Below are positions 1 through 34,347 of a stretch of DNA of 34,347 nucleotides, piece after piece. The translations under genes and the position numbers were made by a program. How positions within the stretch are numbered: the first letter of the stretch is position 1; each line of letters opens with the position of its first letter. The notes beneath the pieces are model-generated. The model ran no database searches and was not told the origin of the DNA. It worked only from the letters and a program-made list of their open reading frames with translations. Origin of the DNA: Prochloron didemni P4-Papua_New_Guinea (lineage in GTDB: Bacteria; Cyanobacteriota; Cyanobacteriia; Cyanobacteriales; Prochloraceae); NCBI GenBank assembly GCA_000252485.1, contig JH610546.1, positions 1-34,347 of the forward strand. The letters run 5' to 3'.

Positions 1-5
1 AGAGT

Positions 6-293
6 AGTGATTCAGATAAAACCGGTAAAATCCAATTGTCTAATCGCAATAGTTCTCCCTCTCTAACCTATCGATAGAATAGTGATTCAGATAAAACCGG
101 TAAAATCTAATTGTCTAATCGCAATAGTTCTCCCTCTCTAACCTATCGATAGAATAGTGATTCAGATAAAACCCAAAAATCCAATTGTCTAATCGCAATA
201 GTTCTCCCTCTCTAACCTATCGATAGAATAGTGATTCAGATAAAATCGGTAAAATCTAATTGTCTAATCGCAATAGTTCTCCCTCTCTAACCT
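6..293. repeat. Four tandem copies of a 75-bp repeat
   Basis: Four near-identical direct copies start at about 6, 81, 156 and 230 (period 75, 75, 74). Each runs from AGTGATTCAGATAAAA through TCTAATCGCAATAGTTCTCC to a CTATCGATAG palindrome that marks the unit boundary. Differences between copies are single bases, so the expansion is recent. No reading frame crosses it convincingly. The array stops exactly where the duplicated gene fragment (from about 293) begins. A diverged inverted copy lies at about 15,446-15,540, so the unit is a dispersed family and not a local accident. Confidence 0.93.
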
Positions 294-857
294 GTGGAAA
301 TAGTTGGCCGTAAAAGAGACTCCAATTTCAAACCTCTTAACAAGCAACAAATAACCAATTTCAATTATTATTTTGGAAACGCTGCAATAGTTCGGAGCGA
401 GATAATTGCAAGAGCAAAGGAGTTATTTCCTCAGAAGGCAACGCTAATAAAGAGGGAATAATTGTTTCCAGTTCTGGATCTATTGTGCCAAAACGGGCTA
501 ACAACATATTTTCTATCATCTTCCGGATTCCCCGTTGAACTCCTTGTTGGATTCCCCGTTGAACTCCTTGTTGGATTCCCTGTTGAACTCCTTCTTGTAC
601 AGCTTTTTCTCTGTCTTCTATATAATAATTTCTCAAACGCATAATCAACGAATTACCTCCTTATCTAAACCTTGTCTATTTCTTAAATGCTGGTGTAAAT
701 TATAGAGCAACTGCAAAGTAATAGAGCGCAAAGCACTATGTTGTTCTAATTTTTCCAATTCCTGAATCGCTTGTTGCTGGACTTTTTCTCGACCCAAAAC
801 TCTCAACCAGAGAGTGTCGGGAGTTTTTGGTAGTTTATGAATGGCAATTATAGCGGT
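293..857 (-). pseudogene. Duplicated 3' fragment of an Rpn/PD-(D/E)XK-like gene (copy 1)
   Basis: This is a second copy of the 3' part of the gene at 946-1931, in tandem with it. On the minus strand, about 857-649 encodes the middle part (alpha-helical, with LWLRVLGREKVQQQAIQEL as in the intact copy) and has no start codon. From 648 to 361 a 95-residue frame follows (TTG at 648, or ATG at 642). It starts IMRLRNYYIEDREKAVQEG, continues with three 8-residue GVQ(Q/R)GIQQ-type repeats and ends in the family tail (ELLQRF). The two parts are in different frames because of a one-base loss at the TTCGTTGATTATG junction. The other end of the unit (293-335) repeats the gene-internal sequence found at about 856 and 1,491. 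Judged non-functional. Confidence 0.8.
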
Positions 858-903
858 GTGGAAATAGTTGGCCGTAAAAGAGACTCCAATTTAAAACCTC
901 TTA

Positions 904-943
904 ACAAACAACCAACAACCAACAACCAACAACAAATAACCCA
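904..943. repeat. Heptanucleotide STRR (CAACCAA type)
   Basis: Repeated ACAACCA/CAACAAC units lie between the end of the C-terminal fragment (946) and the middle fragment of copy 1. The same heptad family recurs at 3,245-3,303, 13,090-13,143, 22,452-22,545, 22,741-22,800 and 23,554-23,607. Confidence 0.85.
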
Positions 944-945
944 TT

Positions 946-1281
946 TCAATTATTATCTTGGAAACGCTGCAATAGTTCGGAGCGAGATAATTGCAAGAGT
1001 AAAGGAGTTATTTCCTCAGAAGGAAACGCTAATAAAGATGGAATAATTGTTTCCAGTTCTGGATCTATTGTGCCAAAACGAGCTAACAACATATTTTCTA
1101 TCATCTTCTGTATTCCCCGTTGAACTCCTTGTTGGATTCCCCGTTGAACTCCTTGTTGGATTCCCCGTTGAACTCCTTGTTGGATTCCCCGTTCAACTCC
1201 TTGTTGGATTCCCCGTTCAACTCCTTCTTGTACAGCTTTTTCTCTGTCTTCTATATAATAATTTCTCAAACGCATAATCAA
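946..1281 (-). CDS. C-terminal part of the Rpn-like protein, with QG-rich 8-residue repeats
   Basis: 111 residues from TTG at 1281 (an ATG follows two codons later). The order is IMRLRNYYIEDREKAVQEG, then five 8-residue (24-bp) repeats of the GVQRGIQQ type, then a conserved tail with ARFG and a leucine-rich ending (LLQLSRSELLQRF). In cyanobacterial relatives recalled from memory, this repeat-plus-tail is the C-terminus of one polypeptide whose N-terminus matches the frame at 1278-1931. Here the two frames overlap by 4 bases (stop TGA within TTGA). Either a one-base deletion split the gene, or the tail is made separately by coupled restart. It has two more repeat units than the copy at 361-648. 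Fragments of this family are sometimes misannotated as flagellar assembly protein H. Confidence 0.6.
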   Translation of the reverse strand: MIMRLRNYYIEDREKAVQEGVERGIQQGVERGIQQGVQRGIQQGVQRGIQQGVQRGIQKMIENMLLARFGTIDPELETIIPSLLAFPSEEITPLLLQLSRSELLQRFQDNN

Positions 1282-1931
1282 CGAATTACGTCCTTATCTA
1301 AACCTTGTCTATGTCTTAAATGCTCGTGTAAATTATAGAGCAACTGCAAAGTAATAGAGCGCAAAGCACCATGTTGTTGTAATTGTTCCAATTCCTGAAT
1401 CGCTTGTTGCTGGACTTTTTCTCGACCCAAAACTCTCAACCAGAGAGTGTCGGGAGTCTTTGCTAGTTTATGAATGGCAATCATAGCGGTGTGGAAATAG
1501 TCGGCCACAAAAGAGACTCCTTTAGGCCAGTCTTCTTTCATTTTAGCGCCAAATTCTGCTAAAATAGTTTTAGATATGGTGGGAGTAATAATCCACAATC
1601 TGGGAATTGCCCCAGCGGTAAATTTTACCTTATTGCGATTAGCTTCCCGCTTCAAATTTCTGCGTATATCCAATGACTTGCCAATGCAGTCGCCAATTTC
1701 ATCAGCAGTTACCGGATTGCGAAATGGCTCGAATATGGAAGGTGTTTGCGCCATTCTCCCTAATAAGCCTAGGTTTCTCAATTCTTGTAATTTGTCTCTA
1801 TGGGGTTGGAAAAATACGTCTATCTCTCGTTGCTCGGAACGCACTTTTTGAGCTGCTTTTACTTCCCCATAAAGTTTGAGAAATTCTTCTAGGTAGTCTT
1901 TCGCAAACTGGTCATGAATGAATCGGGTCAT
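1278..1931 (-). CDS. Rpn-like / PD-(D/E)XK-type cyanobacterial protein, N-terminal part
   Basis: 217 residues starting MTRFIHDQFAKDYLEEFL, which is the usual start of a very common cyanobacterial accessory family related to Rpn/YhgA-type PD-(D/E)XK nucleases. The core acidic motif REIDVFF (about residue 35) fits the D and E-x-K region of that fold. Conserved stretches LGLLGR, SIFEPFRNPV and LWLRVLGR follow. It ends at LDKDVIR-stop, just where relatives continue into the QG-repeat tail now in another frame (946-1281). The protein is probably C-terminally truncated by a one-base deletion. Function in this family is mostly inferred (DNA cleavage linked to recombination or mobile elements). No partner gene is visible. 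The 3' half was duplicated downstream (293-857). Confidence 0.6.
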   Translation of the reverse strand: MTRFIHDQFAKDYLEEFLKLYGEVKAAQKVRSEQREIDVFFQPHRDKLQELRNLGLLGRMAQTPSIFEPFRNPVTADEIGDCIGKSLDIRRNLKREANRNKVKFTAGAIPRLWIITPTISKTILAEFGAKMKEDWPKGVSFVADYFHTAMIAIHKLAKTPDTLWLRVLGREKVQQQAIQELEQLQQHGALRSITLQLLYNLHEHLRHRQGLDKDVIR

Positions 1932-2154
1932 ATTTTTAACTCTATTTTTTTAGTACAGGATATTATTTTTTTCAGTAAAAGCTAGTAGCTACAAGGCGAA
2001 TGGCTTCTTAGGAGCGCCTTTAGGTCGCCCCCCATAGATTATAATAGCACAGAACGATTTGGTGAGACATGCAATTTGACAGAGGTTGGAAAAACCAACT
2101 CTTTAAGAGCGATCGCCATTCGATAACATTTGGTTGTGGTGGGCGATGCGGACC
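1932..2154. other. Intergenic spacer, no gene seen
   Basis: 223 bases without a supported reading frame. It contains a HIP1 site (about 2,108) and, at its right end (about 2,135-2,158), a GTGGTGGGCGATGCGGACCC palindromic-repeat half of the GTAGGGTGCG family. This element runs into the end of the GAF fragment and supplies its stop codon. Confidence 0.6.
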
Positions 2155-2547
2155 CTACTTAACAACTGCTAATAATTCCTGCTGACAAATCAAGGGTACT
2201 GCTAGTTGCAACCAATCATCCCCATCATCCCAACCAGTCTTGCCAGTGGCTGCAACTCTGGCTATTAATTCTTGTTGACGCTCGAACAAACGGTTTTCCC
2301 CATAGGAAAAGTATTCCTTGGCCAATCGATTCTCTTTTACGGGAACCAGCATTACTGCAGTACAGGCAAAATGCTCCCCGATGTTTTCTACAATGGTTTG
2401 CAGCATCAACTCGTAGTCCAAAGAAGACCGAATGGCTTTGGCGATCGCATTAAATAGTTGTTCCTTGTGGCGTTGCACAATTGCGGGATGATAGTCCAAT
2501 TTCAATTCGCTGAAACTATTGATAAAGAAGGAACAAATTTTGGGCAT
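2155..2547 (-). pseudogene. Truncated GAF-domain protein
   Basis: 130 residues. Residues about 28-130 match the first two thirds of a cyanobacterial GAF domain: LFNAIAKAIRSSLDYELMLQ helix, then CTAVMLVPVK and the late strand LAVPLICQQELLAVVK. A complete GAF domain continues after this strand with a last helix and, in cyanobacteria, usually kinase or further sensor domains. Here the frame ends at VVK-stop, where the sequence turns into a GTAGGGTCCG...CCCACCAC palindromic repeat. The stop codon comes from the repeat. Likely the 5' remnant of a phytochrome-like or hybrid sensor gene; no ligand-binding Cys is evident. It may be translated, but the domain would be incomplete. Confidence 0.65.
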
Positions 2548-2587
2548 ATATCCAAATCATCCCACAGAGATGCAACGCCAGATTTGA

Positions 2588-3211
2588 TTATCTTGTTTGA
2601 TATTCAAATATGAGAGAAAAATTATTAGCTGGCATAGAAACTGTTTCGAGTAAATTAAAACCTCGGGTTCGAGCTGCTGTTACTACTTCGTCTAAGTCCC
2701 TAACACCCCATTCTGGATTTTGATTGCGCAAAGATTTGTCAAAAGCAAGATTGCTAGGAGCGGTATTTTCTCCTTGTTGATAAGGACCGTAGAGATAGAG
2801 AATACCCCCAGGCGGAAGGATTGAACTTGCTCCTCTCAGCAGTCCCAAACAGGCAGACCAGGGAGCAATATGAATCATGTTGATATTGACGATCGCCCCA
2901 ATAGATATTTCCGCTTCAATGGGCCAAACCTCCCATTCCGCATCTATTTCTAGAGGAGGATAGAGGTTATCCGCTCCAAGACAATTGCGCCATGCTTGAA
3001 TACTGCGAAGACATTGAGGATCAACATCGGAAGGTATCCATTGGCGAGGACTGAGATGGGGGGCAAAAAACGCCCCATGTTGCCCCGTTCCGCTAGCTAT
3101 TTCTAAGATATTTCCCCCAGCTGGCAATATTCGCAAGAGAACCTCTAAAATAGGTTCTCGGTTCCGTTGAGTTGCCGGGGCATATTTTCTGGTATCTTGT
3201 GATTGATTCAT
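2588..3211 (-). CDS. DUF938 family SAM-dependent methyltransferase-like protein
   Basis: 207 residues with start ATG at 3211 (MNQSQDTRKYAPATQRN, the typical family start). A longer in-frame extension upstream is encoded by an STRR and is not family sequence, so it was rejected. Motif I of a class I methyltransferase is seen as EIASGTGQHGAFF (about residues 36-48), with the acidic motif II at PSDVDP and post-motif strands VNINMIHIAPW and GGILYLYGPY. DUF938 proteins are widespread and uncharacterised; the substrate is unknown. It lies 82 bases downstream of panB on the same strand, with an AAC-rich heptad repeat between them. Confidence 0.85.
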   Translation of the reverse strand: MNQSQDTRKYAPATQRNREPILEVLLRILPAGGNILEIASGTGQHGAFFAPHLSPRQWIPSDVDPQCLRSIQAWRNCLGADNLYPPLEIDAEWEVWPIEAEISIGAIVNINMIHIAPWSACLGLLRGASSILPPGGILYLYGPYQQGENTAPSNLAFDKSLRNQNPEWGVRDLDEVVTAARTRGFNLLETVSMPANNFSLIFEYQTR

Positions 3212-3244
3212 AAATTGAATGAATACTATGATTGAAAACAGCAG

Positions 3245-3303
3245 CCAAAATTTATCAACAAACAACAAACAACAAACAACAAACAACCAATAACTAACAA
3301 CCA
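3245..3303. repeat. Heptanucleotide STRR at the 3' end of panB
   Basis: AACAAAC/AACAACC units in the panB-DUF938 gap. The last codons of panB (Gly-Cys-stop) are read from the first repeat units on the minus strand (GGTTGTTAG), so the repeat sets the panB stop. Confidence 0.85.
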
Positions 3304-4070
3304 AACTTTCCTTCCCGCACTTCTGTAGCAAAATCTCCCGCTGCCTTTGTAATTACTTCACGCAAATTGGCATAAGATTTAGCAAAAGGCGGTTGTTGTG
3401 CCGAGAGACCCAGCAAGTCCGCAGTAACCAGCACCTGTCCGTCACAATAGGGTCCCGCACCAATACCAATAGTGGGGATAGAGAGTTGGGCAGTGATGCG
3501 AGCAGCTAAATCTATGGGAACATGTTCCAAGACAACGGCAAACGCTCCAGCTTCCTCTAAGGCGATCGCCTCCTGATAAATCCTTTCCCCTTCTTCTAGC
3601 GTTACTCCTTGCTGTTTGTAACTGAGTCGATATATTGATTGGGGAGTTAAACCCACGTGACCCATTATAGGGATGCCAATGGCTGTTAGTTGGGCTACTG
3701 TAGCAGCCATAGCGGCATGTCCCCCTTCTAATTTAACTGCTTGCGCTCCTGTTTGTTTCAGAGCTAGTCCTGCGGAGCGAATTGCCATTTGAGGACTTTC
3801 TTGATAGCTTAAAAAAGGCAGGTCGCACACCACCAAGGCTTGCTTCACTCCTCGACTCACTGCTGCTGTATGGTGGAGCATTTGCTCCAAAGTCACTGGG
3901 AGAGTGTTGGGGTGTCCCAAGGCTACCATAGCCAGAGAATCTCCCACCAGAATTACATCCACTCCCGCTTCATCTAAAAGTTCGGCAATGGCGCAGTCCC
4001 AAGCAGTCAAAACCACTATGGGACGCTTTTGCTCTTTCCATTTTCTCAGTTTCTGGATTGTAACTGCCAT
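3294..4070 (-). CDS. panB: 3-methyl-2-oxobutanoate hydroxymethyltransferase
   Basis: 258 residues from ATG at 4070 (an in-frame TTG two codons earlier is less likely). PanB transfers a hydroxymethyl group from 5,10-methylene-tetrahydrofolate to 2-oxoisovalerate, giving ketopantoate, the first committed step to pantothenate and CoA. The TIM-barrel family motifs are all present: [16 protein letters not shown] near residue 22, [12 protein letters not shown] (metal-binding Asp), [15 protein letters not shown], the catalytic Glu in VLEHVP, and [15 protein letters not shown]. The length fits the family. The C-terminus (KFGC) runs into an STRR, so the last two or three residues are repeat-derived. 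Upstream lies a composite dispersed repeat (4,090-4,262), so the promoter is either within that repeat or absent from view. Confidence 0.96.
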
Positions 4071-4087
4071 TGTCAAGTGATTAATTA

Positions 4088-4264
4088 TTAATTGCTATAG
4101 CGCTTCGCGAGTCAAGTGTCTTTATATGCTACATTTTTTGCGCAAAAGTACTACACCGTCTGTATCACCTTTGTATAAAGCGTGCATGGGCATTTTTCTT
4201 GCACGAACTCTTAATTGTTCATTGTTAATTGTTCATTGTTAATTGTTCATTGTTAATTGTTCAT
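4088..4264. repeat. Composite dispersed repeat, copy A (with TTAATTGTTCATTG tandem end)
   Basis: The order is TATAGCGCTTCGC, an AT-rich stretch, ATCACCTTTGTA, GGGCATTTTTCTTGCACGAA, then four 14/13-bp TTAATTGTTCATTG units (4,208-4,264). A diverged inverted copy with the same order lies at about 11,945-12,112. The tandem end overlaps the stop codon of the TPR gene at 4,261. Confidence 0.85.
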
Positions 4265-5358
4265 TGCTCTAATTGCTCTAAGATAGTTTCTGTTTGTCTA
4301 ACACCTCGATCATCACCGCGAGATAAGTATAATTCTTTGGCTTTCCCAAAAGCTTTAATTGCTTGTTTAGTTTTGGCCCCTCCTTGCCAAGCTAATCCTA
4401 GATTGAAATAAGCTGCTGGATTATTAGGAACTAAGTCTGTGAGTACAAGGTAAGTACCCACTGCTAAAATGTAATTTTGCTTTTTGAGATGAATTTCCCC
4501 CATTCCCGCGTGGGCTTCAACATTGTCTTTATCTAGCTCCGTTACTCGATAATAAGCCCTTAATGCTCCATCCCAATCTTTTTGTCCTTGGAGTAATTTG
4601 CCAATTTGTAAAGGAATTTGAATATTATCTGGCTCTAGCTTTTCTGCTTCTTTTAAACTGAGGATACCTTCCTTTACTCTTCCTTGAGCAAGGTCGGCTT
4701 GAGCTAATTGCAGCCACAGTTCGCTATTTTGAGGCAGTACTCGCACTGCTCTCTCCAAGGAGATAATTGCTTCGCCGGTGCGTCCTTGCTTGAGTAGAGT
4801 TGAACCCAAGACTTGATGGACTTTTGTGTTTGTGGGGTCTACAGCTAAGACTTCTTGGAAACTTTCAATTGCCCCATTGTATTCCCCTTGCTGCAGTAAA
4901 ATTAAGCCCAGAGCTAGTTGTATCCGCGAATTTTTCGGTTCGAGGAACGCGGCGCGATAGTAAGCAGCGGTAGCTGTAGCGTGATTGCCTCCTTGAGCTA
5001 AACTATAACCGAGAGCGTAGTGAAACTCAGCATTGTTTGGTTCCAGGGCAGTTGCCTGTTGGTAAGATCTTGCTGCTGCGCTATAATTGCCTTGGCTGGC
5101 ATGTAAGTAGCCGAGACCAGAGAAAATCTTCGGGTTTTGTCCGTCTAGGCGCGAGGCTTGTTGATAAGTAGCAATAGCAGCATGGTAGTTACCAGCATCT
5201 ACTTGTTCCCTTCCTAGTCTTAGCAAGTCGTTGAGTTGTTGGTTATTGCTTTGTTCTGCCGGTAGGGGGTTGTTTTGAGCTATTGCTGGTAAATGGCAGG
5301 AGGAGAGAGCGCAAATTAGGGATAGACTGATTTGGGGCAGAGTAGACTTTAACATCAT
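4261..5358 (-). CDS. Exported TPR-repeat protein
   Basis: 365 residues. The N-terminus MMLKSTLPQISLSLICALSS...AIAQ is a signal peptide with a small-residue cleavage region near residue 28; the Cys at about residue 21 could alternatively suggest a lipoprotein. From about residue 45 to the end there are roughly nine tetratricopeptide repeats with typical W/L-G-Y-A-F-P spacing (for example GLGYLHASQGNYSAAARSYQ and ALGYSLAQGGNHATATAAYY). TPRs form a superhelical protein-binding scaffold, here presumably periplasmic or thylakoid-luminal. No enzymatic domain is seen. The final LEQLEQ and the TGA are encoded where the TTCATTG tandem repeat begins. Two ATGs (5358, 5355) start the frame; either is plausible. 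Confidence 0.85.
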   Translation of the reverse strand: MMLKSTLPQISLSLICALSSCHLPAIAQNNPLPAEQSNNQQLNDLLRLGREQVDAGNYHAAIATYQQASRLDGQNPKIFSGLGYLHASQGNYSAAARSYQQATALEPNNAEFHYALGYSLAQGGNHATATAAYYRAAFLEPKNSRIQLALGLILLQQGEYNGAIESFQEVLAVDPTNTKVHQVLGSTLLKQGRTGEAIISLERAVRVLPQNSELWLQLAQADLAQGRVKEGILSLKEAEKLEPDNIQIPLQIGKLLQGQKDWDGALRAYYRVTELDKDNVEAHAGMGEIHLKKQNYILAVGTYLVLTDLVPNNPAAYFNLGLAWQGGAKTKQAIKAFGKAKELYLSRGDDRGVRQTETILEQLEQ

Positions 5359-5424
5359 TGTTTCTCTCAGCTATGTTAGCCTGTAGATAGTAACATTTCT
5401 TAATATATAGGGTTTGCTGGTCAT

Positions 5425-5472
5425 AGGGAAAGAGGGAAAGAGGGTAAGAGGGTAAGAGGGTAAGAGGGTAAT
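5425..5472. repeat. 8-bp tandem repeat AGGGTAAG
   Basis: Six units of AGGG(A/T)AAG in tandem, the first two with A and the rest with T, upstream of the TPR gene. From here to 5,626 no gene is seen. Confidence 0.9.
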
Positions 5473-5626
5473 TCGACAACCTGGTGGGTCGTAGGAGCCT
5501 ATCTTCTACTCCCAGGTGCCTTTGATTTGGAACCAGAAGACACTAATTCTTGCATCACTTACGAACTACAAAAAACCTGGAAATCCAAATCTTGCATAGC
5601 TATAGGCAAATTACAGCAAGCCCTAG

Positions 5627-5914
5627 TTAGGGTTTGCTGAAGAAGGCGATCGCGCAGATCCTAAGCTCAAGAGCAATAAAGAGTTTGGCAATATCTTCAT
5701 AGCTTGGCCCTCCCTCTTTAGTAAATGCTTCGCGAGACAAATTAGTCTCTTGCGCTATTTCATCAAAGCACTTAGTTCGAGTAATGGTACGAAAGGCTTC
5801 TGCAATAAACTCAGGATTTTCAGAGTCCTCTTCAAAACAAGCCTCAAGGTAATAGGCTATGTCTTCCTTTGTCTTCAAGTAATTTGCCGAGTCATATAGT
5901 CGAGTGTTGCCCAT
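5627..5914 (-). CDS. HigA-like addiction-module antidote protein (COG3636 type), orphan
   Basis: 95 residues with the family pattern of putative addiction-module antidotes: N-terminal LYDSANYLKTKEDIAYYLEA, then a helix-turn-helix (FDEIAQETNLSREAFTKEGGPSYEDIAKLFIAL, residues about 51-83) and the LELRICAI end. These proteins bind the promoter of their operon and neutralise a RelE/HigB (Gp49-like) mRNase. The expected toxin gene directly upstream survives only as a C-terminal remnant (5,918-6,040), so this is an orphan antitoxin. Start ATG at 5914, three bases after the toxin-remnant stop. Confidence 0.75.
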   Translation of the reverse strand: MGNTRLYDSANYLKTKEDIAYYLEACFEEDSENPEFIAEAFRTITRTKCFDEIAQETNLSREAFTKEGGPSYEDIAKLFIALELRICAIAFFSKP

Positions 5915-5917
5915 TGC

Positions 5918-6040
5918 CTAGTACTCCTTTGCCAAACGCCGAGCCAATTTAATATCTCTGAACTGGCTGTTTTTGTCCCCTACAACCAATAGTATAATTA
6001 CCTTTTGCCCAACTTGCTTGTAGCCCACATTCCGCCGGTA
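5918..6040 (-). pseudogene. Remnant of a HigB/RelE-like (Gp49 family) toxin
   Basis: Minus strand: an open frame ending in TAG at 5918 encodes GYKQVGQKVIILLVVGDKNS followed by QFRDIKLARRLAKEY. This matches the C-terminal half of phage-derived Gp49/HigB-like toxins (family pattern: G-Y-R-V-Y...IILLL-GGDKSTQ-x-DI). Upstream of YRRN the frame hits stops and the similarity is lost, so the 5' half is gone. Stop and antitoxin start are separated by three bases, the usual operon spacing. Confidence 0.65.
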
Positions 6041-6207
6041 GTGCTTTCATTATCAACAATCTTTACAGTAATTGGTTTTTAGACGCGGCAGAAAAATACT
6101 GGAGTTTAGACTATGACAAAATGACTCAGCACTTCAAAAAACGCGATCGTCAGCTGAGTTTAATTAGATATCTCTTAATCCTAGCCGATGCCGCATCTCT
6201 GTACTAG
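5998..6207 (+). other. Short plus-strand open frame, possible gene remnant
   Basis: An open frame of 69 codons without a convincing start, containing NWFLDAAEKYWSLDYDKM and KKRDRQLSLIRYL. The residue mix looks protein-like, but I recognise no family. It overlaps the toxin remnant on one side and the Phd gene end on the other. It could mark the foreign piece that replaced the toxin 5' half. Confidence 0.25.
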
Positions 6208-6427
6208 AAATTCCACCTTCAGAACGCCGCCGAGCTCGTGAGTGTTCAATGAGTTTAATAAACTGTGGGTTGGTACAGAGAGAGAGTGCTTCCAGATCGA
6301 CATTTTCAAGTGTTAATAATGCTGCAACTGGCTGACCGTTATCGGTAATGATAACAGGCTCCTCAGTGAGATTAGAAGTATATTGGGCTAGTGTTGAATT
6401 TGCTTCTGCAATTTCTAGGAATTTCAT
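6164..6427 (-). CDS. Phd/YefM-type antitoxin
   Basis: 87 residues, MKFLEIAEANSTLAQYTSNL with the VIITDNGQPVAALLTLENVD core typical of Phd/YefM proteins (residues about 25-45), followed by an unstructured, Arg-rich toxin-binding tail. It would form a DNA-binding dimer that represses its own operon and blocks the RelE-like toxin encoded just upstream. Its ATG overlaps the toxin stop (ATGA, 4 bases), so translation is coupled. The toxin-first order is the reverse of classical relBE. Confidence 0.85.
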   Translation of the reverse strand: MKFLEIAEANSTLAQYTSNLTEEPVIITDNGQPVAALLTLENVDLEALSLCTNPQFIKLIEHSRARRRSEGGISSTEMRHRLGLRDI

Positions 6428-6723
6428 AAATCAAACACCTCTCCTCCAATGCGAACACGGTTTCGATCCTTGATGCCAACTGCATTGATATATACAATCG
6501 ATTCAGGATCTTCTTCTACATCATAATAGATTCGTAAATTACCGATCCTTAATTCCCAAGGAGCAAGGGGGTTAGGTCGCATTAGTTTCCGATTTCTCGT
6601 TTCTACAGTTGGTTGGTACATAAGTTGCTTATCAACCCCATCAAGAACAATAGCCTGCTGTCGGGCTGTAAGGTATCGTAAATGCAACTCCGATTCTGGT
6701 GAGTATTCTATACGGTAAGCCAA
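6424..6723 (-). CDS. RelE/ParE-family toxin
   Basis: 99 residues. The beta-rich core WELRIGNLRIYYDVEED and YINAVGIKDRNRVRIGG (residues about 56-95) matches the RelE/ParE fold, where the basic residues of the last strands contact mRNA or gyrase. N-terminal helices (SELHLRYLTARQQAIVLDGV) bind the antitoxin. It is paired with the Phd-like gene downstream (4-base overlap) and seems full length and intact. The target (ribosome-dependent mRNA cleavage or gyrase) cannot be told from sequence. A 103-bp MITE begins 10 bases upstream of its start and may affect its promoter. Confidence 0.85.
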   Translation of the reverse strand: MAYRIEYSPESELHLRYLTARQQAIVLDGVDKQLMYQPTVETRNRKLMRPNPLAPWELRIGNLRIYYDVEEDPESIVYINAVGIKDRNRVRIGGEVFDL

Positions 6724-6732
6724 TTTTTCAAT

Positions 6733-6835
6733 TCTAATACCAAATCCGGTTAAAAAAGTATAGTCAAAGCCCTAGACACTGTCTGGGTTACAGGCTGTTT
6801 TTTCCTCTACTCTGTAAAGCGGATTTGGTATTAGA
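6733..6835. mobile_element. 103-bp MITE-like element with 16-bp terminal inverted repeats
   Basis: Perfect terminal inverted repeats TCTAATACCAAATCCG at 6,733-6,748 and 6,820-6,835 enclose about 70 bases with no coding capacity of their own. Such short TA-ending elements are a common cyanobacterial MITE type, probably mobilised in trans by an IS630-like transposase (inference). It sits at the 3' end of the clan AA protease frame and supplies that frame's last ~20 codons and stop. Confidence 0.85.
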
Positions 6836-6984
6836 CCAAGCTCCACAATGATAGAGATCGGCAGACTCAGAAAGCCGTTAAATCCTGTATCAATAACTGC
6901 GTCAACAGATTTCAGCTGACTCCCACCTCTCACAGCAACGGAAATCACAGCCTCACATTGCTGGTTAACATGTCCCTGCATCAT
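6772..6984 (-). pseudogene. Clan AA (retropepsin-like) aspartic protease, C-terminally truncated by a MITE
   Basis: The frame starts with ATGATG at 6984, overlapping the stop of the upstream gene by 4 bases. It encodes MMQGHVN...EAVISVAVRGG and the catalytic motif VDAVIDTGFNGFLSLP (DTGF, about residues 29-32), as in small bacterial clan AA aspartic proteases. After GLIPNPLYRV the residues come from the MITE inverted repeat, and the frame stops inside the element. Relatives run to about 110-130 residues, so roughly half of the domain is missing. Since this type needs dimerisation through C-terminal strands, activity is doubtful. It formed a two-gene unit with the (also broken) gene at 6,981-7,658. 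Confidence 0.75.
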
Positions 6985-7658
6985 AGAGCATCTCTCAAAC
7001 TTCGTGCGCCAAAGCGATGAACAGCACGGTAGCCGATGCGAACAACCCAAGGTTGGGCATTAGGAATACGCTCATAAAGTTGTCGGGTAGCAGCCATCGT
7101 ATCATCTGCAAGCTCAAACGCTCCCGTTTCAATGTCGATCGCCACAATTTTTCCGTAGTTTCCGGCTTCAACTTGAGGTTTTATCTGGTTTTCATAAAGA
7201 TAATCACGACTCTCTTTCCGGAAAACGGAAGCCGCGAAGTTTTAACTCGCGGATGAAGTTGAGGAGGCACTTCGACTTCGCGGTCCCTGAGCGTAGCCGA
7301 AGGGCAGTGACCACGGATTTATCCGCTATCCCCTTAAGGGGAGGGAGACAGTAAAGCCCCCCGTAAACTCCCATTTCTGGGGTAAAGTTTGCCTCGCCAA
7401 GGTTATCGGTCGGTACTATCCAAGCCGCACTGCCTTACCCCTCGTAGAGCTGTTTAACGACTCGGTTCTAGAGCCGGTCACTGGCTCATCCCAGGGTAGG
7501 AACTTCAACGCTTCCCGATAACGTAGCTCCCATAAAGAGAACTTAGGCTAGTCAACTAGCTTTAGCTTTGGGGCACGAAGCCCCGCTGCAGAGGGCGCGG
7601 GGTGCTGACCTCGTTGGGCAAATTCCTCTTTACTGTAGCGGGGTTGTCGAACTGTCAT
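6981..7658 (-). pseudogene. Small conserved cyanobacterial protein, interrupted by a 399-bp insert
   Basis: Two exon-like pieces on the minus strand: 7658-7610 encodes MTVRQPRYSKEEFAQRG, and 7207-6981 encodes RDYLYENQIKPQVEAG onward, including GKIVAIDIETGAFELADD and VVRIGYRAVHRFGARSL. Removing bases about 7,209-7,607 restores one uninterrupted 92-codon frame, so the intact ancestor can be read exactly. Proteins of this sort are found upstream of clan AA proteases in many cyanobacteria (from memory) and are of unknown function. The 4-base overlap with the protease start supports an old operon. The insert contains stops in this frame, so no full-length product is expected unless the insert is removed. 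Confidence 0.8.
7209..7607 (+). mobile_element. 399-bp structured non-coding insertion (IS200/IS605-derived or omega-RNA-like?)
   Basis: The boundaries come from the interrupted host gene; a GAC is shared by both junctions (7,208-7,210 and 7,607-7,609), so the ends can slide by up to three bases. Left end: hairpins TTCCG/CGGAA (7,216-7,230) and CCGCGA/TCGCGG (7,232-7,252). Right end: CCCCGC/GCGGGG (7,581-7,602). Inside are CCCCTTAAGGGG (7,330-7,341) and GAGCC/GGCTC (7,471-7,487). The right-end context (GAAGCC, GC-rich hairpin, TGCTGAC) resembles right ends of IS200/IS605 elements, and a short frame ending ASPRLSVG...LPYPS-stop resembles some TnpB tails (weak). No transposase is present, so it would be non-autonomous, like palindrome-associated elements. 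Family assignment is an inference. Confidence 0.6.
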
Positions 7659-7755
7659 GGGCTTGACCTCGATCTCAACTTTGCTCTTCCATTTTAGGGT
7701 ACATCACAATCCAACAATGCAAGTTGAGCCATGACAACTTCAAACCAGTCAAAAA
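7659..7755. other. Short spacer
   Basis: 97 bases between the interrupted gene and the Uma2 gene; nothing recognised. Confidence 0.4.
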
Positions 7756-8373
7756 CTAAAGATCATCGCCTTCCATTTGCTGTCGAATAGTATCTCGAAA
7801 GGCCATCACCGCGTCAAACTGCTCCTCAGGTTTAATATAGCGAGCTAGCAAGTTGAGGTCTAATGTCGAGAGGAGCTTACTCCCCTCGCCTAACTCATAC
7901 CCAGTTGTGCCCAGATGATAAATCGAAAACTGTCCTGACTGCCACTGCCACACTTCCCTAACCCCCAGACCTTGATAGATATCCAGCTTATTCACCAGTC
8001 CACTGGTTATCACCACCTCGATCGCCAAATCGGGAAATTCCTTCTTTGCCCCTAAACAATAACACTCATCTGGCTCCAGCCCCCGCTGTTTAGCCGCTTG
8101 ACGAAATGTGGTGGATCCCCCTGCATGGAATCGTGTTCCGGTTTCTTGCAGGTAGGCTTCTATCAACATGCCGATCATCTTTTTGAGATCCTCAGGTGCT
8201 GAAGAATTGGTCATGATTTCCAGGGTTCCTTCTAAATAGCTCATTCGCAAGGTTGGAAAGTTATCTCCGAGAACATCTAGCAGACCCTCGTACTGATACC
8301 AATCAACACCATGGAGCAGAACCCGTTGCTCTCCATCCACCTCAGGAGAAGAAGCTAAGATAGCAGAATTCAT
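7756..8373 (-). CDS. Uma2 family (DUF820) endonuclease-like protein
   Basis: 205 residues from ATG at 8373, which overlaps the stop of the upstream antitoxin-like gene (ATGA). The Uma2 fold is a PD-(D/E)XK nuclease. The conserved pieces are YLEGTLEIMT (first acidic residue, about residue 52), PDECYCLG, the core FPDLAIEVVITSG (D and E of the motif) and the final LDIYQGLGVREVWQW with Lys/Tyr. Uma2 genes are hugely expanded in cyanobacteria; their biological role is unresolved. The coupled small RHH-like gene upstream suggests an antitoxin-like partner. It appears intact. Confidence 0.88.
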   Translation of the reverse strand: MNSAILASSPEVDGEQRVLLHGVDWYQYEGLLDVLGDNFPTLRMSYLEGTLEIMTNSSAPEDLKKMIGMLIEAYLQETGTRFHAGGSTTFRQAAKQRGLEPDECYCLGAKKEFPDLAIEVVITSGLVNKLDIYQGLGVREVWQWQSGQFSIYHLGTTGYELGEGSKLLSTLDLNLLARYIKPEEQFDAVMAFRDTIRQQMEGDDL

Positions 8374-8615
8374 GGTAGGAGTTCCCAACCAGCCTCTTCA
8401 ATTGGCTCAATAATATCGCCTAAGATACTAATCCTTCCCTTCATACAACCAAAGAAAGACTCTGTAGAGGACTGAGATGACTCTGGGCTAGATTGCTCGA
8501 TAGTTTGAAATTGTTCCAACACATGAGTCACAAATGCATCAGGACTAGTGTAAAGTCCCAGCTTTACCTGGGTTTTAATGAAATTATCGAGTCGATCCGG
8601 TACGGAAATTTGCAT
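8370..8615 (-). CDS. Small antitoxin-like protein (ribbon-helix-helix N-terminus)
   Basis: 81 residues from ATG at 8615; the longer upstream frame is not family-like. The N-terminus MQISVPDRLDNFIKTQVKLG plus YTSPDAFVTHVLEQF looks like a ParD/CopG-type ribbon-helix-helix. The C-terminus FGCMKGRISILGDIIEPIEE resembles the tail of VapB/DUF2281-type antitoxins. It would bind DNA as a dimer. The stop overlaps the Uma2 start by 4 bases, so the two are translationally coupled. No PIN or ParE toxin is adjacent, so the partner is presumably Uma2. Confidence 0.65.
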   Translation of the reverse strand: MQISVPDRLDNFIKTQVKLGLYTSPDAFVTHVLEQFQTIEQSSPESSQSSTESFFGCMKGRISILGDIIEPIEEAGWELLP

Positions 8616-8952
8616 AGTCTTAATTGGATAACATTGTGAACAACCCACAGGGATTGGGTCAAGTAAACTCAAGATTAGATTGCTCCAGAGACTAGGATGG
8701 CAGCCCTCCAGAGCGAAGTACCTCCATTCTGCGTTTTTGGACAACTCTAGTATAAACTCACCCTTCACAGCTGCCCGCATAAGGCAGAAAAATCGTCGCT
8801 AGTAGTTCCAAAATTTATTTGCTTTTTATATTTTTGTAATATTTCTGCAAATAGTAAGAATATTTTTGGTCAATTTTATATTTTTTCCCAATAAAAGAAG
8901 GTCAAAAAGAATTCGAGGTTTTGCCAAGACAGTTTGAACAACTTATTACCGA
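8616..8952. other. AT-rich spacer, no gene seen
   Basis: 337 bases. The right part (8,810-8,900) is very AT-rich. A 27-codon plus-strand open frame ending ...[13 protein letters not shown] at about 8,956 has no start and is not recognised; it could be a chance frame or gene debris. Confidence 0.4.
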
Positions 8953-9546
8953 TTAATCTAATTCCTGTCTTCCTTCCAATGCTCGTGCTAAGGTGACTTC
9001 ATCTGCATATTCCAAGTCTCCACCCATAGGCAAACCAAAGGCGATGCGGGTTACTTTGGTAAAAGGTTTCAATAGTTGACCCACATATAAAGTTGTGGTT
9101 TCTCCTTCTACAGAAGGGGCGATGGCCAAGATTACTTCTTCGATCTTTTCTTTGCTGACTCGCTGGACTAAGGGTTGGATGTAGAGTTGTTCTGGTCCGA
9201 TGCCATCCATGGGGGAGATAGTACCGCCGAGAACATGATAGCGACCACTATATTCTCGGGTTTTTTCTAAAGCAATCACATCGCGAGAGTCGGCGACGAC
9301 GCAGATAATATTTTGATCTCGATTGGGATGGCGGCAAATAGAACACACCGGTTCGGCGGAGAGATGGAAGCAGACTTTGCACAAACCCACTCGCTTTTTC
9401 GCTTCTATCAGGGCCGTGGCCAAGGCTTGTATTTCTGCTTCCGGTCGCTTGATAATATGCAGGGCTAACCGTTGGGCCGTTTTCGGTCCTATTCCTGGTA
9501 ACCGTTGTAGTTCTTCGATTAGCCGGGCTAAGGGTGGAGTATAAAT
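8953..9546 (-). CDS. recR: Recombination protein RecR, apparent ATT start
   Basis: 197 residues when read from the ATT at 9546. RecR works with RecO and RecF to load RecA at gaps. Domains in order: helix-hairpin-helix ([17 protein letters not shown], residues about 14-30), four-Cys zinc motif ([16 protein letters not shown]), Toprim domain ([20 protein letters not shown]) and C-terminal [20 protein letters not shown]. The family start (M/V)[12 protein letters not shown] appears here as I-Y-T-P-P with ATT in the start position. An in-frame TAG lies seven codons upstream, and no ATG, GTG or TTG occurs before the HhH. GGGAG lies about 11 bases upstream of the ATT. Starting at the internal TTG (9423) would remove the HhH. 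Either a rare ATT start or a start-codon mutation. Confidence 0.9.
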
Positions 9547-9766
9547 TGGGCGATGGTCTCCCTAGTTGAGATTGTGCTTCTGGGATTATAGCAGGAGCAT
9601 AAGGGTATACTCTTAAGAGGCACGAAGAACTAAAGAATAGAGAAAATTAAACATAATTAGGGCTTGCGGAAAAAAGGCGTTGCGAATTCTCTCATCTTCT
9701 CTTGTTTATTTTTTAACGTATTGACTAATGTTTTTCGGTGGTATTCCTAGAGGTGGCCCACTAATT
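9547..9766. other. Spacer, no gene seen
   Basis: 220 bases upstream of recR and downstream of the ABC-transporter remnant; nothing recognised. Confidence 0.4.
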
Positions 9767-10060
9767 CTAATTCCTAACGCTTATTTGACCATAGTCTAAC
9801 CTGATAACTCGATCGGCTAAATCGAAGTACCGATCGTCATGGGTAATTACCAATACTGCTTTTCCTCGGTTTTTTAGTTCTGATAGAAATTGAACGTAAA
9901 AAATTTCTTTAAATAAAGGATCTTGGTCAGCTGCCCACTCATCAATTAGCAGGAGGAAATTTTGAATATTTACTTCGGGAAATACTTTCGATTCAGTTTG
10001 CATTATGATTTTTTGCTCAATACAAGTACAGCTGTTTGATTTGATAACAAGATTGCCTGT
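9767..10060 (-). pseudogene. C-terminal remnant of a cyclic-peptide-type ABC transporter
   Basis: About 65 clear residues at the end of the frame: Walker B region LLLIDEWAADQDPLFKEIFY, followed by FLSELKNRGKAVLVITHDDRYF (H-loop His) and DRVIRLDYGQI. EWAADQDP is characteristic of the SyrD/PvdE-type (cyclic peptide export) ABC family. Everything upstream (membrane domain, Walker A, signature) is missing, and the preceding ~40 codons match nothing I know. The frame begins within or just after the methyltransferase 3' end. It probably marks a lost export gene, possibly once linked to a natural-product or peptide locus. Confidence 0.75.
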
Positions 10061-10068
10061 TACCTTCA

Positions 10069-10890
10069 TCACATCGATTTCATGAGTCGTAAGCGACCTA
10101 CTAGAACAGGAGGAAACTGATGGAAATTTGCTCCCCAAGACAACGGAGAATTTCCAGATAAATAGTCAGAGGAGAATGATGGTTCTTCTATTCCATCTAA
10201 CACAAAACCAACATCAAATGCCTCGCCCAGAAGAATATGAAGAGGGCGGTGAAAGAATAGGTGAGGTTTTGGCTGATCATCGAAGGCCAACCCCTGTCTT
10301 ACAGTAGACTCTAAATAATTAGATATCTTTAACGCGTACTCGGTTACTAATTGACCATTTCTATCTTCAAGTTCGGCTACCATTTTTACGTGCATACTGT
10401 TAAAGCACGGGTGCATTACAGAAAAGACAAAATCGCCGCTAGGAGAAAGAACTTTGGCCAAGAATTTCATCAAAGGTCTTAGATCTGCCATGTCCATTAG
10501 GCCCATTGCACAAATAGCAACGTCAAAACGATTGCTTTCTAATTCATTTAAAGCGTTTTCGTTTGTGGCATCGAGAACCCGATACTCTACCCTTTGAGAA
10601 TACCTGTGTGTTCTAGCTTTTGCCTTTTCTATCATTTCTCTAGCAAAATCAACTGCTAGTACTTTAGCTCCTAAAGCTGCTAAACGTTTTGAAGTTAATC
10701 CCGTTCCGCAAGCAATGTCTAGAACACGAGTATTATCTTTTAACCTTAACAATCTCTCAGTAGAAGGCCATACAAGCAAACGATGAAAGTCATTACCTTC
10801 ATCTCCCATTCGGTCATCCCAAAGATGTGCCATCGCGTTCCAAGCATCTTTCGTTTCGTTGTTTTGTTGTTGCAAATTAGTAGTATTCAT
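10069..10890 (-). CDS. Class I SAM-dependent methyltransferase
   Basis: 273 residues. Methyltransferase domain (residues about 15-160): acidic motif preceded by DNTRVLDIACGTGLTSKRLA (motif I, SAM binding), VLAVDFAREMIEKA (motif II), YRVLDAT, FDVAICAMGLMDM (motif IV) and LSPSGDFVFSVMHPCF. The C-terminal ~110 residues are likely the substrate-binding part (HLFFHRPLHILLGEAF). The type resembles small-molecule methyltransferases of the Methyltransf_11/25 group; the substrate is unknown. Lower GC and different codon use than recR, beside an ABC-exporter remnant and a dead transposase, suggest acquired DNA. Confidence 0.85.
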   Translation of the reverse strand: MNTTNLQQQNNETKDAWNAMAHLWDDRMGDEGNDFHRLLVWPSTERLLRLKDNTRVLDIACGTGLTSKRLAALGAKVLAVDFAREMIEKAKARTHRYSQRVEYRVLDATNENALNELESNRFDVAICAMGLMDMADLRPLMKFLAKVLSPSGDFVFSVMHPCFNSMHVKMVAELEDRNGQLVTEYALKISNYLESTVRQGLAFDDQPKPHLFFHRPLHILLGEAFDVGFVLDGIEEPSFSSDYLSGNSPLSWGANFHQFPPVLVGRLRLMKSM

Positions 10891-10914
10891 GATTTTCTAT
10901 CGATTTCAATTTTT

Positions 10915-11310
10915 AAGCGAATAATATCATTTCTGTATATATTCCTCTTTAACATTTTTTAAATTAGTACGCAATATTTCAGATAAAATTGTTTTTTGTT
11001 CATCTAAATTACTTAAACCTTTTTTTTCCTAGTAGTTTTCCATAGATAGGAATGACTCTCTTTTGATAAATCAAACTTACTATCATTAGATTTACTCCTG
11101 TCCATTGAGTTCTATCTGTCGCTAAATATGCTACACCTAATGGTTGGAAATTTAATCTCTACCAAATTTCTAAAATAGGGAACCAAATATTTCTAAAGTT
11201 TAAATCAGGTAACGATAAAAATCTTTTAATTTTCTTGCGCCAGCAATAAACAAAATTTTAACTGGAAACTTGTTTGCTAATTCTTCAACTGTAGTTATTT
11301 TATATTTTTG
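10915..11310 (-). pseudogene. Degenerate IS4-like transposase
   Basis: Translating the minus strand in two frames gives a recognisable transposase with stops and frameshifts. First KILFIAGARKLKDFYRY (about 11,270-11,220), then, shifted, LPDLNFRNIWFPILEIW, a stop, and NFQPLGVAYLATDRTQWTGV with NLMIVSLIYQKRVIPIYG. DRTQW carries the first catalytic Asp of the DDE triad in IS4-related transposases. A further shift gives LSNLDEQKTILSEILRTNLK and the match ends near 10,915. The C-terminal half with the other catalytic residues is missing, and terminal repeats were not found. Confidence 0.75.
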
Positions 11311-11383
11311 TTGTCAGAGAGTCAGCCAAGTATAGGGACTATACCCCTAAATCCCCTTGATCAAAGATTAATTATTAATTCCA

Positions 11384-11456
11384 TGGAGTTAAGCGGACTC
11401 GAACCGCTGGCCCCCTCAATGCCATTGAGGTGCTCTACCAACTGAGCTATAACCCC
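11384..11456 (-). tRNA. tRNA-Ala (anticodon GGC)
   Basis: On the minus strand the 73-nt sequence folds as a full cloverleaf: acceptor GGGGTTA/TAACTCC with discriminator A73, D arm TAGCTCAGTTGGTAGAGC (U8 included), anticodon stem CCTCA/TGAGG with loop ATGGCAT (anticodon GGC, reading GCC/GCU), and T arm with GGTTCGAGTC. The G3:U70 pair, the identity element for AlaRS, is present. CCA is not encoded. Confidence 0.97.
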
Positions 11457-11535
11457 GAGTAAGCCATTTACTATCATTACACTTATTGCTGTCTTTTGTC
11501 AAGTTGTGGGAAAAATTTTTTTAGCAACTGGGTAG

Positions 11536-11727
11536 TTAAGCGCTGTGGGTGAGATAGCTGAGACAATTACCCATGAGAAAGTAGACTACCAGCATTGCTG
11601 CCGCGGACATGGCAACCAGGATTCCCGCCAGCATGAGGGAGAACTCCTTCTCTTGAAAGGCTTGCTGCATTAAATGTAACGACCAGGCCACTAAGGCAAT
11701 GTCGAAAATGAGAATAGGAATCAACAT
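11536..11727 (-). CDS. Small conserved two-helix membrane protein
   Basis: 63 residues: MLIPILIFDIALVAWSLHLM (first membrane segment), a short charged turn (QQAFQEKEFS), and a second segment LMLAGILVAMSAAAMLVVYF. It resembles a small protein of unknown function found across cyanobacteria. Neighbours are tRNA-Ala and, farther upstream on the same strand, hisF; spacing suggests independent transcription. Confidence 0.7.
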   Translation of the reverse strand: MLIPILIFDIALVAWSLHLMQQAFQEKEFSLMLAGILVAMSAAAMLVVYFLMGNCLSYLTHSA

Positions 11728-11944
11728 ATTTTACAAAATGTAAACTTTTTCCTCTATTCTAATACATATTTTCAAGTTTTGTAAAGCTCTGAAAAGAAAA
11801 GTTTTTTCCCAACAAGGTAAGAAAAAAATAGGTAGTTGTACCTTTTCCTACCTCACCAACGGGTGCGATCAAAACCAGTTGGTTTAATATCTAGTTTTTT
11901 CAGAAAATTGTAACTGCAGTCCGTCAGGAGACTATTGATACTGC

Positions 11945-12112
11945 TTTTGACTACAGCTAACAATAAACAATGAACAATAAACAATGAACAATTAAGAGTT
12001 CGTGCAAGAAAAATGCCCCTTTCGCTTTGTACAAAGGTGATGCAGCAGATGCAGCATTCTTGTAATCGAAAATGTATTATATAACGAAACTTTAGGAGCG
12101 AAGCGCTATACA
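11945..12112. repeat. Composite dispersed repeat, copy B (inverted relative to copy A)
   Basis: Read on the minus strand from about 12,112: TATAGCGCTTCGC, AT-rich part, ATCACCTTTGTACAAAGCG, GGGCATTTTTCTTGCACGAA, CTCTTAATTGTTCATTG, then TTTATTGTTCATTG units. The order and about 150 bases match copy A at 4,088-4,264 with point changes. It lies between hisF and the small membrane protein. Minus-strand frames through it are not genes. Confidence 0.85.
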
Positions 12113-12158
12113 ACTAAAAAACTCTCTTGGACTACTTTTGACCACATCCCTCACTCAC

Positions 12159-12926
12159 TCACCTTCTAACTGGTACTTGATTTTGAGCGAGATAAGCCTT
12201 AATTTCAGCAATGCTTAATTGGCCGTAATGCAGAAGGGATGCCAAGAGTGCCGCTTCTGCTTTCCCTTCTGTCAGGGCTTCATATATATGCTGGCAGTTC
12301 CCCGCGCCGCCGGAAGCAATGACGGGAATTTCCACCGCTTCCGCAATGGTACGAGTTAGCTCTAAATCGTACCCTGCCTGGGTTCCATCCCCGTCCATGC
12401 TAGTAACCAGCAGCTCTCCTGCTCCCCTAGCTTCCACTTCTTTGGCCCATTCAATGGCATCTTTACCGGTGTTTTCCCTGCCTCCTCGAATGTATACGTC
12501 CCAAGCTAAGTTGCTGGAACCTTTACGCCGTCTGGCATCTATGGCCACTACGATGCACTGCTTGCCAAAGCGATCGCTCCCTCGATTAATAAAGTCTGGG
12601 TTGCGCACGGCGGATGAGTTGATACTCACTTTATCCGCTCCTGCTCTTAACAATTTTTTAATATTTTCTAAGGTTTGAATGCCGCCCCCCACGGTGAGAG
12701 GAATAAATACTTGTTCCGCCGTGCGGTAGACCACATCAAGAATAGTGTCTCGGTCTTCGTGGGTGGCGGTGATGTCTAGAAAAACCAATTCGTCAGCACC
12801 AGCTTCGTTGTAGACTCGGGCTAGTTCTACTGGGTCTCCAGCATCTTGCAGGTTGACGAAGTTGACTCCTTTAACTACTCGGCCAGCATTTACGTCTAAA
12901 CAGGGGAGAATTCTTTTAGCTAACAT
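12159..12926 (-). CDS. hisF: Imidazole glycerol phosphate synthase, cyclase subunit
   Basis: 255 residues, the full family length. HisF takes ammonia from HisH and PRFAR to form imidazole glycerol phosphate plus AICAR (histidine synthesis, with link to purines). Catalytic Asp11 is in [16 protein letters not shown], and the second catalytic Asp is in [10 protein letters not shown] (near residue 130). Phosphate-binding loops LTVGGGIQ and VIASGGAGN are present, as is the half-barrel repeat [11 protein letters not shown]. hisH is not adjacent, as usual in cyanobacteria. The start ATG is followed upstream by a GATAGTGGATA tandem repeat. Confidence 0.97.
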
Positions 12927-13010
12927 TTGATAGTGGATAGTGGATAGTGGATAGTGGATAGTGGATAGTTGATAGTTGATAGTTATACAGCACAGCAGCG
13001 GTTTTTCTCA
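12927..13010. repeat. GATAGTGGATAGT tandem repeat with conserved GTTATACAGC tail
   Basis: Units of GTGGATA/GTTGATA directly upstream of hisF, followed by GTTATACAGCACAGCAGCGG and CACTCAAT. The same layout occurs at 21,303-21,400 and, inverted, at about 15,750-15,812. Confidence 0.85.
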
Positions 13011-13089
13011 CTCAATACCTGGTTACTGCTAAAAAGTCAAGCATTTTTGGAACTTGCCAGATATGACTTGAGTTATTTAAATATAAAGA

Positions 13090-13143
13090 GCAACAAACAA
13101 CAAACAACAAACAACAAACAACCAACAACCAACAACTAATAAC
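13090..13143. repeat. Heptanucleotide STRR at the 3' end of the M20 amidohydrolase
   Basis: CAACAAA/CAACCAA units. On the minus strand the hydrolase stop (TTTTGTTATTAGTTG) is read from the last units, so the repeat sets the stop codon. Confidence 0.85.
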
Positions 13144-14347
13144 AAAACTTTTCCACACACCGAACAAAGATTTCCACTCCCATTCCTAAAACAGATTCAT
13201 CGAAATCAAAACGAGGATGGTGATGGGGATGAATCAAACCTTTCTCAGAATTAGCAGAACCCAAGAAAAAGTAACATCCCGGCACTTGATTCAGAAAGAA
13301 AGACATATCCTCACTAGCCATAGTCTGGCACTCTGGAACTACTCCTAATGGTGTTTCCACAACATCCAAAGCCACAGAACGCACCAACTCTGCCATCTGA
13401 GAATCGTTAACTGTAGGCGGATACATTTGCCAATAATCTAACTCATACTCTGCCCCATGACTCTGACAAATTCCTGCAATAATTGCTTCAATCCTCGCAC
13501 CAAAAAATCCTGCCAAACTAGGATTGAAATACCGCACCGTGCCACTCATAGAAGCGGTATCGGCAATTACATTATATTTCTGCCCCGCATGAAGTTCCCC
13601 AATGGTCACTACAGCAGAATCAATAGGGTCAACATTGCGAGCCACAATAGTTTGCAGCGCATTCACAATTTGAGCTACAACCACCACCGAATCAACAGTA
13701 GTTTGGGGAATGGCTCCGTGACCTCCCTTCCCCAGAATCTTACAGTTAAACAATTCCACCGCCGCCATTAAAGGACCGCTACGGACTCCTATCTTACCTA
13801 CAGGGAGATAGTTCCACAAATGTAGGCCAATAATGCCATCCACCTGGGGATTTTCTAGCACCCCCGCCTCAATCATGGGTTTTGCCCCTCCCGGACCTTC
13901 CTCAGCCGGTTGGAAGATTATCTTCACCGTACCCCGAAAATCTTGAGGATGGTTCCAGAGATGGTAGGCAGTCCCGAGAGCGATCGCCGTATGACCGTCA
14001 TGTCCGCAGGCGTGCATTATCCCATCATGCTGAGAACGATAAGCTACCTGGTTTTCCTCAGTAATAGGCAGACCATCCATATCCGCCCGAATGGCCAACA
14101 CCGGACCGGGGTCATTGCCTTCTATAATAGCAACAATACCCGTTTTCGCAATCCCTGTTTGATGTGGAATACCCCATTGCCGCAATTTGCCTGCGATGGA
14201 TTCTGCAGTTAAAAACTCTTGGAAACCCAGTTCCGGTCGCTGATGGAGATGCCGTCGCCATTCTACTAGCTGAGACTGCAATGCTCGAATGTCAGAGCGA
14301 ATTTGACTTTTATGGAGAGTATTGAGAGTGGAAACACTTAAAACCAT
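13136..14347 (-). CDS. M20 family metallopeptidase (amidohydrolase)
   Basis: 403 residues. The family hydrolyses N-acyl or N-acetyl amino acids and related amides with a dinuclear metal centre (hippurate hydrolase, IAA-amino acid hydrolase and N-acyl-L-amino-acid amidohydrolase group). Seen: RRHLHQRPELGFQEF (residues about 31-45), the metal motif MHACGHDGHTA, FQPAEEGPGGAKPMIEAG (catalytic Glu), GLHLWNYLPVGKIG, dimerisation-domain motif GKGGHGAIP, and the C-terminal metal His in LIHPHHHPRFDFDE. All catalytic motifs look intact. The physiological substrate is not evident from context. Confidence 0.93.
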   Translation of the reverse strand: MVLSVSTLNTLHKSQIRSDIRALQSQLVEWRRHLHQRPELGFQEFLTAESIAGKLRQWGIPHQTGIAKTGIVAIIEGNDPGPVLAIRADMDGLPITEENQVAYRSQHDGIMHACGHDGHTAIALGTAYHLWNHPQDFRGTVKIIFQPAEEGPGGAKPMIEAGVLENPQVDGIIGLHLWNYLPVGKIGVRSGPLMAAVELFNCKILGKGGHGAIPQTTVDSVVVVAQIVNALQTIVARNVDPIDSAVVTIGELHAGQKYNVIADTASMSGTVRYFNPSLAGFFGARIEAIIAGICQSHGAEYELDYWQMYPPTVNDSQMAELVRSVALDVVETPLGVVPECQTMASEDMSFFLNQVPGCYFFLGSANSEKGLIHPHHHPRFDFDESVLGMGVEIFVRCVEKFCY

Positions 14348-14443
14348 TTTGTTGAGAAAGGATTAATTCTTATTGTCAATTATATATCAATTTTTTTTAT
14401 TATATCACATATCTAACCTTGCTTACAGGAAAAAGGAGAAACA

Positions 14444-15342
14444 ATGAAAAAAATTTTGGTAATAGAAGATGAAAAGCTATTGCTAGAGAATATAGAAGAT
14501 ATCTTGAGTTTTCAGGAAAATTTTAAGGAATGGAATTAGGAGCGGATGATTATCTAACTAAGCCATTTACCCCCAACGAACTATTAAAGGCCATCGCCAT
14601 TAGACTAGAAAAAAACGAAGTCATGGAAGCAAGATATCAACAAGAATTAGCAGAACTTCGTCAAAATATTCGATTGGCAATACCCCAGGAAATCAGAACT
14701 CCTATAACTGGAATTATCAGTTCTACAGACTTTTTGCTAGGGGAACTAGAGACACTGGAACCATTATTGATGGGGCAAATGTTAGAATTAATTAGGAGTT
14801 CTAGTGAAAGGTTATGGCGACTAACCCAGAACTTTATACTTTATACAGAGTTGGAGGCAATGAGGGAAGATAAAGAGCGAGTTAAAGAACTGCGCAATCG
14901 TCAGATTAGTTCAGCTAAAGAAACTATTGCTAAAGTAGCTGAAAAAAAAGCTTCACAAGTTAACCGCCAAAGAGATTTGAAACTTGAGCTAGAAGAGGCA
15001 GCGGTTAAAATAGGCAAAGACAGTCTGGTGAAACTGGTAGAAGAATTGGTAGATAATAGTTTGAAATTCTCCCAACCAGAAACCCCTATTAGTATATGTA
15101 GCACCATTGAAAATAATAACTTTATCTTAACAATAAGCGATCGCGGTGAAGGGATGAACCCAGAGGAAATTGAAAAAATCGGTCCCTACATGCAATTTAA
15201 TCGACCCATTAGGGAACAACAAGGGGTAGGATTGGGATTAGCAATCTGCCAACGTCTGATAAAATTGCACCAAGGTAAATTGAGCGTAGATAGCATCCCG
15301 AAACAAAAAACAACAGTTACAGTTTCTTTACCAATAGAATAA
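14444..15342 (+). pseudogene. Hybrid response regulator / histidine kinase, receiver deleted and H-box changed
   Basis: AAGGAG precedes ATG 14444. The first 28 codons (MKKILVIEDEKLLLENIEDI...) are the start of a REC domain. The sequence then jumps out of frame to MELGADDYLTKPFTPNELLK (from 14530), the end of a REC domain. About 60-65 receiver residues, including the phospho-acceptor Asp, are deleted. The kinase part from 14530 is open for 270 residues: a linker helix, then AIPQEIRTPITGII where the phospho-accepting His should be (Gln instead), N box LVEELVDNSLKFS, G1 DRGEGM and G2 GVGLGLAI. The ATP-binding domain thus looks sound, but His and Asp relay residues are both gone. The ATG at 14530 could still give a 270-residue ATPase-like protein. 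Confidence 0.8.
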
Positions 15343-15640
15343 ATATAGGGGAATTCCCATCTGACTAGAAACCGGGTTTCTTACCAAAATCTCGGTATGG
15401 TTGCCAAAATAATCGCAGAAACCCGGTTTCTTTGCGGGGCCACACTCTATCGATAGGTTAAAGAGCTCCCATTATTGCGCTCGCTGCGCGATCAGACAAT
15501 TGGATTTTTTGGGAAAAATCTTAATCGCTACTCTATCGACAAAAAACAACAATTACAGTTTCTTTACCAATAGAATAAATATAGCGTTTCTTGAACTCAT
15601 GAGCTACATCTATATACCGGCCTATGAACCTGTTTAGTAT
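15343..15640. repeat. Repeat cluster: palindromes, 75-bp family copy, duplicated kinase tail
   Basis: 15,366-15,434 holds an inverted pair AGAAACCGGGTTTCT / AGAAACCCGGTTTCT. 15,446-15,540 is a diverged inverted copy of the 75-bp repeat at 6-293 (CTATCGATAG, CAGACAATTGGATTTT). 15,539-15,585 repeats the last ~47 bases of the kinase gene (AACAATTACAGTTTCTTTAC and the stop), first seen at 15,302-15,348. No gene is seen. Confidence 0.85.
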
Positions 15641-15643
15641 TGA

Positions 15644-15745
15644 TAGGACTTACGCAGAAACCGGGTTTCTGAACTAAAACTCTGGGTTTTAGCCGTTTTA
15701 TCCGGACGAGAAACCCGGTTTCTTGGCTTGTTTGCGTAAGTCCTA
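15644..15745. mobile_element. 102-bp MITE-like element, TIR TAGGACTTACGC
   Basis: Terminal inverted repeats TAGGACTTACGC at 15,644-15,655 and GCGTAAGTCCTA at 15,734-15,745, with an inner inverted pair GAAACCGGGTTTCT/AGAAACCCGGTTTCT, so nearly the whole element can fold into one hairpin. Ends of this kind are typical of small TA-targeting cyanobacterial elements. No coding capacity. Confidence 0.8.
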
Positions 15746-15749
15746 ATTG

Positions 15750-15812
15750 AGTGAGAGCAACCAACCAGTTATTGTATAACTATCAACTATCCACTATCAA
15801 CTATCCACTGGT
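15750..15812. repeat. Inverted copy of the GATAGTTGATAGT composite repeat
   Basis: GAGCAACCAACCAGTTATTG followed by TATAACTATCAACTATCCAC units; the reverse complement matches 21,303-21,400 and 12,927-13,010. It directly abuts the DUF362 gene start. Confidence 0.8.
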
Positions 15813-15814
15813 AT

Positions 15815-16773
15815 ATGTCGAGTATTAGTTTAATTGAAGCCAACTCTTACGAGTTAGATGGACTCAGATCCCACCTCACTACTTTACTAGAACCTCTCGG
15901 AGGAATATCCGCATTTGTGAAAAAGGGCGATCGCGTCCTCCTCAAACCTAACCTCCTAACTGGTAGTCGTCCGGGTCAAGAATGTATTACTCGTCCAGAA
16001 ATAGTGCGTTGTGTTGCCGAACTGGTAATTGCTGCAGGCGGAAAACCTTTTTGTGGGGATAGTCCTGCCAAAGGAGTGCGAGAGGGGTAGCGAAAAGCAA
16101 TGGTTATTTGCCTCTCATAGAAGATCTGGACTTACCGATTGTGGAATTTAGCGGTCAGCGCTACCAAACTATTAGCGAGACCTTCAACCATTTGCGTCTC
16201 TCCAAAGAAGCAATGGATGCCGATGTAGTAATCAACTTACCCAAAATTAAATCCCACGTCCAGCTAGTAATGACCCTAGCCGTCAAGAATCTTTTTGGCT
16301 GCGTACCAGGAAAAATGAAAGCTTGGTGGCACATGGAAGCAGGAAACAACCCTACACACTTCGGCCAAATGCTTGTAGAAACAGCACAAGCAATTAATCC
16401 AGATTTAACCATTGTTGACGGCATCATCGCTCACCAAGGCAACGGTCCCATTCAGGGAGAACCTCGTCATTTAGGCATTCTGGGAGCATCAACCGATATT
16501 TTTGCCTTAGATCGGGCAATACTAGAAATTCTTAAAGTTGACCCAACCATGGTTCCTACAGTTGCTGCGGCGCATCAATTAGGACTTTGCCCTAAACTGG
16601 AAGAAATGGACTTTCCTCACCAACACCCAAGAGAACTCCAAGTAGAAGACTGGAAATTGCCTGATGCCTTAGTTGCTATTGATTTCGGTCTTCCCCGGAT
16701 TCTTCGCTCTACCTTTAAAAATCTATACATTCGTTGGATTAAAGAACCAATTCAAGCTTATTCCCTAAAATAG
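15815..16773 (+). pseudogene. DUF362 family protein, single-base frameshift
   Basis: The first frame 15815-16090 (MSSISLIEANSYELD...VLLKPNLLTG...GKPFCGDSPAKGVREG-stop) and the second frame, open to 16773 (GYLPLIEDLDLPIVEF..., then NLPKIKSHVQLVMTLAVKNL and VDGIIAHQGNGP), form one DUF362/COG2006 protein of about 319 residues. Adding one base near 16,072 (AAAGGAGTGCG to AAAGGAAGTGCG) joins them through SARGVAKSNGYLPLIE, as in relatives. The family is related to Fe-S-linked proteins of unknown function; no ferredoxin domain is attached here. The break may be a true mutation or a sequencing error. An internal start at 16108 would lack the N-terminal third. Confidence 0.8.
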
Positions 16774-16858
16774 GGCAAATATGGGTCTATTAGGTCAAAT
16801 CTGCTACATAAAGCCAGGAAATATTGTTTTAACCTAATACCCGACGATTGCTTTTCAG

Positions 16859-16885
16859 GCCGCCCTCACCGATGGCGGTTTTTTA
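16859..16885 (+). terminator. Rho-independent terminator
   Basis: Stem GCCGCC / GGCGGT with loop CTCACCGAT followed by TTTTTT. It lies 86 bases after the DUF362 gene and would end that transcript. The ~60 bases before it are not repeat-like, so a short RNA ending here cannot be excluded. Confidence 0.8.
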
Positions 16886-17037
16886 TTTGGGCTTTTAAAT
16901 AGCCCACCGCGAAGCAGTATAGTTGCATTTTTAATAATTCTTGGCTAATCTAATGAGTACAATAACAACAAAGAGGTTGAGCATTACAACCTAGATTAGC
17001 TCCAAACTGCTGGATTCAAAACAAAACATTACTCTTT

Positions 17038-17226
17038 ATGGAATCAAGTGCCACGTCTAGCAACGCTTCCGAACCTCCCCCCCATAGGTGGGCTAGAATT
17101 ATGGGAACGGCAATTGCTATATTGACCTTGGCTTTACCTTTATGGGTCATCGCCTACTACTCCTCAGAGGTTAGGGTGGACTCTTTGCCAGGAAATACTT
17201 ATTCTCTCCCAACAACTGGAGATTGA
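17038..17226 (+). CDS. Small single-span membrane protein
   Basis: 62 residues: a Ser/Pro-rich, soluble N-terminus (MESSATSSNASEPPPHRWAR), one membrane segment IMGTAIAILTLALPLWVIAY (about residues 21-40), and a short polar tail. I do not recognise a named family. It sits 86 bases upstream of ppa on the same strand and could be co-transcribed. Confidence 0.6.
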   Translation: MESSATSSNASEPPPHRWARIMGTAIAILTLALPLWVIAYYSSEVRVDSLPGNTYSLPTTGD

Positions 17227-17312
17227 GATGACATAAGCGATCATGATAGTATAAAAAATCTATTAACAACCGTAGTTGGTATCAGTTAGTTTATCACAAT
17301 TGGAGATAGTTC

Positions 17313-17825
17313 GTGGATTTGTCCCGCATTCCTGCTCAACCAGAACCTGGTCTGATTAACGTTTTGATTGAAATCCCAGCAGGCAGTAAAAATAAATACG
17401 AGTTTGACAAAGACTTAAATGCTTTTGCTTTGGACCGAGTACTTTTCTCTTCCGTTCAGTATCCTTACGATTACGGTTTCGTCCCCAATACCCTAGCTGA
17501 TGATGGCGACCCCCTCGATGGGATGGTTATCATCGACCAACCAACTTTTCCTGGATGCGTGATTGCCGCGCGACCCATAGGGATGCTGGAAATGATTGAC
17601 GGTGGCGATCGCGACGAGAAAATTCTCTGCGTTCCCAGCGAAGATCCTCGCTATAACCAAGTAGAGTCTCTTAAAGACATTGCACCCCATCGGTTAGACG
17701 AGATTGCTGAATTTTTCAAGACTTATAAAAACCTGGAAAAGAAAGTAACCGAAATTCTTGGCTGGAAAGATGTGGATTTAGTGATGCCTCTAGTGGAACA
17801 ATGTATACTCGCGGGATCAAAGTAA
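17313..17825 (+). CDS. ppa: Inorganic pyrophosphatase (family I)
   Basis: 170 residues with GTG start at 17313 ([20 protein letters not shown], as in other cyanobacteria). It hydrolyses PPi to two phosphates with Mg2+, pulling biosynthetic reactions forward. Active-site signatures: [14 protein letters not shown] (Lys, Glu), [11 protein letters not shown], the metal-binding [11 protein letters not shown] and [11 protein letters not shown]. The length fits bacterial family I enzymes. It is followed by two hairpins (17,849-17,868 and 17,880-17,905). Confidence 0.97.
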
Positions 17826-17848
17826 AAAATTAAATCCCTAACTTGCGG

Positions 17849-17905
17849 TTTGAGATCCTAGTCTCAAATCCCAATCTTGCCATCTAGTACAAATGTATTA
17901 GATGG
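17849..17905 (+). other. Two hairpins 3' of ppa
   Basis: TTTGAGA/TCTCAAA (17,849-17,868, 6-base loop) and CCATCTA/TAGATGG (17,880-17,905, 12-base loop). Neither is followed by a long T run, so they may be processing or partial termination structures rather than a classic terminator. Confidence 0.4.
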
Positions 17906-17963
17906 TAAAACCCATGGCCTAGATGCTAGAATGAAAAAATAAACATCTATAGCGCTACGCGCA

Positions 17964-17998
17964 ATTCAAAATTCAAAATTCAAAATTCAAAATTCATA
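17964..17998. repeat. Heptanucleotide STRR AATTCAA
   Basis: Five tandem units of AATTCAA (last ending CAT), preceded by ATAGCGCTACGCGC. It lies in the ppa-leuD spacer. Confidence 0.9.
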
Positions 17999-18085
17999 AA
18001 GACGGCTACGACTAGGTTTCAGGCTTTATTAATGACAATACCTAAATGCGTAGTGCTATAACTAAGATAAAGTAGGTAGGTAAAA

Positions 18086-18631
18086 ATGGGGAAGGTGATT
18101 CGCGGAGCAATCTTTGTCGTGGATGACAATATCGATACGGACCAAATAATTCCTGCAGAATATTTAACTTTAGTACCATCAAAAAAAGATGAGTACGAAA
18201 AGTTAGGAAGTTATGCAATGGTGGGATTGCCAGATCGTTACGATAAATTCGTCGAGCCAGGAGCAATGAAAACCAAATATCCCATTATTATAGCGGGAGA
18301 AAATTTTGGTTGTGGTTCCTCCCGAGAACATGCCCCCATTGCTTTAGGCGCATCTGGAGTACAAGCGGTTGTAGCGCTGTCCTATGCTCGAATATTTTTC
18401 CGCAACTGCTCTGCTACAGGAGAGCTTTATCCTTGGGAATCGTCAGTTAGACTCTGTAATCTCTTTGAGACTGGTCAAGAAGTTTCCATCGAATTTGATA
18501 CAAATCAGCTGGTAAATCATACTCTGGGGAAAGTTTATAAGCTCAATCCCCTAGGTGAAGTAGGCCCGGTGATTGATGCAGGGGGAATCTTCGCTTATGC
18601 TCGACAAACAGGAATGATCGCTCGCACTTAA
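18086..18631 (+). CDS. leuD: 3-isopropylmalate dehydratase small subunit
   Basis: 181 residues. LeuD pairs with LeuC to isomerise 2-isopropylmalate to 3-isopropylmalate (leucine synthesis). The swivel domain is complete: GAIFVVDDNIDTDQIIPAEY near the N-terminus, the substrate-contact loop IIAGENFGCGSSREHAPIAL (residues about 70-90), YARIFFRNC and the final VIDAGGIFAYAR. It is the cyanobacterial/archaeal-like short type. leuC is not in the window. It may act in a homologous aconitase-type reaction, but LeuD is the usual assignment. Confidence 0.9.
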   Translation: MGKVIRGAIFVVDDNIDTDQIIPAEYLTLVPSKKDEYEKLGSYAMVGLPDRYDKFVEPGAMKTKYPIIIAGENFGCGSSREHAPIALGASGVQAVVALSYARIFFRNCSATGELYPWESSVRLCNLFETGQEVSIEFDTNQLVNHTLGKVYKLNPLGEVGPVIDAGGIFAYARQTGMIART

Positions 18632-18712
18632 AAGAAAATTAATTTAATTGAAATCCAATTAAATCCAATTAAATCAAATAAAATAAGATCGAACAAGGAT
18701 AAGAAAACTTCC

Positions 18713-19069
18713 ATGCTATTAAAGTCTACCACCCGTCACATACACATTTATACCGCTGTTGTCAAAAACAACGAACTAGTGGAGGACGATAACGTCCTCA
18801 CTTTAGATTTAGATCCAGATAACGAATTGAATTGGAATGAAGATTCCATAGGCCAAGTATACAGCAAATTTGATGAATTAGTAGAAGCCAGTAGGGGTGA
18901 AGATTTGACAGAATACAATCTACGTCGAATTGGTTCGGACCTAGAACATTTTATCCGCTCTCTGCTGCAAAATGGATTAATAAATTATAACCTGGGCAGT
19001 CGCGCTCTCAACTACAGTATGGGACTGCCACGGGTCAATAGTCCTGAAGATGACGGCAAGTATCAATAA
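18713..19069 (+). CDS. ndhM: NAD(P)H-quinone oxidoreductase subunit M
   Basis: 118 residues: [20 protein letters not shown] at the start, [53 protein letters not shown] and NYSMGLPRV. These are the hallmark segments of NdhM, an oxygenic-phototroph-specific peripheral subunit of thylakoid NDH-1, which takes part in cyclic electron flow and CO2 uptake. Length and motifs are normal. Upstream (18,640-18,695) are small AAATCCAATT direct repeats. Confidence 0.95.
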
Positions 19070-19075
19070 ATATTT

Positions 19076-19315
19076 TTGAATCAATCTTCAGAGGAAATAA
19101 AAAAATTGTCTAGGCAAGAACAGCTGAATCCTTGGAACTATAAACCTTGGTGGTGTCAACCTTGGTCCATATTGTTAGTTGGCATATCGCTGCAGATAGG
19201 AAGCTGGATTGTGTTAAAAATAGTATGGCTGACAATCTTGGTCGTATTACTGGTTTTCGCTTGGTGGTTCTATTTTCTCGTCCTTTGGCCAAAGTTAGTA
19301 GATAATATTAGATAA
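19076..19315 (+). CDS. Small cyanobacterial membrane protein (DUF6737-like)
   Basis: About 79 residues, TTG start at 19076 (no ATG available). A polar N-terminus is followed by the aromatic motif NPWNYKPWWCQPWSILLVG and two membrane segments (ILLVGISLQIGSWIVL and IVWLTILVVLLVFAWWFYFL). The WNYKPWWCQPWSI motif is shared by a small cyanobacterial family I associate with DUF6737. It begins 6 bases after the ndhM stop, so it is probably co-transcribed with ndhM. Confidence 0.65.
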   Translation: MNQSSEEIKKLSRQEQLNPWNYKPWWCQPWSILLVGISLQIGSWIVLKIVWLTILVVLLVFAWWFYFLVLWPKLVDNIR

Positions 19316-19406
19316 CTAAACTAAAATGGAATTTTAACTGGTAGCGCCAAGTGCAACAAAAGCCCAAAATTATCTATCCATTCTCCCCCTAGAGCAAGCA
19401 ATTCCC

Positions 19407-21155
19407 ATGCAAAACCCTGCGGCACAGATACAATGCTCAAATCTGAACTGTAAAGAATTAAATCCGCAAAACAAGAAGTTTTGTCAACAATGCAACACGC
19501 CCATCAGAAAACGCTATCTATGGGCCATAGGAGAAGGAATAGAAGCTGGCTTGGTAGAAGATTACATCGGCGATCGCTATTTACTGGTGGATTCTCGCCT
19601 TCTTCTGGATACCAAACCGACAGAACTGCCCACAATGCCTGAGGATATTCCTCAAGCGATCACTACCTATCTAAAACTTTCGGATTATAGACTGCATATT
19701 CCTAGGGTGTATGGAGAGTTACAATCCGCAAATATTAATTCTTCGGAAATCTGGCTGCTAGAATACGATGGGATTGTCACAGAAGAGAGAGACCAATCCG
19801 AAGAAATAAGACTTCTTCCAAAGATAGAGACAGTTTGGCACAAAGCAACGGCCTTGCGACAGTTAAACTGGTTATGGCAAATAGCTTCCCTTTGGCAACC
19901 GCTGCATCGGCAAAAAGTAGTTTCCAGTTTACTCAATCCCTCCCTTCTACTAATAGATCGCTCCATAGTAAAGTTGCAGGAACTAAGAGCGGATGGAAAT
20001 AAAACCATCAGTTTAAAAAATTTGGGTCAACTTTGGAGAAAATGGGCCTCAGAGTCGTCAGAAACAATCAAAGAATTTTTAACAAAACTAATAGAGCGCC
20101 TGGAAACAGGAGAAATAGCAGAAGCAAGGGAAGCGATCGCCTATCTGGAGCTAGCAATGCAAAAGGTAGGGCAATCTCAACAGCGAACTTATAGGACTTT
20201 CACCCAAACTGACTCGGGACCGACTCGGGAGCATAATGAAGATGCTTGTTATCCTTCAACCAATACTGAGGCAATCTCCAAAATGTCGGGGGATAACCCT
20301 ATCGCTATAGTATGTGACGGTATTGGGGGACAAGAAGGGGGAGAAATAGCTTCTCAGATGGCCATTGATTTCTTGGGAGATAATCTAGCAAAAATCCACC
20401 CAGACTCAGAAACATGGAATCCCATTGAGATTCAGCAACAGTTAGCAACATTAACCTGTGAGGCCAACGATACCATTAGCTCCCGCAACGATCATGAACA
20501 GCGTTACAACCGAGAACGCATGGGGACTACCTTGGTAATGAGTTTTGCTCATGGCCATGAAGTTTATCTTACTCATGTAGGAGATTCTCGCATTTATTGG
20601 ATAACTCCCAGCAATTGTCATCAAGTAACAGTGGATGACGATCTTGCTTCCAGACAAGTGCGATTAGGTTACGCTCTTTATCGAGATGCCAATAATTATC
20701 CCCAAGCTGGAGCTTTAGTTCAAGCATTGGGAATGAATTCCTCCACAACTTTATATCCCACAGTACAGCGATTAATAATAGATGAAGACAGCATTTTGCT
20801 GCTCTGTTCCGATGGTTTGAGTGACTGTGACCGAGTAGAACAATACTGGGAGAGCGAAATTGTACCGATTCTAGAAGGGACCACAGATCTAGTTACAGTA
20901 GGAAAGCAGTTAATCGAAATTGCCAATGAAAAAAACGGTCACGATAACGTTACTGTAGCTCTAGTTCACTGTCAAGTGGAGCCAACTGAAGCAGAAACAG
21001 CAGCAACAGCAATCTCCTGGTCAGAGATTGAATTGGGTGTAGAGCAATTATTAATTAGCCAAAACAATCAAACAGCTGGAATAGCAACCGAGTCCCCATC
21101 ACCTGAGCCTCTCGATTCATCAAAAGAAAAAACCGGAAATTATTATTTTTATTAA
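19407..21155 (+). CDS. PP2C-type Ser/Thr phosphatase with zinc ribbon, membrane anchor lost by frameshift
   Basis: 582 residues. N-terminal four-Cys zinc ribbon (Cys 10, 15, 26, 29), then a ~220-residue region, then a PP2C domain from about residue 265: DSGPTREHNEDA, CDGIGGQEGGEIAS, THVGDSRIYW, LLCSDGLSD and HDNVTVALV. All metal-binding Asp motifs are present, so phosphatase activity is plausible. The frame ends KEKTGNYYFY-stop. In another frame, just downstream, 21,140-21,316 encodes LLTTIFILIIGLGGTLYKFK and a charged tail, clearly the lost membrane anchor, after an indel in the run ATTATTATTTTTATT. The product would be soluble. It precedes a CHAT-domain gene on the same strand. Confidence 0.85.
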   Translation: MQNPAAQIQCSNLNCKELNPQNKKFCQQCNTPIRKRYLWAIGEGIEAGLVEDYIGDRYLLVDSRLLLDTKPTELPTMPEDIPQAITTYLKLSDYRLHIPRVYGELQSANINSSEIWLLEYDGIVTEERDQSEEIRLLPKIETVWHKATALRQLNWLWQIASLWQPLHRQKVVSSLLNPSLLLIDRSIVKLQELRADGNKTISLKNLGQLWRKWASESSETIKEFLTKLIERLETGEIAEAREAIAYLELAMQKVGQSQQRTYRTFTQTDSGPTREHNEDACYPSTNTEAISKMSGDNPIAIVCDGIGGQEGGEIASQMAIDFLGDNLAKIHPDSETWNPIEIQQQLATLTCEANDTISSRNDHEQRYNRERMGTTLVMSFAHGHEVYLTHVGDSRIYWITPSNCHQVTVDDDLASRQVRLGYALYRDANNYPQAGALVQALGMNSSTTLYPTVQRLIIDEDSILLLCSDGLSDCDRVEQYWESEIVPILEGTTDLVTVGKQLIEIANEKNGHDNVTVALVHCQVEPTEAETAATAISWSEIELGVEQLLISQNNQTAGIATESPSPEPLDSSKEKTGNYYFY

Positions 21156-21316
21156 CAACTATATTTATTTTGATAATAGGACTAGGGGGTACGTTATACA
21201 AATTTAAAGAAGAAATAAAAAACAAAGTAAACGAGATACTAAACAAACCCAACTCTAAATCTTCTTCTAATCTGGTTGTATCTCTGGGGGATGAGAATAA
21301 AATAGTTGATAGTTGA
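21140..21316 (+). pseudogene. Out-of-frame membrane anchor of the PP2C protein
   Basis: Reads LLTTIFILIIGLGGTLYKFK, then EEIKNKVNEILNKPNSK and SSSNLVVSLGDENKIVDS-stop, the last residues and stop coming from the GATAGTTGA repeat. A single-base change in the T-rich run at 21,140-21,150 would join it to the phosphatase. Confidence 0.65.
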
Positions 21317-21400
21317 CAGTTGATAGTTGATAGTTGATAGTTGACAGTTGATAGTTGATAGTTGATAGTTATACAGCAACCAACCGGTTGCAATACTCAA
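21303..21400. repeat. GATAGTTGA/GACAGTTGA tandem repeat with GTTATACAGCAACC tail
   Basis: About seven units of AGTTGATAGTTGACAGT type, then GTTATACAGCAACCAACCGG and CAATACTCA. Copy of the composite family also at 12,927-13,010 and 15,750-15,812. Confidence 0.85.
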
Positions 21401-21406
21401 GACTAA

Positions 21407-22285
21407 ATGTCTGTAAGTAATAATCCTTGCCTCAGTCTAGCCATCGCCCGTCTGACCGCAGCAGGACCGGAAAATTTTGCTATTTGGACAATGGAATCTC
21501 CATTACCAGGAGGCTACGTTCACCACGATTCTACCTGGCCTGTTTCTTTGACTCAGAAATGGTTGGCATGGCAGGAAATGTTTTCTCTGCAAAATCAACC
21601 TCATCTACCTATGGAAGGGAGGACCGTTTTACCAAATCCAGAGAATGTTCCTGTTTATCCAACTGGGCCAAACTATGGCGGAAGATTGATGCAGGATTTG
21701 GGTATTAATCTTTGGCAGTGGCTCTTTGATGGTGCCATTCGTCATAGCCTGGATCGCAGCGAAGGAATCGCGATCGGACAAAATCAACCCCTACGACTCA
21801 GACTGGAAATTCGCGATCCTAATTTGATTGCTTTACCTTGGGAAATTATGCAACAAGCTGCTGGCAAGCAGGCAATTTCTCTCAATCAGCAACTGCTGTT
21901 TAGTCGCACTACCAGCGATGTGGATCCCATTAGCCAAAAGCTCCATCAGGAAGTATTAAACATCTTGCTAGTTTTGGGAAGCAATATTGATGGAGAAAAT
22001 TTGCAGCTTCAGCAAGAAGCTAATACCTTAGCAAGAGAGATAGAAGCAAGAGAGGTCCAAACAAATACAATTATTCCCCCAGTTCCTGCTCGTGTAGATG
22101 TTCTGGAACAACCAAGTGCAGAAGAACTAATCCAAGCCTTAGAAACTGGTCTTTATAACGTTGTCTGTTATAGCGGTCACGGTCTCACCTCCAGCGACGG
22201 AGGTTTGCTCCTCTTGCGATGGGATGCTACCCTCAACGGCACGGAATTAGCTCAGGTTTTGGTTCGCAATCAAATTACTTTTTAA
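21407..22285 (+). pseudogene. CHAT-domain protein, C-terminally truncated
   Basis: 292 residues. Residues about 95-292 match the first half of a CHAT (caspase-like, clan CD) domain: LEIRDPNLIALPWEIMQ, NILLVLGSNIDGENLQLQQE, and the catalytic His motif YNVVCYSGHG (about residues 250-258) followed by GGLLLLRWD. In a complete CHAT domain the catalytic Cys lies about 40-60 residues further on. Here the frame ends soon after (VRNQITF-stop), so the Cys is missing. The next bases (22,285-22,452) encode the end of an FHA domain in another frame. A deletion probably removed the rest of this gene and the start of an FHA gene. Confidence 0.8.
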
Positions 22286-22452
22286 ATTACCAAAATTGCT
22301 ACTTTCTTCGGGATTTTTCTCGTTTTGGCACGAGAATTTATTTAGATGGTGGATGGCGGAAAATTTATCATCAGGAAGTATCTTTAGAATCTGGAGTTCA
22401 GATTCGGTTTGGTAGCGACTACGGTGAAATTTTTGAGTTTTTGATTGATTGA
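22285..22452 (+). pseudogene. C-terminal remnant of an FHA-domain protein
   Basis: Open frame without its own start: NYQNCYFLRDFSRFGTRIYL, GGWRKIYHQEVSLESGVQ, then IRFGSDYGEIFEFLID-stop. The pattern (strand, D-x-S-x-x-GT, R-x-x-G, V-L-E-x-G-x-x-I-x-F-G) is the second half of an FHA phosphothreonine-binding domain; the N-terminal half is absent. Confidence 0.7.
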
Positions 22453-22893
22453 TGTTGTTGGTTGTTGGTTGTTGGTTGCTTGCACTGAGCTACGCGAGAG
22501 TGTTGGTTGTTGGTTGTTGGTTATTTGTTATTTGTTGTTTCTGATGGGTATCATGGTAGGGTGCGGCACTGCCCACCACAAGTTATTGGTTGGTTTACCC
22601 CGCTGACCTGACACGCGATCGCGTAATTACGGACACCAAACCGTCCCATCTCCCGTTTCTGGATCGGTTTCAAGAATGACACGCCATTTCATTTTGTTTA
22701 TTTATCAAATAATAAGTATAATAATTAAAACAGTAACTTGTTGATTTGTTATTTGTTATTGGTTGTTTGTTGTTTGTTGTTTGTTGTTGGTTATTTGATT
22801 TACCCCGTAGTTTTGTCTTAAGTAATATTGTAGGGTGCGGGCGCTAAGAGCGGCGCGAAGCTGGGCGCAACGCACCAAGCATATGTTTTACTA
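22453..22893. repeat. STRRs and GTAGGGTGCG palindromic repeats
   Basis: No gene is seen in this 440-bp stretch. Heptad STRRs (TTGTTGG type) are at 22,452-22,545, interrupted at 22,481-22,500 by a CACTGAGCTACGCGAGAG insert, and at 22,741-22,800. Palindromic elements: GTAGGGTGCGGCACTGCCCA at 22,556, and GTAGGGTGCG...CGCACC at about 22,831-22,877 with an inserted GC-rich stretch. A HIP1 core ACGCGATCGCGT is at about 22,613-22,624. Confidence 0.85.
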
Positions 22894-23211
22894 ATGGAAA
22901 AGCTGTTGACGGGAGACGTACAAGCAAGTTCGCTGACAATAACCACTGCAATATATGCCATTACCATTGGAGGTTCATCCCAAAGCCTATTGGAATTAAC
23001 ATTTGGCATAGTAGTAGGAATGTTCTTTGCAGCTATTTTCGGATTTGTGATATCTGGGAATGAACCGGCGGAACTACCAACTAGATTAGTATCTTGGCTA
23101 TTTATCATAGCAATCGCTTTATTCCATTTACCAGAAAGATATAATCGTCATGTAGTGGATAGAGAGCAATTTTTTCAGTTTCAACTAGAAGAAGAGAAAG
23201 AGATGGAGTAA
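22894..23211 (+). CDS. Membrane protein of unknown function (first gene of a two-gene cassette)
   Basis: 105 residues. Hydrophobic segments: SLTITTAIYAITIGG (about 13-27), LLELTFGIVVGMFFAAIFGFVI (about 32-53) and LVSWLFIIAIALFHL (about 65-79), with a charged C-terminal tail (QLEEEKEME). This fits two or three membrane helices. No family recognised. Its ATG follows a palindromic GTAGGGTGCG repeat within 20 bases, so its promoter lies in or before that repeat. The next gene begins 3 bases after its stop. Confidence 0.6.
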   Translation: MEKLLTGDVQASSLTITTAIYAITIGGSSQSLLELTFGIVVGMFFAAIFGFVISGNEPAELPTRLVSWLFIIAIALFHLPERYNRHVVDREQFFQFQLEEEKEME

Positions 23212-23214
23212 ATC

Positions 23215-23550
23215 ATGGATATTTTGCTGAAAGTCGGTTTAATTATTTTAGGAATTATTTGGTTTATTGGCATGACAAAAAACATCTCTAATGTAATCAA
23301 AAAACAACAAGCACTTTCTAAACTGCGCCAAAAACTTGCCCAAGAAAGAATGGCTAGAGAGTTAATAGAGAGTTTATCAACTAAACCAGAAAATACAGAA
23401 AATCTAGAAGCAGCAAGAGCATTAATTCAAAAATGCTTGCAGGAACTAGAACCTTCTGAGAGAAAACAAATTTTGCCCGGTTTAAACCAACCATCAACAA
23501 TAAGTCAAAGGAGCTATATTGTTTCCCTTCTAGAAAAAGCCGCACAATAA
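23215..23550 (+). CDS. Single-span membrane protein with coiled-coil-like tail (second gene of cassette)
   Basis: 111 residues: an N-terminal membrane segment ILLKVGLIILGIIWFIGMT (about 3-21), then a mostly helical, charged region (KKQQALSKLRQKLAQERMAR, probably coiled coil) and ARALIQKCLQELEPSERKQI. No family recognised. Start ATG 3 bases after the upstream stop indicates an operon. The pair is bracketed by matching compound repeats (22,741-22,893 and 23,554-23,712). Confidence 0.6.
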   Translation: MDILLKVGLIILGIIWFIGMTKNISNVIKKQQALSKLRQKLAQERMARELIESLSTKPENTENLEAARALIQKCLQELEPSERKQILPGLNQPSTISQRSYIVSLLEKAAQ

Positions 23551-23553
23551 AAT

Positions 23554-23712
23554 TTGGTTGTTAGTTGTTGGTTATTGGTTATTTGTTGTTTGTTGTTTGT
23601 TATTTGATTTACCCCGTAGGGTGGGCATTGCCCACCACAAGGTTTTGTCTTAAATTCTGGATAGTAATATTGTAGGGTGCGTTCGCAACGCACCAAGCAT
23701 ATGTTTTACTAA
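23554..23712. repeat. Right-hand compound repeat (STRR + palindromes)
   Basis: Same order as 22,741-22,893: TTGTTTG heptads, TTATTTGATTTACCCCGTAG, TTTTGTCTTAA, AGTAATATTGTAGGGTGCG...CGCACCAAGCATATG and TTTTACTAA. This copy carries an extra GGTGGGCATTGCCCACCACA palindrome and lacks the GC-rich insert of the left copy. From here to 23,820 no gene is seen. Confidence 0.85.
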
Positions 23713-23820
23713 GTCCTCTGGATGGAAGATTAAGTTTTATTAAAATAACTAGCCAAAAACTAGTACCAACCGATTCAATTTTGTACTATTATGGTTGAAC
23801 TTCCCTAATTCTGCCAGAAG

Positions 23821-26800
23821 ATGATTGACGAAATCCCCTTTCTCCCAGAACCTGGACTGAACTTTACTAACGATACCCCCCTATTAATTAACCAGAACAC
23901 CATAGGGGGCGTACTGCCCTTGGAGACAACAGTAACTAACGCGGACTTGCTGGCCACTGGGTTTGATGTGCTGACGGACCACGTCCCGGCAGAAGCAACA
24001 GAGATTGAGTTTACAGTTTTCAATCAAGGTAGCGAGGTCGCAAGGGATTTTGAGGTGGCCTTTGTCTACTCGGAAGATGAGATTATTGGTAACGCTGATG
24101 ACTTGCAGGTGGGAACCTTTGCCATAGCTGAGTTAGGGGCAGATGAAGAGCTAACTGAGACGAGAGCAGTTACCATTCCCCAGGAGAGATTGTTTGCCCA
24201 AGCTTTAGAGAAAGATTTGCCGGGACAGGGACTGGATTACGTTTCCGGGAATGTGGGTTATCTGGCTCTGGTGGTAGACCCGTCCAATCAGTTGGGAGAG
24301 TTGGATGAGAGTAATAATTCCAATCGGGGTCAGGGTGTAGATCTTGATAATATTACCTATTTCCCCTGGGATGTGAATGACAGCGGCAGGGTAACCCCTA
24401 CGGATGTGGTCTATATTCTCAATCGCCTGGGAGAAGAGGATGGTCTGGCTGATTTAGATGGGGATGGAACCGTTACTGGCAGCGATGTCATCTTGGTGAG
24501 AGATAGGTTGGGATACACCAGGAATGAAGCAGTATTTCAGGATATCCCAGAAGTTTTGACAGTGGAGATTTCTCCATCTAATGGGGAAGAGATGGTTAAC
24601 CTAACTCGAGAGACTATTGTTAGGTTTGGCGGAACCGTTCAGGAGGAAACTGTAACCCCGGAGTCTTTCTATTTAATTGCTAATGGCAGTAGAGTCCAAG
24701 GAGAGATCAGGGTTTCCAGTACGGGTGAGTTCGCGACCTTCTTCTACGACGAGCCTTTACCCCCATCTACGGAAGTGCGAGTGGTGGTGGAAGGCGATCG
24801 GATTCTGGCTATTAATGGAATTCCTATAGATGGGGATGGGGATGGTTTTGCCGGGGGGAGGGCCACGGCGGATTTTCGCACTTTGCCCTTGACTCAGATA
24901 GCGGGAACAAATGTTTTTGGCTATGTCTTTGATTCCTTCAATCGGGATGAGGAAGGGGAGAACATTCCCGTAGTGGGTGCCACGGTGCGAGTGGATGCCC
25001 TGCCAGAGTTGGTGGCGGTAACTGATGAGGAGGGTTTCTTTAAGTTAGAAAATTTGCCAGCGCCGGAGTTTGCAGTGCATGTGGATGGAAGTACTGCCAT
25101 TAATGCCCCAGAGGGGACAGTTTATGCCACGGTAGGGAAGATATTTGAGAGCGTTCCCGGCACTGAGGTGCAGTTAACTCACCATGGGGAGGTGTTTGAT
25201 GTTTATTTGCCTCCTATGGCCACAGAGGATATTCAGCAGTTGAACCCGGATGAAGATACTGAGGTAGGCTTGGGCGAGGCTGGTTTGGCTCAGTTGGCCC
25301 AGTCTTTCCCTGATGTGGAGCCCAGTGTTTGGGAGTTGGTGGAAGTGACTATTCCTGCTGGTTCGGCTCAGGATGATGAAGGGAATGTGGCGACCCAGGC
25401 CACCATTATTCCCGTGGAACGAGACAGGTTGCCAGGTCCTTTACCTCCTGGAGTGGAACCGCAGTTGGTGATGTCCATTCAAGCTGGAGGGGAAGAAGGG
25501 TTTTCTCAAGCTGGAGGAGCGACGAATTTTGATGTTCCTGCGCCGGTGACCTTCCCGAATTTGGATGGGTTGGCTCCTGGAGAGCAGAGTTTGATTTGGT
25601 CTTTCAATCACGATGCTGGGGATTGGGAGGTAATTGGGAATGGAACTGTGAGTGAGGATGGGACGAGGGTTGTTTCTGATGAGGGTGTGGGGATTTTGGC
25701 CCCGGGATGGCATTTTACTCAGCCGGGGACTGAACCTGAAGAACCTCCTGAAGAGCCACCTTGTCCTGACTTTGGCTGGGGAGATGCTTGGAAGTTGGGT
25801 AAAGCGGGTTTTGACTGCATTAAGAATTTGACAAGAGCTTTTCAGGCAGTAGGTGCTTTTGCTGATGTAATTGATAATATGTCGGATTTGAGCAAAGATA
25901 TAGAGACTCTCAGGAAAGGATATGGAGATGGAACGATTACTATAGATGAAGTGAAAGCAGCTGTGGGCAGGATTCAGAAAACCAAAAATTCTGTTGTTAG
26001 TGTTTGGGAAGCTGCAACTTCAGTCAATCCTGTGAGTAAGGCTATAGACGCTTTAAAATGTGCCAACGGCATAATACAAACTGCAAATGACCTAATATGT
26101 AAGCGGAAAGATTGTTCGGGAAAAGTTGCTGAATTTATATGTAATAAAATACAACCAATTCTTAAATTAGCTAATAAATTAGTAGATAAGATAGACGATC
26201 TAGATAAGTCTATTAGAAAGGCACCTCTAACAGCAGTTTGCCTTGCTTTAGATTCTTTTCTGACAGGTCTCGAAGTTGGTAGTCCGCTGGCACTGAGTGC
26301 AGAAGGGATTACCGCTAATAATATTGATGAGCCAGATCCTGAAATACTGGCAGCTATGGATGTGGTACTCGAAGAGATTGTCACTTTTGAAGAAGAAATA
26401 CAATCTGCGGGAGAACTAGAACAAACTCTTCAAGAGACCGAAATAGAGATGGAGGACTTGCAAGACAATGGACTAACTAGATTACTAACCCAAACTAAAG
26501 CCTATCGCAATGCATATTGGCGCATAACAGTAGGGGAGTTTGAAAGTAGGGGAGTAACTAGCGCATCAGGAGAGTTGAATTTACCAGTATTAGCCCCAGA
26601 AACCTCCTATCGCTTAGAAATATACGATCCAGAATTTAATGTCCTAGCGGTTTCTGAGGGATTAACAGCTCAAAGCGGTCAGCCAACAGTTATTGCTCCA
26701 TTCCAAACTCAGAGTCTTGATGATGCAGTAGATGGAGATGGAGATCAACTTGTTGATTTAGCGGAAGAAGTAGTTGGCACTTCTGCTATTAATTTTGACA

Positions 26801-29800
26801 CTGATAGTGATGGGATATCTGACTTTGCAGAAATTCAACAAGGACTAGATCCTCTCGGCGATCGCGGTTTTCCCACAGGCATAATCTCCAGTCTGCCCCT
26901 ACAAGGTGAAGCCAATGCGGTGGTAGTGGAAGGTTCCACCCTCAATGCACAAAATCAAACAGCCTATGTCGCTACAGGTTCCCACGGACTGGCAATTGTA
27001 GATGCCGGACAGTTCAATAACCCCATTGTCCTCGGTCAATTGGATTTAGCTGGGGACGCTACCGATGTGGCTGTTGACCCCAATTTACAGATTGTTGCTG
27101 TAGCTACTAATAGCGGTGGACTGCAATTGGTGGACGTATCCGACCCCATGCTCCCCACTTTGACACAAACTATTGATATCTCTGTCAATCAGGTAGAAAT
27201 TGTGGATGGTACTGCCTATGCAACCGCTAGCACTTCCTTAAGGGCTTACGACCTGCTGACGGGAGAAGAACTGCACAATACAACTTTACCGGGTTCTGGG
27301 ACCGTGACCGGACTTGCTCGAGAAGGAACTAATCTCTATGCTTATACCAGCGGTTCCGATACCTTCTCCATTATCGATATTGCCGATTCGTTAACTAGTA
27401 CTGTCCTCGGTCAACTGGACGTGTCAGTGGCTTCCTCTGAGGTGGGAGTATTTGCTGCTAATGGGGTAGCTTATTTAGCAGGGAGCGGATTGCAGACCAT
27501 TGACATTACCGACCCCAGTAACCCCACCCTCATTAGCGATGCAGATTTATTTTTCACTTCTCGGAATGTAACTCTCAATGGTTCCGGTTTGGCTTTGGTG
27601 GCTGCAGAAGGTCAGGGGATGGCAATTTACGATGTTAGCGACCCGGAAACTACTGATGCGTTCGTGACTGTAATCGATACGCCCGGATTTGCTCGCGATA
27701 TTGCCATAGCTTCCGGTATTGCCTATGTTGCTGATGATAATGGCGACTTGCAGGTAATTAACTATCTCTCTTTTGACAGCCAAGGTCAACCGCCAACAGT
27801 AACAATTAGCACCCCATCAGACATAGATACCAACACCGAAGGCATTCAGGTATTAGAAGGAGCCAATATTCCCATCATCGCCGATGTGGAAGATGACGTG
27901 CAAGTGCGCAACGTAGAACTGCTGGTCAATGGGGAAGTCCTGCAAAACGACCTTTCTTTCCCCTTCGACCTCTCAGCGGTAGCTCCCAATATTACCCCAG
28001 AGTCCAATACAATCCAAATTCAAGTCCGCGCTACGGATACTGGCGGCAATAGTTCTCTCTCTAACCAATTGACCATCGAGTTGGTAGAAGATACCTTTGC
28101 CCCAGAGACAGTGAGTACTACTCCCTCGGAAGGGGACAGGAGGCGGAACATACCAGCTATTTCCGTTCGCTTTAACGAAGCTATTGACACCGAACGACTG
28201 GATATCTCCGGTATTTCCCTCACCAATTTAGGGGAAGATGGGGTTCTGGGAACCGATGACGATTTCGCCGTCACTCCCGAAGGACTGCAAACAATTAACT
28301 TCGATCGCACTCTGGTGATTTTGCCCCCAGTAGATATGCCTCCGGGAGATTATCAACTGGCCATCGACCCAACTATAATTAGCGATCGCGCCGGTAACGA
28401 ACTAACAGAAGCCCCAACGCTGCAATTTACCAAGCGTCCCCTCAGTATCGACGTATCTTTAGGGGAAACTGTTGCCGAGACTATTTTCCTAGCGGGAGAA
28501 GATGAGATATTTACCTTCAACGGCACTCTCGGTCAGCGTCTATTTTTCGATGGACTTTCCGACAACTCTGGTTTCAGAAGTCGCTTAATCAGTCCCAGCG
28601 GCATTGAATTATTTAATATTGATTCAACTCAAAACAGGGAACCCTTTAGCATTATCGAAAGCGGTACTTATCAACTGATTGTAGACGGCGGTTTTAGCAA
28701 TAATACAGGCGACTTCAGTTTCCGACTGCTAGATTTAGCTAACGTTCCTACTCTTGCTTTAGATACTACTATCGAAGATACTATCGAGCTGGCAGGAGAA
28801 AGCGACATTTATCAGTTCCAAGGAATTGCAGAACAAAGACTTTACTTTGATGGTCTGGGAAGCGATTTTTCTGCTTCTTGGGAACTCTACGGCACAGCAA
28901 ATCAATTTATCAACTCCAATAGTCTCAATGGGGACTTTGAAGTCAGCCTCCCCACAGATGGCACTTATATTCTCCTAGTCAATAACAATTTTAGCCCAGA
29001 TCCTTCCGTTGATTACAGCTTCCAGATTGTCACTCCAGAAACTACAACCACTGCTTTAACCCTAGGAGAAACGGTAACGGCAAATATTGGCGAACCGGGA
29101 GAAATAGATATCTATACTTTCGATGGTACGGCAGGAGAAGGAGTATATTTTGATGGACTTGATGAAAATTTCACCAACATTAACGCCCGATTATTAAGTC
29201 CTAGTGGTGAGAGTTTATTCAATTGGGGCACCGATAGCAATAGCAATCCCATTACTTTGAGGGAAACTGGCACTTATGAACTGATTATCGACCCCAGCGG
29301 CGAAACTACCGGTAACTACAGTTTCCGTTTGTTAGATGTTGCTGCAGAAACGGAATTAGAATTAGACACCCCTATTACAGCAACTCTAGATCCGGGACTG
29401 GAGACCGATATTTACCAATTTGTGGGGACAGCAGAACAGAGGCTGTACTTCGACAGTTTGGCTTCTGTTTCCGGTGCTGATTGGTATCTGTACGGACTGA
29501 ACAATCAATTTGTCAACAGCAATTCTCTCGGTTTTGATTTTGAAGTTCAATTGCCAGGAGACGGACTTTATACTTTGGTAATTGAAGGTTTCAGCCCCGA
29601 CAGTACGGTAGATTATAGCTTCCAAGTTGTCACCCCAGAAAGGACCACCGCAGCTTTAACCCTGGGAGAAACAGTAACAACAAGTATCACCGAAGCGGGA
29701 GAAGAAGATATTTACACCTTCAGCGGAACCCCAGGACAGCGTCTCTACTTCGATGGTTTGGACGATAATAATAGCAGCATCAACGCTCAGTTATTGACTC

Positions 29801-32800
29801 CCAGCGGTGACAGTTTATTCAATCGCAGCACCAACAACAATAGCGATCCCTTGACTCTCATAGAAGCAGGGATCTATCAACTAATTATTAATCCCAGCGG
29901 CGAAACTACAGGGGATTACAGTTTCCGCCTATTGGATATTGGCCCGGAAACAGAATTAGAACTAGACACCCCTATTACAGCAACTCTAGATCCGGGACTG
30001 GCAACGGATATTTACCAGTTTGTGGGGGCGGCAGAACAAAGGCTGTACTTCGATAGTTTGGCTTCCGTTTCTGGTGCGAGTTGGCAGCTGTACGGACCGA
30101 ACAATCAATTTATCAACAGCGATTCCCTCGGTTTTGATTTTGAAGTTCAATTGCCAGGAGACGGACTCTATACCCTGGTCCTCGAGGGTTACACTCCCAG
30201 CGGAACAATCAACTACAGCTTCCAGGTAATCACCTCAGAGAGGAATTCTACTGCTTTAACTTTAGGGGAAACTGTAGCCGACAGCATCGACGAACCGGGA
30301 GAAGTGGATATCTATACCTTTAGTGGGACGGCAGGGCAACGACTTTATTTCGATGGGTTAGACAATAATTCCAATCTTAGCGTTCAACTATGGAGTCCCA
30401 CGGGAAGCAATTTATCCAACTTCACCACTAATCGCGACGGAACGCCTCTCCCTCTCATAGAAACGGGGACTTACGAACTAATTATCGACCCCAGCGGTGA
30501 CACTACCGATGACTACAGTTTCCGAATCTTAGATATTGCCGCAGCAACAGAACTAACTCTAGAATCCACCATCGACGGAACTCTGGACCCAGGGATTGAA
30601 ACCCACCTCTATCAGTTCTCCGCTACTACAGGTCAACGATTATTCTTTGATAGTCTTGCTAGTTCATTTTCATTCGATGCAGATTGGACCCTTTACAGAC
30701 CGGATAATCGTTTTCTGGATGGTACTAACTCCAGCAGCGATTTTGAAGCAACAATACCGGGCGATGGGGTTTATTTCTTAGCAATAGAAGGAGAAAATTC
30801 CAGCGGCACTACCAACTATAGCTTCCAAGTTAATGACATTAGCGATACTCCAGTAGAAGCAAGTGGTTTTGGTATTGTTCAAAGTGGAGAAATCGATCCA
30901 GGAGGGGAAGAAACCTTTACTTTCGATGCCCCAGCAGGGTTGCGAGTTTATTTTGACAGTCTCAATACCAACTCAAATCAATTAACTTATCAACTAATTA
31001 ACCCAGAGAACCAACAGGTATTCTTTATCGACGCTACCAGCGATAGAGACACTTTTACCCTGCCAATTTCCGGCACTTATACCCTAACTGTCAGCGGTGC
31101 TAACAGTAGCGAGACAGAAAACTACAGCTTCCAGTTTATCGATCTAGCAGTTAATTCCACAGAACTGACTCTCCATAGTGTAGTAACGGAAACTTTGCCA
31201 GCTCAAACTACCCAAGTTTACCGCTTTGAAGCTACCCCAGGACAACGCCTCTACTTCGATGGTTTGAGCAACGACAATGTTCGCATCCGGGCAGAGTTAC
31301 TCAGTCCCAGCGGTAATCGTCTCTTCGATGTAGATACTGGTTCCAATTTCAGTCCCCTGACAATTATCGAAGGGGGAATCTACTATCTAGTGGTAGATGG
31401 AGACCAAGAAAGCGAAACAGATTACAGTTTCCGCTTGCTGGATATAGGGGAAGCAACGGCACTGGAATTGGATAGTACCATTGACGACACTCTCGATCCT
31501 GGTCTGGAAACCGATATTTATCAATTTACCGGAACTGCCGGACAAAGGCTGTATTTTGATAGTTTGGCGAATGTATCCGGTAGTTGGGCTGTTTGGGGGC
31601 CAAACAACCAAATCATTCGCAGCAATTCTCTCAGTTCTGACTTAGAAATAGAACTACCAGGAGATGGCATCTACGCTTTAGTAATTGAAGCTTTCGCCTC
31701 AGACGGTACTGTAGATTACAGCTTCCAGGTAGTAGCCCCAACTGAAACTACCACTTCTCTTACCTTGGGAGAAACAGTTGCTGGAGAGATTGGCGAACCT
31801 GGAGAAGTAGATATCTATACCTTGAGCGCCACTGCAGGTCAGCGACTTTACTTAGACGGACTAGATCTAGAAACCAACATCGATATTCAATTGTTCAGTC
31901 CCAGCAGCAACGAAATTTTAAGTAGCTTCTTTGGTAGCGATAGCAGTCCGGTTACGATCACGGAAACGGGCACTTACCAACTAATTCTTAACCCCAGCGG
32001 CGCTACTACGGGAGAATATAGTTTCCGCTTATCAGATCTCACTCAAGCACCAGAACTAACCTTTGACAGTCTAGTTGAAGGAACCCTAGACCCTGGAGTG
32101 GAAACAGACGTTGCCACCGCTGGGGAAAGGATCTACTTCGATAGTACCGATACCGTCTCCAGTGTGAGTTGGCTGGTTTATGGACCGGGCGATCGCTTTA
32201 TTGATAGCAATTATTCCCTTTCCGACTTTGAAGTTACCCTCCCAGTGGATGGACTGTATACACTTCTGTTGGAAGGTTCCAACAGCAGCGGAACCACAAA
32301 TTACAGCTTCGTTGCAGTTACTCCAGAAACCACCAGTACAGCATTAACTCTAGGAGAGACAGTAACGGGAGCTATTGAAGAACCAGCAGAAGTTGATATT
32401 TATACTTTCGATGTCACTGCAGGGTCGCGACTCTATTTCGACGGTCTGGGAAATAATTCTAGTGTCGAAGTTCAGTTATTAAGTCCTTCTGGGGACCGTT
32501 TCTTTGATATCTTTAATATCTTTGCCAATAACGATAGCAATCCAGTTACAATCTTGGAAACTGGGACTTACCAGCTAATTATTGATGATAGTGGTTCTTC
32601 TACGGGAGAATACAGCTTCCGCTTATTAGATCTGACCCAAGCGCCAGAACTAACCTTGGACACAACCATAGAAGGAACCCTGGACCCGGGGGTAGAAACG
32701 GATATCTATCAGTTTGCCGGAACTGCGGTCGAAAGGTTGTATTTCGATAGCACCGATACGGTAGCCAATACCAGTTGGAGACTGTACGGACCGGGCGAGG

Positions 32801-33531
32801 GTTTGATTGAAAGCCGTTTTTCTCTTTCTGACTTTGAAGTAACCCTTCCGGTGGAGGGACTCTACACTCTGATATTGCAAGGTTTCAACAGCAGCGGAAC
32901 CATAAATTACAGCTTTGCGGCAGTTACTCCAGAAACTACAAGTACAGCATTAACTTTGGGAGAAACAATAACGGGGACAATTGAAGAACCAGCAGAAGTA
33001 GATATCTATACTTTCAACGGTACTGCTGGAGAACGACTGTATTTTGATGGCTTGGGAGACAATTCCAGCATCAATGCTCAGTTATCAAGTCCCAGTGGAA
33101 TTAGTTTATTTAACCGCAACAGTAGTTCCAATAGCGAACCATTTACCCTAATAGAAACTGGAACTTATCAATTGATTCTTAATCCCAGTGGTAACACTAC
33201 TGGCGAGTATAGTTTCCGCATGTTAAATATAGACAATTCTCCATTACTGCCATTAAATACCACCACCGAAGGAACTCTCGACCCAGGAATTGAAACAGAT
33301 ATCTATCAATTATCTGCTAATTCTGGGGATACAATCTTGTTTGAAGATGAAGGAAGTACCTTTTTTAATGCTGCTTGGCTTCTCTACGGACCGGGAAATC
33401 AATTTATCGACAGTCGTTTCTTTGGTTTTGATTTTGAAGCTACCCTAGTAGGAGAAGGCAATTATCTTTTATTGGTTGAGGGAAGCAATACAAGCGGTAC
33501 TGTCAATTATAGTATTCGTCCTGTTACCTAG
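23821..33531 (+). CDS. Giant modular repeat protein (CARDB, dockerin-like, Ig-like, LVIVD, 17 PPC-like repeats)
   Basis: 3,236 residues, ATG 23821, with an in-frame stop 15 bases upstream. Approximate order: CARDB (35-180); dockerin-like pair of Ca loops (DVNDSGRVTPTD, DLDGDGTVTGSD, 183-233); SbsA-like Ig (245-357); carboxypeptidase-regulatory-like (361-430); beta-rich part (465-640); Pro/Glu linker; helical region with six or more Cys (651-884); TSP3/EF-like Ca loops (DGDGDQLVD, DTDSDGISD, 970-1016); LVIVD beta-propeller (1020-1320); two Ig-like domains (1323-1537); then 17 pre-peptidase C-terminal-like repeats of ~100 residues. No signal peptide and no C-terminal anchor or RTX end are visible, although the domains are typical of surface or secreted proteins. 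Likely an extracellular adhesin or matrix protein; function inferred only. Confidence 0.9.
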   Translation: MIDEIPFLPEPGLNFTNDTPLLINQNTIGGVLPLETTVTNADLLATGFDVLTDHVPAEATEIEFTVFNQGSEVARDFEVAFVYSEDEIIGNADDLQVGTFAIAELGADEELTETRAVTIPQERLFAQALEKDLPGQGLDYVSGNVGYLALVVDPSNQLGELDESNNSNRGQGVDLDNITYFPWDVNDSGRVTPTDVVYILNRLGEEDGLADLDGDGTVTGSDVILVRDRLGYTRNEAVFQDIPEVLTVEISPSNGEEMVNLTRETIVRFGGTVQEETVTPESFYLIANGSRVQGEIRVSSTGEFATFFYDEPLPPSTEVRVVVEGDRILAINGIPIDGDGDGFAGGRATADFRTLPLTQIAGTNVFGYVFDSFNRDEEGENIPVVGATVRVDALPELVAVTDEEGFFKLENLPAPEFAVHVDGSTAINAPEGTVYATVGKIFESVPGTEVQLTHHGEVFDVYLPPMATEDIQQLNPDEDTEVGLGEAGLAQLAQSFPDVEPSVWELVEVTIPAGSAQDDEGNVATQATIIPVERDRLPGPLPPGVEPQLVMSIQAGGEEGFSQAGGATNFDVPAPVTFPNLDGLAPGEQSLIWSFNHDAGDWEVIGNGTVSEDGTRVVSDEGVGILAPGWHFTQPGTEPEEPPEEPPCPDFGWGDAWKLGKAGFDCIKNLTRAFQAVGAFADVIDNMSDLSKDIETLRKGYGDGTITIDEVKAAVGRIQKTKNSVVSVWEAATSVNPVSKAIDALKCANGIIQTANDLICKRKDCSGKVAEFICNKIQPILKLANKLVDKIDDLDKSIRKAPLTAVCLALDSFLTGLEVGSPLALSAEGITANNIDEPDPEILAAMDVVLEEIVTFEEEIQSAGELEQTLQETEIEMEDLQDNGLTRLLTQTKAYRNAYWRITVGEFESRGVTSASGELNLPVLAPETSYRLEIYDPEFNVLAVSEGLTAQSGQPTVIAPFQTQSLDDAVDGDGDQLVDLAEEVVGTSAINFDTDSDGISDFAEIQQGLDPLGDRGFPTGIISSLPLQGEANAVVVEGSTLNAQNQTAYVATGSHGLAIVDAGQFNNPIVLGQLDLAGDATDVAVDPNLQIVAVATNSGGLQLVDVSDPMLPTLTQTIDISVNQVEIVDGTAYATASTSLRAYDLLTGEELHNTTLPGSGTVTGLAREGTNLYAYTSGSDTFSIIDIADSLTSTVLGQLDVSVASSEVGVFAANGVAYLAGSGLQTIDITDPSNPTLISDADLFFTSRNVTLNGSGLALVAAEGQGMAIYDVSDPETTDAFVTVIDTPGFARDIAIASGIAYVADDNGDLQVINYLSFDSQGQPPTVTISTPSDIDTNTEGIQVLEGANIPIIADVEDDVQVRNVELLVNGEVLQNDLSFPFDLSAVAPNITPESNTIQIQVRATDTGGNSSLSNQLTIELVEDTFAPETVSTTPSEGDRRRNIPAISVRFNEAIDTERLDISGISLTNLGEDGVLGTDDDFAVTPEGLQTINFDRTLVILPPVDMPPGDYQLAIDPTIISDRAGNELTEAPTLQFTKRPLSIDVSLGETVAETIFLAGEDEIFTFNGTLGQRLFFDGLSDNSGFRSRLISPSGIELFNIDSTQNREPFSIIESGTYQLIVDGGFSNNTGDFSFRLLDLANVPTLALDTTIEDTIELAGESDIYQFQGIAEQRLYFDGLGSDFSASWELYGTANQFINSNSLNGDFEVSLPTDGTYILLVNNNFSPDPSVDYSFQIVTPETTTTALTLGETVTANIGEPGEIDIYTFDGTAGEGVYFDGLDENFTNINARLLSPSGESLFNWGTDSNSNPITLRETGTYELIIDPSGETTGNYSFRLLDVAAETELELDTPITATLDPGLETDIYQFVGTAEQRLYFDSLASVSGADWYLYGLNNQFVNSNSLGFDFEVQLPGDGLYTLVIEGFSPDSTVDYSFQVVTPERTTAALTLGETVTTSITEAGEEDIYTFSGTPGQRLYFDGLDDNNSSINAQLLTPSGDSLFNRSTNNNSDPLTLIEAGIYQLIINPSGETTGDYSFRLLDIGPETELELDTPITATLDPGLATDIYQFVGAAEQRLYFDSLASVSGASWQLYGPNNQFINSDSLGFDFEVQLPGDGLYTLVLEGYTPSGTINYSFQVITSERNSTALTLGETVADSIDEPGEVDIYTFSGTAGQRLYFDGLDNNSNLSVQLWSPTGSNLSNFTTNRDGTPLPLIETGTYELIIDPSGDTTDDYSFRILDIAAATELTLESTIDGTLDPGIETHLYQFSATTGQRLFFDSLASSFSFDADWTLYRPDNRFLDGTNSSSDFEATIPGDGVYFLAIEGENSSGTTNYSFQVNDISDTPVEASGFGIVQSGEIDPGGEETFTFDAPAGLRVYFDSLNTNSNQLTYQLINPENQQVFFIDATSDRDTFTLPISGTYTLTVSGANSSETENYSFQFIDLAVNSTELTLHSVVTETLPAQTTQVYRFEATPGQRLYFDGLSNDNVRIRAELLSPSGNRLFDVDTGSNFSPLTIIEGGIYYLVVDGDQESETDYSFRLLDIGEATALELDSTIDDTLDPGLETDIYQFTGTAGQRLYFDSLANVSGSWAVWGPNNQIIRSNSLSSDLEIELPGDGIYALVIEAFASDGTVDYSFQVVAPTETTTSLTLGETVAGEIGEPGEVDIYTLSATAGQRLYLDGLDLETNIDIQLFSPSSNEILSSFFGSDSSPVTITETGTYQLILNPSGATTGEYSFRLSDLTQAPELTFDSLVEGTLDPGVETDVATAGERIYFDSTDTVSSVSWLVYGPGDRFIDSNYSLSDFEVTLPVDGLYTLLLEGSNSSGTTNYSFVAVTPETTSTALTLGETVTGAIEEPAEVDIYTFDVTAGSRLYFDGLGNNSSVEVQLLSPSGDRFFDIFNIFANNDSNPVTILETGTYQLIIDDSGSSTGEYSFRLLDLTQAPELTLDTTIEGTLDPGVETDIYQFAGTAVERLYFDSTDTVANTSWRLYGPGEGLIESRFSLSDFEVTLPVEGLYTLILQGFNSSGTINYSFAAVTPETTSTALTLGETITGTIEEPAEVDIYTFNGTAGERLYFDGLGDNSSINAQLSSPSGISLFNRNSSSNSEPFTLIETGTYQLILNPSGNTTGEYSFRMLNIDNSPLLPLNTTTEGTLDPGIETDIYQLSANSGDTILFEDEGSTFFNAAWLLYGPGNQFIDSRFFGFDFEATLVGEGNYLLLVEGSNTSGTVNYSIRPVT
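28441..33528 (+). repeat. 17 alternating A/B PPC-like repeats (about 300 bp each)
   Basis: Start points: about 28,441, 28,747, 29,047, 29,353, 29,650, 29,953, 30,250, 30,553, 30,856, 31,158, 31,455, 31,755, 32,055, 32,340, 32,646, 32,946 and 33,243. A type: LTLGETV...DIYTF, GQRLYFDGL, LLSPSG, ETGTYQLII, YSFRLLD. B type: LDTTI..TLDPG.ETDIYQF, LYFDSL, YGPNNQFI, DFEV.LPGDGLYTLV, YSFQVVTPE. A and B alternate strictly except for the ninth repeat, which is a divergent form. Each resembles a bacterial pre-peptidase C-terminal (PPC) beta-sandwich. Confidence 0.85.
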
Positions 33532-34312
33532 AGATAATCAACAAGACCGCGCACAGCGAGAGCGGATCTCAAAGATATCGCTCTTCATCTGCAGGCGCTC
33601 TCAGCTATAAATGCCATGGTGGGCAGTGCCGCACCCTACGAAGAGACTCAATTGTTTAAAAAAGAAGTTCCATCTCAAACAACCAATAACCAATCAAAAA
33701 AAACTTTATATATATGGTGGCACATTTTCCCACTCTTAAAGAATAACATCTCATAACAAAAAATGCAAGACGAGTTCAACTCAATCCAAAAAATTTCCGC
33801 TCAGAATCCAGATTCATTACTCTATCGTTAGATTAAAACCCCCTTTAACTCTAATTTTCCAGCTACTTCATCGGACCAAACCTATAAATACTCAGAAATA
33901 CTTCACAGCAACCAAAAAACTAGCTAAGATAAAACTATATTGTTCACAGGCAGGATGCCTGTGCCACAGTAGCCATGAGCCATTGAAACCAAAGAAGCCC
34001 CTTTCCTCCTCAACAAAGCCTGTTATCATACTGCGCCAGCTCTTACAGCTTTGACGAGTAAATGCCCATAGATTTGAATAGCGCACCGCTCCACGGATCT
34101 CAAAGATATCGCTTATAAGCTCCCAAGTCTTATAATGAAAGAGAATAATTAGAGCAACCAATTTATCTCTTAGGCAAATAAGAATTCATGGCTGAGGAAA
34201 TAAACCGCAGATGAACACAGATAAACACAGATAAATGCGGATAGATTTGATTTGAGCAGCGACTATCACTATATAATTGTTATTAATATGGAATACAGTG
34301 GAATTGGTAGGG
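33532..34312. repeat. Repeat-rich spacer
   Basis: No gene is supported in this ~780-bp stretch. Contents: CGGATCTCAAAGATATCGCT twice (33,563-33,582 and 34,094-34,113); a GTGGGCAGTGCCGCACCCTA palindromic repeat (about 33,622-33,640); a short CAAACAACCAATAACC STRR (about 33,678); a hairpin CACAGGCA/TGCCTGTG (33,945-33,963), a repeat type common in cyanobacteria; and CCGCA...AACACAGAT x2...TGCGG (34,205-34,240), another common cyanobacterial intergenic repeat. A minus-strand frame at 33,892-34,161 runs through these repeats and is not taken as a gene. Confidence 0.75.
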
Positions 34313-34347
34313 ATGTCTAAACAAGACATTAAGCAAATTAATGCAAT
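34313..34347 (+). CDS. Possible start of a gene cut by the window end
   Basis: ATG 34313 opens MSKQDIKQINA and continues to the window edge; GGTAGGG lies just upstream and could serve as a ribosome binding site. Only 11 codons are visible, so no product can be named. Confidence 0.3.
   Translation, partial: MSKQDIKQINA

Follow-up and report, generated by a model that had tools for sequence, protein, structure and literature searches.

A likely doubly non-autonomous IscB/HEARO-type element carrying a solo ωRNA in Prochloron didemni

We conclude that a 402-bp insert in Prochloron didemni P4-Papua_New_Guinea (GCA_000252485.1, contig JH610546.1, positions 1-34,347; this whole 34,347-nucleotide stretch is referred to as the window) is likely an IscB/HEARO-type transposon that is doubly non-autonomous, in which two ends enclose an ωRNA gene without a transposase or a nuclease. 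Standalone ωRNAs that work with IscB, an RNA-guided nuclease of the kind ancestral to Cas9, have already been published, and the window element joins this known kind; the less expected result is the frequent placement of related copies directly before start codons. Standalone ωRNAs are known, yet their natural history is little described. This one genome holds about 20 solo ωRNA copies and about ten iscB genes with differing natural guides, so that use of the RNA in trans is directly testable here.

The insert and the interrupted gene

The element lies on the minus strand at 7208-7609 and has exact ends, the 5' (ωRNA) end at 7609 and the 3' end at 7208, which are defined by the GTCAGCACCCCGC start shared among copies and by homologous empty sites. 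It contains no ORF. Homologue alignment and frame restoration delimit the two parts of the gene that it splits, a 5' part at 7610-7658 and a 3' part at 6981-7207, both on the minus strand. The first-pass annotation had called this gene conserved, and the family of this small gene indeed has matches in 56 of 100 relatives. With the insert present, the frame stops after 36 codons, and removal of 402 bp restores a 91-codon frame, MTVRQPRYSKEEFAQRG-DYLYENQIK. The first-pass annotation had instead proposed an exact excision of 399 bp and a restored frame of 92 codons. Its start and end coordinates hold, but its length and frame do not, because removal of 399 bp leaves one surplus codon (R) that is absent from the aligned homologues: these read RG-D or RG-N, where the shorter excision would give RG-RD. 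Empty sites, for which a search had been advised, are present, as homologues of the interrupted gene show the exact empty site; in the closest homologue, TTTGCCCAACGAG is followed directly by GTGATG. The GAC noticed at both junctions is there, but it combines the opening bases of the element with a coincidental match and is not a target-site duplication.

The interrupted gene (6981-7658) belongs to a multi-copy family with seven matches in the genome and without a Pfam match, and a small ORF (6772-7050) adjoins it. Elsewhere in the window, two near-identical ORFs (361-648 and 946-1281) with QQGVQRGIQQG repeats apparently reflect a partial local duplication.

The ωRNA, its predicted guide and the element ends

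In a cmscan search, the minus strand from 7609 to 7382 matched the HEARO RNA (RF02033) over the full length of the model (1-211 of 211), with E = 1.7e-24 and a score of 120 bits where the cut-off is 83; apart from a tRNA elsewhere, this was the one RNA family to reach its gathering score. HEARO is the ωRNA of IscB (PMC9755519). From this match we infer that the scaffold at 7382-7609 is an IscB-type ωRNA, for which guide-directed binding and cleavage by IscB are predicted. The interior had been likened beforehand to a conserved structured RNA, possibly a solo ωRNA, which would make the insert a non-autonomous element bearing a guide RNA if it belonged to a family of the TnpB or IscB type. The covariance-model match confirms the structured RNA, and the solo ωRNA without an ORF or a transposase agrees with a non-autonomous element; the IscB alternative stands, whereas the reading as a TnpB ωRNA was rejected, as cmscan found no TnpB-associated RNA family. 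The stretch suggested for a possible transcript, 7320-7609, holds the HEARO scaffold and three extra hairpins at 7329-7381.

Because the guide of an IscB ωRNA sits at its 5' end, that of the window ωRNA would lie outside the element, in the host gene. The position immediately 5' of the ωRNA gives a predicted guide, GAATTTGCCCAACGAG, at 7610-7625 on the minus strand, with an assumed length of 16 nt, as for IscB guides. The empty site in the closest homologue differs from this sequence by one mismatch and continues with GTGA. The target-adjacent motif, GTGA, lies beside the 3' end of the element (7204-7207, minus strand), and the copies with readable ends likewise precede ATGA or GTGA, which is partly by construction, since the end-finding pattern required [AG]TGA. 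An intact guide followed by RTGA was not found elsewhere in the genome, and paralogues of the host gene were rejected as guide targets (at least two mismatches and no NTGA).

Three hairpins on the minus strand adjoin the scaffold: CCCA-GAAA-TGGG at 7370-7381 (100% paired in 18 copies, with one covarying C-G/U-A pair), GGGGGGC...GTCTCCC at 7343-7362 (92% of cells paired, with one pair changed on both sides) and TCCCC-TTAA-GGGGA at 7329-7342 (92% of cells paired). The second occupies the site where IscB-bearing copies have iscB. In 18 solo copies, 90.9% of the cells in the HEARO helices and these hairpins are standard pairs. The covariation check that had been proposed gave two-sided changes in 15 of 78 pairs, whereas shuffles averaged 6.7, none of 500 reached 15, and slid controls did not exceed 8. 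These counts lean towards the structure, because it derives from the Rfam match to one of the 18 related copies, and a single subgroup of three copies accounts for much of the covariation, including several double changes. Taken by itself, the RNA fold of 7320-7609 is unexceptional (z = -1.2), so the structural support rests on the covariance model and the covariation.

The first-pass annotation listed end hairpins and the lack of a transposase; the latter holds, and candidate hairpins are present at both ends. On the 7609 side, a plus-strand hairpin at 7581-7602 coincides with the first ωRNA stem, and its stem columns are conserved across copies; as folded DNA it is no stronger than shuffles (z = -0.8). 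On the 7208 side, CCGCGA...TCGCGG (7232-7252, plus strand) gives z = -2.8 in the DNA fold of 7208-7262, and a second hairpin lies at 7216-7230. A nested 49-bp repeat at 7267-7315, assigned to neither strand, has separate matches of 94-96% identity outside HEARO elements, on contigs C505 (two), C415, C397 and C530.

The right end had been likened to that of IS200/IS605, and membership of the ends in this group is plausible: like non-autonomous IS200/IS605 elements of the MITE/PATE type, the element has putative subterminal hairpins, lacks an ORF and is inserted beside a fixed tetranucleotide without target duplication (GTGA here, with an exact empty site, and ATGA or GTGA at other copies). Unlike them, it carries an IscB-type ωRNA, and no matching TnpA was identified. 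There is no TnpA inside the element, and among ten Y1 transposase (TnpA) matches in the genome there is no locus with matching ends nearby, so that part of the comparison fell away and a partner could not be assigned by shared ends. IscB-type nucleases rarely adjoin TnpA (PMC9755519).

The element resembles HEARO/IscB ωRNAs (RF02033) in its full-length model match, 5' guide and NTGA beside the insertion site, but differs from the usual HEARO in having three short hairpins in place of a downstream iscB. It shares the lack of an adjacent nuclease gene with the standalone ωRNAs that work with IscB (Altae-Tran et al. 2021, as cited in PMC9581776); the solo form here is a complete element with ends and has a clade of its own. 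TnpB ωRNAs and IStron elements also have guides copied from the element flank, but TnpB guides lie 3' of the RNA, whereas the guide here is 5' and the RNA is HEARO.

Solo copies, resident IscB and alternative explanations

The recommended search for other copies gave 46 DNA matches to the element within this genome, of which a few are nearly full-length, and 37 matches to the HEARO covariance model, 31 over the cut-off; several copies are truncated, and the HEARO score of the window copy ranks among the lower ones over the cut-off. IscB (PF14239) has 14 matches in the genome. An iscB lies directly downstream in 10 of the 31 over-cut-off loci (one of the ten is frameshifted), and two further iscB remnants were detected, one frameshifted on contig C274 and one short fragment on C676. 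The remnant on C274 (1-1365) is divergent and is directly preceded by part of its own ωRNA. Intact iscB genes are present elsewhere in the genome, and the resident IscB has RRXRR and HNH domains and scores 486 bits to NF040563 (guided_IscB). There is no iscB directly downstream of the window HEARO, and the element was therefore classed as a solo ωRNA rather than an IscB element. The assembly is broken at many copies, so that a few solo copies, being at contig ends, have little sequence downstream.

Two scaffold types were distinguished. Type A, found before iscB, has CCTAGCAATAGG and then ATGCGTGTA..., and type B, found in most solo copies, has CCCAGAAATGGG followed by the extra hairpins. In a tree of 37 scaffolds (midpoint-rooted for drawing only), 22 solo rows, including the window copy and six rows from a second species of the genus, lie on one side of a branch with support 100/100, and 11 iscB-bearing rows and four solo rows lie on the other; these four look like separate later losses. 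An exact pattern derived from the solo scaffold was further found in Moorena, Okeania, a Prochloraceae MAG and a Planctomycetaceae MAG. Among 196 relatives, HEARO and IscB occur together in 98 genomes, HEARO without IscB in 8, IscB without HEARO in 13 and neither in 77; the HEARO search here used stricter filters, so that HEARO counts are at least these and absences are not firm. Co-occurrence is weak evidence for use in trans because both usually share one element, and its Fisher p-value is not independent evidence, since the genomes are also related. One relative (G052) has 18 HEARO matches and one weak IscB match, and many of its HEAROs are short and at contig ends.

PMC9581776, which cites Altae-Tran et al. 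(2021), states that standalone ωRNAs can function with IscB. For the window element, nuclease partnership, transcription and mobility are proposed as a model. A Y1 transposase (TnpA) encoded elsewhere would excise and insert the element as single-stranded DNA, and a host transcript running into the element would supply a guide that copies the site of insertion. IscB encoded by another locus would bind the solo ωRNA and cut the site (guide plus GTGA) wherever it stands empty, and repair from a sister copy would restore the element. The occupied site would be protected because the element places GTCA, not NTGA, beside the guide. Such retention by cutting of empty sites would parallel the retention role described for TnpB in IS605 (PMC11870625). 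Against this model, type-B scaffolds differ from the IscB-bearing type A, so that the resident IscB is at most a candidate partner for them.

The window copy could be decaying, and we consider it possible, though unlikely, that it has lost iscB, once moved only as passenger DNA and is now a dead relic drifting without function. Its rank among the lower HEARO scores would fit such a relic, as would unpaired cells in helices 6 and 8 and the several truncated copies in the genome. Against this, an all-solo clade has multiplied, spans two species and has conserved its structure across copies, which argues for long use of the solo form, even though the single window copy may be dead. It is improbable that a TnpA moves the ends and that the ωRNA has no guide role, persisting only through the double use of its first stem as a transposon end. 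That stem does coincide with the end hairpin, and the guide-adaptor region has been suggested to serve transposon mobility (PMC9581776), but covariation extends to helices well away from the end (columns 63-220), which an end-only role would not preserve.

A host regulatory RNA or riboswitch-like leader would be expected just before start codons and in sense orientation, which is where many related copies lie; this reading is highly improbable and was rejected on the exact ends and flanks of multiple copies before unrelated genes, and on the empty homologous site and the insertion of the window copy inside a coding frame. The insert is scarcely credible as an intron whose splicing would keep the gene intact: its in-frame length (402 = 3 x 134) and clean join would suit an intron, but the HEARO match is strong, no group I or II intron matched at the gathering threshold in cmscan, and the copies lie mostly outside coding frames.

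Insertion sites before start codons

Copies of the element and its relatives begin with GTCAGC and end directly before ATGA or GTGA. We counted how often this NTGA starts an ORF, with a threshold fixed at 60 aa and in three rounds. In the own genome, 10 of 19 copies with readable ends abut an ORF of 60 aa or longer that begins at the NTGA (one more copy precedes an ORF of 57 aa, below the threshold), as do 9/9 copies from the other named genomes and 11/19 in three further genomes. The pooled fraction (30 of 47) compares with a null of 14%, which was obtained from 730 intergenic NTGA sites of the sequence around the elements (binomial p about 1e-14). The copies counted are not all independent, and the count is exploratory and not blinded, as end patterns were chosen after reading the sequences and, for copies outside the own genome, the end strings were picked by eye; we therefore read the enrichment as real and its size as approximate. 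Many of the abutted ORFs are clear gene starts (tatA, secG, thrB, yqeY and PGM), and in several the family match begins almost from residue 1 (TatA, YqeY, SecG, YbaB, PGM, homoserine kinase and citrate synthase). The window copy is an exception to the pattern, since its GTGA lies inside a coding frame.

A Shine-Dalgarno sequence supplied by the element end was rejected as a general rule, because the match is good in some copies only: the mean in the own genome is -4.9 kcal/mol, compared to -3.0 in random NTGA contexts (p = 0.005), and element ends in other genomes are often U-rich instead.

We tentatively propose, as an idea somewhat short of an even chance, that HEARO/IscB elements, including solo ones, are found preferentially before start codons because NTGA doubles as a start codon plus A and because the external 5' guide would be transcribed from a host promoter only there. 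These sites would then be enriched through a retention by IscB that depends on expression, and the solo lineage would be a long-lived parasite of the transposase and nuclease of others. Selection against disruptive insertions also favors sites before start codons. The start-codon pattern is not mentioned in the literature searched, a search that lay apart from the first HEARO and IscB papers. If the enrichment holds, it would link the IscB target motif to transcription of an externally encoded guide and would explain how a transposon sits before housekeeping genes without destroying them. In one further locus (L145, contig C30, about 1466-1601), an end of a related element precedes ispG (gcpE) by a short distance.

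Follow-up and report, generated by a model that had tools for sequence, protein, structure and literature searches.

Two small membrane-protein genes between compound direct repeats in Prochloron didemni, and a relative in P2-like coliphages

The gene pair and its repeats

The window, i.e., the whole stretch of DNA analysed, comprises 34,347 nucleotides of a contig (JH610546.1) of Prochloron didemni P4-Papua_New_Guinea. All features are given on its forward strand. Two small genes lie here between long direct repeats. Gene 1 (22894 to 23211; P1, 105 aa) encodes a membrane protein, gene 2 (23215 to 23550; P2, 111 aa) a protein with an N-terminal transmembrane helix and a helical domain. The codon usage of both ORFs is coding-like, each scoring above all of 1000 shuffles, and a GGAG resembling a Shine-Dalgarno motif precedes gene 2 and overlaps the end of gene 1. 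The genes themselves, called "overlapping-spaced" in an earlier sequence-only reading, do not overlap: 3 nt lie between the stop at 23211 and the ATG at 23215. They had also been described as membrane genes of unknown family. Both are indeed membrane genes, but gene 1 belongs to a family that has been catalogued, if not characterised, as phrog_22626.

Pfam, NCBIfam and PADLOC yielded no family above cut-off for either gene. Structure searches with single-sequence models of modest confidence gave no significant fold match, and no solved structure was found. The helical part of gene 2 weakly resembles the N-terminal module of cyanobacterial pentapeptide-repeat proteins (18.5 bits, where none of 4000 shuffles exceeded 10.1). 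This match was picked from a large search, and gene 2 contains no pentapeptide repeats.

The repeats on either side are composite. The left copy extends from 22741 to 22894 and the right one from 23554 to 23712; their existence, order and orientation are as the first reading had them. The left copy begins with an STRR heptad array (22738 to 22797), followed by a locus-specific core, TTTGATTTACCCCGTAG-TTTTGTCTTAAGTAATATTG, which the alignment places at 22794 to 22830 and which here lacks an inner REP. Then come the long form of a GTAG-REP (47 nt; 22830 to 22876), of which near-identical copies are found at many other sites of the genome, and a 21-mer tail, ACCAAGCATATGTTTTACTAA (22874 to 22894). 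The right copy starts with its own STRR heptad array (23554 to 23606), carries a GTAG-REP of its own, GTAGGGTGGGCATTGCCCACC (23616 to 23636), then a short form of the other GTAG-REP, GTAGGGTGCGTTCGCAACGCACC (23672 to 23694), and ends with the second and only other copy of the tail (23692 to 23712). A palindrome had been noticed before in both copies. It is present, but with other letters: the real palindrome consists of GTAG plus GGTGCG...CGCACC, while AAGCATATGTTTTACTAA is a unique flank. A third, partial compound repeat lies just upstream (22501 to 22606). It is built from an STRR, a hybrid GTAG hairpin (22556 to 22577) and GGTTTACCCCG, and its segment 22501 to 22588 is 80% identical to 23559 to 23647.

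The likeness of the left and right repeats is far above chance. In an explicit global alignment 116 of 126 aligned bases are identical, and outside the STRR heptad array the figure is 75 of 77 aligned positions (97%). Three indels distinguish the copies: the right one alone has a 23-nt REP hairpin and a further 10 nt, the left one alone 24 nt inside the last hairpin. In the whole genome (5.69 Mb) the tail ACCAAGCATATGTTTTACTAA has just these two occurrences, even when up to 3 mismatches are allowed; its reversed control has none. The two copies are therefore true, homologous local duplicates, direct and recent. Apart from its first bases, which are the end of the STRR, the core at 22794 to 22830 has no counterpart in 344 kb sampled from other contigs.

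The surroundings show further peculiarities. Just upstream of the repeats (21407 to 22452) lies a fragment related to the cell-division/CHAT protein HetF (NF045509; 109 bits, cut-off 1200), which apparently goes on in another frame at 22219 to 22452 and probably represents a decayed or truncated gene. Downstream, 23821 to 33531 encode a probably secreted protein of 3236 aa with many repeats, the coding repeats extending from 28491 to 33439. Tandem repeats with periods of 75 and 24 occupy 1 to 293, 525 to 597 and 1112 to 1230. A comparison with two congeners revealed no empty site: they have the PP2C gene upstream, but in G001 the genes on the downstream side are others, so that the region is not syntenic there, and in G002 the contig ends.

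GTAG-REPs, STRRs and repeat brackets across the genome

When either repeat copy was used as a query against its own genome, about 70 matches were obtained with each, but to separate modules, i.e., STRR heptads or hairpins. Densities were taken from a sample of 40 contigs. These 344 kb contained 33 STRR arrays, 20 hairpins of the type GTAGGGTGCG..CGCACC and 6 of the type GGGTGGGCA..TGCCCACC; shuffled sequence contained none. Extrapolation from this sample suggests hundreds of hairpin copies in the genome. In 360 kb sampled from the complete genome of the congener G001, the two hairpin types had 1 and 2 copies and STRRs none. The window itself harbours many more STRR arrays than those of the compound repeats.

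All aligned hairpin copies start with GTAG, continue with a stem-loop and have variable flanks; in folding, the GTAG remains unpaired 5' of the stem. They qualify as GTAG-REPs by the unpaired tag at the end of a palindrome, by high-copy intergenic dispersion and by a cognate transposase with flanking REPs. Five Y1 proteins of this genome score 180 to 197 bits with NCBIfam NF047646, the REP-associated tyrosine transposase (RAYT), where the cut-off is 80. Hairpins of the form GTAGGGTGCGTT...AACGCACC, the stem type of the short form in the right repeat, flank the RAYTs on contigs C464 and C647; those beside the RAYT on C401 are GTAGGGTGGGCATTGCCCACC (and GGGTGGGCATCGCCCACC), the stem type of the REP peculiar to the right copy. 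Because of these matching stems, both hairpin types of the window repeat probably have cognate transposases. Around another RAYT gene, on C460 (L140), lie some dozen GTAGGTTGGGTT repeats; they seem to make up a third REP family, served by this transposase.

The two copies also differ by one REP. In the left one CCCCGTAG is directly followed by TTTTGTC; in the right one GGTGGGCATTGCCCACCACAAGG stands between CCCCGTAG and TTTTGTC. They thus form a paralogous pair of sites without and with the 23-nt REP. By our own reading of the alignment, the REP would have been inserted next to a GTAG tetranucleotide, precise loss being the alternative. The pair is consistent with cleavage or mobilisation by a RAYT. 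A single locus, in a genome encoding several RAYTs, offers a clean comparison of sites with and without a GTAG-REP beside GTAG, which bears on how REPs spread.

Repeat brackets, defined as pairs of direct repeats (40 nt or longer, 80% or more identical) that enclose an ORF within 1.5 kb, are not rare in this genome. In the genome sample 11 of 97 small ORFs (about 11%) lie between direct repeats, in G001 5 of 108. There are also 55 noncoding local pairs of direct repeats in 336 kb of this genome, many of them locus-specific. Since such brackets are common here and the repeats consist mostly of genome-wide STRRs and GTAG-REPs, a bracket on its own does little to show that a dedicated mobile unit is present.

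Some brackets deserve mention in their own right. On C303 (L116; 1078 to 2082) a ParE-type toxin-antitoxin pair lies between 71-nt direct repeats that are 100% identical and have a GTAG-REP inside; it is the closest parallel to the architecture of the window. On C100 (L093; 6923 to 8181) a PIN-domain toxin pair is enclosed by 220-nt direct repeats (80%) with a GTAG-REP at the repeat start, and C315 has a HicB-like gene in a GTAG-containing direct-repeat bracket. In G001 (L145; 16034 to 17294), 159-nt direct repeats (91%) enclose a pair of neighbouring small genes, of 96 and 111 aa, that belong to no known family.

The phage relative of gene 1

Residues 1 to 96 of gene 1 match phrog_22626, a PHROG family of unknown function, with an E value of 7.9e-20 (profile positions 32 to 130 of 133). 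A phage collection gave a match to Peduovirus P24A7b, and the ORF of that phage matches the same family at 1e-51. With the P2-like phage protein WP_071598983, gene 1 shares 41% identity, the Smith-Waterman score being 141 versus a maximum of 45 in 2000 shuffles, and both proteins have the C-terminal end ERYNRHVxDxxxFFxF. None of the libraries searched describes a function for phrog_22626.

In Escherichia coli, 9 nt separate the gene of WP_071598983 (135 aa) from the next one, which encodes WP_048266375 (163 aa), a protein with one N-terminal transmembrane helix and a charged helical body. The two sit between the tail-fibre assembly gene (G) and the tail sheath gene (FI). They were found in phage P24A7b, in E. 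coli AR_0081, in E. coli isolate 30348_2#316 and in one IMG/VR contig; further searches of viral and plasmid sequences gave no more matches. The phage gene is rare, occurring in 2 of 5426 complete E. coli genomes, and neither PADLOC nor Pfam has a family above cut-off for the pair. In P2 this position is that of Z/fun, which lies between FI and G and is listed under phage exclusion (PMC3091744). The fun-holding locus of P2-like phages is enriched in defence genes (PMC9519451), and such genes are documented for P2-like phages in general (PMC9122126).

The second genes, in contrast, do not match. Gene 2 scored 36 against WP_048266375, the shuffle mean being 33. There is no detectable similarity, and the window pair was not counted as a member of the two-gene module of the Z/fun slot. 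Conservation as a pair therefore rests on layout only.

A search for the pair elsewhere had been proposed as a check of the cassette idea. Relatives of gene 1 exist in P2-like coliphages, where again a second membrane gene comes directly after it. An orthologue of the pair is absent from 388 other genomes of the order. Single-protein scans of genome-contig, viral-contig and plasmid collections detected no close relative of gene 1 or gene 2. The family of gene 1 was found in only two places, this cyanobacterium and P2-like coliphages. Absence from the order together with relatives in coliphages fits an accessory, horizontally acquired cassette.

Interpretation and comparison with known systems

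The locus has the look of a small accessory cassette that was acquired recently, and not that of a novel type of mobile element. Our best explanation, to which we adhere tentatively, is a horizontally acquired two-gene membrane accessory module in a repeat-rich intergenic region, possibly antiviral and flanked by recombinable repeats. The main competitor, itself quite possible, is ordinary repeat clutter: scattered STRRs and GTAG-REPs plus a chance local tandem duplication around a small lineage-specific operon, with no mobility of a cassette. That the components are spread over the genome, that further STRR arrays abound in the window and that the frequencies of bracketed small ORFs and noncoding repeat pairs are as high as given above all speak for it. 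Yet clutter explains neither why gene 1 has its nearest relatives in accessory loci of phages and is missing from related cyanobacteria, nor the 97% identity of a locus-specific core. The original cassette claim fares accordingly: a compact two-gene membrane unit does lie between true recent direct duplicates, but the bracket by itself says little about mobility. An integron cassette or a transposon finds no support either, as the DNA between the repeats contains no integrase or transposase gene and no terminal inverted repeats.

More specific functions fare worse. A toxin-antitoxin-like addiction cassette is suggested by the other two-gene modules in GTAG-containing brackets, which are toxin-antitoxin systems (the PIN pair of C100 and the ParE pair of C303, to which the HicB-like gene of C315 may be added). 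An apparent enrichment of toxin-antitoxin loci in brackets (16 of 41 versus 37 of 400 random windows) had to be dropped, however: with small ORFs as controls and noncoding repeats taken into account it shrank to 7 of 41 versus 11 of 97 (Fisher p 0.41). Moreover, gene 1 and gene 2 both encode membrane proteins, without likeness to any known toxin or antitoxin, which makes an addiction cassette quite improbable. Even less credit is due to a degenerate Mn2+/H+ antiporter (a UPF0016/GDT1 half-protein) with an accessory subunit. With an HMM for the second half of cyanobacterial UPF0016, gene 1 reaches 26.6 bits, more than any of 4000 shuffles, yet this HMM was built from the best matches of gene 1 itself, so that the score is biased upwards. 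The match to phrog_22626 is far stronger. As the defining E-x-G-D-(K/R)-(S/T) motif is absent from gene 1 and its phage relative shows no likeness to UPF0016 (31 versus a shuffle mean of 24, a score reached in 140 of 2000 shuffles), this function was abandoned.

Returning to the acquired accessory module, the sequence of events may be pictured as follows. A two-gene membrane module would have been acquired horizontally into a repeat-rich intergenic region. Most likely at or after integration, a local duplication, by homologous recombination at a shared segment or as a tandem duplication, would have doubled a locus-specific segment of about 77 nt that lies within STRRs and bears GTAG-REPs. Thereafter one copy presumably gained or lost the 23-nt REP beside GTAG, as expected for REPs handled by RAYTs. 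The repeats, being 97% identical, could serve RecA-type recombination that removes or multiplies the cassette, and excision by recombination is plausible. The products would act at the membrane, either against phages that infect the cell or in phage exclusion. Gene 1 could be the multi-pass effector and gene 2 its membrane-anchored partner, whose cytoplasmic helical domain might sense or gate. The anatomy of the repeats, their duplication, the presence of REPs and RAYTs, the homology of gene 1 and the common two-gene layout are established by the sequences, whereas we infer the antiviral role, the integration route and the excision alike; a position in a defence hotspot is no proof of defence. 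The boldest version is rather unlikely: an undescribed two-gene membrane antiviral module common to cyanobacterial chromosomes and P2-like coliphages, which here would come and go as a cassette through recombination between REP/STRR direct repeats. What can be said is that an unannotated cyanobacterial operon is linked to an unannotated phage operon in a defence-enriched slot, which provides a small, testable candidate for an antiviral or exclusion module.

The repeats of the window add further examples to kinds already known. In filamentous cyanobacteria, small dispersed repeats and STRRs were reportedly described by Elhai et al. in 2008; intergenic heptad arrays and small nested repeats are common to both cases, while here two copies flank one operon. 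With the GTAG-tagged REPs associated with RAYT/TnpA-REP (PMC3733652, PMC6006769), whose GTAG superfamily includes cyanobacterial families (PMC3733652), they share the unpaired 5' GTAG, the stem-loop, many intergenic copies and RAYT genes with matching hairpins; this likeness to the superfamily, whose published cyanobacterial families are GTAG-12, -15 and -16, is one of tag and architecture. The genes are best compared with the P24A7b pair (phrog_22626/WP_071598983 plus WP_048266375). Gene 1 is homologous over most of its length, though it lacks the first transmembrane stretch of WP_071598983, and in both cases a second gene follows a few bases on and encodes an N-terminal transmembrane helix with a helical charged body. 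The window pair differs in being chromosomal, cyanobacterial and bracketed by repeats, and the second genes have no detectable sequence kinship. Finally, although the window pair is not part of a prophage, its homologous phage pair sits in exactly the slot of the P2 Z/fun accessory genes, which serve phage exclusion and defence.
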